Assembly: GCF_900258435.1 (NCBI RefSeq)
Contig: NZ_LT992558.1
Location: 2,619,889 to 2,683,888, forward strand
DNA: 64,000 nt
Reading direction: 5' to 3'
From: Carnobacterium divergens
GTDB taxonomy: Bacteria; Bacillota; Bacilli; Lactobacillales; Carnobacteriaceae
Part shown: positions 1-64,000 of the stretch, piece after piece
Layout: each line of letters starts with the position of its first letter
Position numbering within the stretch: the stretch's first letter is position 1
Program-made: the position numbers and the translations under genes
Notes under the pieces: model-generated
Told to the model about the DNA's origin: nothing
Database searches by the model: none
The model's input: the letters and a program-made list of their open reading frames with translations, nothing else

Positions 1-1
1 C

Positions 2-109
2 AACAAAGATATTATTGATGATGAATTAGAAGTTAGCCTCTATGCAGATTGGCAAGGTAACGGACCAATAGAAAGAAGTTATGCGTCTGCTACAATACAC
101 ATGCAATAA
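2..109 (+). CDS. C-terminal fragment of an unknown protein (5' end outside window)
   Basis: An open frame enters from the left edge and stops at TAA 107-109, giving about 35 residues ending in ATIHMQ. The visible part is rich in Ser, Tyr and Asp and could be the last strands of a beta-sandwich surface protein, but no family motif can be recognised. Two hairpins with T-tracts follow, consistent with the true 3' end of a plus-strand gene. The reading frame is clear; the product is unknown. Confidence 0.45.
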   Translation, partial: NKDIIDDELEVSLYADWQGNGPIERSYASATIHMQ

Positions 110-135
110 AAAAACTTCTTAGAACTAAAGAGCAA

Positions 136-165
136 TCCTAAAAAATTAATAGTTTAGGTTTTTTT
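136..165 (+). terminator. possible weak intrinsic terminator
   Basis: CCTAAA (137-142) pairs with TTTAGG (153-158) and is followed by a run of T. The stem is only 6 bp, so it may act with the hairpin at 195-246. Confidence 0.4.
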
Positions 166-194
166 AAAATTTTGATATCCTTAACTATTTTAAT

Positions 195-246
195 TGAGCT
201 TGGTCAATGATGTGGAATTTGCATCATTTGATTAGCTCTTTTTTCT
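195..246 (+). terminator. second hairpin with T-tract downstream of the partial gene
   Basis: GAGCT/AGCTC and AATGATG/CATCATT form a stem interrupted by a 5x5 internal loop, followed by a T-rich stretch from 239. Together with the hairpin at 136-165 it suggests tandem termination of the gene entering from the left. The rest of the 110-421 gap holds only AT-rich spacer and the pta terminator. Confidence 0.45.
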
Positions 247-340
247 CGTTCTATCCTTTCTTATTGATCATAAAAAAACGTTTAATACTAACCTCATACA
301 TAAAGAATTCAGCTAGTGTATAGAAAATAAAATAAAAAAA

Positions 341-363
341 ATAGAGCGAAAGATTCGCTCTAT
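341..363 (-). terminator. intrinsic terminator of pta
   Basis: Perfect 10-bp stem ATAGAGCGAA/TTCGCTCTAT with a 3-nt loop. On the minus strand it is followed by a long T-tract (A-run at 330-340 on the plus strand). It lies about 60 bp beyond the pta stop codon. Confidence 0.85.
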
Positions 364-421
364 AGAAATTCTACAAGTTTAAGTTTCGTGCATTTAATTA
401 GCACTATGGGAATACGCTCTT

Positions 422-1402
422 TTAGTTCATCAAGCTTTGTGCAGCTGTAATGATTGATAATTTGTATACATCTTCTTCGTTACATCCACGAGACAGATCT
501 GAAACTGGTTTGTTTAAACCTTGCAAGATTGGACCAATGGCTTCGAAGTTTCCAAAACGTTGTGCAATTTTGTAGCCAATGTTTCCTGATTGTAATTCTG
601 GGAAAACAAAGACAGTTGCTTGACCTGCTACTTTTGAATCAGGTGCTTTTTGTTGTCCTACAGAAGCGATATAAGCTGCATCAAATTGTAATTCTCCATC
701 AATTAAAACATCTGGAGCCAATTCTTGAGCAATTTTTGTTGCTTCTTCTACTTTTTTAGCTTCAGGAGCATTTGCTGATCCTTTTGTTGAGAAGCTTAGC
801 ATTGCTACCTTTGGATCGATATCGAATAAAGCGGCTGTTTTTGCACTTTCAACAGCGATTTCAGCTAATTCTTGAGCATTTGGGTTCACATTGATTGCGC
901 AATCTGAGAATAAATATTTTTCGTTATCGCGGCCACGTAACATGATGAATGCACCACTTGTACGAGAAACGCCTGGTTTTGTTTTAATAATTTGCAATGC
1001 TGGACGAACTGTATCTCCTGTTGAATGAACCGCACCACTTACTAAACCATCTGTTAAGCCCATGTAAGTCAACATTGTTCCAAAGTAATTTTCGTCTTTT
1101 AATAATTCTCTAGCTTGTTCTTCTGATACTTTTCCTTTACGACGTTCAACTAATGAGGCTACCATAGCGTCAATTTCTGCATAATTTGCAGGATCGATGA
1201 TTTCGATATTGTCAACGTTAAAGCCACGTTTTTTAGCCGCTTCAGAAACTGCTTCAACACTCCCAATCAACACAGGAGAAACCAATTCTTCAGATGCTAA
1301 ACGAACAGCAGCACCAATAATACGAGGCTCAGTTCCTTCAGGAAATACAACACGAATTTTTTTTCTTACAATTTTAAACTTTAGACTATCAAATAACTCC
1401 AC
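422..1402 (-). CDS. pta: phosphate acetyltransferase
   Basis: Interconverts acetyl-CoA plus phosphate and acetyl-phosphate plus CoA, the first step of the Pta-AckA route in the cytoplasm. The 326-residue length fits short, single-domain Gram-positive Pta. Family signatures include VFPEG near the N terminus, GLVSGAVHSTGDTVRPALQ around residue 125, and a C-terminal FGNFEAIGPILQGL followed by DLSRGC. I chose GTG at 1402 because GGAGGT lies 7 nt upstream of it; a TTG six codons earlier would put that ribosome-binding site inside the gene. It is a single-gene unit with its own terminator. No ackA is in the window. Confidence 0.95.
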   Translation of the reverse strand: MELFDSLKFKIVRKKIRVVFPEGTEPRIIGAAVRLASEELVSPVLIGSVEAVSEAAKKRGFNVDNIEIIDPANYAEIDAMVASLVERRKGKVSEEQARELLKDENYFGTMLTYMGLTDGLVSGAVHSTGDTVRPALQIIKTKPGVSRTSGAFIMLRGRDNEKYLFSDCAINVNPNAQELAEIAVESAKTAALFDIDPKVAMLSFSTKGSANAPEAKKVEEATKIAQELAPDVLIDGELQFDAAYIASVGQQKAPDSKVAGQATVFVFPELQSGNIGYKIAQRFGNFEAIGPILQGLNKPVSDLSRGCNEEDVYKLSIITAAQSLMN

Positions 1403-1566
1403 AATACTTACCTCCAGCAAATTATCATATTTTCTTCTATTCTACCATATCTTATTCAAAAAAAAAATAACAGTTTTTTCAGCTGTTTTCTATAAGAAAT
1501 CCCTAAAGAACAAATATTCTTAAATTAAAACTAATACAGTTTCTATATAATATCACCCAAAAAGTG

Positions 1567-2247
1567 TTACACAGTTTCTGGTAGCTGCCAATTGATTGGG
1601 GTTTCGCCAAATTTTATTAATGCTTCGTTCGTTTTTGAGAAAGGTTTTGAACCAAAAAATCCTCTGTAAGCCGATAATGGACTTGGATGTGGCGCTGTTA
1701 TGACTGCGTGCCTTGTTGTATCGATTAATTTTAGTTTAGAAATAGATGGTTTTCCCCATAAAATAAACACAATCGGCGTTGCTCGGTCATTTAATTTTTT
1801 AATCACAGCATCTGTCAATGTTTCCCACCCTTGACCACGATGAGAATTTGCTTGTCCATTTCGAACTGTTAGAACTGTATTTAATAACAAGACGCCTTGA
1901 TCAGCCCATGATTTTAAATACCCGTGATTCACAGGAGGAATCCCTAGATCCGATTGCAACTCTTTGTATATATTTACCAAAGAAGGGGGCGTTTTGATTG
2001 TTGGTTGAACTGAAAAGCTTAATCCATGAGCTTGGTTAGGTCCATGATAAGGATCTTGTCCTAAAATCACTACTTTGACTTTATCATAAGGCGTCCATTC
2101 AAAAGCCTCCCAAATGTGGTTCATCTCTGGAAAAATAACTTGTTCTTGATATTCTTTTTTTAAAAATTGTCTTAATTGTTGATAATAAGGCGCTTCAAAT
2201 TCATCTTTTAACACCTCTTGCCACTCATTATGAATAAGTTCTTTCAT
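1567..2247 (-). CDS. ung: uracil-DNA glycosylase (family 1)
   Basis: Excises uracil from DNA as the first step of base-excision repair. The 226-residue protein carries the catalytic water-activating motif [18 protein letters not shown] (about residues 63-80) with the catalytic Asp, and the DNA-intercalation loop [14 protein letters not shown] near the C terminus. AAGGAGG precedes the ATG. Length and motifs are standard for the family. It stands alone between pta and a divergent HAD gene; no strong terminator is visible between ung and pta, so some read-through into pta is possible. Confidence 0.97.
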
Positions 2248-2446
2248 TCTTTTATCCTCCTTTAATTAGGCTACTCCTTAAATTCTACTAAAAAAACCGT
2301 ATTGTATCAATCGTTATTTAATATTATTATAAATCGCCATTCTCCTTTTTATAACGTAAAAAAAAATCTTTATCAAACTTTTTAAGTTTCTTTTCAGTCA
2401 TTTAATGGTAAACTTAAAAGGAATCTAACATATTGGGGGATACATC

Positions 2447-3316
2447 ATGATAGAACTTATTGCATCAGATATGGACGGAACTTTGTTAAATGAAAAAATG
2501 GTTATTTCAAAAACCAACGCTGAAGCGATTGCTGAAGCAGAACGTCGTGGCATTCGTTTTATGGTCTCAACTGGGCGTGGCTATACTGAAGCTCATCCTT
2601 TACTGGCTGAAGTAGGAATTAGTTGTCCGATGATTACACTTAACGGCGCGCAAGTTTACGATGAATTTGGTCAAATTATTGACAATATCGGAATTGATAA
2701 AGCAACAGTCCATGCTATTTTAAAAACATTAAAAGAACACAATATCTATGCCGAAATGGTCACTTCAAAAGGAATCTATTCAGAAAGTAAAGTTAAACGG
2801 ATTGAATCTGTGGCTTCTTTACTAGTCAATTTAAATCCTGATACCACTTATAAAATGGGCGTTGTTCTCGCTGCTGCTCGTTTAGAACTAATGAATATTA
2901 ACTATGTTGATGATTATCAAGAACTTGTAAATGATGAGTCAATTGAAGTTTTAAAATTAATCGCCTTTAGCGATGATGGTCAACGTACCTTGCAACCAAT
3001 CAAAGAGCAACTTGAAAGCTTAGGGACATTAGCGATTACATCTTCATTTATCAACAATATCGAAATCAATCATAAAAACGCTCAAAAAGGCATTGCTTTA
3101 AAACGAACCGCTAAAAAATTAGGGATTCCATTAGAAAACGTGATGGCAATTGGCGATAATTTTAACGATGTCTCCATGCTAGATGTTGCGGGTGTTAGCT
3201 TTGCGATGGAAAATGCGGAAGAAGACGTTAAAAAACATGCGAAACACCTGACTTCTAATAACAATGAAAATGGTGTCGCTGAAGCCATTATGCGCAGTAT
3301 CAATGAAAACTTATAA
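2447..3316 (+). CDS. Cof-type HAD-superfamily sugar-phosphatase
   Basis: Predicted cytoplasmic phosphatase of the HAD IIB (Cof/YidA) subfamily, acting on small phosphorylated metabolites. Motif I is DMDGTLLN at residues 8-15 (nucleophile and acid/base Asp), the Ser of motif II lies in VSTGRGY, and motif IV is GDNFNDVSML near residue 235. The conserved Lys before AIGDN is in the segment QKGIALKR. The 289-residue length is typical. GGGGGA precedes ATG 2447. The substrate cannot be read from sequence. It is followed by the pdxK promoter rather than a terminator, so the two may be partly co-expressed. Confidence 0.9.
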   Translation: MIELIASDMDGTLLNEKMVISKTNAEAIAEAERRGIRFMVSTGRGYTEAHPLLAEVGISCPMITLNGAQVYDEFGQIIDNIGIDKATVHAILKTLKEHNIYAEMVTSKGIYSESKVKRIESVASLLVNLNPDTTYKMGVVLAAARLELMNINYVDDYQELVNDESIEVLKLIAFSDDGQRTLQPIKEQLESLGTLAITSSFINNIEINHKNAQKGIALKRTAKKLGIPLENVMAIGDNFNDVSMLDVAGVSFAMENAEEDVKKHAKHLTSNNNENGVAEAIMRSINENL

Positions 3317-3323
3317 TTTTCTA

Positions 3324-3352
3324 TTGACAATGACACAGATTTAACGTAAAAA
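3324..3352 (+). promoter_or_regulatory. sigma-A promoter for pdxK
   Basis: TTGACA (3324-3329), 17-bp spacer, TAAAAA (3347-3352), 50 bp before the pdxK ATG. The perfect -35 and ideal spacing support it. Confidence 0.6.
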
Positions 3353-3401
3353 TAAAATAACAACTTATGCTACACCCGATATATAAGGAGGAAATTCCCA
3401 A

Positions 3402-4226
3402 ATGACAGTTATCCCAAAAACATTAACAATTGCCGGTAGTGATTCAAGTGGTGGCGCTGGTATCCAAGCCGATTTAAAAACATTTGAAGAATATAGCACC
3501 TATGGTTTGTCTGCTCTAACAACCATTGTTACCATGGATCCTGACAACGATTGGCATCACAATGTCTTTCCAATTGACGTTGCTATCGTGAAGGAACAGC
3601 TAAAAACAAATTTAGCAGGTGGAAAAATCGATGCAATGAAAACAGGAATGCTTGGAACGGTTCCTATTATTGACTTAGTTGCTGAAACGATTAAAACACA
3701 TCAGTTAAAAAATATCGTGATTGATCCAGTAATGGTTTGTAAAGGTGAGGATGAGGTCTTAAATCCAGATAGTGCCGATGCATTAAGAGATCAGTTAATT
3801 CCCTTAGCAACTATCACTACACCTAATTTATTTGAAGCAGGTGTTTTATCTGGTTTAGGTAAATTAACCAATCTAGAGGACATGAAAAAAGCTGCTGAAA
3901 AAATCCATGCACTGGGTGCGAAAAACGTGGTGATTAAAGGCGGAAAAGCCTTAGCTGGTGATAAAGCCATCGACCTTTTTTATGACGGTTCTGAATTTAC
4001 TGTGTTAGAAACAGAAAAAATCACCCCGGCCCATAACCATGGAGCGGGTTGTACGTTTGCAGCTGCAATTACTGCTGGACTAGCAAACGGTCTTTCTGTT
4101 AAAGACGCTGTTTTAAAAGCAAAAGACTTTGTTTCAGAAGCAATCCGTAGTGGCTTTGATTTCAATGAGTATGTTGGCCCTGTTTTCCATGGTGGCTATC
4201 GTTTAACAAAACAAGATAAAATTTAA
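3402..4226 (+). CDS. pdxK: pyridoxal/pyridoxine kinase (ThiD-like ribokinase fold)
   Basis: Phosphorylates pyridoxal, pyridoxine or pyridoxamine with ATP in vitamin B6 salvage. The N terminus has LTIAGSDSSGGAGIQADLKT, as in ThiD and Bacillus-type PdxK; VIDPVMVCKGEDEVLN near residue 105 and the anion-hole/catalytic motif HNHGAGCTFAAA near residue 210 are close to B. subtilis PdxK as I recall it. The 274-residue length fits. HMP-phosphate kinase (ThiD) is the alternative, but no other thiamine gene is nearby and the VCKG plus HGAGCT pattern favours PdxK. AAGGAGGAAA precedes the ATG. Confidence 0.88.
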   Translation: MTVIPKTLTIAGSDSSGGAGIQADLKTFEEYSTYGLSALTTIVTMDPDNDWHHNVFPIDVAIVKEQLKTNLAGGKIDAMKTGMLGTVPIIDLVAETIKTHQLKNIVIDPVMVCKGEDEVLNPDSADALRDQLIPLATITTPNLFEAGVLSGLGKLTNLEDMKKAAEKIHALGAKNVVIKGGKALAGDKAIDLFYDGSEFTVLETEKITPAHNHGAGCTFAAAITAGLANGLSVKDAVLKAKDFVSEAIRSGFDFNEYVGPVFHGGYRLTKQDKI

Positions 4227-4234
4227 GTTCTCAT

Positions 4235-4280
4235 AAAAAAAAAGCAGAAATGAAAGTTAATAAATTTCATTTCTGCTTTT
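4235..4280. terminator. bidirectional terminator between pdxK and ldh
   Basis: A 16-bp arm AAAAGCAGAAATGAAA pairs with TTTCATTTCTGCTTTT (4265-4280). A-rich and T-rich flanks let it work on both strands. The right arm is also coding sequence for the last residues and stop of the convergent dehydrogenase. Confidence 0.9.
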
Positions 4281-5246
4281 TCCTATTTCAACAAGTTCTT
4301 TTACACTATCCAGAGAAATATCTACCATATTTTCAACTGCTTTTTCTGTATAAAAAGCAATATGTGGCGTTAACAGTACGTCACTACGATCTAATAATTC
4401 TTGTAATCTTGTGTCTTCTATTGTTTTTCCACGCCAATCATGAGAAAAATAAGCTGTTTCATTTTCATAAGTATCCAAAGCAGCTCCTGCCACTTTCCCA
4501 CTATTTAAACCTGACAATAAAGCATTCGTATCCACTAAGCTGCCTCGTGCAGTATTAACAAGATAAACACCCTGTTTCATTTGATTGATTGCGGCTTCGT
4601 TAATCATGTGAAAATTACTTTCTAGAGCTGGTGCATGTAAGGTGATTAAATCAGATTGTTGGAAAAGCTCTGCTATTTCTTCTACATAAGTAACGCGATC
4701 CTTTAAATCAGGATTTTGATACACGTCATACGCTAAAATTTTGCTTCCAAATCCTTGATAAATATCAATTGCACTCTGGCCAATTCGACCAGTGCCAATC
4801 ACGCCAACTGTCATATGCTTCAATTCCTTTGAAATTAAACCACTCCAACGAAAATCTTGCTCTTCCATACGTTGATTAAATGCAGGGACACGACGAATTA
4901 ATTGCAATGCTTGGCTAACTGAAAATTCCGCAATTGCACTCGGTGAGTATCCTGGTACATTGGTCACTTTCACGTTATTTTTTTTAGCAGCTTCGATGTC
5001 TACACTGTCATAGCCAACCGAACGAATTGCAAAACTGTGAATACCTAATTGAGCTATTGATTGGAACATTTCTGCTTCATAAGCGCTCGTTTGTAACGCA
5101 CAAATACCCTCATAGCCTTTAGCTAGAAAAGCTGTTTCTGCAGTAATCCTTGCATCCGTCATTGCTACTTCGATTTTATTGCGTTTTGCCCATTTTTCGA
5201 TATATTTTCTTTCATCTTCTCGAACATTATACGCAATTAACTTCAT
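4257..5246 (-). CDS. ldhD: D-lactate dehydrogenase / D-2-hydroxyacid dehydrogenase
   Basis: NAD-dependent reduction of pyruvate (or related 2-keto acids) to the D-hydroxy acid. The 329-residue protein has the Rossmann motif VGVIGTGRIGQ near residue 148 and the catalytic triad Arg in NTARGS, Glu in LDTYENE and His in TPHIA. The C-terminal segment HDWRGKTIEDTRLQELL is typical of LAB D-lactate dehydrogenases. GAGGAAG precedes the ATG. It is monocistronic. A second D-lactate-type enzyme lies at 51041 and a more distant paralogue at 33735. Confidence 0.9.
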   Translation of the reverse strand: MKLIAYNVREDERKYIEKWAKRNKIEVAMTDARITAETAFLAKGYEGICALQTSAYEAEMFQSIAQLGIHSFAIRSVGYDSVDIEAAKKNNVKVTNVPGYSPSAIAEFSVSQALQLIRRVPAFNQRMEEQDFRWSGLISKELKHMTVGVIGTGRIGQSAIDIYQGFGSKILAYDVYQNPDLKDRVTYVEEIAELFQQSDLITLHAPALESNFHMINEAAINQMKQGVYLVNTARGSLVDTNALLSGLNSGKVAGAALDTYENETAYFSHDWRGKTIEDTRLQELLDRSDVLLTPHIAFYTEKAVENMVDISLDSVKELVEIGKSRNEIY

Positions 5247-5435
5247 CTTCTCTTCCTCATTTCGTGAAATTTTCTTTTTTTACTTTAGCACATTCTCCCT
5301 CATTTGAATACTAACACATGACGATATTTAGGTTATTTTAATATTTTTTTACACCTAAAATTGAAAAAATCTTATGCTTTTCGTAACTGATTTAATCTTG
5401 GTTTTGTGCTATTCTATTCATAGAGGTGGATAATT

Positions 5436-5951
5436 ATGATTCATTTATATATGAAACAACAATTTGTATCCATGCAAGAGCGTATTATTATTAAAGACGA
5501 GTCTGGAAAAGATTGCTATCTACTCATTGGAAAATGGGGAAATGTTGGCGATGGTCTTTATCTATATAAAATTGACGGTACATTAGTTGCTGAAGCAAAA
5601 CAAACCCTACTGTCAATTTTGCCTAAATTCGATTTGTATCTTGCAGATCAAAAAGTAGGAAGCTTATCTAAACATTACGGCTTAAAAATGCCTTTTTTTA
5701 AAGTAAGCAAGCTTCACTGGCTGGTGACTGGGGATTTTTACAATCATCATTACCAAATAAAAAAAGGACACCAGTTAATTATGACGATGGAAAAAAGTTA
5801 TTTGCCTACTGGAGACTTTTACGCCCTATCCATTGAAGATCCTAAAGATGCTCCGATTTGCTTATGTATCGCAGCAATACTCGATCATTTATTGCTCAAT
5901 CGACTTCCTCAAAAGGTTCGAAATCGCCGTATTTCTTTTCAACCGTATTAA
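5436..5951 (+). CDS. LURP-one-related (YxjI-like) protein
   Basis: 171-residue soluble protein related to the LURP-one/YxjI (Tubby-like beta-barrel) family. The N-terminal pattern, YMKQQFVSMQERIIIKDE followed by GKDCYLLIGKWG, matches the family opening (MKQKxFSxxDxFxIxDExGxxxYxVxG), and the alternating hydrophobic strands fit. Function is unknown. AGAGGTGG precedes the ATG. Upstream is a possible extended -10 (TG-C-TATTCT near 5408). It ends at a terminator shared with the convergent GNAT gene. Confidence 0.7.
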   Translation: MIHLYMKQQFVSMQERIIIKDESGKDCYLLIGKWGNVGDGLYLYKIDGTLVAEAKQTLLSILPKFDLYLADQKVGSLSKHYGLKMPFFKVSKLHWLVTGDFYNHHYQIKKGHQLIMTMEKSYLPTGDFYALSIEDPKDAPICLCIAAILDHLLLNRLPQKVRNRRISFQPY

Positions 5952-5975
5952 GACTCTTTTTTCTAAACTTACTAA

Positions 5976-6006
5976 AAATCGTTAAACCACTAAGTGATTT
6001 AACGGT
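5976..6006. terminator. bidirectional terminator
   Basis: A stem of about 16 bp with G-U pairs (AAATCGTTAAACCACT against AGTGATTTAACGGTTT) lies between converging genes, with short T-tracts on both sides. Confidence 0.8.
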
Positions 6007-6010
6007 TTTG

Positions 6011-6583
6011 TTATTTTTCAGTTATTTCTTTTTGCATATGGTTGTACAAGTGCCCACTGATCGTCACTTCACCGTTCTTTTTGAAGCCCATTCGCTCATA
6101 CAATTTTTGTGCTTGCGGGTTTTGTTGATCGCAATTTAAACCAATTACTTTTTGACCGTCTTCTAAAGCAAAATCTGGAAGAGCTGCTAACAACTCTGTT
6201 CCAACTCCTTGCCCACGGAAAGATTCTTTTGTAACAATTGAATCAAGGTACCATTCATTTGGAACTGTTTCTGGTTCTGTAAATAGTTGAATCGATGTAT
6301 CAAACCCTTTTTCTTGAATAATTTCTGTTAATGGTGCATCAATTAGCGGTTCAATTGCTCCTGGATAACCAAAAACAATCCCAGCTATCTCACCGTTCTT
6401 TTCCCACACATGGCCATGATTGTAGCTGTAACGATAATCTTCCGTTTGAATACCGGCAATCAATAATTCAATCACCTGTTCTCTTGACAAAGTTTTAAAA
6501 ACATCTAATTCCATATCTTCTAGAATCACCATAATCATCGGCGCAATTGCTGCTGCATCTGCTTTTGTTGCTTTTCTAATCAT
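6011..6583 (-). CDS. GNAT-family N-acetyltransferase
   Basis: 190-residue acetyltransferase with the acetyl-CoA-binding motif FRGQGVGTELL (about residues 139-149, R/Q-x-x-G-x-G) and the C-terminal NPQAQKLYERMGF typical of the fold. Substrate unknown. AGAGGAA precedes the ATG. It is 18 bp downstream of a TetR regulator and has no promoter of its own, so the two form an operon that the regulator probably controls. The pair could be a resistance or protein/small-molecule acetylation module. Confidence 0.88.
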   Translation of the reverse strand: MIRKATKADAAAIAPMIMVILEDMELDVFKTLSREQVIELLIAGIQTEDYRYSYNHGHVWEKNGEIAGIVFGYPGAIEPLIDAPLTEIIQEKGFDTSIQLFTEPETVPNEWYLDSIVTKESFRGQGVGTELLAALPDFALEDGQKVIGLNCDQQNPQAQKLYERMGFKKNGEVTISGHLYNHMQKEITEK

Positions 6584-6601
6584 TGTTATTCCTCTTTTCC
6601 T

Positions 6602-7183
6602 TTAGGTAGTTATTCGTAACGCTCGTTGAATAAATTCTGCAGTTGCTTGTTGTTGTTCTTCAATCAATTGTTGACTTGGTTTAGTATCATATAAATAAAG
6701 TTGTTCTGCTGCTGATTCTGTTAATCCAATAATTAATTTAGCCATTTGTTTAGGATTTAACGTGACATCCATTTCTTTTTTTTGAATGGCTTCTTCTAAA
6801 ATAGCCCCAACAAATTCATAATAAGGATCATAGATGGTTTCCCATTCTGTTAAATAATCACTTGAAGCTAAACCCGCATACGTCAGAGCTATCACTTCAG
6901 AGTATCGCTTCGTCAAAGTAAAACTAACCTCAACCAGTTGATTGAGTTGTTCTGCAAAAGTCGCTTGTGGATTGACTTCTTTTTTGGCTACCGACAAAAT
7001 TTCTTTCACTACTTCTTCTGCAATGGCCGGCATAATCGCTAATTTTGAAGGGAAGTATAAATAAAAAGTTCCTTGTGCAACGCCTGCATGCTTAACAATG
7101 TCAGAGATTTTGGTTTGTTCTAACCCTTTTTCCGTAAAAATCGCAATCGCTGCTTCGATTAATTTTTGTTTTTTATCTTTCAT
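6602..7183 (-). CDS. TetR/AcrR-family transcriptional regulator
   Basis: 193 residues. The N-terminal helix-turn-helix is canonical: KQKLIEAAIAIFTEKGLEQT, then KISDIVKHAGVAQGTFYLYF (residues 25-44). The C-terminal two thirds are a helical ligand domain with no recognisable specificity. AGGAGGACTTT precedes the ATG. It is first in an operon with a GNAT gene, and a 9-3-9 operator palindrome covers the start region of its own promoter, so autorepression is likely. The divergent neighbour glnHP has its own separate promoter. Confidence 0.92.
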   Translation of the reverse strand: MKDKKQKLIEAAIAIFTEKGLEQTKISDIVKHAGVAQGTFYLYFPSKLAIMPAIAEEVVKEILSVAKKEVNPQATFAEQLNQLVEVSFTLTKRYSEVIALTYAGLASSDYLTEWETIYDPYYEFVGAILEEAIQKKEMDVTLNPKQMAKLIIGLTESAAEQLYLYDTKPSQQLIEEQQQATAEFIQRALRITT

Positions 7184-7200
7184 AAAGTCCTCCTATCAAA

Positions 7201-7221
7201 AATGACTGACTTTCATTCATT
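7201..7221. promoter_or_regulatory. probable TetR-family operator
   Basis: AATGACTGA (7201-7209), 3-nt spacer, TCATTCATT (7213-7221): 8 of 9 positions are symmetric. It touches the -10 of the regulator's own promoter and covers the predicted start point, the usual position for an autorepressor. Confidence 0.65.
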
Positions 7222-7247
7222 TTATTTTAAATAATCAAAATTGTCAA
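7219..7247 (-). promoter_or_regulatory. sigma-A promoter of the TetR-GNAT operon
   Basis: On the minus strand: TTGACA (7247-7242), 17-bp spacer, TAAAAT (7224-7219). Confidence 0.75.
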
Positions 7248-7361
7248 CTATAGTATAAGTTCTGACGCTTTCATTCCATTCATTAAAGTATCTTAAATGC
7301 TTCACTCTAAACTCCTTACATTTCGTGTTACATCTTCTGACATAACGTGATTACATATTAG

Positions 7362-7390
7362 TTGCATGTTTTTTAATTTTGAAATAAAAT
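7362..7390 (+). promoter_or_regulatory. sigma-A promoter of glnHP-glnQ
   Basis: TTGCAT (7362-7367), 17-bp spacer, TAAAAT (7385-7390), 22 bp before the glnHP start codon. Confidence 0.65.
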
Positions 7391-7412
7391 GAATTCTTAA
7401 ACAGGAGGAGAT

Positions 7413-8858
7413 ATGATGAAACAACATAGAAAACACTTATTTCTATTATCTATCACACTACTATTAGGTGTGCTATTTAACTTTGCAGCCCCACAAAAAG
7501 CAGCTGCTGAAACAACTAAAAAATACATTATCGGGACGGACGTAACCTTTGCCCCCTTTGAATTCCAAGATAAAAAAGGTGATTTTGTAGGAATTGACAT
7601 GGATTTGTTAAAAGCCATTGGAAAAGATCAAGGTTTTGAGGTTGAAATCAAACCCCTTGGCTTCAATGCTGCAGTTCAAGCTCTTGAAACGGATCAAGTG
7701 GACGGTGTTATTGCAGGAATGAGCATTACCGATGAGCGTAAACAAAAATTCGACTTCTCAGACCCTTACTTTGAAAGTGGCGTCGTAATGGCGGTCGCAG
7801 ATACAAACGATACCATAAAAGGCTACGACGACTTAAAAGGCAAAACAGTAGCTGTTAAAACAGGAACTCAAGGCGCTGAATTTGCTCAATCGATTAAAGA
7901 TAAATATGGTTTTAAAGTGACGACCTTTGATGATTCTTCTAATATGTACGAAGACGTTAAAGCTGGAAATTCTGATGCTGCTTTTGAAGATTATCCAGTA
8001 ATGGCTTATGCGATTACTCAAAATGTCCCTTTAAAATTAGTAACAGATAAAGAAAAAGGCGGCCAATATGGCTTTGCTGTTAATAAAGGCAAAAATCAAG
8101 AATTATTAAAAATGTTCAATGATGGCTTAACGAATCTTAAAAACAATGGCGAGTATGAAAAAATTCAAAATCGTTATTTAGGCGAAGCTGATAAGAAAGT
8201 TGAAAAAACAAGCACGTTAGCGTTAGCAAAAGAAAATGCGGGTCAATTAATGGCTGGACTTGGTAAAACATTGTTGATTACCTTGATTTCAATTGCGATT
8301 GCTTCTGTGTTAGGCATTCTTTTTGGCTTACTAAGTGTGACACCAAGTAAAATTTTACGTGGGATTGCAATGATCTATGTCGATATCATGCGTGGCGTAC
8401 CGATGATTGTATTTGCATTCTTCGTCTACTTTACCATCCCACAAATGCTAGGAATCAAAATGCCTGCTACGTTAGCTGCGATTATTATTTTAAGCTTAAA
8501 TGCCGGTGCTTACATTGCCGAACTTGTTCGTGGTGGTATCAATGCAGTTGACAATGGTCAATTAGAGGCTGCTAGAAGTCTCGGATTGCCTTATGGAAAA
8601 TCAATGAGTAAAATTATCTTGCCTCAAGCCGTTAAAATTATGATCCCTTCATTTATCAATCAATTTGTGATTACACTAAAAGATACATCAATTTTATCCA
8701 TTATCGGATTAGTAGAATTAACACAAACCGGTAAAATCATTATCGCTAGAACCTACGATTCAAATATGTGGTTTATCATTGGCTTAATGTATATTATCGT
8801 GATTACGTTCCTAACAAAAGTATCCAATCGTCTTGAAAGGAGAATCAACAATGGTTAA
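7413..8858 (+). CDS. glnHP: glutamine-type amino-acid ABC transporter, fused binding protein and permease
   Basis: 481-residue fusion. Residues 1-32 are a signal peptide ending near AAAE. A family-3 solute-binding domain follows (about 36-260; [15 protein letters not shown] and [15 protein letters not shown] are characteristic), then a permease domain with several membrane segments (about 270-480) including the EAA-type loop [20 protein letters not shown] that contacts the ATPase. The fusion tethers the receptor to the membrane, as known for lactococcal and other LAB GlnPQ systems. AGGAGGAG precedes tandem ATG codons at 7413 and 7416. It overlaps glnQ by 8 bp. Glutamine or glutamate is the likely substrate; the exact specificity cannot be read. 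Confidence 0.92.
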
Positions 8859-9579
8859 ATTAAAAGTTGAAAATTTAAAGAAAAGCTATGGCAGTCTAGA
8901 AGTCTTAAAGGGCTTGGATTTAGAAATTCAAGAAGGCGAAGTTGTCTGTATGATTGGCCCATCTGGTTCTGGTAAGAGTACTTTCTTACGTTGTATGAAT
9001 CACTTGGAAGAAATTAATGGTGGAACCGTGATTGTAGATGATTACGATTTAACGGACCCGACGATTGACATCAATCAAGTTCGCCAAAATATCGGGATGG
9101 TTTTCCAACATTTCAACCTTTTCCCACATTTAACTATTTTAGAAAATATCACATTAGCTCCAATTGAACTAAAAAAAGAAACAAAAGAGTCTGCAAAAAA
9201 ACGGGCTTTAAGCTTGTTAGAAACCGTTGGCCTACAAGATAAAGCCAATGCCTATCCTAAATCCCTCTCAGGTGGTCAAAAACAGCGTGTCGCGATTGCA
9301 AGAGCTTTAGCCATGTCTCCAGACATCATGCTCTTTGACGAGCCGACAAGCGCTCTTGACCCTGAAATGGTTGGAGATGTTTTAGAAGTAATGCAAACTT
9401 TAGCTAAACAAGGAATGACCATGATTGTTGTAACGCATGAGATGGGCTTTGCTAAAGAAGTGGCCGATCGTGTTATTTTTATGGATGGCGGTTATATTGT
9501 CGAAGAAGGAACACCTACTGAAGTCTTCGATCATCCTAAAAATGAGCGAACTAAAAATTTCTTAGAAAAAGTGCTATAA
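8851..9579 (+). CDS. glnQ: amino-acid ABC transporter ATP-binding protein
   Basis: 242-residue ATPase energising the GlnHP permease. It has Walker [11 protein letters not shown]-loop FQHFNLFPH, signature LSGGQKQR, Walker [13 protein letters not shown] and the H-loop VVTHEM. The ATG at 8851 is chosen because GAAAGGAG precedes it; an upstream in-frame ATG at 8833 lies within the glnHP end and would extend the protein unnaturally. Translational coupling with glnHP is likely (8-bp overlap). The operon ends at the 9579-9620 terminator. This ATPase is also a candidate partner for the ATPase-less system at 31959-33520. Confidence 0.95.
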
Positions 9580-9620
9580 AAAATAACCAAACTACGCTGA
9601 AATGTAGTTTGGTTATTTTT
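9579..9620. terminator. bidirectional terminator
   Basis: 17-bp perfect arms AAAAATAACCAAACTAC and GTAGTTTGGTTATTTTT separated by 8 nt, between glnQ and the convergent MFS gene. Confidence 0.92.
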
Positions 9621-9623
9621 TTG

Positions 9624-10868
9624 TTATTCCTTAACTGTTAAAAAGTGAGCACAAATGGCTCCTATTAAATAAATGCCTGCCATGCTCCAAACAAAACCTG
9701 CAGTATCAAACAAGCTTAGCAACACCCCCGTCACCCCATACCCAACAAACTGACTTAGCCCACCGGCTAAATTATGGATCGACATTGCCGCTCCTGTTTC
9801 TTCAGGTGCCAACGCTACAAAAATAGCTGAAATAGGTGTAAAAGCTGCTAATGCTGCACCGAATAACGCCGCTACACCAAACATTGCTATTACATTAGGG
9901 CCATACAAATACGGAACATAATAAAATAAAACACAGGCAAGAGCCATTCCAACACAACCAAACCATTCCACCACACGATGCCACGGCAAATGATTGGCAA
10001 CCATTCCCCAAATCAAATTAAATGCAATATTAACTAAATACATTAACCCCCAGATTTGAAGCCATTCTGACATTGTAAAGCCAATTTTATGACTTGTTAA
10101 AAAAAGAGGCATCGCAATAACGTAGCCATTTGCTGCCAATTGATTAATCATTTTTACGATGGCTGCTAAAAAGATTTTTGGCTTGCGAAATAGAATGGTT
10201 ATGCTATCTTTAAAGGTTTCGCCTGTTCCCTGTTTCACCTCTTGTCTCACAGATATCGGGACATTTTTTAAACCAATTAAACTAATTAGACCAGCTATTC
10301 CCACAAAAAGAACCGCTAACCACAATGTCCCAACATAACCAATTTTAGGAATTGTTAAACTTGGTAGATAAGACCCAAATACACCTAGCCCAAGTGAATA
10401 GGCAAACCAAAATGCCCCCATTGCACTTGGCAATTTTTTAGTTGGCGTTATTTGAGTAAGTAAGCTGATAAAAGCATAGACAAATAACGGAAAACTTATC
10501 CCCCTTAAACCATACATTATTATAATCATCCTATAACTTCCTGGAAGAATTCCAAATACAATAAATCCAATCTGAAAAATGATCCAACTAACCGTTCCAA
10601 AGATCATTAATTTTTTAATCCCTATTAAATCTGATAAAATCGCTGTAAGCCATGCTGATAGTGCAACGGATACCCCGTATATCGTAAATACTATTGCTGA
10701 TTGATTTGATAAAAATCCTAAATCAAGCAATTGTTTTGACAAAAAAGCCTGTTCTAATCCACTCCCTATCATAAAAATTGAAATTGCAGCGTATCCCCAG
10801 AAAATCGAGACGGATGCTTGCATCTTATTATTTATTTTTACTTCCATTCGTTCTTTTTCCATTCTCAT
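9624..10868 (-). CDS. MFS transporter, RbtT/DalT/CsbX-like
   Basis: 414-residue membrane protein with about 12 hydrophobic segments in the two-bundle MFS pattern. The N-terminal segment IFMIGSGLEQAFLSKQLLDL and the phrase RGISFPLFVYAF resemble the polyol/CsbX group of major facilitators, so a sugar alcohol or sugar acid is a reasonable substrate guess. AAGGAAG precedes the ATG at 10868; an ATG two codons later is an alternative. Monocistronic, with no catabolic gene beside it to confirm the substrate. Confidence 0.8.
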   Translation of the reverse strand: MRMEKERMEVKINNKMQASVSIFWGYAAISIFMIGSGLEQAFLSKQLLDLGFLSNQSAIVFTIYGVSVALSAWLTAILSDLIGIKKLMIFGTVSWIIFQIGFIVFGILPGSYRMIIIMYGLRGISFPLFVYAFISLLTQITPTKKLPSAMGAFWFAYSLGLGVFGSYLPSLTIPKIGYVGTLWLAVLFVGIAGLISLIGLKNVPISVRQEVKQGTGETFKDSITILFRKPKIFLAAIVKMINQLAANGYVIAMPLFLTSHKIGFTMSEWLQIWGLMYLVNIAFNLIWGMVANHLPWHRVVEWFGCVGMALACVLFYYVPYLYGPNVIAMFGVAALFGAALAAFTPISAIFVALAPEETGAAMSIHNLAGGLSQFVGYGVTGVLLSLFDTAGFVWSMAGIYLIGAICAHFLTVKE

Positions 10869-10900
10869 TTACTTCCTTTATCTTGGTATGTAAACATAAA

Positions 10901-10939
10901 AACTCCTTTTTCTAGATCGTAACTAGAAAAAAAGGAGTT
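10901..10939 (-). terminator. intrinsic terminator of the lipoprotein gene
   Basis: AACTCCTTTTTCTAG (10901-10915) pairs with CTAGAAAAAAAGGAGTT (10923-10939); on the minus strand the stem is followed by TTTTT. Confidence 0.85.
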
Positions 10940-10966
10940 GATATCTGATTTTAGTTCAGTCATTAA

Positions 10967-11362
10967 TTAATAATAAGAAAACTCAACTTTTTTCTTTACT
11001 TTTTTTATTTCTTTTTTAGAGATAACTGCTGTCAAATCTTTATTAATTTTTTTGTTTTTCAAATCTGATTTACTTACAATCACACTATTAAATGTCTCAC
11101 CAGCTGGATTAGGTAAGTATTCATCAATATAAGCTAAGTAGTAGACCTCTTCTTTTTCCATATTCAATTTTTTTACAAACATTAATTTAACATCTTGATT
11201 TTTATTTTCCGCTTCAGACTTATATTCTTTTATCATTTGTTCAATTTCAGCCTTACCTATGGGGACTCCAATTTCTTTTAATGTAATTTTTTTTTCAGAA
11301 ACACACCCTGCAATTAACAAAACTGGCATCAGTAGGGTTAATAAAAAATAGTTTTTTATCAT
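10967..11362 (-). CDS. small lipoprotein of unknown function
   Basis: 131 residues. The signal sequence ends in a lipobox LIAGC (cysteine at residue 19), so the mature protein should be anchored to the outer face of the membrane. The rest is very lysine-rich and charged, with one segment of beta character (VYYLAYIDEYLP), and no family is recognised. GGAGGAG precedes the ATG. It starts 31 bp after the large membrane-protein gene and shares its operon; a terminator follows. The context suggests an accessory subunit to that protein. Confidence 0.75.
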   Translation of the reverse strand: MIKNYFLLTLLMPVLLIAGCVSEKKITLKEIGVPIGKAEIEQMIKEYKSEAENKNQDVKLMFVKKLNMEKEEVYYLAYIDEYLPNPAGETFNSVIVSKSDLKNKKINKDLTAVISKKEIKKVKKKVEFSYY

Positions 11363-11393
11363 TATTATTCTCCTCCAAATTTCCCAACTATTC

Positions 11394-12734
11394 TTACTGA
11401 TTTTTCAATCGAAGATAATACATTAAAAATGCAACGACTGGAAAAATACCTAAAACAAAAGTAGAATAGCTCTCATTTTGATATTTCTCAACTATCTGAT
11501 GAAATAAGTAAACTGAAACTAGACTTAAAATCAACCCAAAACAGTTAAGAACTCTCGGACCTGATGCAACAATCGTTGGAGAAAAGAACATTAAAATACA
11601 AGATGTAAAGGCAGCTAAAAAGCAAAGTCCTATAAAAATAGGATGATCTACACTCTTTAAAATACATAAAATCAATATTCCAAAAAACAATGTCCATAGA
11701 ACAAATGGCAATACATAGTAGATAAATTCCAAAGAAAATAGTTTGGTATCCATAAATAATCTAACAGGAACTTTGCTGCGAGATTCAAAATCCATCATAT
11801 AATCGGAACGAACATGATGTAAGCTTATCATCAGTGTACTCAATATTATAAGTATTTTTTTATACCAACTAGGTTTAGTAATGATTAGGGTTAAGATAGT
11901 AATTAAAACAACGGATACAATCATATTTTGACTGATCATTTGATACATCCAAAACATTCCTATTTTTGTACGCCCCAATAAAGATAAAGAACTAAAACCA
12001 GGAAAATAGCGAGCCTCTTCAAAAACAAATCTCAATTTATTTCCGGGGGATACGTACATAATGATAAATCCAATTAACATGAGTCCTGTACTTATCAATA
12101 AAATAGGATTAACTTTCTTCTTCTGGATGAATATTGTTATGTGATAACACAAGGCTGCGCCTAATGCACATGCTAAAACTTGTTCATTAGAAAATGAAAA
12201 TAGAAATACAGCTATAAATAAAAGAATTGTTTTTATTGAAAAATGATGTTCAGTCTCTCTAAAATAAGAATCTGCATAAGGAATCATTACATACATTCCC
12301 AGTGCCATAGGCAACAAATAATTAAATGATCCTGTAATCCAAAAATAACCAGAATAAAGAACATCATATGAAATATAGCCTAGTATAAGTAACGCACTCA
12401 CACTAGCAAACGGCTTCCATTTACTATTAAATATTCGTGAAATTGAATAACCCAATAATACGATCAATGCCGTGTTGAATACTCTCCAATATACGATAGG
12501 CAACTTAAAAATTAAATACGCAACCGCATCTGGAAATAACCTCGCAGACCAGTGGAAATAACGCCATTTTAAAAAATCAAATAAATGAAAATATTCTCCC
12601 GCATTTTTAAACCAAGCATCATCAGAAATTTCAAATATATCAAAATTTAAATGAAATAAATAAACAAGTACTACTATTGTTACAAGTAATAGATAACTAC
12701 CACTTTTTTTAATAAAATCTTTTTGATTGATCAT
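11394..12734 (-). CDS. polytopic membrane protein, DUF6056-like (possible GT-C glycosyltransferase)
   Basis: 446 residues with about 11 to 13 hydrophobic segments. After the first membrane helix comes an extracytoplasmic loop with FEISDDAWFKNAGEY, an acidic pair in the place where GT-C lipid-linked-sugar transferases keep their catalytic acid. The overall pattern resembles the DUF6056 family of wall-glycan-modifying proteins. The assignment is by pattern only. TGGAGGATAT precedes the ATG. It is followed at 31 bp by a lipoprotein gene; no flippase or GtrA-type gene is adjacent. Base composition looks slightly more AT-rich than the flanks. Confidence 0.6.
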   Translation of the reverse strand: MINQKDFIKKSGSYLLLVTIVVLVYLFHLNFDIFEISDDAWFKNAGEYFHLFDFLKWRYFHWSARLFPDAVAYLIFKLPIVYWRVFNTALIVLLGYSISRIFNSKWKPFASVSALLILGYISYDVLYSGYFWITGSFNYLLPMALGMYVMIPYADSYFRETEHHFSIKTILLFIAVFLFSFSNEQVLACALGAALCYHITIFIQKKKVNPILLISTGLMLIGFIIMYVSPGNKLRFVFEEARYFPGFSSLSLLGRTKIGMFWMYQMISQNMIVSVVLITILTLIITKPSWYKKILIILSTLMISLHHVRSDYMMDFESRSKVPVRLFMDTKLFSLEFIYYVLPFVLWTLFFGILILCILKSVDHPIFIGLCFLAAFTSCILMFFSPTIVASGPRVLNCFGLILSLVSVYLFHQIVEKYQNESYSTFVLGIFPVVAFLMYYLRLKNQ

Positions 12735-12870
12735 ATATCCTCCAGGGAAACTTTTAATTCTATCTAAGTAAATTCATACTTTCTATTTATTTTCATTATA
12801 ACATCACAAATAGCTTTATTATAGATTATTTTGAAAGTTGTTTTTCTAACCTTATTTTAAGATAAAAAAA

Positions 12871-12900
12871 AAGAATGAATTCATTAATGAATTCATTCTT
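12871..12900 (-). terminator. terminator, perfect 30-bp palindrome
   Basis: AAGAATGAATTCATT followed directly by its reverse complement; on the minus strand an uninterrupted T-run follows. It abuts the stop codon of the 81-residue gene. Confidence 0.85.
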
Positions 12901-13146
12901 TTATAATTTTGAACTACTAAACAAAAACCAATTATTATAAGTATTGTAATCTACATATCCAACTAAGATACCTTCATAAACATACTTATTGCCTAATTTG
13001 ACTTGATTTTGTTCATATTCTTTTTGAACGGTAGTTGCAATGGTTTGATAAAAAACGTCGATATCTTCAATTTCACCAAATTTTGCTTCCCAACGTTCTA
13101 AAAAGGCTTCTTCATCTTGTTCTTTATAAAACTCGATATCTACCAT
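12901..13146 (-). CDS. hypothetical 81-residue acidic protein
   Basis: Small soluble protein, very acidic at the N terminus (EFYKEQDEEAFLERWEAKFG) and aromatic at the C terminus (YNTYNNWFLF). No signal peptide or membrane segment. AAGGTG lies 8 nt before the ATG, and a strong terminator follows the stop. It is 20 bp downstream of the 3D-domain gene on the same strand and probably co-transcribed with it. Real gene likely; family not recognised. Confidence 0.6.
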   Translation of the reverse strand: MVDIEFYKEQDEEAFLERWEAKFGEIEDIDVFYQTIATTVQKEYEQNQVKLGNKYVYEGILVGYVDYNTYNNWFLFSSSKL

Positions 13147-13166
13147 ATTCAGGACACCTTTTTTAT

Positions 13167-14282
13167 TTAGTTTAAAATTTTAACCGTAACGGTTCTACGT
13201 CCCCATTGTAAACATTGCGCTACGCTTGAGAAGTGAACATCAATTTTATTTCCTTTGATCGCGCCACCAGTGTCTCCTGCAATTGCTGTACCATAACCAG
13301 ACACTTCAACACGTGAACCTAATGGAATCACACGAGGATCAACTGCAATAACCATTGGATTTTGACGTAAATCAATTCCTAAAGCCGTATAAAAACTTGA
13401 TGCACTTTCTGCAACTGAGTAAGCAGTTGATTCAACAATAACGGTTTTCCCTGAAGAAGCACCGCCACCCGTTGATGGAGTTGGAGCATTTGGTGTTGCT
13501 GGAGTTGCAACAGGTGCAGTATCTGCAGCTGGAACAGCAACAGTTTTTGTTTCTGCCGCTTTTTTAGCCGCTGCTTCAGCTGCTTGTTTAGCAGAAGCTT
13601 CATCGTCAACACGTTTTTGTTCTGATTGTTTTTGTTTATCTAATTCATCTAAAGCCGATTTGTTGTCGTCCATTGTTTTTTGTAGACTGACCATTTTGGT
13701 ATTTAATTCTTTAGATTGTTTATCGACTGTTGCTGTTTTATCTTCAAGAGCAACTGCGTCTGTTTTTAATTTAGATTCTAATTTTGCTAGTTCTTCTTTT
13801 TCTTTCACTGCTAATTCTAATTTATCGTTATCAGCTGATTGTAATGTTCCAACCATGATGGCACGATTAAAGAAATCTGTTACACTTTCAGATTCCATCA
13901 TAACTAAAACCATATTTTTATTCACTTCAGACGTTTGAAGAGTTTGCAAACGTTTCTTAGCTTGCTCGATTCGTTCATCAACACTGGCTTGTTTTTCTTT
14001 GATTTGAGTAGCCGTTGTTGATAAGCTTGCTTTTTTATCTGCTATTTGTGTATTTAAATCTTCAATTTCTTTATTTTTTTCATTTAGAGAAACCAATGTT
14101 TCGCTGATTTGGCTATCTACTGCTGCCATGCTACTTTGTTTTGCTTGTTGCTCTTTTGAAATTTCATCAAGAGAAGCTGCATGACCTACGCTTGCAATTA
14201 AGTTAATGCTGATGAATGCAATTATCATACTTGCAACCAGTTTTCTTATCTTCACAGAGTGACAACACCTTTCAGTTTTCAT
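13167..14282 (-). CDS. secreted coiled-coil protein with C-terminal 3D domain
   Basis: 371 residues if begun at ATG 14282. After the secretory signal peptide (cleavage after GHAA) comes a long coiled coil of PcsB/CwlO type (about residues 40-225, Lys/Glu/Gln-rich heptads), then an Ala/Pro/Thr-rich linker, then a 3D domain whose three aspartates are visible in AVDPRVIPLG, AGDTGGAIKG and KIDVHF. 3D domains occur in resuscitation-factor-like and YocH/MltA-type wall hydrolases, so a muralytic or wall-remodelling role at the cell surface is likely. A GTG at 14255 preceded by AAAGGTG is an alternative start that would give a tighter signal peptide. It lies divergent from the deoxyribosyltransferase gene. 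Confidence 0.85.
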   Translation of the reverse strand: MKTERCCHSVKIRKLVASMIIAFISINLIASVGHAASLDEISKEQQAKQSSMAAVDSQISETLVSLNEKNKEIEDLNTQIADKKASLSTTATQIKEKQASVDERIEQAKKRLQTLQTSEVNKNMVLVMMESESVTDFFNRAIMVGTLQSADNDKLELAVKEKEELAKLESKLKTDAVALEDKTATVDKQSKELNTKMVSLQKTMDDNKSALDELDKQKQSEQKRVDDEASAKQAAEAAAKKAAETKTVAVPAADTAPVATPATPNAPTPSTGGGASSGKTVIVESTAYSVAESASSFYTALGIDLRQNPMVIAVDPRVIPLGSRVEVSGYGTAIAGDTGGAIKGNKIDVHFSSVAQCLQWGRRTVTVKILN

Positions 14283-14354
14283 AATTCTTGTTTTCCTTTT
14301 TGCTCTCACAATTATAACGAATATTAAGCAACGATATATTTCACAAAGGTTACT

Positions 14355-14399
14355 TTTTGTTACAAACAAATTTTAAGGTATACTAAAAATGTAACAAAA
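14355..14399. promoter_or_regulatory. 10-bp inverted repeats bracketing a promoter
   Basis: TTTTGTTACA (14355-14364) and its exact complement TGTAACAAAA (14390-14399), 25 bp apart, flank the -10 and overlap the -35 of the promoter at 14357-14384. Likely a regulator-binding pair for one or both divergent genes. Confidence 0.45.
14357..14384 (+). promoter_or_regulatory. promoter of the nucleoside deoxyribosyltransferase gene
   Basis: TTGTTA (14357-14362), 16-bp spacer, TATACT (14379-14384). Confidence 0.65.
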
Positions 14400-14418
14400 G
14401 ATATTAGGAGGAATTAAA

Positions 14419-14895
14419 ATGAATAAAAAAGCTTATTTTGCGAGCCCTTTATTTTCTGAAATGGAATTGCTTTACAATGAACAACTTGTAAAAAAAATAC
14501 GAACCACTTATCCAGAATTAGAAATTTATGTACCACAAGAGCAAATGGAAATTAACGATAAAAATGCCTATGCTGATTCAATGCAAATTGCAAAATACGA
14601 CACAAACGCTTTGTTATCAAGTGATTTTATGATTGCAGTACTGGATGGAGCCATTATTGATGTGGGGGTTGCTACTGAAATTGGTGTTGCTTATCAGGCG
14701 GGCATTCCCATTTTAGGTTTATATACCGATTCTCGACAATTAGGTGCTACCAATCAAAAAAAACTAGAGGCTTTACAAATTGTTGGGGAATCTCAATTTT
14801 CTTATATGAATCTTTATACAGTTGGTTTAGTGAAATTAAATGGTGAAATTTTCTCGAATTCCACTCAATTAATTGAAAAAATTCGTGAATTTTAG
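14419..14895 (+). CDS. nucleoside 2-deoxyribosyltransferase
   Basis: 158-residue cytoplasmic enzyme that exchanges the base of 2'-deoxynucleosides in purine/pyrimidine salvage, well known in lactic acid bacteria. Family signs are the opening KKAYFASPLFSEME, the central DSMQIAKYDTNALLSSDFMIAVLDG (Asp of the active site), and VDVG-like DVGVATEIGVAY with the catalytic Glu. Length is typical. GGAGGAA precedes the ATG. Single gene with its own promoter and terminator. Confidence 0.92.
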   Translation: MNKKAYFASPLFSEMELLYNEQLVKKIRTTYPELEIYVPQEQMEINDKNAYADSMQIAKYDTNALLSSDFMIAVLDGAIIDVGVATEIGVAYQAGIPILGLYTDSRQLGATNQKKLEALQIVGESQFSYMNLYTVGLVKLNGEIFSNSTQLIEKIREF

Positions 14896-14950
14896 ACGAA
14901 AACGATGAAATATTACACAAAAATGACGACTTGTAATCTTTTTATATAAC

Positions 14951-14986
14951 AAAAACTTCCAATTAGATGATTTAATTGGAAGTTTT
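14951..14986. terminator. bidirectional terminator
   Basis: AAAAACTTCCAATTA and TAATTGGAAGTTTTT form a 15-bp stem with a 6-nt loop. The right arm also encodes the final residues and stop of the convergent gene. Confidence 0.9.
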
Positions 14987-15718
14987 TTTTGACTCTTTTT
15001 TTTGATTTTGTAATGCTTTGATTTCTTTAAAGTGTTTGATTTCAGGCATATTCATTTTTCGATAGGATTGCAACATTCTTTTTTGATTGAAGCGCAACGA
15101 CGGGCTGATTCGTTTTTGCCTTACTTCTTCTTTTAATTCAGAAAGACCTTCATTAATTTCTGATTTTTTCGCTTCGATTTCATCACTTAATTTAGCAATT
15201 TCTTTTTGGAAAGCGTTCATACTTGCTACAGAATAACAGAAATCAAGAAAAAGCAGTCCAAATAGAAGCAGCGGCAACCCAATCCTAAACTCTGTGATTA
15301 ATTGATTAACGCCTTTTAGAACAAGTGGCTGAATCCATTTAACAATTGCTACACAGCCTACTCCCCAAAACAATGAAATTGGGAGAGCTACTCGTCCATT
15401 AATATTAAGGGGCACCTCTTTATAATTCCACCAAGTCGTGTGAAATATTTTTTCTAACGCATAACTTGTCACATATTCTAATAACGTAACAACTACCGCT
15501 GACATCACATATAAGAAAAGAATATTTTTCTGATAAGGTTCAATGAAAAATAAAACTGCTAACACACCAAATCCATAAATCGGGCAATAGGGTCCTAGTA
15601 AAAATCCTCGGTACACAAATTTCTTAGCCTTTAATGAACAATAAACCGTTTCCCATAGCCAACCAATTACAGCATAAATAAAAAATAAGAGCACTACTTT
15701 TGGAAAAGATGCTGTCAT
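14972..15718 (-). CDS. CmpB-like putative ABC-transporter permease family membrane protein
   Basis: 248 residues with 5 to 6 hydrophobic segments in the first 180 and a charged, coiled-coil-like C-terminal tail. The opening IYAVIGWLWETVYCSLK followed by GFLLGPYCPIYGFG, and later TSYALEKIF...WWNY, are characteristic of the DUF1113/CmpB family, annotated as putative ABC permeases without proven transport. AAGGAGTG precedes the ATG. Monocistronic and divergent from the ABC exporter; the shared upstream region is only about 140 bp. Confidence 0.82.
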   Translation of the reverse strand: MTASFPKVVLLFFIYAVIGWLWETVYCSLKAKKFVYRGFLLGPYCPIYGFGVLAVLFFIEPYQKNILFLYVMSAVVVTLLEYVTSYALEKIFHTTWWNYKEVPLNINGRVALPISLFWGVGCVAIVKWIQPLVLKGVNQLITEFRIGLPLLLFGLLFLDFCYSVASMNAFQKEIAKLSDEIEAKKSEINEGLSELKEEVRQKRISPSLRFNQKRMLQSYRKMNMPEIKHFKEIKALQNQKKESKKTSN

Positions 15719-15805
15719 ACGTTCACTCCTTAAACCATTTTAACTTTATCATACTACTTTGTGATTTTTTTAGCAATTTCAACCTTTTAGACTGGTTTTC
15801 TTTTA

Positions 15806-15814
15806 TGCTATACT
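15806..15814 (+). promoter_or_regulatory. extended -10 promoter of the ABC exporter operon
   Basis: TG-C-TATACT at 15806-15814; the -35 region is poor, as is common for extended -10 promoters. It lies 44 bp before the TTG start. Confidence 0.5.
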
Positions 15815-15858
15815 TTAAAGATAAAACTGTATCTATATATGAAAGGAAGTTACGTCAG

Positions 15859-17610
15859 TTGATTTCATTATTAAAATATGCTCAAAAATATCGTTTCCAA
15901 ATGATTATCGGCCCTGTTTTTAAATTGATTGAAGCCATTTTTGAATTATTTCTTCCATTATTAATGGCAAAATTAATTGATAACGGAATTAACAAAGGAG
16001 ACACTGTCTACATTTATAAAATGGGAGGGCTCATGCTGTTAATGTCTGTTATTGGGTTAATTTCTGTTTTTATTTGCCAATACTCAGCTTCAATTGCTTC
16101 CCAAGGATTTGGAACAGAACTGCGAACGGCCTTAATGAAAAAAATCAATTCCTTTTCTCATGCTGAAATTGATGCATTTGGAACGTCTACTTTGATTACG
16201 CGGGCTACAAATGACATTAATCAAATGCAGCTAGCTTTAGCGATGCTCATACGTCTAGTGATTCGAGCTCCCTTTTTATGTCTTGGATCCATTATTATGG
16301 CGATATATGTGAACCCTAAACTTGCTTTAGTTTTTGCCATCTTATTGCCTCTATTTTGTGTTATTTTGTACTTTATTATGGCCAAAACGATTCCTCTATA
16401 TCGTCGCGTGCAACTAAAAGTGGATCGTTTAGCTCAGGTCGTTGGAGAAAATTTAAGCGGTGTTCGAGTCATTCGTGCTTTTGCTAAAAGTGCTGCCGAA
16501 AAAAAACGTGCTCATGAAGTAAGTGACGATTTAGCTAAAGCTTATATTCGAGTAGGAAATTTATCGGCCTTAATGACACCTGCAACTTCCTTGATTATGA
16601 ACACTGGAATTATCATCCTTTTGTATGCGGGAGGATTTCAAGTTAATCGTGGCGATATGAGCCAAGGCGATGTGCTTGCTTTGATTAACTATATTACTCA
16701 AATGTTGTTAGCCTTAATTATTGTGGCAAATTTAGTTGTCCTTTTTACTAAAGCTTCGGCTTCAGCTCAAAGAATCAACGATGTGTTGGATACTCCAGTT
16801 ACCGTTACCAATCCGTCTCAACCAAAAGCATTTCCGAATGAACTCCATTCAAACTCTTCTTTTGCTGTTCGTTTTAAAAACGTTGATTTTACGTATCAAC
16901 AAGATGCTGGAAATGCGTTAACGGCTATTCAATTTGATTTATTAAAAGGGAAGGTCTTAGGAATTACAGGTCCGACTGGTAGTGGTAAAAGTACACTTAT
17001 CAACTTGATTCCTCGCTTTTACAATGCTACTAACGGCGCTGTTTATGTTTATGATTTGCCAGTTTCTGAATTTTCTCTCGAAGCCTTAAGAAAACAGATC
17101 GGCATCGTTCCACAAAATAGTAGCTTATTTACTGGATCAATTGCTGAAAACCTTCGTTGGGGGAAAGTAGATGCAACAGAGGCCGACATTCAAGAAGCTT
17201 TAGAAATCGCTCAAAGTGCTGATTTTGTCAATCAATTACCAGAAGGAATTCACTCACCTGTTTTTGAGGGTGGAAAGAATTTTTCTGGTGGACAACGTCA
17301 ACGGTTAACTATTGCTCGTGCCTTAATTGCTAAACCTGCTATCTTAATTTTAGATGATTCGTTAAGTGCCTTGGATTATCAAACCGATTTAAATTTACGA
17401 CAAGCTTTGCGTCATCGCTTAAAAGATACTACCTTAGTGATTGTATCGCAACGAATTAGTTCCATTCAATCTGCTGATGAAATTTTAGTTTTAAATGATG
17501 GCAAAATGGCGGCAAAAGGAACACATAAAGACTTATTAGCTCATTCTCAAATGTATCAAGACTTCTACTATTCTCAAAATGAAGCCAAGGGAGGTGTTGA
17601 GAATGCTTAA
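15859..17610 (+). CDS. heterodimeric ABC exporter, degenerate-site half (LmrC/BmrC-like)
   Basis: 583 residues: six-helix type-IV exporter membrane domain (about 1-310), then a nucleotide-binding domain with Walker A GPTGSGKST, signature FSGGQRQR and Walker B ILILDDSLSALD. The residue after the Walker B Asp is Asp, not the catalytic Glu, the hallmark of the non-hydrolysing site in heterodimers such as LmrCD, BmrCD and TM287/288. I chose TTG 15859 because AAAGGAAG lies 9 nt upstream and the protein then aligns with the usual family start; longer in-frame starts overlap the divergent gene. It overlaps its partner gene by 8 bp. Confidence 0.9.
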   Translation: MISLLKYAQKYRFQMIIGPVFKLIEAIFELFLPLLMAKLIDNGINKGDTVYIYKMGGLMLLMSVIGLISVFICQYSASIASQGFGTELRTALMKKINSFSHAEIDAFGTSTLITRATNDINQMQLALAMLIRLVIRAPFLCLGSIIMAIYVNPKLALVFAILLPLFCVILYFIMAKTIPLYRRVQLKVDRLAQVVGENLSGVRVIRAFAKSAAEKKRAHEVSDDLAKAYIRVGNLSALMTPATSLIMNTGIIILLYAGGFQVNRGDMSQGDVLALINYITQMLLALIIVANLVVLFTKASASAQRINDVLDTPVTVTNPSQPKAFPNELHSNSSFAVRFKNVDFTYQQDAGNALTAIQFDLLKGKVLGITGPTGSGKSTLINLIPRFYNATNGAVYVYDLPVSEFSLEALRKQIGIVPQNSSLFTGSIAENLRWGKVDATEADIQEALEIAQSADFVNQLPEGIHSPVFEGGKNFSGGQRQRLTIARALIAKPAILILDDSLSALDYQTDLNLRQALRHRLKDTTLVIVSQRISSIQSADEILVLNDGKMAAKGTHKDLLAHSQMYQDFYYSQNEAKGGVENA

Positions 17611-19354
17611 AAAATTAAAAACAAGTGACATCAAACGTGTCTTGCCTTATTTACTTCATTATCGTAGCTCAATCAGTTGGGCTCTTCTATGTGGATTAAT
17701 CGGGGGAATCGCTTCCGTTAGTGCAACTTATTATACAGGGAAGGCGATTGATGCAATTGTTGGAAAAGGAAAAGTTCTTTTTCCTGATTTAGTTCACGTC
17801 TTATTGCTACTTGGTCTAGCTTTTCTACTAGCTACTGTTACACAATGGCTGATTATTTATTTTTCAAACCAAGTCGCTTATCGGGCTGTAAAGGACTTAC
17901 GCATTGCTACCTTTGATAAAATCACAAAATTACCCTTGAGCTTTTTTGACAACACGCCTCATGGCAATGTCATTAGTCGTTTCACCAATGATTTGGATAG
18001 TATTTCAGATGCCGTGAGCATTACCTTGAACAATCTCTTTTCAGGCGTTGTAATTGTCTTTGTTTCTCTTGGCTTTATGCTTTATCTAAGTCCTATTTTA
18101 ACGTTAATTGTTTTGGTTACAACCCCATTGATTTTTTTAATTGCTTGGATTGTGGCTTTTCTTTCTCAAAAAAACTTTACGAAGCAACAACAGATTGTTG
18201 GGGAAATTTCAGGTTTTGTCTCTGAAATGGTTACGAATCAAAAGATCGTTACTGCTTTTCATCATGAAGAGCAAGTTCAAGAGGATTTTGAAAAGATTAA
18301 CCAGCGTCTATATACATGGGGACAAAAAGCACAATTCACTTCCTCGATTACAAACCCTTCCGCTCGTTTTGTTGACCATCTTGCTTATCTGTTAATTGGT
18401 GTAATTGGAGGTATTTTAGTCGTTAATGGGAATGGTTCCGTAACTGTCGGGACCGTTTCAAGCTTTGTGATTTATTCCTCTCAATTTTCAAAACCTTTCA
18501 TTGAATTATCTGGTATCACCACTCAAATTCAGACTGCTACTGCCGGGCTGAGACGTGTCTTTGAAGTGCTTGATAGCAAAGAAGAGGTTCCTGATGACCT
18601 TGATGCTTTAGAATTAAAAGATGTCCGTGGTGAAGTTTGCTTTAATCACGTAGCTTTTTCTTATTCTCCTAATCGACCTTTGATAAGAGACTTCAATTTA
18701 GCAGTAAGTCCTGGTGAAACAGTTGCCATCGTTGGGCAAACGGGCGCTGGAAAATCTACTTTAGTTAATTTATTGATGCGTTTTTATGAGTTGAATAGCG
18801 GTTCGATTAAAATTGATGGTCAACCGATTACACGCTATACAAAAGACAGCTTACGCCGTTCTTTTGGAATGGTTCTACAAGATACTTGGCTCTTTTCAGG
18901 AACCATTAAAGAAAATATTGCTTATGGTAATGCAGCAGCTAGCGAAGAAGAAATTATTCAAGCGGCTAAATCCGCTCTTGCCCATTCATTTATCATAAAA
19001 TTGCCCAACGGTTACGACACTGTTGTTGGAAATGGCGGCGTTTCAATTTCAGGCGGTCAGCAGCAATTGTTAACCATTGCCAGATCTATGCTAAGTGACC
19101 CTCCGATGTTGATTTTAGATGAAGCAACCAGCTCAGTCGATACGCTAACGGAACAAAAAATTCAAGAAGGCTTTCTTAGAATGATGAAAGGACGTACCAG
19201 CTTTGTGATTGCTCATCGATTATCGACCATTCAAGAAGCGGACTTCATTTTAGTGATGGAAAATGGAGATATTGTTGAAATGGGGGCCCATCAAGAACTG
19301 CTTCAGCAAGAGGGTCCTTACCACCGTCTATATGCTTCTCAGTTTGAAAAATAA
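17603..19354 (+). CDS. heterodimeric ABC exporter, catalytic half (LmrD/BmrD-like)
   Basis: 583 residues, same architecture as its partner: exporter membrane domain (about 1-320) and ATPase with Walker A GQTGAGKST, signature ISGGQQQLL, Walker B MLILDEATSSVD carrying the catalytic Glu, and switch His in IAHRLSTI. GGAGGTGTTGAGA precedes ATG 17603, inside the end of the upstream gene, so the subunits should be made in equal amounts. Likely exports lipophilic drugs or an endogenous amphiphile; specificity cannot be read. The operon ends in a long hairpin. Confidence 0.93.
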   Translation: MLKKLKTSDIKRVLPYLLHYRSSISWALLCGLIGGIASVSATYYTGKAIDAIVGKGKVLFPDLVHVLLLLGLAFLLATVTQWLIIYFSNQVAYRAVKDLRIATFDKITKLPLSFFDNTPHGNVISRFTNDLDSISDAVSITLNNLFSGVVIVFVSLGFMLYLSPILTLIVLVTTPLIFLIAWIVAFLSQKNFTKQQQIVGEISGFVSEMVTNQKIVTAFHHEEQVQEDFEKINQRLYTWGQKAQFTSSITNPSARFVDHLAYLLIGVIGGILVVNGNGSVTVGTVSSFVIYSSQFSKPFIELSGITTQIQTATAGLRRVFEVLDSKEEVPDDLDALELKDVRGEVCFNHVAFSYSPNRPLIRDFNLAVSPGETVAIVGQTGAGKSTLVNLLMRFYELNSGSIKIDGQPITRYTKDSLRRSFGMVLQDTWLFSGTIKENIAYGNAAASEEEIIQAAKSALAHSFIIKLPNGYDTVVGNGGVSISGGQQQLLTIARSMLSDPPMLILDEATSSVDTLTEQKIQEGFLRMMKGRTSFVIAHRLSTIQEADFILVMENGDIVEMGAHQELLQQEGPYHRLYASQFEK

Positions 19355-19359
19355 AAAAA

Positions 19360-19422
19360 ACTAAAAAAGAAAGATAAGATTCATTTCAACTAAAGGAATG
19401 AGTCTTGTCTTTCTTTTTTAGT
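19360..19422. terminator. long bidirectional terminator
   Basis: Near-perfect arms of about 26 bp (19360-19385 and 19397-19422), with A-rich and T-rich flanks, end the exporter operon and the convergent Mga-like operon. Confidence 0.92.
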
Positions 19423-19657
19423 AATCTACTGATTCGCTTTCATGGGTGTTCAATAGCAGTCCGTCTAATTGAACTTCTATTAAAGTAACCTTCTTAACCT
19501 GATAAAAATTTTCAATAACTGCTTTTTGAATATCTTGAGTTGTGAAGGTTGTTGGAAAAACTAATACCTTATGGATTTTACGTTCTGTTACTTCATCAGT
19601 TAAAAAATCAACGGCATAAATAGATACGTCTTCCCACAACTTTGGATTAAGAATCAC
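19418..19657 (-). CDS. hypothetical 79-residue protein in the Mga-like operon
   Basis: Small soluble protein with mixed alpha/beta character (VLVFPTTFTTQDIQKAVIENFYQ, then VKKVTLIEVQLDG). No signal peptide or membrane segment, and no recognised family. Its ATG overlaps the stop of the upstream secreted-protein gene by 4 bp, so translation is coupled; its own stop lies at the edge of the operon terminator. The conserved overlap chain with the regulator gene argues that it is real. Confidence 0.6.
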   Translation of the reverse strand: MILNPKLWEDVSIYAVDFLTDEVTERKIHKVLVFPTTFTTQDIQKAVIENFYQVKKVTLIEVQLDGLLLNTHESESVDY

Positions 19658-20154
19658 TCTTCTTCCCCCATCCCTATCGCTGCTTCTCCATACAATAAAT
19701 TCCCAGCTAACACGGTATATAGTTCTTCTAAATAAAGCATATTCGGATCATCTCCACCAAAATTATTCCCTCCGCTATTTAGCGTAAGTACTAGAGTATT
19801 TTGATTTAGTAATGGATCTATTTTATTTGTTGCATTCTTAAATTGTTTTTTATTTTTAGTTAATAGAATGGGGATTTTTCCGTTTGGTGGCGAGGTGGAA
19901 TAAGATCGCTTTGAACTTTCTTTAACTTCTGGGTCGGGCGTATTGACAGGTGGAACCGGTTCTACAGTAACAGTAGGATTAAACGGATCTACTGGTTTGG
20001 TTTCTTGGAACGCATCGTTGTCAATTTCATATAAATAACCACTTTCTTCTGCATGAGCAACAGTAGGGGTATCCAATACAAGCACTTTAAAAGAAAAAAT
20101 GCATCCAAATAACAAATACGTTTTCGTATAAGATGTTGGTTTAAAATAGTTCAA
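19654..20154 (-). CDS. secreted Asp/Pro-rich protein linked to the Mga-like regulator
   Basis: 166 residues. A signal-peptide-like hydrophobic stretch (TYLLFGCIFSFKVLVL) ends near VAHAEE. The mature part begins with an acidic, proline-rich region (KPVDPFNPTVTVEPVPP) that resembles the linker found in the WxL proteins of this window, then a basic region, then a Gly/Asn-rich segment and an acidic tail. No LPXTG or WxL motif is present. It starts inside the end of the regulator gene (14-bp overlap) and overlaps the next gene by 4 bp. Function unknown; a surface partner or signal for the regulator or WxL complex is possible. Confidence 0.62.
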   Translation of the reverse strand: MNYFKPTSYTKTYLLFGCIFSFKVLVLDTPTVAHAEESGYLYEIDNDAFQETKPVDPFNPTVTVEPVPPVNTPDPEVKESSKRSYSTSPPNGKIPILLTKNKKQFKNATNKIDPLLNQNTLVLTLNSGGNNFGGDDPNMLYLEELYTVLAGNLLYGEAAIGMGEEE

Positions 20155-21601
20155 GTGGGATACCTCCTTTTTTTAGTGGTTTTTTGCCTTTGGCAGTTGC
20201 AATGCATCTACCAAAGTTTGCCCAATCTCCTGCTGTTGGTGGAGCATTCCACACAATGACCTTCGTATCTTGATTAAGCTCACTAGTGGGGTAATCACAA
20301 AGTAAAATATCAATATCATCTGTTAATTGATGACTGATTTCAATGTTAATAAAATCAAAGGTTTGAATATTTCGATAAATAAACTGGTTATAATTTGCCC
20401 CCAACGAAAAATCAATACACACTTTTACAGGGTAAGAAAAAAAAGAGGGCGGCAAGACATTGATCAACAAGAATATATAATGATTCGATAGATAAATGTC
20501 ATTTTGCTGAATCAAATAAAATTTTTTCGACTTTGATGCTTTATCAATAAAATGGCGACAAAATTCGATTACCTCTGGGTAATTTTCTTCAATAAACCGC
20601 GCTTGAACGGGAACATCTAATTCTGTTTGCAGACAATTGAAATTTAAAACAGGATAGTGGATTTTTACAAGATTTTGAATTAATTCTTCCTTAAAGAATG
20701 TTTCATCAAGGTTGCCAAACTGTTTTTGAAACTCTGTAATAAAAAAATTCGTTAAACTATCCATTTCTTGGCTTTCCAATTCAAGAGGAAATTCATCTAA
20801 ACTTTCAATAAATAATACGAGCAAATCAATTTCATTGTGACTGACTTCCTCGTTAAAAACTTCTTGATACGCTTCCCTTAAACTACGTTCAAAAGAATCA
20901 TTCTCTAACCCCATTATAGTAGTGGGATCGTTTTTTATAAATTGTTCATTTTCAATTCGAATTCGGCAAATGCTGATAAAATAAAGGAATTTTGTTTTGC
21001 TTGTTTGCGTCATATAAATATCCATTTTAGCTTCAATCAGTTTGATGAAACGCATACTTTGTTCCTTTAAGCTTGTCGAAAAAGGATAATCGTCCATGCC
21101 ATAGACCGCAGTGTATAAATTGTTCATATACATTCGAATAGCAATCTCATCTCCAACAAATTTAAATCGTGAAGAAAGTTTTATTCCAAGTTTTGAAAGC
21201 TTTTCTTTAAGTTGATTCACTTTAGCGTATACTTTTGTGCGACTTGTATAAAAAAGATCTGCATAATCATTTGAATTTGTAAACATGTCTTCAAACACAT
21301 CTTGAATGATTTGAAAGCCTAAAGACTCCTTTACATAAATATTTTTTAATGTATCTGTAGAAAAGCTGCTATTTTTTTTCAACTGAATTACTTGATTTAA
21401 CTTTTGAATCTGAAGTTGTTCGTCTAATTGATACTTAAGAATATCCTGCCTTAATTCTTCATAAGTATTCAACAAAATAAACTCAGACACACCCATTTTT
21501 TCTTTTAAATCTGAAATCGACACTTTTTGTTGGAAACTTTCTTCAATCGTATGAATTAAGAGCAGTTTACGGACATCTGTTTTAGATAAAAAACTATTCA
21601 T
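20141..21601 (-). CDS. Mga-family / PRD-like transcriptional regulator
   Basis: 486 residues, the usual size of Mga-type stand-alone regulators. An N-terminal helix-turn-helix (about 5-60, with VSISDLKEKMGVSEF) and a second one (about 100-165, YTSRTKVYAKVNQLKEKL) are followed by helical PRD-like modules and a C-terminal EIIB-like stretch (IDILLCDYPTSELN). Such regulators activate surface-protein genes in streptococci and enterococci. I chose the ATG at 21601 because AAGGAG lies 11 nt upstream; a more distal ATG contains that site. It lies directly downstream of WxL cluster 1 behind a terminator, making that cluster its likely target, and is translated with two small genes. Confidence 0.82.
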   Translation of the reverse strand: MNSFLSKTDVRKLLLIHTIEESFQQKVSISDLKEKMGVSEFILLNTYEELRQDILKYQLDEQLQIQKLNQVIQLKKNSSFSTDTLKNIYVKESLGFQIIQDVFEDMFTNSNDYADLFYTSRTKVYAKVNQLKEKLSKLGIKLSSRFKFVGDEIAIRMYMNNLYTAVYGMDDYPFSTSLKEQSMRFIKLIEAKMDIYMTQTSKTKFLYFISICRIRIENEQFIKNDPTTIMGLENDSFERSLREAYQEVFNEEVSHNEIDLLVLFIESLDEFPLELESQEMDSLTNFFITEFQKQFGNLDETFFKEELIQNLVKIHYPVLNFNCLQTELDVPVQARFIEENYPEVIEFCRHFIDKASKSKKFYLIQQNDIYLSNHYIFLLINVLPPSFFSYPVKVCIDFSLGANYNQFIYRNIQTFDFINIEISHQLTDDIDILLCDYPTSELNQDTKVIVWNAPPTAGDWANFGRCIATAKGKKPLKKGGIPLELF

Positions 21602-21659
21602 CCCTCTCCACTCTCCTTCCATTAACTAATTTATTTTTTAAGTGATTTTAAATGACTGA

Positions 21660-21697
21660 AAAGAAATCCCAATAATTTTTAAAATTGGAATTTCTTT
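21660..21697 (-). terminator. terminator of WxL cluster 1
   Basis: AAGAAATCCCAAT pairs with ATTGGAATTTCTTT with one G-U pair; on the minus strand T-rich sequence follows. It separates the WxLIP gene from the regulator gene. Confidence 0.75.
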
Positions 21698-21703
21698 ACC
21701 TTA

Positions 21704-22822
21704 TTATTTTTTTGATTGCGAATCTGATGTCGGACGTTTTTTACGACGAACATTTTTTCTATTTCGTGCTGCTTCCTGTCTTCGACGCTCTTCTTGTTTT
21801 TTTCTGTTACGTCTTATAATAAAGAAAATTAAAAATAGTGCGATTAGAAGTAGTAAGATGCCGACTAAAATATAAACCCATGTCCAATCTTTTTTAATTG
21901 AAACATCTTGGCTATTGTATTTTTTTGCATCTGTCTCACTAATTGTAAAGTCTTTAGTGAAGCTCCATTTCCCTTCTTTTGCTTGTGCTTCTAATTTCAA
22001 GGTGTATTTCCCAGCTTTTAATTTATCTCCATTTAATGAAATGGGATAATTAAAATTAGAATTTGGTGCCATTTGCATGTTCTTTTTTGAACTGGTATAC
22101 AACGGTGTGCTTTCATTCTTTTTTGTAATGGTCGCTTCAACATCTAAATTGTTGATGTAGTCTGATTTTACGTTATGCAAATTCGCATTTATGACGTTAC
22201 GTGCATTCACTTGGGAAGGAACAACCTCGTTTAATTCTAATTTTGCCTCCACAGCTTGATCGTTTTGATTTAATAATAAGGCTACCACATAGGCATATTT
22301 ATTTTGAATGGCTAATCCTTGTGTATCGGATGAAGTATTCCCATCATTTTTAGAGGTCTCTTTTTCTTTAATCGTAATCCCTCCAGCTAGAATACCGTCA
22401 AAAGTACGATCTGGCATTTTAATTGTGATAGGCAATTTTATTTCTTGATTTGCTGGTATCGTAACTTCCGATGCAACGCTGACAATTTCTTTTAAATCAA
22501 TTGGCAAGGTTGAATCTTTTTTTGCCTTTGTTGCTCCGTATTCTACGACGCCATTTAAATTGGTTGTTGCTGAATTCACGCTTGGTTCTACTGTTACGTC
22601 TTTTGTTGTGTCATTTCGTAATTTTAATTCAACAACTTGTTCACTTTTAGGGGCTACTCTTAAATCAAAAAAGGTTTTCGTTTTATCTCGCTGATTATCT
22701 GGAATAATGGATTCCACAGCAAAATTTAATTCAGAAGCTTTTCCAATCATAGGAGCTTGACTCAAGGCACTCAAAAGTAGGCACAAGCTTAAAAAAATCA
22801 GGCTTATTTTTTGTTTTGTCAT
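21704..22822 (-). CDS. WxL protein-interacting protein (DUF916/DUF3324)
   Basis: 372-residue membrane-anchored surface protein. Signal peptide (1-30), a DUF916 domain (about 32-155, opening LNFAVESIIPDNQRDKTKTF), a DUF3324 domain (about 165-315, including QVNARNVINANLHN), then one membrane helix and a very basic cytoplasmic tail. WxLIP proteins bind WxL proteins and the wall and hold the complex. AAGGAG is 9 nt before ATG 22822; an upstream ATG lies in the intergenic hairpin. It is last of the five-gene WxL cluster and has a paralogue at 60877. Confidence 0.93.
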   Translation of the reverse strand: MTKQKISLIFLSLCLLLSALSQAPMIGKASELNFAVESIIPDNQRDKTKTFFDLRVAPKSEQVVELKLRNDTTKDVTVEPSVNSATTNLNGVVEYGATKAKKDSTLPIDLKEIVSVASEVTIPANQEIKLPITIKMPDRTFDGILAGGITIKEKETSKNDGNTSSDTQGLAIQNKYAYVVALLLNQNDQAVEAKLELNEVVPSQVNARNVINANLHNVKSDYINNLDVEATITKKNESTPLYTSSKKNMQMAPNSNFNYPISLNGDKLKAGKYTLKLEAQAKEGKWSFTKDFTISETDAKKYNSQDVSIKKDWTWVYILVGILLLLIALFLIFFIIRRNRKKQEERRRQEAARNRKNVRRKKRPTSDSQSKK

Positions 22823-22852
22823 ACTAATAAACTCCTTCTTAGAAATGAACTG

Positions 22853-22881
22853 AAAAGCATCCACAATAAAGCGATGCTTTT
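22853..22881 (-). terminator. hairpin between WxL and WxLIP genes (terminator or attenuator)
   Basis: AAAAGCATC (22853-22861) pairs with GATGCTTTT (22873-22881). The minus-strand T-tract is short, so it may end only part of the transcripts. A hairpin sits at the same place in cluster 2. Confidence 0.6.
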
Positions 22882-22900
22882 CAACTTATTTCATTTTTGA

Positions 22901-23644
22901 TTAGTTTGTTGGAATATCAGCTAATGTCCAAGTCACTTCTGCTGAATACTCTTCTGCATATTTCGTTGTAGAACCTGGTACTGATAACGTTACGCTTGTG
23001 TTCTTTGTTGTATCGTCACCGAAACGATAAACCCATGTTCCAGCACCTTCATCTGCTTTGGCTGCCATAATTTCTTGACTCACACCAACGCCGTCTGCAT
23101 CCATTGATAGGTTTAATTTTTGACCTGTTGCATTTAAAACAGAAGGGATTGCTGAAGTCGAAGCTGAAACAGCTTCACCATTTGCAATGGAAATTAAAGC
23201 TCCATCTAATTTCTTTTTGCTCGTTGCTGATGTTAATTGTGTTTCTTGTTTCACTTGGACGGTCCAACCTTTTGCACCACCACGTTTATCTGTTACTTGC
23301 AAGTAGTTAGGACGCTCTGTTCCATCTGAAAGCATTTGTGCTTTTGCATTGTAGACTTCATCTTTTGTTGTAATTTTTTGTTTATCAAAACCAAATGAAG
23401 AGGCAAAATCAATACTTAATGGGCCTGCTGTTCCTTCTTCTGGGTCTGTTCCGTCTGGATTAGTTGGTGTTACTTCACTTCCTGGATTAGATGGATCTGT
23501 TGGTGGTGTAATGGAAGTATCTTGCTCAAATGTTACTTTTGCATTTGATTTGTAGGTTCCGACTGTTGCTTCATTTACAACATTTCCTCCAATTGTTAAA
23601 GCCATTAAAGTTGCTGCACTAAGTGTCATTATTTTTTTATTCAT
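22901..23644 (-). CDS. WxL-domain surface protein
   Basis: 247 residues: short signal peptide, an Asp/Pro-rich linker (TPPTDPSNPGSEVTPTNPDG) and the C-terminal WxL domain (about 70-247). The opening of the domain reads GPLSIDFASSFGF, the first motif is GWTVQV (Trp present, Val in place of Leu), and the protein ends with VTWTLADIPTN, the second Trp-x-Leu. WxL domains bind peptidoglycan non-covalently. AAAGGGAG precedes the ATG. Third of five genes in the cluster by type (second WxL protein), 33 bp after its sister gene. Confidence 0.95.
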   Translation of the reverse strand: MNKKIMTLSAATLMALTIGGNVVNEATVGTYKSNAKVTFEQDTSITPPTDPSNPGSEVTPTNPDGTDPEEGTAGPLSIDFASSFGFDKQKITTKDEVYNAKAQMLSDGTERPNYLQVTDKRGGAKGWTVQVKQETQLTSATSKKKLDGALISIANGEAVSASTSAIPSVLNATGQKLNLSMDADGVGVSQEIMAAKADEGAGTWVYRFGDDTTKNTSVTLSVPGSTTKYAEEYSAEVTWTLADIPTN

Positions 23645-23677
23645 GTGTAAATCTCCCTTTTTTAAGTTTTTTTATTT

Positions 23678-24427
23678 TTATTTACTTGGTACGTCGCTTA
23701 ATGTCCAAGTTAAATTTGTTGAATATTTAACGGCGTCTTTTGGTGTTGTTCCTGGAATTGACAGTGTAATTGCTTTATTTTTCTTAACTGTTTCCCCATC
23801 TACTTGAGTGTCTTCCAATGTTCCAAATACATTTAACCAAGTTAATGCTCCTTGTCCTTCTTTAGCGCTCATTACTTCAGAAGCTGCTCCCGCTGAATCT
23901 AGAATTACGTCGCTAACTGTTGGTGCTACAACATTTGTTGTATTGCTTACCGCTGCTCCGCCTGTTAACGATAATACAGAACCCGTCAATTCTTTATTGG
24001 TCGTTGTTTCATTTTTTAATTGACCTTCTTGCTTGACTGTTAACGTCCAACCAGCGTTGTTCCCACGGGTATCTGTAACTTGCACGTAGTTAGCTCTTGC
24101 TGTTCCATCTTTTAATTTTTGTGGTTCTGCAAAGTAAATGGCATCTTTGTTTGTAATTTTATTGCTTCCAAAGCTTAAGCTTGAAGCGTAATCAATACTT
24201 AATGGACCTGCTGTTCCTGGATCTGGATCCGTTCCATCTGGGTTCGTAGGTGTTACTTCTTTGCCTGGATTTTCTGGATCGGTTGGTGGAGTAACCATAT
24301 TATTTGGAACGAATTCTACTGATCCTGTTGAACGATAGGTGCCACCATCTGCAGCGTTAGCTACTGTTGAAAAACTAGCAGCTGTTAATAGTAACGCTGT
24401 ACTTGTCATTATTTTAGTTAATTTCAT
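23678..24427 (-). CDS. WxL-domain surface protein
   Basis: 249 residues: signal peptide to about residue 25 (NAAD), Asp/Pro-rich linker almost identical in layout to the next gene (TPPTDPENPGKEVTPTNPDG), and a WxL domain with GPLSIDYASSL, GWTLTVKQEG and a C-terminal NLTWTLSDVP. It is closest to the protein at 62920 (shared KKNKAITLS and GTTxKDAVKY phrases), so the two clusters have corresponding members. A GGGGGA site precedes the ATG, which lies 14 bp inside the LPXTG gene, giving translational coupling. Confidence 0.95.
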   Translation of the reverse strand: MKLTKIMTSTALLLTAASFSTVANAADGGTYRSTGSVEFVPNNMVTPPTDPENPGKEVTPTNPDGTDPDPGTAGPLSIDYASSLSFGSNKITNKDAIYFAEPQKLKDGTARANYVQVTDTRGNNAGWTLTVKQEGQLKNETTTNKELTGSVLSLTGGAAVSNTTNVVAPTVSDVILDSAGAASEVMSAKEGQGALTWLNVFGTLEDTQVDGETVKKNKAITLSIPGTTPKDAVKYSTNLTWTLSDVPSK

Positions 24428-24740
24428 TTTTAAATCCCCCTATTTTGTTTTTTTGATACAATTGAAAACTTCCTACAACAATCATTATTCCTATTATGAA
24501 ATAAGAGTGTACTGATTTTTCCCCTGTTTGCGGAAGCTTTGTTAAAACGACTTCTTTATCTTTTAATTCTTTTGCATCTGTTGGTTGAGTTTCTTTAGGT
24601 TTTTCATAATCTCCATAAAAGCTTATGTCCCCTGTTGTACTATGGCTCTTCTGATTTGTCTCTGCGTCTGTTTCCATAAATGAAGAGAAACTGAACAATA
24701 CTATCATCAAAAGAAGTGCGATTCCTCTTTTTTTATTCAT
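24414..24740 (-). CDS. small LPXTG-anchored surface protein
   Basis: 108 residues: signal peptide (about 1-26), short hydrophilic middle (DISFYGDYEKPKETQP), sortase motif LPQTGE, a hydrophobic helix and a basic tail. It would be covalently fixed to peptidoglycan by sortase A. Small LPXTG proteins are standard members of LAB csc/WxL clusters, where they are thought to act as wall anchors for the complex. AGGAGGG precedes the ATG. It is 10 bp after the large adhesin gene and overlaps the next WxL gene by 14 bp. Confidence 0.93.
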   Translation of the reverse strand: MNKKRGIALLLMIVLFSFSSFMETDAETNQKSHSTTGDISFYGDYEKPKETQPTDAKELKDKEVVLTKLPQTGEKSVHSYFIIGIMIVVGSFQLYQKNKIGGFKNEIN

Positions 24741-24750
24741 CGTTTCCCTC

Positions 24751-27700
24751 CTATGGTGTGTCCTGCAAGGTCCACTCGATTGAACCCTTATAGGATTCTG
24801 GATAAGTAGTTTCAGGTTTTATATCTAAAGCTAATCCATCACCATTTGGCAACCAATTATCTGTAATCGAAATAGGCTTGCTGTCCGCATTTGTTTGTTG
24901 ATAAATCATAATGGAAGAGGTTCCTAAAATAGATTTTTGACCGTTGTTGGTATATTGAACAGCTGTAGGCAACGTTTTATTGCTTGTGCTAGTCAATACT
25001 TGATCCATCTTCGCACTCAATGTCCATGAGCCTTTAATCGAACGTGTATCTTGGACGGTTAAGCTACCTGTTAATGATTGTAAAGGGTACTTTTTATTAA
25101 CAGCTGGTATCTTAAGATTTTCTCCAAAATCTAAATCTGTCGGAGCTGAAACAAAGGTTAATTTTCCATCGACAATTTCAGTTTTTGTTGTATTTGATTT
25201 GACCGGATTGGCTATCCAATCGTTTGTATAGTTTCCGCTAGCTTCTCCAACTGTTGTGATTATCGTTGCTAGTGGCGCATCCTCTTTAACTGTTGCTTGA
25301 TAGCTCATTGTGATGTTTTCATTCCATGGAATTTGATCTGCTTCACTAATGGTGGCTTTCACAGATTTAGTAGGTGCATCGTAAGTTATCTGACCTACTG
25401 ACGTTCCATCCTCCCTTTTTAAAGAGAACGTTCCGACATCGGTTAAAGTATCCTCAATTGGCACTGTAATCGTTAAGTCTTTATAGAATACGGTTGGCGT
25501 TACACTTGTTAATTGACTGTCTAGCACTGTGTTTACTTTAATAGCTTCTGTTAAAGCCACTTTTTCAGCTGAACTTCCATCTAGCTTCGTAACAGTTTGA
25601 GTTAATTTAAAGCGATTTTGTTGATAAATGAACAGAACTTCTTGGGTCTGATCTTCTATGACACCCGTTGCATTTCCTTGAGTACGCAAGTATAAATAAC
25701 CATTTAAATCAATTGGTTTTTCAGTGTAGCTATTTCCAATATCGTCTACAATTGTTTTATCTTCTGCAAGTTTGTTGCCTTCTTCATCTTGGTAATGGAA
25801 CACAACCGTTCCTGTTCCTGGTGTAACCTCTACTTGAATTTCTTTTTGAACATTGCCAAATGTCACCATTACCGGATATACACCTACTTCTTGTTTCATT
25901 TTAGATGTATCGATTGTAAGAGAACTTAGGTCTGTCACTTCATTCCCAGTTTCTAATTCCCAAACTTGAATGGCTGATTCTTTTTGAATAAATGCTTTCA
26001 ATTCAGCTTCTGTTTGCGGATATTGTGGCAGTTTGAAGGTTATATTTTTAGCTTTTAACGCGGTTGTATTAGAAACAGCAGTGTCTGCGTCTTTAATAAA
26101 AATCGGAATGTTTAAAGTCGTTTTATTTCCTGCTTTATCCGTCAATATCACTTCATACATCGGCAACACTGGACCAAACTGATTCATGTCTGGTTGAGAA
26201 ATTGATCCAGCGGTTACAGTTACTCCTGCTCCTGTTGTTCCGTCTGATTTATCTTGAATGTCTTTAACAAATTTTGTGCTATCACTTGGAAAGACCCCGC
26301 CTTGTTCTAAGACTTGGATAACCGCCGTTCCTTCTGGTGGCGTTACATCCTCTACTATGACTGGCGCTGATACTTTCGTTTTAAAGTCTAAATTTGCTGT
26401 TGCAGTTACTGATGTGTATGGCTTAATAAATCCATCAGGAATCGGGATGCTATAAGTACCGTCTGTTCCAGCGTAGCCTGTTAAAGTCTTTTTAACACCC
26501 ACTTCTGTGTAATCAATATAGACTTTAGAATTTTTTGTTGCCGTACCCGTTACATTAGTTTGTGCATCTGTGATTGGATCTAAAGCAACATCTACTGTTC
26601 CTAGTGAAATCACTTTTGCAGTACCCATGTTGAAATCTGTTGCAGTTATTCCTGCATTTGTTGAATTAATAACTGTTGAATTGCTCCCGTTGGTTGTAAC
26701 ATCTGTCAGCACGTTCGAACGGTCTGGCATTGACCAACTAAACAATGGCAAATCATCTCGATCTCCAGTTCCAGCAACTCGCCAGTAGTTTACGATTGGA
26801 GAGTTGATATGCATTTTTCCAGATGAATTTCCTGTTCCTTGCCAAGCAAACATTTGTTGCGCAGTTTTATTGTAAAGTAAGACACTTAATGGATCATCGA
26901 AATTTAAGTTGGTTCCTGAGTAGGCTCTTTCAAAACGAGCAAAATTCCCACTTCCTCCAGTTGCTTTCATCACTAGACGCGCACCTTTGGCTACATTTAA
27001 ATCTTCTGTTAACCGAAGTACTGGCTGATCTCCACCTGTTTTTTCAAACTCCACATTGGCATTCTCTCCAACATGGAGATACTTCCCTGGATTATTACGG
27101 AACAACCCATTATTAGTCGTAATTTTAACAGTAGCATTTTGTTCAATATCCATCGTGATTGGATTGGTTCCATCACGGTAAAACATGCCGTTTCCTTTCG
27201 AATCAATCATAATATTCGAGTTTTCTTTAACTGTAAATGAATTTTCTGATCCGCCAGATAGTCCTAGCCAAAACATACTATCTGAATTTGATGTATGATT
27301 GATTGTAATATTCCCATCCATAATGACATTTCTTGCTTCAGCTACTTCTTGATTTGTAGCAGACGTGCTTTGAACACGGGCAATGTAAATGCTTGTCTCT
27401 CCTAGATACTTTGTAATTCCATTAACGTTATGGGTAATTTGAGGACCTTGATAGTCAATATTTGTATACGACAAGCTAACTTCTTTTGTGTTATCTTGTA
27501 CGTTCAAAGGACCATAATAATTTCGTCCGATAATCTTCATATCTTCTAATCCGTAATCTTTTGGATCTGAATTATTATTGCTTACATAAATATTATCTGT
27601 ACCTCCGATTGTGCCGTTACTTTCAGTTAATGTGTGGATCTCCCCAGTAGAAGGATTTTTCCCTGAAATACGCAAATACGGTTTGCCATTTGGTATCTTA

Positions 27701-28482
27701 ATGCTTTGATTTAAATTAATATCATTTCCAAAATAAATCTGAGTCGTGCTTAAATCTGTGATGGCTGCACTTAATTCTGCTGCGTTCGTAACAACTGCTG
27801 TTCCAGCTTCCAAAGCGAAGGTTTCCAGAGCGCTTTCTATGCTGCGTGCACTTGCTGTTGCCGGGGTTAATTCATCTGAAGAACTAGCTAATTCTTCCAT
27901 TCCGACTGCATGGATAGAAAGCACGTCTGATTCATTCACTTGATTATTCACACTTTTTTTAGCAGTAATGTCGTAATTGTCACTATTTTTTGAAATTAAA
28001 GATATCTGTAGCTCTTGTTGTTCACCTGCAATCCAATCAATTTCCAAATTTCTTGATGCAGAATCATAGGTAACCACGGCTATTTTCTTTCCGTCATTCA
28101 ACTGACTTGTACCGGATTCATCAAATTCCATTCCTAGGGGCAAGTAGATAATAGTTTTTGAAATTTCCTTAATTGGTTCAGTAGCTTTTAGTTCAATTTC
28201 CTCTGTACTCCCGCTGTCTTGATTTTCTTTGTCCTCATTTTTAACTGTCGCAGGTGTTGCTCCTGTATCGGAGACTGTTACGATAAATGGACGATTGACC
28301 ATTACTTCATTATTAGATGTTGTTAACCTTAAAGCTGTATCTGCTAAAACAGAAACAGTTTGATTTTTTGTAAAATAATAGTTTCCCCCAATTAACATGA
28401 CTATTATTATAGAAGTTATACTCAAAATTTTAATATAACGACTCATTTTTTTATTACCTTTTCTTCTTTCTCTTTTTTCCAA
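24751..28482 (-). CDS. large WxL-domain adhesin with beta-helix-like and MucBP regions
   Basis: 1243 residues. An uncleaved-looking or long signal helix lies at about 17-47; then an N-terminal beta region; a long region rich in Asn, Thr and Gly with short repeated strands (about 227-625) resembling a parallel beta-helix of pectate-lyase-like adhesins; Ig-like modules (about 630-885); a MucBP repeat (about 888-952, GTVVFHYQDEEGNKL); a further domain; and a C-terminal WxL domain (about 1110-1243) with GSWTLSAKM and the final IEWTLQDTP. The TTG start at 28482 is preceded by GGAGG 9 nt upstream; ATG 28446 (AAAGG site) is the alternative. It heads the cluster and probably mediates adhesion to glycans or mucus. 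Confidence 0.9.
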   Translation of the reverse strand: MEKRERRKGNKKMSRYIKILSITSIIIVMLIGGNYYFTKNQTVSVLADTALRLTTSNNEVMVNRPFIVTVSDTGATPATVKNEDKENQDSGSTEEIELKATEPIKEISKTIIYLPLGMEFDESGTSQLNDGKKIAVVTYDSASRNLEIDWIAGEQQELQISLISKNSDNYDITAKKSVNNQVNESDVLSIHAVGMEELASSSDELTPATASARSIESALETFALEAGTAVVTNAAELSAAITDLSTTQIYFGNDINLNQSIKIPNGKPYLRISGKNPSTGEIHTLTESNGTIGGTDNIYVSNNNSDPKDYGLEDMKIIGRNYYGPLNVQDNTKEVSLSYTNIDYQGPQITHNVNGITKYLGETSIYIARVQSTSATNQEVAEARNVIMDGNITINHTSNSDSMFWLGLSGGSENSFTVKENSNIMIDSKGNGMFYRDGTNPITMDIEQNATVKITTNNGLFRNNPGKYLHVGENANVEFEKTGGDQPVLRLTEDLNVAKGARLVMKATGGSGNFARFERAYSGTNLNFDDPLSVLLYNKTAQQMFAWQGTGNSSGKMHINSPIVNYWRVAGTGDRDDLPLFSWSMPDRSNVLTDVTTNGSNSTVINSTNAGITATDFNMGTAKVISLGTVDVALDPITDAQTNVTGTATKNSKVYIDYTEVGVKKTLTGYAGTDGTYSIPIPDGFIKPYTSVTATANLDFKTKVSAPVIVEDVTPPEGTAVIQVLEQGGVFPSDSTKFVKDIQDKSDGTTGAGVTVTAGSISQPDMNQFGPVLPMYEVILTDKAGNKTTLNIPIFIKDADTAVSNTTALKAKNITFKLPQYPQTEAELKAFIQKESAIQVWELETGNEVTDLSSLTIDTSKMKQEVGVYPVMVTFGNVQKEIQVEVTPGTGTVVFHYQDEEGNKLAEDKTIVDDIGNSYTEKPIDLNGYLYLRTQGNATGVIEDQTQEVLFIYQQNRFKLTQTVTKLDGSSAEKVALTEAIKVNTVLDSQLTSVTPTVFYKDLTITVPIEDTLTDVGTFSLKREDGTSVGQITYDAPTKSVKATISEADQIPWNENITMSYQATVKEDAPLATIITTVGEASGNYTNDWIANPVKSNTTKTEIVDGKLTFVSAPTDLDFGENLKIPAVNKKYPLQSLTGSLTVQDTRSIKGSWTLSAKMDQVLTSTSNKTLPTAVQYTNNGQKSILGTSSIMIYQQTNADSKPISITDNWLPNGDGLALDIKPETTYPESYKGSIEWTLQDTP

Positions 28483-28639
28483 TTTACTTTTCCTCCTCCC
28501 TCACGTATTTATTTTTCAGAAAAACTAAATCCTTTTGTTTTTGTTTGTATGGATTTTAAAAAATTAAACTAAGGTTTACCCTCAAGCTTTTTCAAATAAA
28601 TTTTTCCACTTGCTGTTCCTCTCTTAATAATAGTATCAA

Positions 28640-28659
28640 AAATAAAACAAAATAAAACA
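28640..28659. repeat. tandem 10-bp direct repeat AAATAAAACA x2
   Basis: Two perfect adjacent copies at 28640-28649 and 28650-28659; a third copy lies at 28779-28788. The helical-turn period suggests an activator-binding site upstream of WxL cluster 1, but AT-rich composition alone could produce it. Confidence 0.4.
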
Positions 28660-28789
28660 TTCTGACGTTCATATTTCTTTCCTATATTTCCAATTTTTTG
28701 GTAAAAAATGTGTGAAATCCTATTGAAATAAACATTTACAGATTTTATTCAAATCGTTATTTTACTGATTTTATCGAAAAATAAAACAA

Positions 28790-28820
28790 AAAAATAGCTC
28801 CATTTTCAGGAACTATTTTT
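28790..28820 (-). terminator. hairpin terminator downstream of the broken MerR gene
   Basis: AAAAATAGCTCC pairs with GGAACTATTTTT (one G-U pair), with a T-run on either strand. Confidence 0.75.
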
Positions 28821-28880
28821 TTCTTTACCCAATTCTTGCTATAAATGGATAAAATGTAGCTTTTTAATCAACTACTTTTT

Positions 28881-29363
28881 TTATTTAGTTAGAAAATTAC
28901 TCACTGCATCCTTTAAAAATTGAGCCCCCCTCGGCCAACACGATTGTCATAATAAGCAACAAATCTTGAATCCTCCAAATACATAGTTACTAATCCAATA
29001 GGAGCTTTGGCGGAATAAGTCGTCCATGTATAGGATAACCACTCTTTATGCATTGTCGCCAATTTTTTTGCTTCTATACTACTTGTATTGTTTGTATCCA
29101 TTGCTTTTTTCAATTGTATAAAAATGGCTTCTTCAAAAGCTTTAAATCTTTCCTGACTCATGTTCAACATTTTTTTGATTCGCTTTACACATTTGAGCCT
29201 TTCCATATCGAACTTGACTTTCTCTACCATATTTTTCTTCATTTTGCTGAACGCGCGCTCTTTTTAAACCTTCTGGGTTCAATAAATTGATTTCATCATA
29301 GAATCGTAACGTTCGACAACTAATGACTGCTAAAGCACTTAAACCTTTAACTGCGTACTTCAT
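28881..29363 (-). pseudogene. broken MerR-family regulator with TipAS domain
   Basis: Three frames together resemble one gene. The first (from ATG 29363) begins like a MerR HTH: LSALAVISCRTLRFYDEINLLNPEG, then jumps straight to a TipAS-type EEKYGRE, so the rest of the HTH and the dimer helix are missing. The second gives the TipAS core (LNMSQERFKAFEEA to RFVAYYDNRVG). The third gives the end, AQFLKDAVSNFLTK, with stop at 28881. The frame changes fall at a T7 run (29170-29176) and a C6 run (28925-28930). The internal deletion means it is non-functional even if the two shifts were sequencing errors. Confidence 0.8.
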
Positions 29364-29389
29364 CTTTTCCGTAACGTTAAGCTAAAAAA

Positions 29390-29417
29390 TAACCAAGAAA
29401 TAACTATTTCTTGGTTA
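29390..29417 (-). terminator. terminator of brnQ
   Basis: TAACCAAGAAATA and TATTTCTTGGTTA are perfect complements; on the minus strand TTTTTT follows. Confidence 0.85.
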
Positions 29418-29423
29418 CCAAAT

Positions 29424-30779
29424 TTAAAAACGCAATTCATTTTTTTTAAAGATACTAATAATCCAGCCGAGTGCTAAACCGACGATTGCTGGTAGAACCC
29501 AGCCCATTCCGATATCAAATAGCGGCAAGTAGTGTGTATAAAAAGATAAAATACCTTGTGAAATGCCCGTTTCTTTGATACTTTCAGGCATCGCATTTAA
29601 TCCATCAGCAAAGCTGACAAAAATGGTGAAAATGGTTGTTAAGACGTAGACAATTTGACGATTTTTAAACAGTGGCGAAAGCAATCCCAATAAAATTAAG
29701 GTGATTGCTAATGGGTATAAAAACATCAAGACAGGAATAGACAGCGTGATGATATTGGTTAAGCCCACATTTGCAATGCCGCACGCTAGTAACGTAAAGG
29801 CTACAACAAACTGCTTATAACTTAAGAACTTAGGAAACATTTCATGGAACGTCTCTGAACAAGCAGAAATTAACCCAATCGCTGTTTTCAAGCACGCAAC
29901 CGTTACAATAATTGCTAATAAAATACTACCAAACGAACCAAAATAATAGTCTGCAATTTGAGCCAATGCTACGCCGCCATTGTCAGACAGCTTAAATTTT
30001 CCAACACTCATAGCTCCAATATACGTTAAACTTCCATAAATAATTCCCATTAAAATCAAACTAACCGTTCCAGATTTCAACGTATCCATCGCGATATTTC
30101 GTGGATTGTGAACACCTAAGCCTTTAATCGTTTGAACAACAATGATTCCAAAAGCAAGAGACGCTAACGCATCCATGGTATTGTAGCCTTCAGTAAATCC
30201 TTTAAAGAAAGGATTCGTTACATAAGCCCCATGAACATCAGCTGCTTGAATGCTTCCCATCGGTTTAATAAAAGCCGTCACAATCAAAACTCCTAAAAAG
30301 ACTAAAAATAACGGATTTAAAATTTTCCCTACATACATCAAAATCTTGGTGGGTTTCATTGAAAAGATAAGTGCCACCCCAAAGAAAATAACTGTAAAAA
30401 TAATTAATCCAAGGGAATGATAGCTTGACGGAATAAAAGGTGCAATCCCAATTTCATAGGAAACCGTTCCAGTTCTTGGCAATGCAAAGAATGGCCCTAT
30501 TGTTAAATAAAGTAACACAGTCATACACATGCCATAAAGCGGGTGTACCCGACTTGCTAAATCAAATAATCCATCACTCTTTGAAACCCCAATTGCTACA
30601 ACTCCTAGAAATGGCAAACCAATTCCAGTAATTAAAAACCCAAGTGTCGCAGGTCCAACATTGACGCCTGCTTCTTGCCCTAAATGCACTGGAAAAATTA
30701 AATTTCCAGCTCCAAAAAATAATCCAAACAACATTGATCCTATAAACATATAAGATGATAATGACAATCGTTTATCCAT
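29424..30779 (-). CDS. brnQ: branched-chain amino acid:cation symporter
   Basis: 451-residue LIVCS-family carrier importing leucine, isoleucine and valine. The opening MFIGSMLFGLFFGAGNLIFP is the family signature, and about 12 hydrophobic segments follow. AGGGAGA lies 6 nt before ATG 30779; the frame stays open further upstream but would overlap the divergent LacI-type gene. A possible CodY box lies about 80 bp upstream, as expected for a branched-chain amino-acid transporter. Monocistronic. Confidence 0.95.
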   Translation of the reverse strand: MDKRLSLSSYMFIGSMLFGLFFGAGNLIFPVHLGQEAGVNVGPATLGFLITGIGLPFLGVVAIGVSKSDGLFDLASRVHPLYGMCMTVLLYLTIGPFFALPRTGTVSYEIGIAPFIPSSYHSLGLIIFTVIFFGVALIFSMKPTKILMYVGKILNPLFLVFLGVLIVTAFIKPMGSIQAADVHGAYVTNPFFKGFTEGYNTMDALASLAFGIIVVQTIKGLGVHNPRNIAMDTLKSGTVSLILMGIIYGSLTYIGAMSVGKFKLSDNGGVALAQIADYYFGSFGSILLAIIVTVACLKTAIGLISACSETFHEMFPKFLSYKQFVVAFTLLACGIANVGLTNIITLSIPVLMFLYPLAITLILLGLLSPLFKNRQIVYVLTTIFTIFVSFADGLNAMPESIKETGISQGILSFYTHYLPLFDIGMGWVLPAIVGLALGWIISIFKKNELRF

Positions 30780-30854
30780 CCAAACTCTCCCTATTTTAAA
30801 TTTTAAAAAAAGACTCTTAACCAATGGTAGCTTGTTTAAAAAAAAAGCGCAAGT

Positions 30855-30869
30855 GAATTTCAGAACTTT
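30855..30869. promoter_or_regulatory. candidate CodY box
   Basis: GAATTTCAGAACTTT matches 11 of 15 positions of the consensus AATTTTCWGAAAATT and lies between brnQ and the divergent regulator gene. Weak on sequence alone; plausible from the target. Confidence 0.3.
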
Positions 30870-30907
30870 CCACTTTTTAGGTCCTACTCTTTCAATCTTC
30901 TTTTTGC

Positions 30908-30913
30908 TATACT
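30908..30913 (+). promoter_or_regulatory. -10 of the LacI-type gene (extended type)
   Basis: TATACT preceded by TGC (TG at 30905-30906), with a weak -35. It lies 36 bp before the GTG start. Confidence 0.45.
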
Positions 30914-30948
30914 TAAGATAAAGGAAGCAAATGGAAGGGCGTGTTTTA

Positions 30949-31920
30949 GTGGCAAATATCAAAGATATTGCAAAAGCTGCAGGTGTTTCTTCAGCAACAG
31001 TGTCTCGTGTCATCAATCAAAACGGTTACGTGAGTGAAGAAACGCGAAAAAAAGTCGAGTTGGTTATTCAGCAATTAGATTATGTTCCCAACTTAAATGC
31101 TGTTTATTTGAAAAAAGGAGCTACGAAAACCCTTGGCATTGTTGCTCCTTATTTTTCAGATTCTTTAACTGTTTTTTTACGCGGTTTCACTCTTTCTGCC
31201 CAAAAAGAAGGCTATAACGTCACTTTGTTTATGACGGGTGACGATAAACAAAAAGAGCTAGATGCCTTTGAAATGCTTCGTCGCAAGCAATTAGATGGTC
31301 TTTTACTGCTCATTCGTTTAAATGATTGGAAACAATTGGAACCCTTCACAAAATACGGTCCCATCGTGACTTGGCAACGTGTAGAGTCTGATCATATCCC
31401 TTCCGTCTTTATGAACCACTACGACGGTTACATGTTGGGATTAGAACACCTTTATGCTACTGGTTGCCGAAACATTGTGAATTTGTATGGCAGTACAAGT
31501 GGTTTAAATACTAAAAGCCGTATGAAAGCCTATCTTGATTTTTGTGAAAAATACCAACTAACCCCTAATCTTCAACCTCAGTTTAAAGGGTTGAATTCAA
31601 GTGAAGATGGAGAAAAAGTGGCTCATTGGTGGAAAGAACAATCCACTAAACCAGATGGCTTTGCAACAAGCTCTGATGCCGTTGCTGCTGGTTTAATTAC
31701 CGAAGCCAAACGGCTAGGTGTGCGAGTTCCTGATGCTTTTTCAGTTGTCGGTTTTGACAATATTGAAATCGCACGCCTCTTAGATATCACCACAATTGAT
31801 TACCCTATTGAAAAACAAGCTCAAAATGCCTTCACACTTATTTTTAATCACTTAACTCATCGTGAAAACCCCTTAATACCATTAGATTTTCATTTAATCA
31901 AACGACATACAACAAAATAA
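30949..31920 (+). CDS. LacI/GalR-family transcriptional regulator
   Basis: 323 residues: N-terminal HTH with ANIKDIAKAAGVSSATVSRVIN (hinge follows), then a periplasmic-binding-like effector domain with ATSSDAVAAGLI and VVGFDNIEIA. Starting at GTG 30949 places the HTH at the normal distance from the N terminus, with GAAGGG upstream; an ATG at 30931 sits too close to its own Shine-Dalgarno. The ligand is unknown. It converges on an amino-acid ABC system whose promoter carries a CG-centred palindrome of LacI type, so that system is a candidate target. Confidence 0.9.
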   Translation: MANIKDIAKAAGVSSATVSRVINQNGYVSEETRKKVELVIQQLDYVPNLNAVYLKKGATKTLGIVAPYFSDSLTVFLRGFTLSAQKEGYNVTLFMTGDDKQKELDAFEMLRRKQLDGLLLLIRLNDWKQLEPFTKYGPIVTWQRVESDHIPSVFMNHYDGYMLGLEHLYATGCRNIVNLYGSTSGLNTKSRMKAYLDFCEKYQLTPNLQPQFKGLNSSEDGEKVAHWWKEQSTKPDGFATSSDAVAAGLITEAKRLGVRVPDAFSVVGFDNIEIARLLDITTIDYPIEKQAQNAFTLIFNHLTHRENPLIPLDFHLIKRHTTK

Positions 31921-31957
31921 AGCAACTCGGAGAAACTTTCCGACGCTGCTTTATTTT
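31914..31957. terminator. bidirectional terminator
   Basis: AAAATAAAGCA (31914-31924) and TGCTTTATTTT (31947-31957), with an additional inner stem, between converging genes. Confidence 0.85.
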
Positions 31958-31958
31958 A

Positions 31959-32636
31959 TTACGCATATTCAGAAAATTTCTTTTCCAAAACAACTTGAAT
32001 CACTGAAAACAAACTACATATCCCCCAGTAAATCAATGCGACTAAAATATACATTGTCATATAATCAAATTCTCGTCCACCAACAATCTTAGCTTGTTGA
32101 AAAATCTCTGGTACTGTAATCATTGCTGCTAATGACGTCCCCTTAATCAAGTCCAATAAAACGTTGCTTAACGGTCCTACGGCTGTTCTTAACGCTTGCG
32201 GGAGAATAATCTTACGCATAATAAAAAAATGCGTTAACCCTAAGGCATAAGATGCTTCCCATTGACCTTTGTCAATACTGTTCAAACACGCTCTAAAAAT
32301 CTCAGCAATATAAGCAGAACTATTCAAACTAAAACCAATCAAGGCTGCTGTGATCGCTGAAAATTGAATTCCGATGAAAGGCAACCCAAAATACAATAGA
32401 AATAAAAAAACAATCATGGGTGTTCCTCGCATAAAAGAAATGTAAAGCCTCGCGATAAAATTTAGCACTTTAATAGAAGACATTCGCATCAGCGCTAAAA
32501 AGAATCCCAAAATCAAGCCTACAATCATGCTAAAAACCGCAATGAACACCGTATACCCTAATCCCGTTAAAACAAAGGGCAAACTATCGAACGCTAATTC
32601 AGGATTAAAAATAGCTCTCCATTGAATGTCTTTCAT
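31959..32636 (-). CDS. amino-acid ABC transporter permease (HisM/GlnP type)
   Basis: 225-residue inner-membrane permease with 5 hydrophobic segments, including RGTPMIVFLFLLYFGLP and the ATPase-contact loop QWEASYALGLTHFFIMRKIILP. AGGAG precedes the ATG. It is 11 bp after the binding-protein gene. Its cytoplasmic loop should dock on a GlnQ-type ATPase, but none follows; the operon ends here in a terminator. Confidence 0.92.
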   Translation of the reverse strand: MKDIQWRAIFNPELAFDSLPFVLTGLGYTVFIAVFSMIVGLILGFFLALMRMSSIKVLNFIARLYISFMRGTPMIVFLFLLYFGLPFIGIQFSAITAALIGFSLNSSAYIAEIFRACLNSIDKGQWEASYALGLTHFFIMRKIILPQALRTAVGPLSNVLLDLIKGTSLAAMITVPEIFQQAKIVGGREFDYMTMYILVALIYWGICSLFSVIQVVLEKKFSEYA

Positions 32637-32647
32637 GATTAAAACTC

Positions 32648-33520
32648 CTAGTCTACTTTTATTTCTTCTGTAATTTTAACATCTGTCTTTTTAGAAACAT
32701 CTGCTCCGCCAAAATACTTCTCTGATAATTTTGTCAGTGTCCCGTCTTTTTGCATTGCGCTTAATTGTTCATCTACTTTTGCTTTTAATTCTGTGTCATC
32801 CTTTTTCATCACTAACCCAATACTTGTTGGTTTATAGTAAATTTCTGGAATCATCACTGGAATTTCAGGCATAGCTTCCACAGTCATTTTTTGTAAATAG
32901 TAGTCATTTAAGATCACATCCGTGCGACCATTAGCCACATCTGATAAATATTGATCGTTGGTCACATTATCATAAATAACCGGCTCGGCTCCATATTTTT
33001 TCGAGATATCCATGTAAACAGTTGTCGCTGCTCCTGCTGATTTTTTCCCTTTTAAATCCTTTAATGAATGAATCCCAGATTGATCTGATTTACGTACAAT
33101 CATACTGCCAAATGAATATTTGATTGGTTCTGAAAAATCAAATTTCTGCTCACGACTTTTTGTGATTTCAACATCACTTGCTGTAATATCCACTTGTCCA
33201 TTATTAACTGCAGCAAACATTCCATCTGCTCCAATTTCAGAGTATTCCACTTTCAAGTTCAACCGTTTGCCCACTTCATTCATTGTATCAACAACATATC
33301 CTGTTAACTCATTTGTTTTTTTATCATGAAAAGAAGTTGGGTAAAGCGTTCCTGGAGTGGCTACTTTAAGTGTTCCAGCTTTTTCAATTTTCGCCCATTT
33401 CTTGGCACTTTCAGTATTTTGTGTTGCGTCTTCTTTATTTTTTGTTCCATTACAACCTGCTACTGTAACTGCTAGCATAACCACTAAAGCAGCAATCCAT
33501 TTTTGTTTTCTTTTATTCAC
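32648..33520 (-). CDS. amino-acid ABC transporter substrate-binding lipoprotein
   Basis: 290 residues with lipobox VAGC at about residue 23-26 and a family-3 binding fold (LKVATPGTLYPTSFHDKKTN, VDITASDVEITKSREQ). GTG 33520 is chosen because AAAGGGG lies 8 nt upstream; the TTG two codons earlier is too close. First gene of a two-gene operon with the permease. The substrate is probably a polar amino acid. A TTGACT-17-TATATT promoter and a palindrome over the start point lie just upstream. Confidence 0.92.
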   Translation of the reverse strand: MNKRKQKWIAALVVMLAVTVAGCNGTKNKEDATQNTESAKKWAKIEKAGTLKVATPGTLYPTSFHDKKTNELTGYVVDTMNEVGKRLNLKVEYSEIGADGMFAAVNNGQVDITASDVEITKSREQKFDFSEPIKYSFGSMIVRKSDQSGIHSLKDLKGKKSAGAATTVYMDISKKYGAEPVIYDNVTNDQYLSDVANGRTDVILNDYYLQKMTVEAMPEIPVMIPEIYYKPTSIGLVMKKDDTELKAKVDEQLSAMQKDGTLTKLSEKYFGGADVSKKTDVKITEEIKVD

Positions 33521-33555
33521 TATCAAAACCCCTTTTTCTTTATTCGCGCTTGTTT

Positions 33556-33570
33556 GAATAGCGCTTTAAA
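33556..33570. promoter_or_regulatory. candidate LacI/CcpA-type operator
   Basis: GAATAGCGCTTTAAA with core AGCGCT lies immediately downstream of the -10 at 33572-33577, where a repressor would block initiation. It departs from CRE consensus at three positions, so a local LacI-family regulator is at least as likely as CcpA. Confidence 0.45.
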
Positions 33571-33571
33571 G

Positions 33572-33600
33572 AATATAACAGCAGGTGGAAACCGAGTCAA
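33572..33600 (-). promoter_or_regulatory. sigma-A promoter of the amino-acid ABC operon
   Basis: On the minus strand: TTGACT (33600-33595), 17-bp spacer, TATATT (33577-33572). Confidence 0.75.
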
Positions 33601-33674
33601 TTTGTAGTACGTTTTTTGTAGATTTAATTTTTTCTGATTTCTCTTTCAACTAGCATTGTTAGGGTTTTTCTTAC

Positions 33675-33704
33675 TTTTTAAAAAACAATATTGTTTTTTA
33701 AAAA
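33675..33704. repeat. perfect 30-bp AT palindrome
   Basis: TTTTTAAAAAACAAT followed directly by its reverse complement. It sits just beyond the dehydrogenase terminator and upstream of the ABC promoter. It could be a backup terminator, a binding site or a cruciform-forming element. Confidence 0.6.
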
Positions 33705-33711
33705 CAAAAAA

Positions 33712-33734
33712 AGAATAGAGATTTCCTCTATCCT
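33712..33734 (-). terminator. terminator of the 2-hydroxyacid dehydrogenase gene
   Basis: AGAATAGAG pairs with CTCTATCCT (one G-U); on the minus strand TTTTTTT follows. Confidence 0.8.
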
Positions 33735-34685
33735 TTAATAACTCCGACTGTAATCAACTACATTTTTTGGCAAACTTTCATTTCTTATATATGCCATCAA
33801 ATTTTCTAGAAAAATTGCTCCTAAGCGTTTTTTAAAATGTTCTGCAATTCCACTAATATGGGGTGTAATCAATACTTCTGGCATCTTCCACAACGGAGAA
33901 TCGCTTGCTAAAGGTTCTTCTTCAAAGACATCTAACCCTGCAAATGCAATATTATTCGATTTAATCGCTTGGATCAAATCACTCGTTTTTACAGACGCAC
34001 CTCGACCTACATTGATAAATAGCGTATGCTTTTTCATTTGATTAAAGAGTTTTTCGTTATAAAAACCATTGGTTTCATCTGTTAAAGGTAAACTATTAAC
34101 TACGATATCTGCCTTAGGCAATTCTACCATCATCTCCGTTTGCTTGATAACCGTATCCATATACTCAACTTGTCGTCCACTACGATTAACCCCAATCGTC
34201 TCCATTCCAAAAGCTTTGGCAAGACGTCCTACTTCAAAACCAATCTTTCCAGTTCCTACAATCATAATGGTTTTTCCTTGTAATTCAATTAAACGAGTGA
34301 CTTGATCCCACATCGCATCTTTTTGGTCTTCACTTGCTTTTTTGATCCCTCTTGTATAGAACAATAGCATCCCAAAAACAGATTCCGCTATTGGTATCCC
34401 GTGAATCCCACTACCGTTTGTTAAGGTAATACCGTGCTTTTGAAATAAGTCTAAATCTAAATAATCTACACCAGCTGAGCTTGCTTGTAGCCATCTTAAT
34501 TGAGGAAGTTTATTTTCTGAAATTAGCTCCGTTAGTTCTTTTTTCCAGCCATAAATAATTTCAACCGTTGCTAGCATTTCTTTAGGATCTTGATCGGTGA
34601 TAAACTCGAACTCAGGAGCACATTCTTTCAGTTCAGAAAGTTGCTCTGCGGTAGTATCTTGTATCAGCCAAATAGCTTTTTTCAT
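33735..34685 (-). CDS. D-isomer-specific 2-hydroxyacid dehydrogenase
   Basis: 316-residue NAD(P)-dependent oxidoreductase. Rossmann motif MIVGTGKIGFEVG near residue 138; catalytic Arg in INVGRGASV, Glu in LDVFEEEPL and His in ITPHISG. It is closer to the phosphoglycerate dehydrogenase-like/hydroxypyruvate reductase group than to D-lactate dehydrogenase, and lacks the ACT domain of SerA. AAAGGGAG is 8 nt before ATG 34685. Substrate unknown. Monocistronic, with terminators on both sides. Confidence 0.88.
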   Translation of the reverse strand: MKKAIWLIQDTTAEQLSELKECAPEFEFITDQDPKEMLATVEIIYGWKKELTELISENKLPQLRWLQASSAGVDYLDLDLFQKHGITLTNGSGIHGIPIAESVFGMLLFYTRGIKKASEDQKDAMWDQVTRLIELQGKTIMIVGTGKIGFEVGRLAKAFGMETIGVNRSGRQVEYMDTVIKQTEMMVELPKADIVVNSLPLTDETNGFYNEKLFNQMKKHTLFINVGRGASVKTSDLIQAIKSNNIAFAGLDVFEEEPLASDSPLWKMPEVLITPHISGIAEHFKKRLGAIFLENLMAYIRNESLPKNVVDYSRSY

Positions 34686-34760
34686 TCTAATCACTCCCTT
34701 TCAACTTCTATTATCTCATGACTTATTTTTTGTTGAAAGGGATATGATTTTATCAAAAAA

Positions 34761-34786
34761 AGAACTTGCAAAAAAAAACAAGTTCT
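34761..34786 (-). terminator. terminator of the VOC-DUF896 operon
   Basis: AGAACTTG pairs with CAAGTTCT; on the minus strand TTTTTTT follows. Confidence 0.8.
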
Positions 34787-34794
34787 TTTTCTTC

Positions 34795-35742
34795 TTATTT
34801 AATTGTAGGATGTGTTTCTCTGACGGTAAAAGTTGGCAACACTTGTTGTATTTGCTCACGTTGTGGTTCATACCATTCTGGTAGCATCAAGCTTTCTCCC
34901 ATTGTTTCAATTGATTCATCATGAGCGAAACCGGGTGTATCTGTCGCAATTTCAAAAAGAATTTCACCTTTTTCTCTAAAATAAATGGCTTCAAAGTAAT
35001 TGCGATCTTGGACTGGTGTGACTTGGTAACCATCCTCACTTAGCACTTGCTTCCATTCAAGTTGGTCTGAGGCATCTTTTGCTCGAAATGCTATATGATG
35101 AACCGTTCCACTTCCCATCGTCCCTCTTTCAGAAACAGTTTTCAAAACTTCAATCGTATTTCCAATTTCACTAGTTGATTTAAAACGAAGATGGGTTTCA
35201 TTTTCAGCTATTTTTTCTAAGCCCATCGTATTTTCTAACAACTCTCCAGTACGTTCTGGTCTTCGAGAGTTCAGCGTTGCTCCTGCAAAACCGATAATGG
35301 CTACTTCTGGAGCAACACCATTGAAATTCCATTGATTAAGCTGTGAACTTTCTCTTTCGACAATTTCTAATTTTAACCCGTGAGGATCGCTAAAAGTTAA
35401 ATAACTTTCATCAAAACGAACTTCTTTCTTTGTTTCTATTTGATAAGATTGCAACCGATCTTCCCAAAATTTCAAGCTGTTTTTGGGAACCATAAAGGAA
35501 ATTACCTCAACTTGTCCAGCGCCTTTTTTGCCCGTATAAGCGTTAGGCCAAGGAAAAAAGGTTAAAATTGATCCTGGACGTGCAACGTCGTCTCCAAAAT
35601 ATAAATGATAGGTTTGTGGATCGTCAAAATTAATCGTTTTTTTAACTAAGCGCAACCCTAAAACACTCGCATAAAAGTCGACATTTTCTTGTGGATTTCC
35701 AACAATTGCCGTAATGTGGTGAATTCCTAAACTTTTTTTCAT
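34795..35742 (-). CDS. VOC-family ring-cleaving dioxygenase-like protein (MhqO-like)
   Basis: 315 residues: two tandem glyoxalase/VOC modules. Module 1 opens with LGIHHITAIVGNPQENVDFY and ends near KLEIVER; module 2 has GTVHHIAFRAKD and a late glutamate in EILFEIATD. The His-His-Glu set suits a metal site. Relatives such as B. subtilis MhqO are induced by quinones and other electrophiles. GGAGGAAG precedes ATG 35742, whose codon overlaps the stop of the DUF896 gene by 4 bp. Probably quinone or methylglyoxal-type detoxification. Confidence 0.86.
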   Translation of the reverse strand: MKKSLGIHHITAIVGNPQENVDFYASVLGLRLVKKTINFDDPQTYHLYFGDDVARPGSILTFFPWPNAYTGKKGAGQVEVISFMVPKNSLKFWEDRLQSYQIETKKEVRFDESYLTFSDPHGLKLEIVERESSQLNQWNFNGVAPEVAIIGFAGATLNSRRPERTGELLENTMGLEKIAENETHLRFKSTSEIGNTIEVLKTVSERGTMGSGTVHHIAFRAKDASDQLEWKQVLSEDGYQVTPVQDRNYFEAIYFREKGEILFEIATDTPGFAHDESIETMGESLMLPEWYEPQREQIQQVLPTFTVRETHPTIK

Positions 35743-36002
35743 TTTATTTCTTCCTCCCATTGCTCCATTTTAATCACTTGGATAACCGGTTTAGTTTGTT
35801 TACTTTTTAACGCTAACGGTGTTACATCTGCACCCGTTGAATCATACACGGTTGTATTTAATAGAATATCGTCCAAACTGCCACGAAATAGGTTTAAATA
35901 GGTTTGGCGTAATTCTACTTGTAAGTGCTTTTCTGCAGCTGATAATCCTTCATTTTTTGACTTGTTAGCTAATTGGTTAATCTTCATTAATAATTGTTTC
36001 AT
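35739..36002 (-). CDS. DUF896-family protein (YnzC-like)
   Basis: 87 residues; the segment INQLANKSKNEGLSAAEKHL followed by LRQTYLNLFRGS and LLNTTVYDSTGADVTP is the DUF896/YnzC signature. Known members are small helical hairpins whose function is unsettled (some are SOS-linked). The C-terminal 20 residues (VIQVIKMEQWEEE) extend beyond typical members. It is the first gene of an operon with the VOC protein, an unusual partnership, and has a clear TTTACA-17-TAGAAT promoter. Confidence 0.85.
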   Translation of the reverse strand: MKQLLMKINQLANKSKNEGLSAAEKHLQVELRQTYLNLFRGSLDDILLNTTVYDSTGADVTPLALKSKQTKPVIQVIKMEQWEEEIK

Positions 36003-36062
36003 TTCGTCACCTCTTTAAGTTAGTGAAATGATTTTTCGAGTGCTCTCTCATTTCTTACTCTT

Positions 36063-36091
36063 ATTCTAACATGTTACTTACTTTTTGTAAA
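36063..36091 (-). promoter_or_regulatory. promoter of the DUF896-VOC operon with imperfect dyad
   Basis: On the minus strand: TTTACA (36091-36086), 17-bp spacer, TAGAAT (36068-36063). The spacer and -35 contain TTAGTTTAC/GTAAGTAA, an imperfect dyad like those bound by HxlR/MarR redox sensors. Confidence 0.6.
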
Positions 36092-36186
36092 CTAATTACA
36101 TATTATTAGTGGTTGATTGTCATTCTTTTTAAATAATAACAATTTAACAAATACTTAATAATTCTTTCATAATCGCTTAAAAAAGA

Positions 36187-36215
36187 TTGTTTCCCTGCCT
36201 TTTTAAGCTTATGAT
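36187..36215 (+). promoter_or_regulatory. promoter of the YjeM-like permease gene
   Basis: TTGTTT (36187-36192), 17-bp spacer, TATGAT (36210-36215). Confidence 0.55.
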
Positions 36216-36264
36216 AAACTGGTTATAACTATCATATTTTTGAGAAGAAGGGATGTTTGCTTTA

Positions 36265-37698
36265 ATGAAAGAAGAAAAAAAGTTAAGGTGGTATAATGTT
36301 GCCCTAATCGCCTTTGTTTCAGTTTGGGGATTAGGTAATGTTGTAAACAACTACGCGAATCAAGGCGTTTCCGTTATTACATCATGGATTTTAATTATGC
36401 TCCTTTATTTTGTACCGTATGCCTTAATCGTTGGTCAACTTGGCTCCACTTTTAAAGATGGAAACGGTGGCGTTAGTACATGGATTAAAGAAACGACAAC
36501 GAAGCGCTTAGCTTATTACGCTGCTTGGACCTATTGGGTCGTGCATATTCCATACTTAGCACAAAAACCACAAGGAATTTTAATTGCCTTAGGTTGGGCC
36601 GTACGTGGAAATGGAAACTTAGTAAATGTAACACCCGCTTTACAAGTGTCATTGATTAGTTTAGTCATTTTCTTATTTTTCTTATGGGTTTCTTCAAAGG
36701 GATTAGCAACATTAAAACGTATCGGTAGTATTGCAGGTATGTCAATGTTTGTTATGTCATTATTATTTATTCTCTTAGCGGTTACTGCTCCAGCGATTAC
36801 AGGTGCTTCTTTTGCAACACCTAATATGGGAGACATTAAAACCTATTTACCAACTTTTAACTTCGCTTACTTTACAACGATTTCAATGCTTGTCTTCGCT
36901 GTTGGTGGTGCAGAAAAAATTTCTCCTTATGTAAACAACACTAAAAATCCAGCTAAAGAATTTCCAAAAGGAATGTTAGCTCTTGCTGCAATGGTAGCCA
37001 TTTGTGCGTTACTTGGTTCATTTGCAATGGGGATGATTTTTGATAGCAACAATATTCCAAAGGATTTAATGGCCAATGGAGCTTACGTCGCTTTCCAAAA
37101 ATTAGGGGTTTATTATAACGTAGGAAACTTCTTTATGATTCTTTATGCAATTGCTAATACGTTAGCGCAAATTTCTGCTTTAGCCTTTTCAATCGATGCT
37201 CCACTTAAGATTTTATTAGGTGATGCTGACGAAGAATTTATTCCTCGTAAACTAGCTAAATTAAATAGCAAAGGAACGCCAGTAAATGGATACGCAATGA
37301 CAGGAATTTTAGTTAGTATCTTAATCGTTGTTCCAGCAATCGGAATTGGCAATATGAACGAACTATACAACTGGTTGTTAAACTTAAACTCAGTTGTAAT
37401 GCCTCTAAGATATCTATGGGTATTCTTAGCTTATATGATGTTAAATAAATTACACAAAAACTTTACGTCTGAATATAAATTTGTTAAAAATCCAAAAGTC
37501 GGTTTCCTAATTGGGGCATGGTGTTTCTTATTTACTGCTTTCGCCTGTATCTTAGGAATGGTACCAAAAACAGATTTCAATGCAAATCCATCTGCTTGGT
37601 ATTTCCAATTAAGCTTAAATATTGTTACACCCATCATTTTTGTTGCCTTAGGAATGATCTTGCCAGCAATTGCTAAAAGAGAATTTGCTAAAAAATAA
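36265..37698 (+). CDS. APC-family amino-acid permease, YjeM-like (glutamate/GABA group)
   Basis: About 477 residues with 12 or more hydrophobic segments. LRWYNVALIAFVSVWGLGNV at the N terminus and the following NNYANQGVSVITSWIL match the YjeM-like branch of the glutamate:GABA antiporter family. Substrate unproven; no decarboxylase is adjacent. ATG 36265 has GAAGGG 12 nt upstream; an in-frame ATG at 36253 sits almost on top of that site and is the alternative. Monocistronic. Confidence 0.85.
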   Translation: MKEEKKLRWYNVALIAFVSVWGLGNVVNNYANQGVSVITSWILIMLLYFVPYALIVGQLGSTFKDGNGGVSTWIKETTTKRLAYYAAWTYWVVHIPYLAQKPQGILIALGWAVRGNGNLVNVTPALQVSLISLVIFLFFLWVSSKGLATLKRIGSIAGMSMFVMSLLFILLAVTAPAITGASFATPNMGDIKTYLPTFNFAYFTTISMLVFAVGGAEKISPYVNNTKNPAKEFPKGMLALAAMVAICALLGSFAMGMIFDSNNIPKDLMANGAYVAFQKLGVYYNVGNFFMILYAIANTLAQISALAFSIDAPLKILLGDADEEFIPRKLAKLNSKGTPVNGYAMTGILVSILIVVPAIGIGNMNELYNWLLNLNSVVMPLRYLWVFLAYMMLNKLHKNFTSEYKFVKNPKVGFLIGAWCFLFTAFACILGMVPKTDFNANPSAWYFQLSLNIVTPIIFVALGMILPAIAKREFAKK

Positions 37699-37706
37699 AA
37701 ACGACT

Positions 37707-37747
37707 AAATAGCTAGCTTATCTCATAAAAAGATAAGCTAGCTATTT
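37707..37747. terminator. bidirectional terminator
   Basis: 17-bp perfect arms AAATAGCTAGCTTATCT and AGATAAGCTAGCTATTT with a 7-nt loop, between the YjeM-like gene and the convergent transaldolase gene. Confidence 0.92.
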
Positions 37748-37762
37748 TTTGTTGTGTTTATT

Positions 37763-38476
37763 TTATAAGATACTGTATCCTAATGTTTTGATGTCACGGT
37801 TAAACATTCGAACAGTGTCTAAAGAAAGTTCCTTTAAATCCATGCCAATCATCGACATTTTGTTAATAATTTCTGGTGTACATGTAATGATATCAGCTCC
37901 TGCTTCTTGGGCTTGGAAAATATTTAATACTTCCCTTGAGCTTGCCCAAAGCAATTCCGTTCCTGGTTTTGTATGACATTCTTTTGCGGATGCCTGCATT
38001 AATGGCATTGGATCTACTCCAGTATCCGCTGCTCTTCCTGCAAAGACGGAAACAATATTCGTTGTTCCTTCTTTAAATGCTGCCACCGTTTCTTCGACTT
38101 GTTGAATCGTTAAAATTGCTGTTACATTTAAGGATAGCCCTTTTTCAGAAAGCTTTTTAATTAACGGTATTGCCGACTCTCCTTTTGTATTTGTAATTGG
38201 AATTTTTACATACACATTTTTCCCAAAGCTTGCAATTTTTTCGGCTTCTTTTTCCATCGTTTCAAAATCATCGGCAAATACTTCAAAAGAAATCGGCAAA
38301 TCTGTAATTTTTTCTAGTGCTGCTTTGGCAAAATCTGTGTAACTTGTAATCCCTGCTTTTTTCATCAAAGAAGGATTCGTTGTAAAACCAGTAATCTTGC
38401 CCGTTTCATAAGCGGCTACCATTTTATCAATTTCTGCTCCGTCTGCGTATACTTTTATTGTTAACTCTTGTGTCAT
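37763..38476 (-). CDS. transaldolase / fructose-6-phosphate aldolase-like
   Basis: 237-residue TIM-barrel aldolase of the short Tal/FSA type. The N terminus has GKITGFTTNPSLMKKAGI; the Schiff-base lysine lies in VYVKIPITNTKG; FAGRAADTG and LLWASSREVLNIFQA follow. In the cytoplasm it would transfer dihydroxyacetone units or cleave a sugar phosphate. It is the last gene of the PTS operon, 24 bp after EIIC, so it probably processes the imported phosphorylated compound or a pentose-phosphate derivative of it. AAGGAG precedes the ATG. Confidence 0.9.
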   Translation of the reverse strand: MTQELTIKVYADGAEIDKMVAAYETGKITGFTTNPSLMKKAGITSYTDFAKAALEKITDLPISFEVFADDFETMEKEAEKIASFGKNVYVKIPITNTKGESAIPLIKKLSEKGLSLNVTAILTIQQVEETVAAFKEGTTNIVSVFAGRAADTGVDPMPLMQASAKECHTKPGTELLWASSREVLNIFQAQEAGADIITCTPEIINKMSMIGMDLKELSLDTVRMFNRDIKTLGYSIL

Positions 38477-38500
38477 TTCAATCGCTCCTTCTTCTTTTAT

Positions 38501-39871
38501 TTATTCTTGGTCCATTTCAACATTGTTAATCGCAATTTTTGATGGTCGAATAATACTTGGTAAAATTAGAACAACTACCAAAATACCGACTAATCCATAA
38601 ATACCAAATGTTCCCATAAATTCGCCTGCTTTTCCGAGAGTAATGCCAATCACGCCAAAGTCGATGTCACCAAAAGTGGTGTTGCTAAATCCTAAACTAC
38701 CTAAAACGGGCAATAATAATGCGGGTAGGAAAGCTAAGCCTAAGCCATTTACGAAAGCGCCTAAAACTGCACCACGACGTCCACCAGTAGCATTTCCGTA
38801 CACGCCGGCTGTTGCTCCACAGAAGAAATGAGGCACTAAGCCTGGAATAATCAACACGCTTCCTGCAAATCCTAAAATAAACATTCCTAATAATCCTCCG
38901 ATAAAGCTGCTTACAAAGCCTAGAATAACCGCTGTTGGAGCATATGGGAAGAAGACTGCACAATCAACTGCTGGCACTGCATTTGGGATAATTTTCGTAG
39001 CAATTCCTTGGAAAGCTGGAATCAAGTCGGCTAAAATCATTCGTACACCGGCATAAACGATGGTAACCCCCACCGCAAATTGCAAGCCGCAAATAATTGC
39101 ATATAGATACGGCGACTTACCGTCAGACAAGGTTTCAACAAAGCTCGAACCTGCTGCAATTGCCGCAATCAAGTAAAAAATGACCATTGTCAAAGCAGTT
39201 GAAATCGTCGTATTTCGCAAGAAACTCCATTTTTCAGGTACTTTAATGTCTTCCGTACTTCGACTGCCTTTTCCAACTAATTTTCCAATCGAACCTGCAA
39301 CAAAGTAACCTAAGCTGCCAAAGTGACCAATTGCGACTTCATCACCATCGGTTACTTGTAACGTGAATTTTTGATTGATAGCTGGTGAAATAGCACTCCA
39401 AGCGCCTAAGAAAAAGCCGCCAACTAAAATCATTTGCCAGCCACTAAAGCCAACTGCTCCTAGCACAGCTGAAAGTAAACACGCCATAAAGAAGCTATGA
39501 TGCCCGGTTAAAAACACATATTTGTAGCGCGTAAAACGAGCAATCAACAAGTTAAAGATTAGTCCAAATACTAAGATTGTCATCGTTTCAACGCCAAGCA
39601 AATCCTGAGCTACTGAAGTAATCGCTTCGTTATTAGGCACAACGCCTTTAATATGGAAGCCTGCCTCAATCATTTTCGATAACGGTTCAAGATTAGATGA
39701 AATGACCCCTGCTCCTGCTGCTAACATTAAATATCCTAAAATGGGGCCAAGAGTTCCAGTTAATACCTTATGTGCGGGTGATTTAAGCGAAATCAATCCT
39801 ACCATTGCCATCAAGCCCATTAAAATAGCCGGCTCGCTTAATACATCTTTTAAAAATTCTAATACTGCCAT
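38501..39871 (-). CDS. PTS EIIC, ascorbate (UlaA/SgaT) family
   Basis: 456-residue membrane transporter with about 11 to 12 hydrophobic segments. The opening (LSEPAILMGLMAMVGL), the KSPAHKVLTGTLGPILGYLM segment and GHHSFFMACLLSAVLG are typical of UlaA-family EIIC. It accepts L-ascorbate or a related sugar acid and passes it to EIIB for phosphorylation. AGGGG precedes the ATG. The downstream ascorbate genes (UlaD/E/F types) are absent, so the substrate may not be ascorbate. Confidence 0.9.
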   Translation of the reverse strand: MAVLEFLKDVLSEPAILMGLMAMVGLISLKSPAHKVLTGTLGPILGYLMLAAGAGVISSNLEPLSKMIEAGFHIKGVVPNNEAITSVAQDLLGVETMTILVFGLIFNLLIARFTRYKYVFLTGHHSFFMACLLSAVLGAVGFSGWQMILVGGFFLGAWSAISPAINQKFTLQVTDGDEVAIGHFGSLGYFVAGSIGKLVGKGSRSTEDIKVPEKWSFLRNTTISTALTMVIFYLIAAIAAGSSFVETLSDGKSPYLYAIICGLQFAVGVTIVYAGVRMILADLIPAFQGIATKIIPNAVPAVDCAVFFPYAPTAVILGFVSSFIGGLLGMFILGFAGSVLIIPGLVPHFFCGATAGVYGNATGGRRGAVLGAFVNGLGLAFLPALLLPVLGSLGFSNTTFGDIDFGVIGITLGKAGEFMGTFGIYGLVGILVVVLILPSIIRPSKIAINNVEMDQE

Positions 39872-39892
39872 TTACTACCCCTACCTTCTTTT

Positions 39893-40174
39893 TTAGTTGT
39901 TATTCAATTCAATTAAAGTCGGCAATACATCTTCTATAATTTTCTTTTTATTCATATAACTTCTAGTAAAAACAACTTTTTGGCCATTTTTAAAACTATC
40001 GGCAAATTCTTTAACCGTTACAAATAAATCAGCATCTTTTCCAGTTGCAGCATTAGAATCAATTGATTCTGCATCAATTGCAATGCCATTTTCTTTTGCT
40101 ATTTCTTCTATTTTTAATTTCAACATTAAGCTGCTTCCAATCCCGTTTCCACAAACTGTTACGACTTTAATCAT
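39893..40174 (-). CDS. PTS EIIB, ascorbate/galactitol type
   Basis: 93-residue cytoplasmic phosphocarrier. The phospho-cysteine is in VTVCGNGIGSSLML at the N terminus. AAGGAG lies 8 nt before ATG 40174; a GTG three codons upstream would include that site. It lies 15 bp after the regulator gene and 21 bp before EIIC. No separate EIIA gene is present in the operon. Confidence 0.92.
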   Translation of the reverse strand: MIKVVTVCGNGIGSSLMLKLKIEEIAKENGIAIDAESIDSNAATGKDADLFVTVKEFADSFKNGQKVVFTRSYMNKKKIIEDVLPTLIELNNN

Positions 40175-40189
40175 TTTGAACACTCCTTA

Positions 40190-42241
40190 TTATTTTTCAA
40201 TTATTTGACTTATTTTTTGGTGCATCGCTGCCGCATCCTTTGTTGCAATCAAAGCCTCAATCTTTTCCTCATCTTCTAATATTTCTGAAAGCTGTTTTAA
40301 TGCGGTTAAATGGCCTACACTGTCGATTGCTGCTAAAACAAAGATCAATTGAACTTGACGATCCTCATCTTGCTCTTCTCCCAAATTAAAATCCACTGGA
40401 TTTTCAAGGTGCAGTAAACTAATGCCTAGTTTCTTCACACCGTCCTCTGGCCTTGAATGTGGTACAGCTGTTTTAGGGGCTAAAACAATATAAGCGCCCA
40501 TTTCATGCACATTATCAATCATTGACGTAATGTAATGCTCCGTGATATACCCAGCTTTCATCAAAGGATTAGCTGCTAGTGCAATAGCCTCCTGCCACTC
40601 TAGTTTTTCATTCGTAAATTGAATAAATCTCTCTTCTAATAATTCTGTCAAAACTTTTCCTCCCGATAATTGATTTAACCCAGCTCCATAAATTGAACGA
40701 GACAAGGCTTCATAAAGCTCTTCTTCGTGATGGATTGTAGCATTTCTAGCAATAATTTTGATTAAATTGGAAACTTCCACCGCTTTATTTAAAGGTTCAA
40801 TTGCAAAATCATCAAATACTTTTCGTTTTAACATTTCTTGCTCCACGTAATTTAACAACGGTGCGGAAAGATACAATTTTTTTGCTGTGTGAAAGTAGGT
40901 CGTTGAAAATACCATATCGTATTCTTGTTCATCTATTTTCTTCGCTTGTTTCAAATCATGAATGCGATTAAATTGAATCATTGGGAACAGTTCTTCTAAT
41001 TGATGATTCATGATTAATGAAGAGCTAATGCCATTAGGACAAATGGATAACGCTTTCAAAGTTCTAAACATTGGTTCCTTTCGTTTCAACTGCCCCCCGA
41101 AGTGAATGGTGAAATAGGCTAATTCATTTGGCGGAATTGGTTTATTTAATAACGCCTCAAAAGGAGCGAGCCCTTTAGCAACTAAATAATAAAGCTCTTC
41201 ATATTCTGCCATAATTTGTTTTGCATATGGATTTTCTAAATGACTATCAAATAAAATGCGAAAATACGCTGGTACTAAATGTTCATATAAACTCAACTGC
41301 AATGCTTTTTTATCTGAAAAATTAGTTCCTGTCATTAGCTGAACACGGTTGATAATAGCATCCGTCACTTTCAGCAAGGTCTCATCCTTATAAAAACGTG
41401 GGGTTCCTTGCAAAGCACTCAGCAGATGTACCGTCACGAAAATCGCTTCATTTTGTGATGTATTTTGAAAAAATTCAGCTGTGACTTTTTCTCCTAATTC
41501 ATACAAAGGTTGGCTTTGAATAAAACGCTGCTCAGATTCTGAAAATATCGGTTCCCTCGCATTTTCTCTTTCCATCAAAAAACACAATAGAAACAAAAAT
41601 TCTTTCATTCTTTCTGCTACAAATTCAACTTGATAGCTTTTAGCAATTTTATAAAGTCGTTCACTGATTGAATCAATCGGCAGAGTTACTTGCCATTTAC
41701 TAAAAATTAATCGAATAATCCATTCGCCAATGGACAATTGCAACAATTTACCGAGAGAATACTCTGCTAATTTTCTAATATCTAGTTCGGTTCCTTGAAA
41801 ATCATACCCTTCGCTTCTCGAATAACTAAACGCAACATTCTTCCTTTGACACAATTGCCTCACTTTTTTCAAATCCAAAATAACGGAACTTTTACTTAAC
41901 TGCATTAAGTCTTGATAATGGCTGTGGGAAATAGGTTCTTTTTTAATAAATGTATAGAGAATAATTAAATAAATACGCTCTTCTTGCATCAAAACATCAC
42001 GATGATTCAATTGCTTTTGTTCCTTGCTCCACCCCTTTTTTAGCCCTTCTGGAATTAGAATCTTTCCTTGTACTAATTGAATCACAGGTAATTGAAGACT
42101 GGAAAGCTCCAGATTGGCTTGACTAATTTCATAATGTGCTTTTTTCTTAGAGATTGACTGCTTTCTGGAAAAAGCGTTAACGGATACATGATTATGTTCT
42201 ATTAAAGAATCAATAAACGTAACAATTTCATTGGTTAGCAT
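40190..42241 (-). CDS. PRD-containing BglG/MtlR-type transcriptional activator with EIIB and EIIA domains
   Basis: 683 residues: N-terminal HTH modules (about 1-130), two PRDs (about 170-395) with candidate regulatory histidines in TVHLLSAL, YEHLVPA and FTIHFGG, an EIIB-Gat-like domain (about 405-495; SICPNGISSSLIM keeps the cysteine), and a C-terminal EIIA type-2 domain (about 535-683; active His in VPHSRPEDGV). PTS phosphorylation of these domains tunes activity to sugar uptake. GAGGAGGG precedes the ATG. It heads the operon it should control; a CRE-like site overlaps the promoter region. The intact EIIA could also serve the transporter. Confidence 0.92.
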   Translation of the reverse strand: MLTNEIVTFIDSLIEHNHVSVNAFSRKQSISKKKAHYEISQANLELSSLQLPVIQLVQGKILIPEGLKKGWSKEQKQLNHRDVLMQEERIYLIILYTFIKKEPISHSHYQDLMQLSKSSVILDLKKVRQLCQRKNVAFSYSRSEGYDFQGTELDIRKLAEYSLGKLLQLSIGEWIIRLIFSKWQVTLPIDSISERLYKIAKSYQVEFVAERMKEFLFLLCFLMERENAREPIFSESEQRFIQSQPLYELGEKVTAEFFQNTSQNEAIFVTVHLLSALQGTPRFYKDETLLKVTDAIINRVQLMTGTNFSDKKALQLSLYEHLVPAYFRILFDSHLENPYAKQIMAEYEELYYLVAKGLAPFEALLNKPIPPNELAYFTIHFGGQLKRKEPMFRTLKALSICPNGISSSLIMNHQLEELFPMIQFNRIHDLKQAKKIDEQEYDMVFSTTYFHTAKKLYLSAPLLNYVEQEMLKRKVFDDFAIEPLNKAVEVSNLIKIIARNATIHHEEELYEALSRSIYGAGLNQLSGGKVLTELLEERFIQFTNEKLEWQEAIALAANPLMKAGYITEHYITSMIDNVHEMGAYIVLAPKTAVPHSRPEDGVKKLGISLLHLENPVDFNLGEEQDEDRQVQLIFVLAAIDSVGHLTALKQLSEILEDEEKIEALIATKDAAAMHQKISQIIEK

Positions 42242-42270
42242 GCTTGCCCTCCTCTTATCCTTAGAATATA

Positions 42271-42284
42271 ATAAAACGCTTTCA
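42271..42284. promoter_or_regulatory. candidate CRE (CcpA site) upstream of the PTS operon
   Basis: On the minus strand TGAAAGCGTTTTAT: the TGAAANCG half is perfect, the distal CA is lost. It lies beside TATATT-like -10 sequence, 30 bp before the regulator ATG. Confidence 0.5.
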
Positions 42285-42370
42285 TATTCTATCTTAATTG
42301 AGACTTAATTGCTAGCCGCATTTTCTAAAGTGATTGGTCTTTGCTAGTTTGAATCATCTGATTAAAAAGA

Positions 42371-42416
42371 AAGAAGCGGATGGATTAGCTTATATGAACT
42401 AATCCTCCAGCTTCTT
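42371..42416 (-). terminator. terminator of the TIM-barrel protein gene
   Basis: Arms AAGAAGCGGATGGATTAG and CTAATCCTCCAGCTTCTT pair with a few internal mismatches; T-rich sequence follows on the minus strand. Confidence 0.8.
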
Positions 42417-42428
42417 TTTTTAATTCTA

Positions 42429-43325
42429 TTAACGGCGAATTGATTGGGCCATGCGATAATACGTATGGCGTTTTCCTCGAATAGCAATTGATAAGGCCAT
42501 TAAATTTTCAGGATCTGCCACCCCTGAATACCCCGCATCACCAATATGTTGAATGTCCACGCCAGCTCGTTTACTTGATAAGGCAAATTCTCGGATCGTT
42601 TGAGGGTCTGAACTTTCTTGACTGGTTCCAATTGCCGTCATAGATAAAGCTCCTTTGGACTTAATCAATTTCACCGCCTCATGGACTTCACTTTCCAATA
42701 AACCTAGGACCGTTCCAACGGCCGGCATTAAAATAATATCTGCTCCATTTGCAATAAAATTTTCAATTGATTGTTGATCAACTACCGGCTCCGCAACGCC
42801 AGCTCCATGCATTTTCCCAGCAATAATCAATCCATCAAAATGCTCTTTTGCTAAAAGAATAGCCTCCTCTATCTCTTGATTACTCACACCTGTTGATGGA
42901 TTTCCTGTTAAACAGATAAAATCAAACCCTAATTCATTGGCTTTAATAAGTGTTTCTTTAGTCGCTCTTCGTCCCACAGGAAGTTGAAGTAGGTCTTCCA
43001 CCGCTTCAGCGGTCACATCGACTGGTTCCAAATTCACTCCGACAGGTCGTCCAACTAATTTTTTTAACGTTTGAATCGGATCTTTTAGCCCCTGTTCCAA
43101 CCCTTGAATCACTGGATTAAAAACATCCAATACATTTAATAAAATTAAATCTGCCCCAAAAGCTGCAGCTGTTTCTGCATTCGTCAAATCCCCTAATAAA
43201 GGCTGTGAAATCACTACGTTTTCCGATAACACCGTCCGTCCTTCACTGGCTAAAATCGCTTGCTTTAACTCTTCTTTGCTCATTTTTTCAAAATCACTGG
43301 CATGACAATTTAATAAACGTTTCAT
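42429..43325 (-). CDS. TIM-barrel protein of unknown function (DUF7916-like, PEP-mutase-like)
   Basis: 298 residues with a repeating strand/helix pattern of a TIM barrel: GADLILLNVLD, VGVNLEPVD, GFDFICLTGNPSTG, LIIAGKMHG, ADIILMPAVGTV and a late VDIQHIGDAGYSG. It resembles a LAB family often mislabelled as haloacid-dehalogenase hydrolase or PEP phosphonomutase and found near PTS genes. The HAD motif DxDGT is absent. AGGGG precedes ATG 43325. Monocistronic, divergent from the FAD enzyme. A role in carbon metabolism is inferred only from context. Confidence 0.65.
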   Translation of the reverse strand: MKRLLNCHASDFEKMSKEELKQAILASEGRTVLSENVVISQPLLGDLTNAETAAAFGADLILLNVLDVFNPVIQGLEQGLKDPIQTLKKLVGRPVGVNLEPVDVTAEAVEDLLQLPVGRRATKETLIKANELGFDFICLTGNPSTGVSNQEIEEAILLAKEHFDGLIIAGKMHGAGVAEPVVDQQSIENFIANGADIILMPAVGTVLGLLESEVHEAVKLIKSKGALSMTAIGTSQESSDPQTIREFALSSKRAGVDIQHIGDAGYSGVADPENLMALSIAIRGKRHTYYRMAQSIRR

Positions 43326-43459
43326 AAAAATCCCCTCACTTTTCATCGATTGCTTTAAGTTTACCATAAATCCGCTTACATCTTGATATTCTTTTCTCCT
43401 GATTCAACTTTTATGATACACTTAAATTAGAAAATCAGCTGATGAAAGAAGGAAAAATA

Positions 43460-44578
43460 GTGACTCAAAATCAAGAAATCGCAGTCGTCGGTGCTGGAAT
43501 CGTAGGCGCGACAACGGCTTTTTATTTAGCAAAAAAAGGCTATTCCGTCACCATTTATGATGAAGGCATAGGTCAAGCAACTGCCGCTGCTGCCGGTATC
43601 ATTTGTCCATGGTTGTCTCAACGACGAAATAAAAAATGGTATCATCTAGCAGCAAGTGGGGCAAAATTTTATCCTGAATTAATGACGGATCTTGGAGAAT
43701 CTTTAACGGACTCAGCCATGTATCAACAAGTGGGAACGTTGTTGTTTAAAAAAAATGAAAAACTTCTTTTAAAATTAGAAAAATTAGCAACAGAACGTAG
43801 AGAAACGGCTCCTGAGATAGGCGATTTAACGATTGTTGCTAGCCAACAGTTACAAGACTACTTACCGATTTTGGAAAGTTCTCAAGCTGCTTTATTTGCA
43901 AGCGGAGGCGCTCGAGTAGATGGCGAATTGCTGACTAGAAAACTCATTGAGGAAGCCCTTAAATTAGGCGCAACGTTTCAACAAGGAAAGGTTGCTTTAA
44001 CAATTGACGCAAAAAATCAGTTTTTTGTTCAATCGAAGAAATATGCACAGGTCGTTCTTGCCGTTGGCGCTTGGTTGCCTGAACTCTTAGAGCCACTTGG
44101 GTTTACAGTAGATATTCGCCCACAAAAAGGGCAACTCCTTTGTTTAGAAATCCCAGAAGAAACCTCGAACTGGCCCGTGGTAATGCCCGATGGTGAAAAG
44201 GATATTATTCCCTTTAACAATGGCAAAATCATCGTAGGCGCAACTCACGAAAATGATAAAGGCTATGATTTAACCCCCACAGCACCAGAGCTGCAATTAA
44301 TGCTAAGAGAAGCAAGTGAATTAGCGCCTTCATTAAAACAAGCGACTCACGTATCCACCAAGGTTGGAACAAGAGCGTATACTTCTGACTTTGCCCCTTT
44401 TTTTGGTCAAGTTTTAGAATGTCCTCAACTCTATGTTGCAAGTGGATTAGGTTCTTCTGGTTTAACGACTGGACCTATTATTGGAAAAATGCTCGCACAA
44501 GCAATTCACCAAGAAGAAACCGAATTGGATTTTGCAGATTATCCAGTTGCTGATTATGTTGCAAAAAGAAAAAAATAA
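43460..44578 (+). CDS. FAD-dependent glycine/D-amino acid oxidase-type oxidoreductase
   Basis: 372 residues with the N-terminal dinucleotide motif VVGAGIVGATTAFYLAKKG, the DadA/ThiO-like middle (PQKGQLLCLE) and the C-terminal FAD contact SGLGSSGLTTGPIIGKMLA. It oxidises an amine or amino acid in the cytoplasm; the substrate cannot be read. GTG 43460 is chosen because AAGGA lies 6 nt upstream, whereas ATG 43442 has no site. Monocistronic; ends in a strong terminator. Confidence 0.88.
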   Translation: MTQNQEIAVVGAGIVGATTAFYLAKKGYSVTIYDEGIGQATAAAAGIICPWLSQRRNKKWYHLAASGAKFYPELMTDLGESLTDSAMYQQVGTLLFKKNEKLLLKLEKLATERRETAPEIGDLTIVASQQLQDYLPILESSQAALFASGGARVDGELLTRKLIEEALKLGATFQQGKVALTIDAKNQFFVQSKKYAQVVLAVGAWLPELLEPLGFTVDIRPQKGQLLCLEIPEETSNWPVVMPDGEKDIIPFNNGKIIVGATHENDKGYDLTPTAPELQLMLREASELAPSLKQATHVSTKVGTRAYTSDFAPFFGQVLECPQLYVASGLGSSGLTTGPIIGKMLAQAIHQEETELDFADYPVADYVAKRKK

Positions 44579-44600
44579 ACTGGTTTTATCGGATGTATAA

Positions 44601-44648
44601 AAAAAGAAACCTTGTAGTGACAATGCCACTCTACAAGGTTTCTTTTTT
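44601..44648. terminator. bidirectional terminator
   Basis: Arms AAAAAGAAACCTTGTAG (44601-44617) and CTACAAGGTTTCTTTTT (44631-44647), 13-nt loop. Confidence 0.93.
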
Positions 44649-45426
44649 ATCTCAACAACAGGATTCCATTCACACCATTCAATATAATCACAAAAATAAC
44701 AACAACTTGATAGATTTTTAAGACAACTTGTTCAGAAAATAGTCCACTTAATTTAGCACCCATAAAACCACCTACAATCGCTGCAGGGATAATCCAGTAC
44801 AACATCGTTAAATCATATTGACTATATCTTCCAGAAATACCAATAATGCCTAATTTAGCAAGTTGTGAAAAGAAAATTGTAATAATAGAATACACCGTCG
44901 CATCCTTAATATCCAAGCCAAAACAAAGCATCAGTAGCGCTACATTGATGGGGCCACCACCAATTCCTAAAAACGTGGATAATCCACCTAGAAATATACC
45001 TATCAAAAGATAAATTACGATAGATTGAAAAGCGAACGTTGACCACTTTTGTTTCGTATAGAGCAATGCAAACAGCAAAGATGCGATTGTTACCAAAATC
45101 TGTAGCCATTGGACAGCGCTCTCTCCATCAAATAAAAGCAATGTCCCTTCAAACAAACCATTGCCTAAAAAACCGCCCAATACCGAACCTATCGATAGCG
45201 CAAGCACAGGAATAAGCTGAACCTTAATACCTTGATTTAGTTGCTTAATAGTCGAAACAATTGCCATTGTAAAAACAGCCATACTTGAATAAAACGAAAT
45301 CGCACTTAAACTATGAGCACCAATTGCATCTAACAAAGGCTTAATCATCACGCCTCCACCCATACCTGAAATAGCACCAATCGTATTCGCAAAAAGAATG
45401 ATAAGAAAATAAATAAGTCCCGTCAT
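44647..45426 (-). CDS. TauE/SafE-family anion permease
   Basis: 259 residues with about 7 to 8 hydrophobic segments and the family's internal repeat: GAISGMGGGVMIKP in the first half and LSTFLGIGGGPINVA in the second. Members export sulfite or organosulfur anions, but many are uncharacterised. AAGGAG lies 9 nt before ATG 45426. Monocistronic. No sulfur gene is adjacent. Confidence 0.88.
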   Translation of the reverse strand: MTGLIYFLIILFANTIGAISGMGGGVMIKPLLDAIGAHSLSAISFYSSMAVFTMAIVSTIKQLNQGIKVQLIPVLALSIGSVLGGFLGNGLFEGTLLLFDGESAVQWLQILVTIASLLFALLYTKQKWSTFAFQSIVIYLLIGIFLGGLSTFLGIGGGPINVALLMLCFGLDIKDATVYSIITIFFSQLAKLGIIGISGRYSQYDLTMLYWIIPAAIVGGFMGAKLSGLFSEQVVLKIYQVVVIFVIILNGVNGILLLR

Positions 45427-45505
45427 GTTTAACCTCTCCTTCATCAAACACTCTTACTTATTATCCTATCATTTTTCCTTACATTATTCAGTAGTTTAAA
45501 TTTTC

Positions 45506-46555
45506 TTAAGTCAATGCAATGTCTCTTTTCTTAAAGATAAACATAGTTACAAGATAAATAACTACGCTATAGCCTAGTAAGGCAATGCTTGTTTGCATCA
45601 AACTCAATTCTCCCGGCATCACGCCACCTTGTGAAAAAGTATTTACATTCAAGAGGTTGAAAATACTCCATTTTAAAATAGGCCATTTTGGAATAGCTAT
45701 CATTAACATTCCGTTAATAATGGTGCTAGCAAAGACGGTTAGCATTCCAATTCCAACAGCTAATGCTTGTGAGCGGAAAACTGCGGAAATCATTAACGAA
45801 ATCGCGCTGTAAAAAACAATCAATAAATAATTGGTTGCAGCTAACATCCCTGCTGCTTTGATTGCTGAGACTGCTCCTAAACTTGCTGAAGCAGGCAACA
45901 TAAAGGATTGTATCGGGAATAAAATCAATCCTACAATCCCAGCACTAAGCATCGTAAACAATGTAATAAATGCACCAAATAACAAACAAACAATCAATTT
46001 AGACAATAGAATCTGACTGCGTTTAAAGGGACGAATCAATAGCAATTTAATCGTTCCGTCACTAAATTCAGATGCAACTGAAATACTGGCAACGATTACT
46101 ACCACCATATTCACAATACTTAACATCCCTGCTAATCCTGCAAAGAAAGAACCTGCTGATTGACCACCATTATTTGATGTAATCGGTGTGACACCACTTT
46201 CATAATACTTCTCATAATAAGCAAGTTCATTTTTAGCACTTTTTAGCTCTTCTGGATAATCCAGTTTCTCTTTTTTTGACGCCATTAAATAACGATCACG
46301 ACTAAGTAACATCGCGTCTTCCAGTTTGGTAACTGGTTTTCCCTCGTCATCAAAAGTAAAAAGCGGTTCATCTTTTTCCAGTGTTTTTGTTACAGATTTC
46401 CCATTTTCTTCAACTGTATACTCAGCTGATTGTTGAGAAAAATAAACTTGTAAACTTCCTGCAGCTAACGTTAAAACAAAAATCAAACCAAGATACACAT
46501 AAAATGATTTTCTAAAGATCAATTTTCTCGTTTCATTCACAACCAAATTTATCAT
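45506..46555 (-). CDS. ABC-2 type transporter permease
   Basis: 349 residues: one N-terminal membrane helix, a large extracytoplasmic loop (about 40-125), then 5 more helices including SEFSDGTIKLLLIRPFKRSQILLSK, the coupling region of bacitracin/lantibiotic-type exporters. It starts inside the stop of the ATPase gene (ATGA overlap). Together they form a BcrAB-like exporter, probably for peptide or lipid antibiotics. Confidence 0.88.
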   Translation of the reverse strand: MINLVVNETRKLIFRKSFYVYLGLIFVLTLAAGSLQVYFSQQSAEYTVEENGKSVTKTLEKDEPLFTFDDEGKPVTKLEDAMLLSRDRYLMASKKEKLDYPEELKSAKNELAYYEKYYESGVTPITSNNGGQSAGSFFAGLAGMLSIVNMVVVIVASISVASEFSDGTIKLLLIRPFKRSQILLSKLIVCLLFGAFITLFTMLSAGIVGLILFPIQSFMLPASASLGAVSAIKAAGMLAATNYLLIVFYSAISLMISAVFRSQALAVGIGMLTVFASTIINGMLMIAIPKWPILKWSIFNLLNVNTFSQGGVMPGELSLMQTSIALLGYSVVIYLVTMFIFKKRDIALT

Positions 46556-47472
46556 TTTAAGCTTCCTCCTTTAGTGAGTTCTAAAAATCGCTCTTCAAGA
46601 TTGGCTTTATGCGGTGTGATGCCGTAAAAAGATATTCCCACTTGAACACCATGTTCAATCAACGCAGGTATCTGATCTTTTTCAATTTCAATTGTCAGCA
46701 TATCTCCTTCAGTTTGAAGAATTGACAGTCCCATTAAAGCAACTTCTCTTTGTAGCAGCGTTTGTTGTGGCGTCTCAATTGTTACTTGAATTCTTCCAAT
46801 GTTTGAAGCTGCTTCTGCTAGATTTTCAATATGTGTTACTTTTCCTCGTTCAATAATTATAATTCGATTTGCTAATAATTCCATTTCAGATAATAAATGA
46901 CTTGAAATCAAAATACTCGTTCCGTCTTTAGCAATCTCTTCAATTAATTGTCTGAAATCATACATTCCTTTAGGATCTAATCCATTTAGCGGTTCATCTA
47001 AAATTAACAATGCTGGGCGGTGTAGAAGTGCTTGGGCAATTCCTAAACGCTGACGCATTCCTAATGAGTAAGTTTTTACTTTTTGATGAATCGTTTCGGT
47101 TAAACGAACTCTGGTCACCACTTCCATAATCATTTCATCGGTTATTTTTCTAGGACTCATTCTAGCAAATTGCTTTAAGTTTTCCCAACCAGATAAATAG
47201 TTATAAAATTCGGGATTCTCAATAATTGCTCCTACATTTTCCATACATTTATTAAATTCTTTATCTAAGTCATTCGACGCAATTTCTACAGTACCTTTGT
47301 TGCGGCTAATAAGCCCTGTCAACATTCTAATAATCGTTGTTTTCCCAGCTCCATTAGGTCCGAGTAAACCAACTATTTCACCTTTTTGGACGGTAATCGC
47401 TACATTGTCAACAATTAGCTTTTTCCCAACACGTTTCGTTAATTCTCTTGCAACCAACACATTCTCTTGCAT
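46552..47472 (-). CDS. ABC transporter ATP-binding protein, BcrA-like
   Basis: 306 residues: Walker A GPNGAGKTT, signature YSLGMRQRL, Walker B LLILDEPLNGLDP, H-loop SSHLLSE, then a C-terminal extension (about 220-306) as in BcrA-type ATPases. GGAGGAG lies just before ATG 47472. First of two genes with its permease. No adjacent two-component BceRS system; the divergent XRE-membrane protein pair is the nearest regulator. Confidence 0.92.
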   Translation of the reverse strand: MQENVLVARELTKRVGKKLIVDNVAITVQKGEIVGLLGPNGAGKTTIIRMLTGLISRNKGTVEIASNDLDKEFNKCMENVGAIIENPEFYNYLSGWENLKQFARMSPRKITDEMIMEVVTRVRLTETIHQKVKTYSLGMRQRLGIAQALLHRPALLILDEPLNGLDPKGMYDFRQLIEEIAKDGTSILISSHLLSEMELLANRIIIIERGKVTHIENLAEAASNIGRIQVTIETPQQTLLQREVALMGLSILQTEGDMLTIEIEKDQIPALIEHGVQVGISFYGITPHKANLEERFLELTKGGSLK

Positions 47473-47639
47473 AACTCCTCCTCCATTCATTTCACGATAT
47501 TTTAAGTATACCAAACTTCTGCTTTTTTCATGACAATCTCTAGTTGGAACTTTGCCTACTCCTTAAGACCTATTTTAGAATAGCAAGGATAGCTTTTTTA
47601 TTTTTATTATTTTTACTAATTTTATCTTAAGGCCACTAA

Positions 47640-47659
47640 AAGCAATATATATATTGCTT
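47640..47659. promoter_or_regulatory. perfect 20-bp palindrome, probable operator
   Basis: AAGCAATATATATATTGCTT is self-complementary and its right end is the -35 of the downstream promoter. Position suggests autoregulation by the XRE protein. Confidence 0.55.
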
Positions 47660-47681
47660 ATCCTCTGATTTAGTGTATACT
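47654..47681 (+). promoter_or_regulatory. promoter of the XRE-membrane protein operon
   Basis: TTGCTT (47654-47659), 16-bp spacer, TATACT (47676-47681). Confidence 0.65.
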
Positions 47682-47728
47682 TAGTCTTATAAATATCTCC
47701 CGTTCTTTAATACCCAGAAAGTTGGAAA

Positions 47729-47938
47729 ATGATGAAAAATGAAAACTTAAAGCACGCACGTCTAGAAAAAAAGCTTTCCCAACAAGAATTAGCTCAACTC
47801 GTGGGTGCAACAAGGCAGACAATTGGCTTGATTGAACTAGGAAAGTATAACCCCTCTTTACACCTGTGTTTAGCCATTTGTTACGCTTTGGAACAAAAAT
47901 TAGATGCTTTATTTTGGAAGGAGTCTGATAGAACATGA
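47729..47938 (+). CDS. XRE-family transcriptional regulator (small, YozG-like)
   Basis: 69 residues, almost all a Cro/CI helix-turn-helix: LKHARLEKKLSQQELAQLVG, then ATRQTIGLIELGKYNPSLHL. Such minimal regulators commonly pair with a membrane protein encoded next to them. The Shine-Dalgarno is weak (TTGGA), and ATG 47729 or 47732 may start it. It overlaps the next gene by 4 bp (ATGA). Likely represses its own operon through the palindrome at 47640. Confidence 0.9.
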   Translation: MMKNENLKHARLEKKLSQQELAQLVGATRQTIGLIELGKYNPSLHLCLAICYALEQKLDALFWKESDRT

Positions 47939-48420
47939 CATTAGCACAATTATTAATGAAGAGGTTCAATAAAAAGGAAAGTGACGCACTTGATGAACGA
48001 GAGTCAAAAGAATACCTAAAAGCTTTAGAAATTAGTTTCACGGGATTACTACTGACTGCTACCATAGGTTCCATTTTATTAGATACTTTAAAAACCCAGT
48101 GGGGTTACACTATTCCCCTCACTTATTTTCAGCTATTTATGTTACCTATTTGTATAGCAAATGCTTATATTTGTTTTTATTTGGCTAAACAAGCCATCGT
48201 GCCACCAACAGCATCTGCTATTTTTACGCTATTTGTTCTGCCGATAACCTGTTTAGGCTTAGGTCTAGATTTGCTCTTCATTTTAAAGATTGATTCGTTA
48301 GTCTTGGCAATTCTACTCTTCCCTCTGATTGTTGCCGCACCTTTTCTACTGTATTTCCTATTAAAAATAGTCTATCAACATGGGGTTAAAAAAATGGAAC
48401 GTCACTTATTAGAGCTCTAA
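47935..48420 (+). CDS. membrane protein paired with the XRE regulator
   Basis: 161 residues: charged N-terminal segment (FNKKESDALDERESKEYLKA), then four hydrophobic segments and a basic C terminus. It resembles the DUF3796-type membrane partners of small XRE regulators, but the family is not certain. Translation is coupled to the regulator gene by an ATGA overlap. It may sense a membrane condition or sequester the regulator. Confidence 0.7.
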   Translation: MTLAQLLMKRFNKKESDALDERESKEYLKALEISFTGLLLTATIGSILLDTLKTQWGYTIPLTYFQLFMLPICIANAYICFYLAKQAIVPPTASAIFTLFVLPITCLGLGLDLLFILKIDSLVLAILLFPLIVAAPFLLYFLLKIVYQHGVKKMERHLLEL

Positions 48421-48424
48421 ATAA

Positions 48425-48471
48425 AAAACAACGGACACAAAAGTCTTTAAAACTTTTGTGTCCGTTGTTTT
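48425..48471. terminator. bidirectional terminator
   Basis: 20-bp perfect arms beginning AAAACAACGGACACAAAAGT (48425-48444) and ending at 48471, 7-nt loop. Confidence 0.95.
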
Positions 48472-48484
48472 TTTATGCATGTAA

Positions 48485-49576
48485 TTAAACACCTGTATTG
48501 TCTTTCTTGAATGGACCATATTCACCAGTAATTGGATCCATTTTTTCTAATCCTCCAGTTGAAGGCGTGTATTGGAACATTCCAACCATATTTGAAATTT
48601 CAGTTCCATCTACGGTATGAGCATGTCTGATTTCAACTTGGAACAAATCAGCATTTTCTTTGGTTACATAGTATTGATTATCTGTATACGAATAGCCAGT
48701 CAAACCCGATACTGCTGTAATAATTTTTATTTTTTCACTATCTGGGTTTGTAGCAGCCGAGCTGTCACTACTTGCGGCACTGCTATCTGACGAGCTAGAA
48801 GAGTCAATCGTTCCAGTGGTGGCTTTTTCGCTGTCTGATTTTTGCGCTAACCAAGCAGCAATCTCATCATCCGTTGCTTGTTTGATGTCTTTTCCAGTTG
48901 CTTTTTTAAATTCAGCCGCAGCAAGTTCAGAATTGCGTTCTGTTTTATATTTTGAGCTTGTTGTGGCTTGTTGTTGCTGTTGTTGTTCTTTAACTAACGC
49001 TGCTTGCGCTTGATTGATTTTCACTTTTAGTGCTTCTGCTTCTTGTTTTAATGAGTTAAAGTTAGCTGCAGTTAAATCTTTTGCTAACAATTCATCAATA
49101 GTTCCAGCCGCATCGTCTAATTTACCTGCATCAAATTGTTTCTTACTTGTATCGTACAAAGCTTGATAGACTTCTTTATTCGTTGTAGCTTCTATTTTAG
49201 CTAATAGGCTTTCTCCAGCTTTGATTAAATCGTTTGACCCTTTTTTCTCGTTCACCACGTTCGTTGCCTCGGTTTTAGCTTGATCTAATTTTTCAGCCTT
49301 AAAATCACTTTCTGCTTTAATATAATTTTTAGTCTGATCTAAGAATGTTGTTGCTTTTGTGTCCTTTTCTTTGTAACTTAAGGCTTTTTCAAATGATTTT
49401 TCTGCCTCAGTATAGTCTTTATTACTAATTGCTAATTGTCCCTCGCGCATTGCTGTATCATACTGATCGTTCTTAGATGTGGTAGCTTCTCCGCTCCCAT
49501 TGTTACAAGCCGCTAATACAAAAAGACTCATAACCATTACCAACACAACACTTACTTTATTTTTTACCTGTTTCAT
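48485..49576 (-). CDS. lipoprotein with helical/TPR-like domain and Ser/Gln-rich linker
   Basis: 363 residues. Lipobox LAAC (about residue 20-23); a helical, Lys/Glu-rich domain with tetratricopeptide-like pairs (about 35-200, such as NKDYTEAEKSFEKALSYKEK); a poly-Gln tract; a Ser/Asp-rich linker; and a C-terminal beta domain (about 280-363) with YSYTDNQYYVTKENADLF and FQYTPSTGGLEKM. Membrane-anchored surface protein. GGAGGAG precedes ATG 49576. The N-terminal half could bind protein partners; function unknown. Monocistronic. Confidence 0.8.
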   Translation of the reverse strand: MKQVKNKVSVVLVMVMSLFVLAACNNGSGEATTSKNDQYDTAMREGQLAISNKDYTEAEKSFEKALSYKEKDTKATTFLDQTKNYIKAESDFKAEKLDQAKTEATNVVNEKKGSNDLIKAGESLLAKIEATTNKEVYQALYDTSKKQFDAGKLDDAAGTIDELLAKDLTAANFNSLKQEAEALKVKINQAQAALVKEQQQQQQATTSSKYKTERNSELAAAEFKKATGKDIKQATDDEIAAWLAQKSDSEKATTGTIDSSSSSDSSAASSDSSAATNPDSEKIKIITAVSGLTGYSYTDNQYYVTKENADLFQVEIRHAHTVDGTEISNMVGMFQYTPSTGGLEKMDPITGEYGPFKKDNTGV

Positions 49577-49750
49577 TTTATCGTCTCCTCCCATAACATC
49601 ATTCTTTTTATACTTTTATTATACCTTATTTAACTTCGCAACCCTTTCAATATCCCTTAAAATTAAAAAAATCTTACTAATTCGTTCTGTCATGCTCGCT
49701 AATAGTTTAATTAAAACACTGATAAAATGGGTTTTTATAAAAAAAAACAG

Positions 49751-49789
49751 TTTATTTGTGATTTATTTCACTTACATAAGTTACATAAG
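49751..49789 (+). promoter_or_regulatory. paired direct repeats upstream of the AEC permease promoter
   Basis: TTTATTT occurs at 49751-49757 and 49762-49768 (11-bp phase), and TTACATAAG occurs twice in tandem at 49772-49780 and 49781-49789. They end about 20 bp before the -35, where a response-regulator activator would bind. Confidence 0.45.
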
Positions 49790-49809
49790 TTTAACTTAAT
49801 TACATATTG

Positions 49810-49838
49810 TTCACTATTTCACATACTCGCAGTATGAT
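49810..49838 (+). promoter_or_regulatory. promoter of the AEC permease-dehydrogenase operon
   Basis: TTCACT (49810-49815), 17-bp spacer, TATGAT (49833-49838). The spacer carries the inverted repeat CATACT-CGC-AGTATG (49822-49836). Confidence 0.55.
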
Positions 49839-49935
49839 AAGAGTGTTCAAAGGACATGGCCGTGTTTGACGCAATTGAAATTATAACAAAATCGTTTGTG
49901 ATTAAAAATACATTATAAATTTGGAGGAACAAAAA

Positions 49936-50994
49936 ATGAACCTTGGTGAAATTATCAAAACTACTTTAACCGATATGAATATTATTAGTGCTATCACTTC
50001 AACTGTCTTTATCATTATGCTTGGCTTCTTTTGCAGAAAGAAAGGAATTTTTTCAGCAGAAGTTGGGAAATTACTTTCTAAAGTCGTTTTAACTGTTGCC
50101 CTTCCTGCCTTAGCTTTTAACGCTTTTATGCAAGATATTGATCCTGACACATTAAAACAAGGTATGAACGTTTTGATTTGGGGAATTGCAATCTATATTA
50201 TCTTGATTTTCGTTTCAAAACCATTTTTCCTTAGCTACAAAGGAGATAAACAAGATACTTTACGTGTTTTAACTATTTTCGGCTCTACAACATTCTTTGG
50301 AACACCTATCGTAAGTGCCATCTACGGACCAGTTGGTGTGATGTTCAGTTCAATCTTTAACATTGGTTACCGTATCTTCCTTTATTCATATGGCTACATT
50401 AAAATGAGTGGCTTAAAAATGGAACTTAAAAATATTAAAACAATGTTCTTAAACCCAATCGTTATCGCTACATTCGCTGGACTTTTCATCTGGATTTTCC
50501 AAGGTTACTTGCCACAAGTAACTGTTGCTGGTATTGATGGTGGAGCTGCTCATCAAGTGGCGTTCCTACGTATCGACCAAACTGCATTATGGTTATTCAA
50601 ACCTATGACTTATCTTGCTGGACTTGCTTCACCTCTTGCTTGGTTATCCATTGGTTCAACTCTTGGCGAAGTAAGTTTCAAAAAAGCTGCTTCTGATAAA
50701 ACTTCTTGGTACTACAGTGTTGTCAAAGTAATCTTAGTCCCTGCAATTAACATCGTATTACTAGCTCTACTAACTGTCACTCATATTTTACCAGTAAGCT
50801 ACGAAGCTCTTGCTACGATCGTAATTATGATGGCTACACCAACTGCAACGGTTGCTGCTGCTTATGCCATTAGCTTTGACAAAGATGCCTTACTTGCCTC
50901 AAATGCTTCTCTAATTTCCACTGTTACGGCTGTTGTAATGACACCTATCTGGATTGTTATTTTAGAAGTAATCAGTAAAACTGGCTTATTTTAA
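49936..50994 (+). CDS. AEC-family organic-acid transporter (malate permease-like)
   Basis: 352 residues with ten hydrophobic segments in the auxin-efflux-carrier pattern: SKVVLTVALPALAFNAFM near residue 47 and the C-terminal MMATPTATVAAAYAISFDKD. LAB members such as MleP carry malate or lactate. GGAGGAAC precedes ATG 49936. It is 46 bp upstream of a D-2-hydroxyacid dehydrogenase gene without a terminator between, so both form one operon. Likely imports a dicarboxylate or 2-hydroxy/keto acid and exports lactate. Confidence 0.87.
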   Translation: MNLGEIIKTTLTDMNIISAITSTVFIIMLGFFCRKKGIFSAEVGKLLSKVVLTVALPALAFNAFMQDIDPDTLKQGMNVLIWGIAIYIILIFVSKPFFLSYKGDKQDTLRVLTIFGSTTFFGTPIVSAIYGPVGVMFSSIFNIGYRIFLYSYGYIKMSGLKMELKNIKTMFLNPIVIATFAGLFIWIFQGYLPQVTVAGIDGGAAHQVAFLRIDQTALWLFKPMTYLAGLASPLAWLSIGSTLGEVSFKKAASDKTSWYYSVVKVILVPAINIVLLALLTVTHILPVSYEALATIVIMMATPTATVAAAYAISFDKDALLASNASLISTVTAVVMTPIWIVILEVISKTGLF

Positions 50995-51040
50995 ACCTTA
51001 TTAAAACAACTTTAAATAAAAATTAACGGAGGAATTTATC

Positions 51041-52057
51041 ATGACTATTCAAATCGCTTGTTACGGAGTACGCCCAAATGAAGTAGCTTTCTTCAATAAC
51101 TTAAACAAATACAACTTCAACTTAACGTTGATTGAAGACTTATTAACACATGACAATATTGAAACTGCTGAACATCATGAAGCTGTGTTACTACGTGGAA
51201 ACTGTGTTGCTGATCGTCAAAACATTGAAAAAATGGCCCAATATGGTGTGAAATATTTATTCACTAGAACGGTTGGCTTTAATCATATCGATTTAGAAGC
51301 AGCTAGTGAATACAATATGGAAGTAGCTCGTGTCCCTTCTTATTCACCAAATGCAATCGCTGAACTTTCATTGACTTTAGCAATGATGTTATTACGCCAC
51401 ACCGCTTACGCTACCATGAGAACAGCCAACAAAAACTTTATCGTTGATAGCGAAATGTTTAGTCGTGAAATTCGTAATTGTACCGTTGGAATTATCGGAA
51501 CGGGTAAAATTGGTTTAACTGAAGCAAAATTATTCAAAGGCTTAGGCGCTAAAGTAATTGGTTACGATGTCTTTGAAAGTGACGCTGCAAAAGAAGTTCT
51601 TGAATTTAAAGATTTAGATACTTTATTAGCAGAAAGTGACGTTGTCAGCATGCACGTTCCTTACTTCCCTGGACAAAATGATAAAATGATCAATGCAGAC
51701 TTTTTAGGAAAAATGAAAAATGATGCCATTTTAATCAACACTGCTCGCGGTGAATTGCAAGATGATGACGCCATTTTAGCAGCACTTGAAGCAAATGAAT
51801 TAGCTGGTTTTGGAACAGATGTCTTTGCTAATGAAAAAGACTTATTCTTTAAAGAATTCGCTCCTTGGGAACCACTTCCAAGTCCAACTGTTCAACGTTT
51901 AGTCGATATGTATCCTCGTGTGCTTGTAACTCCTCATATCGGTTCAAATACAGACGAAGCTTTATCAAACATGATTGAAACAAGTTTTGATAACTTCAAC
52001 GATATTTTAACAACCGGACAAACTGAAAACAATGTTCCTTTGCCAACAATGGCTTAA
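51041..52057 (+). CDS. D-lactate / D-2-hydroxyacid dehydrogenase
   Basis: 338 residues: Rossmann motif VGIIGTGKIGLTEA near residue 148, catalytic Arg in NTARGEL, Glu in TDVFANEKD and His in TPHIGS. The segment FAPWEPLPSPTVQRLVDMYP before the catalytic His is an insertion typical of a LAB subgroup distinct from the enzyme at 4257. GGAGGAATT precedes the ATG. It is second in an operon with the AEC permease, so it probably converts the imported or exported 2-oxo/2-hydroxy acid with NAD(H). Confidence 0.88.
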   Translation: MTIQIACYGVRPNEVAFFNNLNKYNFNLTLIEDLLTHDNIETAEHHEAVLLRGNCVADRQNIEKMAQYGVKYLFTRTVGFNHIDLEAASEYNMEVARVPSYSPNAIAELSLTLAMMLLRHTAYATMRTANKNFIVDSEMFSREIRNCTVGIIGTGKIGLTEAKLFKGLGAKVIGYDVFESDAAKEVLEFKDLDTLLAESDVVSMHVPYFPGQNDKMINADFLGKMKNDAILINTARGELQDDDAILAALEANELAGFGTDVFANEKDLFFKEFAPWEPLPSPTVQRLVDMYPRVLVTPHIGSNTDEALSNMIETSFDNFNDILTTGQTENNVPLPTMA

Positions 52058-52058
52058 A

Positions 52059-52091
52059 AAAACGACTCTTTCAAATTGAAAGAGTCGTTTT
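52059..52091. terminator. bidirectional terminator
   Basis: AAAACGACTCTTTCAA (52059-52074) and TTGAAAGAGTCGTTTT (52076-52091) are perfect complements between converging operons. Confidence 0.92.
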
Positions 52092-52093
52092 TT

Positions 52094-52813
52094 TTATAAA
52101 TATTTTTCAATGACTTGTTGTTGGTCTTTATTTTTCTTATAAAGCGTGATAGGGCGCCCTACTTCACGGTATTCCATTTCCTCTGTCAGGTAACCAATTT
52201 CAGCTAAAAAAGCGAGGTATTTTTTGGTAGATATTCTAGATAATCCTACTTTACTAGCAAGTGATTCCGTTGAAAAATGAACTTTTTCTTGGTTAATTTG
52301 AGCTTGAATTTTTTTCAATGTTAATTTTGACAAGCCTTTGGGTAGGTCTTCGTGCGCTTGTGTAGCCCGTTGCTCTGAAAGCTGACCTACATTAAAAAAT
52401 TTATCTAAACGCGTTTGATTGGTTTTTTCATCTTCTTGAAACACCTTGTTTAGCTCCAAGTATTTAGTAAAGGCTACTTTAAAGCGTTCAAAAGTAAATG
52501 GCTTGATTAAATAATCCACCACACCATAATATATCGCTTCTTTAACCGTAGCCACATCATTGGCAGCCGTGATTAGGATAACAGATAGTTCTTTTTTTGT
52601 TTCATGCAGTTCTGCTAAAAACTCAATGCCTGTCATCCCCGGCAAGTAAACATCTAATAGCAACAAATCAACCGTTTCATGATCAAGAATCACTCTAGCA
52701 TCTGCAACGTTTCGGACATTTCCAACGATTTCAACTGCCGAAAGCTGTTGAATGTATTGCTGATTCAACATCGCTACCATCGGATCATCTTCAATTATTA
52801 AGACTTTGGTCAC
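52094..52813 (-). CDS. response regulator, CitB/DcuR (CitT) type
   Basis: 239 residues: receiver domain (about 1-125) with acidic pocket IEDDPM, phospho-Asp in LLLLDVYLPGMTG and Lys in VDYLIKPF; then a C-terminal winged HTH (about 165-230; FSTESLASKVGLSRISTKKYL). Partners of CitA/DcuS kinases have this form. It overlaps the kinase gene by 4 bp. Its likely target is the convergent AEC permease operon, whose promoter carries direct repeats. Confidence 0.93.
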   Translation of the reverse strand: MTKVLIIEDDPMVAMLNQQYIQQLSAVEIVGNVRNVADARVILDHETVDLLLLDVYLPGMTGIEFLAELHETKKELSVILITAANDVATVKEAIYYGVVDYLIKPFTFERFKVAFTKYLELNKVFQEDEKTNQTRLDKFFNVGQLSEQRATQAHEDLPKGLSKLTLKKIQAQINQEKVHFSTESLASKVGLSRISTKKYLAFLAEIGYLTEEMEYREVGRPITLYKKNKDQQQVIEKYL

Positions 52814-54459
52814 TCTTCTTCCCCCATTTCATACGGTAATTCAATATAAAAACGTGTTCCTTGTGGTTCATTTGTCGTTACTTCAATAAATCCTTGATGA
52901 TTCGTCACAATTTTTTGAATGAGATTTAAGCCGAATCCACGATGCTCACCTTTTGTTGAAAAGCCTCTTTTAAACATCTTTTCTTTTATTTCAAGTGGAA
53001 TACCAACACCTGTATCGGTTACTTGAATAATAAAAATTTCTCCTTCTAAATCATAATTCAATAAAAGTTCTACGGTTTTTAACTCTTGGTTTATCACGGC
53101 CTCTTTAGCGTTATCGAGAAGATTCCCTAAAATTTGCAATAAAATATGAATACTGTTGCCCATTTTAAGTTCTGGTAAATAAGAGGCTTCAGCTAGTACA
53201 ATATCTACATCTTGTTCTTTTGCCTCATTGATTTTCCCAAGGATAAAGCCTGCTACTGCAGGGACTTTGATTTTTTCTGTTACAAATCCAACTTCTTCTT
53301 GGTAGTCATAGCTTAACTGTTGAATAAACCCGGTTACTTCCTCATATTTTTGTAATTCAATTAAGCCTAAGATTACATGCATCTTATTCATAAATTCATG
53401 GGTTTGTGCTCGTAATGAATCAATATATTGTTGCGTTCCGCTAAGCTCATGAATCATATGTTGCATTTCTGACTGATCTCTAAAGGTGGCCACTGCTCCA
53501 TAAAAATTCCCCTCAATAAACATCGGTGCAATACTTGCAATCACTTCTAAACCATTTAAATAAAGAACTTGATCTTTTATTTTTACATGTGTATTAAAAA
53601 TTTCTTCAAATAAAACCGTGTATAAGTGCTCTTCTAGTGGTTGATTTACAGCAACGTCCATTTGAAGGTTCATTTTTTTGAACATCTGGGTAGCCTCACG
53701 ATTCACTAGCATTACGTTTTTATAGGCATCAATCGCTACGATCCCTTCACTAACCTCGTCTTCAATAATTTCTTTTTCACCTAAACGGGTTGCAATTTCA
53801 CTTGGTTCTAAACCGAATAAGATTAATTTTACTTTTTGAGCTAAGAAGATTGCGCCTACAACGCCTACAATCAATCCTAACAATAAGCCAATTAGAATCT
53901 TACTTTGAGCTGCTTCTACTTCTTTATTCACTGTTGCAAGTGTCAACCCTACGCAAACGACACCAATTACCTCTCCTTGATCGTTTTTCACGGGGCTAAA
54001 GTAACGAATCCCATCTCCTAAAACACCCTCTTGAACAGAATAATGTCCCTTACCCGACAGTGTTTTTTTTGCATCTGCTAAGTTTGAAAAGGGTTGTCCG
54101 ATTACTGTTGCATCGGGATGAGAAAGCCGAATCAAGTCTTTATTTAGAACAACTACAAAATCAACATTGGTCATTTTTGACACTTCTAATGAAAAGTCTT
54201 GTAAAGTATTGTTAGAAACGGTTCCCGTAATACCACCTTGAACCTCTGTATTTGCAGCAACCAGATTCGCTACGGTTGCAATCTTTTCTTTCGTATTCGC
54301 ATATTCTTTTTCGACAACGTAATTGCGAATTAAGATAGCCGATACAATTAATGATACAACCGTCGCACACACGACTACAAAAATAATCGTACTTTGCAAT
54401 GAGAGCTTACGGCTATTTCGATATTTAATCATTGACTCTTTTCGCTGTTTTTTCCCCAT
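52810..54459 (-). CDS. sensor histidine kinase, CitA/DcuS type
   Basis: 549 residues: membrane helix (about 21-43), extracytoplasmic PAS-like Cache domain (about 45-185; VVVLNKDLIRLSHPDATVIGQPF is characteristic), second helix (about 190-212), cytoplasmic PAS (about 225-335), Spo0B-type H-box LRAQTHEFMNKMHVILGLIE with phospho-His, and an ATPase domain with LLDNAKEAV and STKGEHRGFGLNL. Family members sense citrate, malate or C4-dicarboxylates. AGGTGG precedes the ATG. Translationally coupled to its regulator. Confidence 0.93.
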   Translation of the reverse strand: MGKKQRKESMIKYRNSRKLSLQSTIIFVVVCATVVSLIVSAILIRNYVVEKEYANTKEKIATVANLVAANTEVQGGITGTVSNNTLQDFSLEVSKMTNVDFVVVLNKDLIRLSHPDATVIGQPFSNLADAKKTLSGKGHYSVQEGVLGDGIRYFSPVKNDQGEVIGVVCVGLTLATVNKEVEAAQSKILIGLLLGLIVGVVGAIFLAQKVKLILFGLEPSEIATRLGEKEIIEDEVSEGIVAIDAYKNVMLVNREATQMFKKMNLQMDVAVNQPLEEHLYTVLFEEIFNTHVKIKDQVLYLNGLEVIASIAPMFIEGNFYGAVATFRDQSEMQHMIHELSGTQQYIDSLRAQTHEFMNKMHVILGLIELQKYEEVTGFIQQLSYDYQEEVGFVTEKIKVPAVAGFILGKINEAKEQDVDIVLAEASYLPELKMGNSIHILLQILGNLLDNAKEAVINQELKTVELLLNYDLEGEIFIIQVTDTGVGIPLEIKEKMFKRGFSTKGEHRGFGLNLIQKIVTNHQGFIEVTTNEPQGTRFYIELPYEMGEEE

Positions 54460-54752
54460 TGAATACCACCTACTCTACGCATTCTTCTTAACAATAGTAC
54501 CGAATTGTCTGATAATTAGCAACTCATTGAACCACGAATTATTATGTTGTTATTTATTAATAATTATCACTGCAATTCTTCTATAATAAAAGACGTCTTT
54601 TTTGATAAATTAGTGAATATTTTATCCTACAGTAACTTACTTGCATTTAGATTACAAATTCATCATACTAGATCATTTTTCTTTTATTTTAAACTAATTT
54701 TCTATATACTATTACTGAATACAATGTTTTAGAAAAAGAGGAGGTCTCTGTT

Positions 54753-55169
54753 ATGTTTAAAAATTTTATGAATGAGTTTAAAGAATTTGCGTTACGTGGA
54801 AACGTACTTGACTTAGCTGTTGGGGTTGTTATCGGGGGGGCTTTTAGTGCCATCGTCACTTCATTAGTAAAAAATATCATCACGCCTTTAATTGGAATTA
54901 TCTTAGGTGGACATGATATTTCTGGTTTAATGGTTAAAGTGGGAACTGCTGAATTAACTTACGGTGCTTTCTTACAATCAATTATTGATTTCGTTATTAT
55001 TGCATTTGCTATTTTTATCTTTATTAAACTAATCAATACACTTACTACTAAATTCAAAAAACCTACTGAAGAAGTGGTTGAAGAACCTGCCATTGAAGCT
55101 TCTGAAGAATACTTGAAAGAAATTCGTGATTTACTAGCTTTACAAGCTAAAAACAATCAACAAAACTAA
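54753..55169 (+). CDS. mscL: large-conductance mechanosensitive channel
   Basis: 138 residues, two membrane helices. The N-terminal FKNFMNEFKEFALRGNVLDLAVGVVIGGAF is split here by the gate region and is the MscL signature; the second helix is IDFVIIAFAIFIFIKLIN, followed by the cytoplasmic bundle ending EIRDLLALQ. It opens under membrane tension as an osmotic safety valve. GAGGAGGT precedes the ATG; a TATACT lies at 54705-54710. Monocistronic. Confidence 0.97.
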   Translation: MFKNFMNEFKEFALRGNVLDLAVGVVIGGAFSAIVTSLVKNIITPLIGIILGGHDISGLMVKVGTAELTYGAFLQSIIDFVIIAFAIFIFIKLINTLTTKFKKPTEEVVEEPAIEASEEYLKEIRDLLALQAKNNQQN

Positions 55170-55170
55170 A

Positions 55171-55210
55171 AAAAAAGTTTGCTTTAATTAAATTTAAAGC
55201 AAACTTTTTT
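55171..55210. terminator. bidirectional terminator
   Basis: AAAAAAGTTTGCTTTAA (55171-55187) and TTAAAGCAAACTTTTTT (55194-55210). Confidence 0.92.
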
Positions 55211-55777
55211 TTAGGAATCGAGTAGTCTCTTATCATCATGCCAAGAACCATACATTTTATTCAGTTTTGTATTTTCAATCAATCTAGTTAGTCTTTTCTC
55301 AAATAAATCCGTTTCTTTTTTATTGCTTTGGATTGTATCGATACGAATTCTTTGATATAACTCAGGAAAGGCTGTGAAATTTTTATAAACTTCTAAGTCT
55401 TCTTTTAAACGTCGAAGGATTTGTTCATCTATTACAAAAGAAGACGGATCCATGTTTGGAAGTACTTTTGCACCAAAATCAGTCATCAATCCTTGTTTCT
55501 CTAATCTTCGAACACGTTCTTTATTTAATTCTGTCCAATTGCTTTTGGTTGATCTTGGACTTAATCGTTGAACTAGTTGTCCATCTAATTTCTTTTTAAT
55601 TCCATCAATCCACCCAAAACACAACGCTTCTTCTACAGCATCTAAATAGAGCAGTTTATTGACTTCAGGTTGAATACTTACCGTTATCCAACAATACTTA
55701 GCTGTTTCACAATTAGTTATCAGCCAATCACGTAATTCCTGCCTACTTGTAACTTTGAGTATGTTATCTATTTTCAT
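55211..55777 (-). CDS. YdeI/OmpD-associated-like protein
   Basis: 188 residues of the bacteriocin-protection/YdeI family: LYLDAVEEALCFGWIDGIKK, then RLSPRSTKSNWTELNKERVRRL are its signature, and the C-terminal half is helical. The biochemical role is unknown. AAAGG lies 7 nt before ATG 55777; the frame extends further upstream without a good site. Monocistronic, soluble. Confidence 0.87.
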   Translation of the reverse strand: MKIDNILKVTSRQELRDWLITNCETAKYCWITVSIQPEVNKLLYLDAVEEALCFGWIDGIKKKLDGQLVQRLSPRSTKSNWTELNKERVRRLEKQGLMTDFGAKVLPNMDPSSFVIDEQILRRLKEDLEVYKNFTAFPELYQRIRIDTIQSNKKETDLFEKRLTRLIENTKLNKMYGSWHDDKRLLDS

Positions 55778-55870
55778 CCTCTTACCTTTCGTACTTAAAA
55801 TTATTCTTTCCTTTAAGTTTATCATAATAACTGAACTCTATACATCTGTTTTAGCTCTATTTAACTAAAA

Positions 55871-55897
55871 AAGAGACTTGAAAAAATCAAGTCCCTT
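55871..55897 (-). terminator. terminator of the chitinase gene
   Basis: AAGAGACTTGA pairs with TCAAGTCCCTT (one G-U); on the minus strand TTTTTT follows. Confidence 0.85.
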
Positions 55898-55913
55898 CTT
55901 TATTAAAAATACT

Positions 55914-57398
55914 TTAAATCGCTTTCCAAACAATTGAAGTAGCTAAACCTGGCTCTTCTCCTTTAGTCCACCACTGTGCTTGGTAGCCTTTTCCTTTGTA
56001 GGTAACCTTATCCCCTGCGACATAGGTTTTGGTTGCATCCCATTCATTACTTGGAACTTCAGGACCTTCTATCGTTTTCACCGAAAGTAATGTACTCCCT
56101 AATGATATGTTTCCCGCACGATCGGTTGCTTTGATTTGATAACTGTAACTAGTAGCTGGTTTTAAACCGCTATCGCTGTATGTTGTCCCCTTTGCAGTTC
56201 CAACGATGACGCCATCGCGTAGAATTTGGTAACTTGTCACGCCAATATTGTCTGTTGATGCTGTCCAATCCAACTGAACTTGGTTAGCGGTTATGTTACT
56301 CGCTTTTACATTCGTTGGAGCTGATGGCTTTTCCGTATCTGCCACACCTCCACCACCGTTAATCAATGTATCATACGCTTTTGAAAATCCTTGATTGTAA
56401 GCAACGCCATTGACATCCTTGCCTAAATCCCAGTTAATCGACCAAGTCATCAGCCCTTTAATAGGATTGCCGTCTTTTTTTAATTGATCAAAGACGTTAT
56501 ACACTACTTGTGGATCTTTAACATAACCTGATGCTCCTGCATCATTATTAGCTGGTAAACCGATTGCTAATTTTGAAGCTGGAATTTGTAAGAAGCCTCG
56601 TGTCCCATGAATTAAAGAATCTGCCATATAATAAAGAAATTCATATTTATAAGCATCATCATTTTGGGTGACCCATTTGCTGATTTCATCTACCCAAACA
56701 CCATCTCCACCTTGGTTGTACAATTGTGGTGCGATAAAATCATACTCATCTTTTAATGAAGTTAAATAAGATTCATACGCATTTCCAGGTTTTAAATAAG
56801 GGAATTCTGGTGCCATGCTAATAATAAAGTTTTGATTTTGAGCTTTGTAATGTGCTTTCACGATTTTTAGAGCTTTAGGAATAACCGTTTTGTTATCTCC
56901 TGCTGTAATGGCTGCTTGTTCTAAATCGATATCAATTCCATCAAAGCCATAGGTTTCGACTAAACGAATCAGTTCATTTGCAAATGCTGTTTCATCGCCA
57001 TTTTTTAATTGCACATGAGCATCCGCTCCACCTAATGAAATCAAAACCGGTTTGCCCGCTTTATTTAGTTCTCCGACTTGCTGGCGAAATTCTGCATCTG
57101 TTCCTTTGTAAGGTTTAAAAGTTGGAATTCCTTCCCCTTTCATAAAGGCTACTGCAACAACATTATATGCGTCTGGTGTATCTCTCAATGCAATTTCTGC
57201 TGAAGAACCACGTTTATATCCATCATTAGGATTGGCTTGCCAGTTATGCCAAAATCCCATTAAAATCTGTTTATTTTCAATACTTGGCATGACTGAAGCA
57301 TCATCTGCCGCATTTACCTTTAATTGCTGAACTAAAAATAAAGAACATGCTGTTACTCCTAAAATTAATCCTTTTTTAAACAAGTTTCCCTTTTTCAT
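55914..57398 (-). CDS. secreted GH18 chitinase with FN3 and CBM5/12 modules
   Basis: 494 residues: signal peptide (1-30, ending VNA), GH18 catalytic barrel (about 43-330) with the catalytic motif FDGIDIDLE (general acid Glu), SLGG at the substrate-binding strand and MTWSINWD at the last strand; FN3 domain (about 353-440); C-terminal chitin-binding CBM5/12 (about 452-494) with AWDATKTY-like WDATKTYVAGDKV and the exposed QAQWW pair. It hydrolyses chitin or related GlcNAc polymers outside the cell. AAGGAG is 8 nt before ATG 57398. A CRE overlaps the start region, so glucose repression is expected. No lytic monooxygenase gene is adjacent. Confidence 0.95.
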   Translation of the reverse strand: MKKGNLFKKGLILGVTACSLFLVQQLKVNAADDASVMPSIENKQILMGFWHNWQANPNDGYKRGSSAEIALRDTPDAYNVVAVAFMKGEGIPTFKPYKGTDAEFRQQVGELNKAGKPVLISLGGADAHVQLKNGDETAFANELIRLVETYGFDGIDIDLEQAAITAGDNKTVIPKALKIVKAHYKAQNQNFIISMAPEFPYLKPGNAYESYLTSLKDEYDFIAPQLYNQGGDGVWVDEISKWVTQNDDAYKYEFLYYMADSLIHGTRGFLQIPASKLAIGLPANNDAGASGYVKDPQVVYNVFDQLKKDGNPIKGLMTWSINWDLGKDVNGVAYNQGFSKAYDTLINGGGGVADTEKPSAPTNVKASNITANQVQLDWTASTDNIGVTSYQILRDGVIVGTAKGTTYSDSGLKPATSYSYQIKATDRAGNISLGSTLLSVKTIEGPEVPSNEWDATKTYVAGDKVTYKGKGYQAQWWTKGEEPGLATSIVWKAI

Positions 57399-57820
57399 TC
57401 TCAAAACTCCTTATCAACTTTTATTTTTTAAAAGCGCTTTCAACAGTCATGTTATAATAAAAAAAATAAATTGTCAAAATTTAAGACAAAATTCTATTAC
57501 TATTTTAAGCTATATTGCCAATCGATTAGTATACCAATTTACAACCACATTAATTATCATTTCAACTTCTAATTAATTTATCCTTCATTATATATAGACC
57601 AATTTTTCTATTAATCAATTTTATTTTCAGAATTTTTTCAGTTAATAAAAAATTAGAATCATACTTTTTTCTATTTTATAAAAAAAGAGGAAATCCTTAT
57701 TCAAATGATTGTTTTTAAGGTATACTTATTGAAGATAAAATAACTAATTTATAAATAAATACTCTCTACTAGTACTATTTTTATCTACATATAAAACAAC
57801 CAAAAGGAGACTTACTACTT
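57399..57820. other. 422-bp divergent AT-rich intergenic region
   Basis: No gene seen. It holds the chitinase promoter (TTGACA at 57477-57472 on the minus strand) and CRE, a very AT-rich middle, and a TATACT at 57720-57725 that may serve the YhgE/Pip gene. Confidence 0.55.
57429..57442. promoter_or_regulatory. CRE (CcpA site) of the chitinase gene
   Basis: On the minus strand TGAAAGCGCTTTTA, one mismatch from TGNAANCGNWNNCA. It lies just downstream of the promoter (TTGACA at 57477-57472), a repressing position. Confidence 0.75.
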
Positions 57821-60532
57821 ATGAAGCACTTTAAAAATGTCTTTGAACTGTATCGTTTAGATTGGCAACGTATTTTTAAAAATCCCTTTGCCTTTCTTTT
57901 AATTGTTGCCATGATTATTATCCCCTCACTCTACGCATGGTTTAACATCGCGGCTCTATGGGATCCGTATAGCAATACGAGTGAATTAAAAATTGCCGTT
58001 TATAGTGCAGATAAAACCGCTTCGATTAAAGACACAAAAATCAATATTGGCGATAAATTAATTGCCTCTCTTCACGACAATCACAATTTAGGTTGGGAAT
58101 TTGTGGACTCAAAGAAAGAGCTAGATAAAGGAGTAAAAAGTGGCAAGTTTTATGCCGGAATTTACATTCCAAAAACTTTTTCTGCTGATTTATTAAGTTT
58201 TGTTAAGGGGGATATCAAAAAACCAACCATTGATTACAGCGTCAATGAAAAAATCAATGCGATTGCGCCTAAAATAACTGATAAAGGCGCTTCCACATTA
58301 CAAGAAACTATTTCTCAAGAGTTTGTGTCGACCGTCAGTAAAACAGTGGTCTCTGAGTTTAACGCCATTGGTATTGACTTAGATAATAATTTGCCAGCTA
58401 TTACAAAAATTTCAAATCTTGTTCTCGATTTAAATAATAACTTAGACACAATAGACGGCTACACAAAAGAAGTGGTTGACCTTCAAGGAAAAATGCCAGA
58501 AATGAAAGACAAATTGGCTAAAGCAAATGAGTTTATTGATTATTTACCAGAAATTAACCAAGTTACCCAAAAGGTTGTTGAGGTCAATCAGTTGCTTCCT
58601 CAATTTGATCGAACTGGCGAACTCATTTTATCTCTACAAACAAAAATCCCAGAAATTCAAAATGCTGGAACCCAACTTGCAAAAATCGATCAAGATTTTG
58701 ACGGAATCGCCAATACTTTAAATGAAGGTATTACTGAAGCTAATGGTGCTTTAAGCATTATTTCTGATGTTCAAAAAATTCTACCTGACGTCACTAAATT
58801 AGGTGAGCAGGCAAGTGGTATGGTCTCTACTGTAAAGGAAATTTTACCCAAGTTAAAACAAGCTTTTGCGGCAATTAAAACGGCGATTGATTCTGGACTG
58901 AATGTCATAACGAATATTGCTTCAACGGTTAAAGAGGTTGTCTCTTCCTTACAAACTTTTATTGACAAAGCAGAATTAACCCCTGAAGATAAAGCCACTA
59001 TCAAACAAATTTTAAATCGTCTAAGTGAAAACTTAACATCAGCAAATGCTTTAATTGGCAATTTGATTGATAATTTAACACAATTGCAAACCGCAGCGGG
59101 CAATCAAGATTTAGCGCCCGTTATTGAAGACCTAAAAAAAGTCCAAACGGCGCTCCAATCCCTCCAACAGAAAGTACAAAAACTTTATGATACCATTGAT
59201 ACCTTAACAACCGAACAAATCAAACAGCAATTAACTGAAATCAGCAATTCGGCTGACGCCTTTATCAATGCTGTTTCAGTCGTTGAAAATGCAGGAATTA
59301 GTGACAAAGTAGACCGTTTAATAACACAATTAAGCGATGCTTTAGATAACGCAGGCAATGTATTAAACTCTGCAAATACAGAAATTCCAACTATCGATGG
59401 CCTGCTAACGAGTACCTCTGGTACGATTACAAATGCCATTGCTTATTTACAAAAATACCAACAAGAACTACCTGCTTTAAAACAAGAAATTCATGATGCA
59501 AACACGATTTTAAATGGCAATATGGATTTAATTATCGGTGGCATTAACAAGGGTGCTGATTTTTATAAAAATGATTTTCCAGGCATCAAAGAGCATTTAA
59601 ACAAGGCCACCGCCTTTATCCAAAATGATTTGCCTGGGGTTGAAAGTGATTTAACTAAAACACTTTCAATGGTGAACGAGAAATTCCCTGATGTTGAAAC
59701 AGCCTTAAACGCAGCTAGCGAACTTATTACAAACGATTGGCCTTCTATTCGAACAGGAATTGAAAAAGCAGCTACCGTTGTAAAAGAACAGCAACAAAAT
59801 GTTGATTTAGGCGAAATCATCAAGCTACTCAAGGCTGATGCAAATGCTGAAAGTGATTTCTTATCCAAACCTGTTCAGATGAAACAACATTCTTTCTATC
59901 CAATTCCTAATTATGGATCGGCTAGTGCGCCTTTCTATACAGCTCTTTGTCTATGGGTGGGAGGCTTACTTTTTTCAAATATTGCTAGTACAGAATTTGT
60001 CCTGTCGGATAAAGATAAAAAGCGCTTTTCAAAAAGAGAACAATATTCAGCACGTATGTTAAGCTTCCTATCCGTTGGCTTTTTCCAAGCGTTGATTGTT
60101 GCTTTAGGCAATCTCTACTTGCTACACACCTATACTGCTGAAAAAGGCTGGTTTGTTTTGATGACCATCTTTGTTGGTCTCGTCTTTATGTCGATTTTAT
60201 ACATTCTCGCTGCTGTCTTTGGAAATCTCGGAAAAGGTGTGGGAATTATCTTACTTGTCCTCTCGATTTCAGGAGGTGGTGGAAACTTCCCAATTGAATT
60301 ATCCGGGAAATTTTTCCAAATGATTAATCCCTTGTTGCCCTTTACTTACGCAGTTAACCTCTTACGAGAACCTGTTGGTGGTATTTACTGGGCAAATGCT
60401 TGGACGTACATTACCGTCCTGTTGCTGTTTGGGTTAGTCATTGGCATCTTTGGAATTATTTTCCAACCTTATATTAGCGTCTACGTTAAACGATTGCATG
60501 CAGCCGTTAATGAAAGTAAATTTTTCCATTAA
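57821..60532 (+). CDS. YhgE/Pip-family membrane protein
   Basis: 903 residues: N-terminal membrane helix after a short cytoplasmic start (WQRIFKNPFAFLLIVAMIIIPSLYAWFNI, given here only as its position about residues 15-43), a very long extracytoplasmic coiled-coil and helical region (about 150-690), and five C-terminal membrane helices (about 700-890) of ABC-2-like type. The lactococcal relative Pip is a phage receptor, and related proteins serve in ESX/type VII-like secretion or siderophore transport. AAAAGGAG precedes the ATG. Monocistronic. Confidence 0.9.
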   Translation: MKHFKNVFELYRLDWQRIFKNPFAFLLIVAMIIIPSLYAWFNIAALWDPYSNTSELKIAVYSADKTASIKDTKINIGDKLIASLHDNHNLGWEFVDSKKELDKGVKSGKFYAGIYIPKTFSADLLSFVKGDIKKPTIDYSVNEKINAIAPKITDKGASTLQETISQEFVSTVSKTVVSEFNAIGIDLDNNLPAITKISNLVLDLNNNLDTIDGYTKEVVDLQGKMPEMKDKLAKANEFIDYLPEINQVTQKVVEVNQLLPQFDRTGELILSLQTKIPEIQNAGTQLAKIDQDFDGIANTLNEGITEANGALSIISDVQKILPDVTKLGEQASGMVSTVKEILPKLKQAFAAIKTAIDSGLNVITNIASTVKEVVSSLQTFIDKAELTPEDKATIKQILNRLSENLTSANALIGNLIDNLTQLQTAAGNQDLAPVIEDLKKVQTALQSLQQKVQKLYDTIDTLTTEQIKQQLTEISNSADAFINAVSVVENAGISDKVDRLITQLSDALDNAGNVLNSANTEIPTIDGLLTSTSGTITNAIAYLQKYQQELPALKQEIHDANTILNGNMDLIIGGINKGADFYKNDFPGIKEHLNKATAFIQNDLPGVESDLTKTLSMVNEKFPDVETALNAASELITNDWPSIRTGIEKAATVVKEQQQNVDLGEIIKLLKADANAESDFLSKPVQMKQHSFYPIPNYGSASAPFYTALCLWVGGLLFSNIASTEFVLSDKDKKRFSKREQYSARMLSFLSVGFFQALIVALGNLYLLHTYTAEKGWFVLMTIFVGLVFMSILYILAAVFGNLGKGVGIILLVLSISGGGGNFPIELSGKFFQMINPLLPFTYAVNLLREPVGGIYWANAWTYITVLLLFGLVIGIFGIIFQPYISVYVKRLHAAVNESKFFH

Positions 60533-60550
60533 TCGTTTTTATAATAACAA

Positions 60551-60590
60551 AAAAACACGTTTCCTTTTATAAAATAGGAAACGTGTTTTT
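60551..60590. terminator. bidirectional terminator
   Basis: AAAAACACGTTTCCT and AGGAAACGTGTTTTT, 15-bp perfect stem with a 10-nt loop. Confidence 0.93.
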
Positions 60591-60609
60591 AACTTTTTTA
60601 ATTACATTG

Positions 60610-60834
60610 CTACCATTCTTTTGCTACTAATCCCTCATCCCACAAATCCATATTTAGCACTGTCACTTCTGGGCCAATTGTTTTTTTTATAAACTCTTTC
60701 ATTTCAGAAAAATTTAATTCATTTTTTAGCACAATAGTTCGATTCGTAAACCATTTCTCCCGACGAGGGCTAGCTGGGACTTCTAGGCTTACTAAATAGA
60801 CAAAGCAATCGTCCCAATTTTGTTCGATTCTCAT
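60610..60834 (-). CDS. hypothetical 74-residue protein
   Basis: Small soluble protein with an alternating strand/helix pattern (CFVYLVSLEVPASPRREKWF, then ELNFSEMKEFIKKTIG). No family recognised. AGGAGGA lies 5 nt before the ATG, a strong site that argues for a real gene. It is 42 bp downstream of the WxLIP gene on the same strand with no obvious terminator between, so it may be the last gene of WxL cluster 2. Confidence 0.6.
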   Translation of the reverse strand: MRIEQNWDDCFVYLVSLEVPASPRREKWFTNRTIVLKNELNFSEMKEFIKKTIGPEVTVLNMDLWDEGLVAKEW

Positions 60835-60876
60835 GGTTTTCCTCCTATTTTATCCATCATGCAACTTAGTATTGAG

Positions 60877-61995
60877 TTATTGATTGCGTTCTTGCTGTTT
60901 CATTTTTTGTGCATTTCTCTTTCTTTTAGCGTTTCTTCTTCTTTGCTCTTTTTTTCTTTGCTCTTCTCGTTTTTGTTTTTCCTTCTTTTTCTTTCTTATA
61001 ATAAACCAAATTAAAAAGATCGCAATTAAAATTAATAAACTACCAATTAAGATATACAACCATGTATAATCTTTTTTGACGGTGACATCTTTTTCATTAA
61101 AGGCTTTAGCTACTTCTGATTTGATGGTGAAATCTTTTTTAAATTTCCAAGTTTCTCCCATTGATTTTGCAGTCATTGACAACGTGTAGTCTCCTGCTTT
61201 TAATTTTTCACCGTTTAAAGATACCGGATAGTCAAATGACGTATTGGGCGCCATTTGCATTCCTTCTTTTTTTGAAGCATATAAAACTTCTTTGTCCCCT
61301 TTTTTTGTTACTTTTGAATCAATTGATAATTGATTCATATATTTAGGTTTTGTATTTTGAAGCGTTGCATTAATGACGTTTCGCGCATTGACTTGATTAG
61401 GTGCAACTTTTTCTAATGTTAATTCTGAATCAACTTGTGTTTCTGATTCATTTAAGACTACCGCCACCACATATGCATATTTATTTTCAATTGCTAAGCC
61501 TTGACCTTCTTGTTTTTTCTTTTCTTCATGGGTATCTTTTTCTTTTAAAGTAATTCCGCCAGCTAATATACCGTTAAATCCGTCCTTAGGAACTTCAACT
61601 GTTAACTCCAAATCCGTTGCACCATTTGCTGGAATCGTAACCTCTTTGACTGCTGGTTTCACGATTTCCTCAATATTGTATTGACTTGTTTTATTTAATT
61701 TTGTGTTTGATTCCCCATATTCAACTACACCATTGATATTCGTAGTTGCTGCATGAACAGAAGGCTCTACCGTCACTTCCTTATCAGTGTCATTACGCAT
61801 ATGAACTTTTAACACTTGCTTCTCTTCAGGTTTCACACGCAAATCAAAATAAGTTTTTGATAAATCGTTTTGATTTTCTGGAATAATAGGTTCGACACTA
61901 AATTTTAATTGCGAAGCATTTACTTGCGGAATCAAACTGAGCACTCCAATAAAAATAATACATAAAAATGCAATTTTTTTCTTTAAATTTGACAC
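60877..61995 (-). CDS. WxL protein-interacting protein (DUF916/DUF3324)
   Basis: 372 residues, the same length as the paralogue at 21704. Signal peptide (to about residue 27), DUF916 (LKFSVEPIIPENQNDLSKTY), DUF3324 (QVNARNVINATLQN), one membrane helix (about 318-340) and an extremely basic tail. I chose GTG 61995 because AGGAGG lies 8 nt upstream; the ATG at 62001 is only 2 nt from that site. Anchors the WxL complex to the membrane. Separated from the upstream WxL gene by a hairpin. Confidence 0.92.
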   Translation of the reverse strand: MSNLKKKIAFLCIIFIGVLSLIPQVNASQLKFSVEPIIPENQNDLSKTYFDLRVKPEEKQVLKVHMRNDTDKEVTVEPSVHAATTNINGVVEYGESNTKLNKTSQYNIEEIVKPAVKEVTIPANGATDLELTVEVPKDGFNGILAGGITLKEKDTHEEKKKQEGQGLAIENKYAYVVAVVLNESETQVDSELTLEKVAPNQVNARNVINATLQNTKPKYMNQLSIDSKVTKKGDKEVLYASKKEGMQMAPNTSFDYPVSLNGEKLKAGDYTLSMTAKSMGETWKFKKDFTIKSEVAKAFNEKDVTVKKDYTWLYILIGSLLILIAIFLIWFIIRKKKKEKQKREEQRKKEQRRRNAKRKRNAQKMKQQERNQ

Positions 61996-62030
61996 AAACA
62001 TTTCCTCCTAATAGTTAAACAAAATAACCA

Positions 62031-62058
62031 TAGGAACCCATCAAAAAATGGATTCCTA
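62031..62058 (-). terminator. hairpin between WxL and WxLIP genes of cluster 2
   Basis: TAGGAACCCAT (62031-62041) pairs with ATGGATTCCTA (62048-62058), one G-U. The minus-strand T-tract is weak, so partial termination or an mRNA-processing stem is likely. It matches the hairpin at 22853-22881 in cluster 1 by position. Confidence 0.5.
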
Positions 62059-62073
62059 CAGAAATTTTTTTAA

Positions 62074-62874
62074 TTAATTGCCTGGTGTTTCTGGTTCTGT
62101 ATTACCTGGTACATCTGTTAATGTCCAAGTTAAGGTTGTTTTGTATGTGTCTGCATCCTTAACAGTAGCTCCTGGTACACTTAGTTCAATGCTTTCTGCC
62201 ATTGTTGAAACATCTCCTGAGCGATAAACCCATGTACCAAAACCTTCTCCTTTAGAAGCTGCCATCACATTTTCAGCGACACCCGTTCCATCAGCTTTTA
62301 ATGAAAATGATTTTTTCACTGTACTTGGTGCTTTAGAGCTTGATGCTGAGGCTACTTCACCATTATTGAATGTAATTTCAGCTCCAACTAATTCTCTGCT
62401 TTCTTTTACAGATTTAAATTGACCATTTTGTTTTACGCTTAATGCCCAGCCTTTTTCACCACCACGTTTATCCGTAACTTGTGCATAATTAGGTACTGGA
62501 TTTTTTGTATCAATTTCTCCATCCGCACCTCTTAAAAATTGTGGTTTTGCAAAATAGGATTGATTTTTATTTGAAATCAATTGTTCGCCAAAATCTAAAC
62601 TTGACGCATAATCTAAACTCAATGGTCCATTTGTACCTGGCTCAACTGGTTTTTCTGGATCTGTTGGGTCTACTGGTTTTACTGGATCGGTTGGATCTGG
62701 ATCAGTTGGGTCTGTTGGATCAGTTGGTGATTCGTCTTCAATAAATTTTACTTGTGCATTTGTGTCGCGATTTGCTGGAATAGGGCCTGGTGCTGCTGAA
62801 ACATGACCCACTCCACTTAATAATAATGTACTGAATAAAACAGTTCCTACGGTTGCTAATTTTAATGATTTCAT
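62074..62874 (-). CDS. WxL-domain surface protein
   Basis: 266 residues: signal peptide (to about residue 27, VSAA), a long Pro/Asp/Thr repeat linker (about 48-82), and a WxL domain with GPLSLDYASSLDFG, GWALSVKQNG (first Trp-x-Leu) and TLTWTLTDVP (second), then a short tail after the second motif. Counterpart of the gene at 22901 (shared MAA-KGEG-GTWVYR phrase). GGAGAAATG precedes the ATG. It is 45 bp downstream of its sister WxL gene. Confidence 0.94.
   Translation of the reverse strand: MKSLKLATVGTVLFSTLLLSGVGHVSAAPGPIPANRDTNAQVKFIEDESPTDPTDPTDPDPTDPVKPVDPTDPEKPVEPGTNGPLSLDYASSLDFGEQLISNKNQSYFAKPQFLRGADGEIDTKNPVPNYAQVTDKRGGEKGWALSVKQNGQFKSVKESRELVGAEITFNNGEVASASSSKAPSTVKKSFSLKADGTGVAENVMAASKGEGFGTWVYRSGDVSTMAESIELSVPGATVKDADTYKTTLTWTLTDVPGNTEPETPGN
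62645..62735. repeat. imperfect tandem repeats encoding a Pro/Asp/Thr linker
   Basis: GGATC(T/A)GTTGGG-type units repeat about seven times within the WxL gene and encode PTDP/DPTDP steps. Likely slippage-prone, with variable linker length between strains. Confidence 0.6.
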
Positions 62875-62919
62875 TTTTTCATTTCTCCTCTGTTTTTGAC
62901 TAATTATTAGTTTTTTGTA

Positions 62920-63741
62920 TTAAACTTCAGGTGTTTCAGTATTTCCTGGAACATCTGTTAATGTCCAAGTTAATTTTGTATCGTATTTTACTGCATCTTT
63001 AGCGGTTGTTCCTGGAACAGATAAAGTAATCGCTTTATTTTTCTTAACAGATTGTCCATCAATTTCCATTTCTTCTACTTTCCCAAAACGATCTACCCAA
63101 GTTCCGGCACCTGCTCCTTTATCTGCAGTCATTACTTTTGTTACTGTATTTGGTGTTAAAGCCATATCAACTGTTTTTGGGGCAATTACATTCTCGACTG
63201 TTGAAGCAGCTTCACCTTGTGTAAAGGAAATTTGTGATCCAGTTAATTCTTTGTTTAAAGTTTTTTCATTTTTAAATTGTCCTTCTTGTTTAACTGTTAA
63301 TGTCCAACCACCATTGTTCCCGCGTTTATCTGTAATTTGTACGTAATTTGGTCTTGCAGTTGATTCATCAAAATCTGAAAGATCTTCATTCCATAAATAT
63401 TGTGGATTTGCATAGTACATTTCATCTTTATTTGTAATTTTATTTTTCCCAAAATCTAAACTTGACGCAAAATCAATACTTAAAGGTCCATCTGTACCAG
63501 GATTTGGTTTGTGATCTGGTGTTGTTGGGTCCCATGGGTTTACAGGTTTATTGGGATCTGGGTTTTCTGGATCAACTGGGTCTGTTGGGCTATCATCAGG
63601 TACAAATTCTACTATACCACCACTTTGATACGTTCTTACATAGTCTTCTCCACTTTCGTCTGCTGCTAATGCTTGCACTCCTGTTCCTGCTAAAGTAGCA
63701 AGAATCATTGCTGTTGTTGTACCATATTTAACTAATTTCAT
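62920..63741 (-). CDS. WxL-domain surface protein
   Basis: 273 residues from ATG 63741, which has AGGAGG 9 nt upstream. Signal peptide (to about residue 26, ALAAD), Pro/Asp/Asn-rich linker, and a WxL domain with GPLSIDFASSLDFG, GWTLTVKQEG and KLTWTLTDVPGN. Counterpart of the gene at 23678. As written, the frame is open upstream through the LPXTG coding region with no stop, so a fused protein is also readable; see the separate LPXTG entry. Confidence 0.93.
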   Translation of the reverse strand: MKLVKYGTTTAMILATLAGTGVQALAADESGEDYVRTYQSGGIVEFVPDDSPTDPVDPENPDPNKPVNPWDPTTPDHKPNPGTDGPLSIDFASSLDFGKNKITNKDEMYYANPQYLWNEDLSDFDESTARPNYVQITDKRGNNGGWTLTVKQEGQFKNEKTLNKELTGSQISFTQGEAASTVENVIAPKTVDMALTPNTVTKVMTADKGAGAGTWVDRFGKVEEMEIDGQSVKKNKAITLSVPGTTAKDAVKYDTKLTWTLTDVPGNTETPEV

Positions 63742-64000
63742 AATGAAATTCCTCCTGAGATTTTTTTTATTTATACTAATTAATAGCACAGCCGTTGATA
63801 ATAAACTGCCACCTATTAATAATAAATAACTATCATTAGTCTCGCCTGTTTGCGGCAATTTTGTTAATTGCCCTTCTTCATTTCTTATCTCTCCATTTTG
63901 ATTACTCGATGGAGGAACAAGTTGATTTGGATTATCAAAATCCGAATCTGGATATTCATATTCCCCATAAAATCCCACTCCACTATTAGAGTCGTAAGAC
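63742..64000 (-). CDS. small LPXTG-anchored surface protein, 5' end beyond window
   Basis: Partial. The visible part reads GVGFYGEYEYPDSDFDN, a polar middle, LPQTGE, a hydrophobic helix and a basic end. It corresponds to the cluster 1 protein at 24414 (SFYGDYE, LPQTGE). Reading right to left, the frame does not stop but continues into the WxL gene. Removing one base from the T8 run at 63761-63768 would instead end it at a TGA overlapping the WxL ATG, the coupling expected from cluster 1. Either a frameshift in this copy or a true read-through fusion. Confidence 0.8.

Follow-up and report, generated by a model that had tools for sequence, protein, structure and literature searches.

The window, by which we mean the whole 64,000-nucleotide stretch of Carnobacterium divergens DNA analysed here, runs at its right-hand edge into a group of surface protein genes on the minus strand. 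The outermost is the 3′ part of a gene for a small LPXTG surface protein of the CscD type (63742–64000; NCBIfam NF053819, Pfam Gram_pos_anchor), whose start lies outside the window and whose LPQTG motif (63858–63844) precedes a transmembrane segment and a Lys/Arg tail. Next comes a small WxL gene (62920–63741; Pfam WxL, 231.6 bits) that opens with an ATG at 63741–63739 and encodes 273 aa with its own signal peptide; its AGGAGG ribosome-binding site, at 63751–63756, stands 9 nt 5′ of the ATG. A second small WxL protein gene (62074–62874; Pfam WxL, 236.8 bits) and a gene for a WxL-interacting protein of the DUF916-DUF3324 or CscA type (60877–62001; WxLIP_PGBD 133.2 bits, WxLIP_HBD 178.1 bits) belong to the same cluster, and PF13731 is present in both small WxL proteins. 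Upstream of the LPXTG gene, outside the window, is a 1123-aa ORF with a WxL-like C-terminal region, together with two ORFs on the opposite strand, one of 479 aa that may encode a regulator and one of 164 aa.

This arrangement is a csc (cell-surface complex) cluster as defined by Siezen et al. 2006 (PMC1534035), the cscA–cscD clusters also being called WxL clusters (PMC1534035; WxLIP paper, PMC10599100). It has a DUF916 (CscA/WxLIP) gene, at least two WxL-domain proteins (CscB/CscC) and a short CscD LPXTG protein with a signal peptide, though the last has no separate ORF. The large WxL, small CscD-type LPXTG, two small WxL and DUF916-DUF3324 genes follow the same order as in other csc clusters, and, the fusion described below aside, the cluster is an ordinary one. 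Such clusters are abundant in these bacteria, with 37–53 WxL genes in 13–17 csc clusters in C. divergens and C. maltaromaticum (PMC5341603), and CscD proteins are described as having 90–140 residues, with a short mature peptide (PMC1534035; PMC10599100). What sets this cluster apart is a CscD frame that lacks its own stop and continues into the frame of the CscB-type WxL gene.

Several other features of the neighbourhood may be recorded. The sister genome G001 is 97% identical to the window up to position 60533. The entire csc cluster, about 9.3 kb long (window 60533–64000, continuing to about G000:C4:2689764), is an extra block relative to G001, whose corresponding site has just 34 bp. By eye, both genomes show hairpin-like sequences at the junction. 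At 62028–62061 on the minus strand, the gap separating the DUF916 gene from the second WxL gene holds a terminator-like hairpin of 15 pairs with a T-rich tail, which, being within the presumed operon, could attenuate DUF916 expression; compared with shuffled sequences there was no excess of promoter- and terminator-like sites. Near the surface cluster is a GH18-type chitinase-like gene (55914–57404, minus strand), in which inspection by eye suggests a fibronectin type III-like stretch and, C-terminally, a carbohydrate-binding-like region.

Direct reading of the sequence bears out the central observation of the preliminary description, namely that the LPXTG frame (minus strand) meets no stop, passes through a run of eight A residues (A8; T8 on the plus strand, 63761–63768), the AGGAGG and the WxL ATG at 63741, and enters the WxL ORF. 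The fused LPXTG–WxL ORF occupies 62920–64000 of the window and begins beyond it; as read from the genome it has 387 codons in all from its ATG (MSKKILI...PEV), with the LPQTG at residue 76 and the WxL methionine at residue 115, and it ends at 62920, the end of the WxL gene. Its N-terminal part matches NCBIfam NF053819 (EF0750_LPXTG) at 87.7 bits against a cut-off of 47, with LPXTG_anchor at 29.3 bits, and its C-terminal part is the Pfam WxL domain scored above. Frame reading likewise agrees with the earlier statement that the fusion hinges on a single base in the A tract, and all three phases at the junction yield plausible proteins. With one base fewer the frame would end KKISGGISL at a stop, giving a 4-nt overlap with the WxL gene of a kind known in other clusters, whereas the third frame, NKKKSQEEFHYEIS, terminates 14 nt into the WxL gene. 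Runs of exactly eight A or T number 151 in a 400-kb sample of the genome (97 of them inside genes), and the A8 run is by itself unremarkable.

The direction of the one-base change can be read from homologues. The nearest homologue of the window cluster is a paralogous cluster in the same genome (G000:C4:406687, L002), 79% identical in DNA over the region, and this has a copy in the sister genome G001 (L010). Both have the same gene order at the junction, but both have one base more in the tract: the window reads ATAAATAAAAA-AAATCTCAGGAGG where the two homologues read ATAAATAAAAACAAAAAACAGGAGG, that is, A8-TCT in place of A5-C-A6. In L002 and L010 the LPXTG frame ends ...KNKKQEEIYNEIN at a stop 14 nt inside the WxL gene. 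The equivalent frame in the window, ...KKKSQEEFHYEIS, ends with the same 14-nt overlap, and the corresponding stop site, ATGAAATTAGTTAA (63728–63741, minus strand), is still present here, out of phase. Cluster 1 of the window has this layout too, its LPXTG stop overlapping the WxL start by 14 nt at 24414–24427 (minus strand), coordinates that were correct as first given. Because the homologues are one base longer at the tract, the ancestral layout most likely had one base more. The preliminary description had proposed the opposite, a junction restored by removing one base; the KKISGGISL frame that it named is indeed there, closed by a TGA overlapping the ATG, but by homology the base is missing and not extra.

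Two further features of the family bear on how such a change could arise. First, the LPXTG stop shifts from cluster to cluster (−29 to +28 nt), lying between 29 nt into the WxL gene and 28 nt ahead of it, and overlaps are common, so that the exact 3′ end of the gene is weakly constrained. Second, the nearest paralogues already have a WxL frame that is open backwards across the tract, so that any net loss of one base there would cause fusion.

Fusion is not a state that the EF0750_LPXTG family readily produces by chance. We searched 395 Lactobacillales genomes, one genome per species, with the NF053819 profile, and among the roughly 150 matches listed the open frames are 111–175 aa long in all but that of the window, which is 429 aa (including the stretch before the start codon). 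No other fusion was found in two further samples of 29 and 15 genomes. Long frames with family matches in G141 and G190 proved to be other long surface proteins and not fusions, that in G183 an LPXTG protein of 272 aa that ends in its anchor, and at a long-frame locus in G060 no LPXTG ORF of more than 200 aa was found. A search of a plasmid collection returned no close copy of the window locus. The fusion is real in the sequence, and rare.

The plasmid search did yield a second case. On the Enterococcus mundtii P6 plasmids pP6-3 (NZ_CP083698; L125:2930-3310) and pP6-4 (NZ_CP083696; L127), an A12 run sets an LPQTN protein in frame with a WxL gene, while in three related E. mundtii plasmids the tract is A5-G-A7 and the two genes are separate. 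As in the window, a small LPxT-type csc protein is fused in frame to the next WxL gene; the differences are that the motif is LPQTN, that the tract is A12, that the protein is only about 30% identical to that of the window and that both plasmids come from one assembly. The E. mundtii fusion is independent of that in the window and, by comparison of the tracts, came about by loss of one base (A5-G-A7 to A12). In both lineages the base is lost from A-rich lysine codons, and in E. mundtii it is the interrupting base; the A8 of the window would be explainable by the same simple path, loss of an interrupting base. The P6 LPxT-type gene is missing from the plasmid gene table.

On balance we think that the fusion reflects a near-neutral, tolerated loss of one base at a dispensable 3′ end of the LPXTG gene. 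The starting state would have been an ordinary csc/WxL cluster with a small LPXTG gene whose end overlapped the WxL start; one base would then have been lost from the A-rich lysine-tail codons, putting the LPXTG gene in frame with the WxL gene and leaving the LPXTG stop codon unread. The one-base gap in the alignment with the closest paralogue and its G001 copy falls exactly in the tract, as expected of such a loss. The loss would be tolerated because it affects only the last few codons, for a cytoplasmic tail cut off by sortase, and because the AGGAGG and ATG of the WxL gene are left in place; with its own strong start in every phase, the WxL protein should be made regardless. A precedent is offered by Antonov et al. 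2013 (PMC3711429), who found singleton frame transitions to be enriched at the 3′ ends of genes and suggested tolerated indels over sequencing errors as their source.

What a chain read through the junction would look like can be predicted. Its order would be signal peptide, LPXTG site, transmembrane hairpin, second signal peptide and WxL domain. A simple scan places hydrophobic segments at residues 1–26 and 84–106 and an ALA-AD site near residue 140, and finds the second signal peptide only moderately hydrophobic. The LPQTG at residue 76 would be followed by a basic loop, NKKNLRRNFIMKLVKYG, and then by the WxL signal peptide ending in ALA-AD, after which the mature WxL protein would begin ADESGEDY; the junction peptide would span NKKNLRRNFIMK. 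Processing by sortase and signal peptidase is what established sorting-signal rules lead one to expect, and cleavage by sortase at LPQTG and by signal peptidase I at ALA-AD would give the usual two mature proteins, so that the fused product is probably cut into the same two proteins that separate genes would supply. We infer that the organism truly lacks the base, that it tolerates the loss and that any fused chain is processed.

The chief alternative is an error of sequencing or assembly, under which the organism would have one more base in the tract, leaving two distinct genes that overlap by 14 nt as usual. Runs of A are the most frequent site of sequencing error, and the warning already sounded that the A8 fusion might be one has substance. 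One added base exactly recreates the layout of the closest paralogue, of its G001 copy and of cluster 1, and the fused state is a singleton among the roughly 150 matches listed, as an isolated error would appear. There are moreover about 190 A/T runs of at least 8 per 400 kb, by extrapolation over a thousand genome-wide, so that even a low error rate leaves a few errors and there is room for a single one. We assessed the accuracy of the assembly by aligning a 400-kb sample of the genome to that of G001. In this sample 251 of 260 G001 genes are intact in the Carnobacterium assembly (252 of 255 in the reverse direction), and coding A/T runs equal those of G001 in length for 250 of 251 7-runs, all 62 8-runs and 7 of 8 longer runs, the sole length difference among the 9–10-runs breaking the G001 gene. 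The agreement of coding-run lengths with G001 indicates that homopolymer calling is good. Some 70 coding A/T runs of 8–10 set against G001 contained no homopolymer-linked frameshift specific to this assembly, a count that bounds the error rate only, and the assembly as a whole (2.80 Mb in 4 contigs) is rated 100% complete. These figures speak against an error, which we consider the less likely reading. The same sample has, at about position 173001 (G000:C4:2475444), an intact gene for about 349 aa that is split in G001 beside an A tract, which reads A9 here and C-A7 there.

Phase variation, in which slipped-strand changes in A8 would reversibly toggle between separate and fused proteins under selection, appears improbable. 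In the inlA gene of Listeria monocytogenes, pure A6 and A7 tracts change at about 10^-8 to 10^-6 (about 5.5e-7 for A6 to A7), whereas an interrupted tract is highly stable (below about 3e-10; PMC2831843), and from this the A8 run may be somewhat mutable today, which is no proof of a selected switch. The likeness extends to a short run, pure in A6/A7 as against interrupted, that shifts the frame of a surface protein; the inlA tract, however, is at the 5′ end of its gene, where a change truncates the protein, and that of the window at the 3′ end, where a change merges genes. Plausible proteins from every junction phase, and the 6 of 32 non-coding 8-runs that differ in length between the sister genomes, also favour the idea. 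Two lines of evidence oppose it. First, at a contingency locus relatives would be expected to share a long simple tract in the same position. The comparison of run lengths across relatives, proposed earlier as a check, does show the tract to differ, but with the interrupted A5CA6 in the nearest paralogues and A runs of 3–7 in other tails, no long homopolymer is kept at the junction. Given this and the stops that range over −29 to +28 nt, the junction, to judge from these alignments, is not a maintained contingency locus, and to call it a classic phase-variation site is not borne out. Second, the suggested alternation between a fusion and two proteins is hard to see as meaningful given a strong WxL ribosome site in every phase and sortase and signal-peptidase sites that should separate the products; with WxL made from its own start and a fused chain expected to be processed, there would be little for selection to act upon. 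A literature search found no published link between WxL clusters and phase variation.

We regard as quite improbable the proposal that the fused frame is both real and useful, with CscD and CscB made as one polyprotein carrying a transmembrane hairpin between them and split later by sortase and signal peptidase. Least probable of all is programmed frameshifting or transcript slippage at A8, by which some ribosomes would terminate and others make a deliberate fusion: an in-phase A AAA AAT could act as a slip site with a Shine-Dalgarno sequence nearby, but neither a slip motif nor a frame relation is conserved across homologues, the frame relation varying among clusters, the RNA fold around the junction is not unusual (z −1.35), and the fused frame in the window requires no recoding.

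The consequences differ with the reading. If the missing base is an error, the locus is a warning for annotation, the automated call being a 387-aa 'WxL protein' with the CscD gene missed. If the polyprotein were true, wall-anchored and WxL protein would be made in equal amounts, and such an arrangement would have arisen at least twice, here and in E. mundtii. If, as under the tolerated loss that we favour, the base is truly absent, single-base changes in lysine-tail codons would be the way in which csc genes drift among overlap, near-abutment and fusion, and this cluster would offer a simple natural case in which to ask if one chain can comprise both a sortase substrate and a secreted protein.
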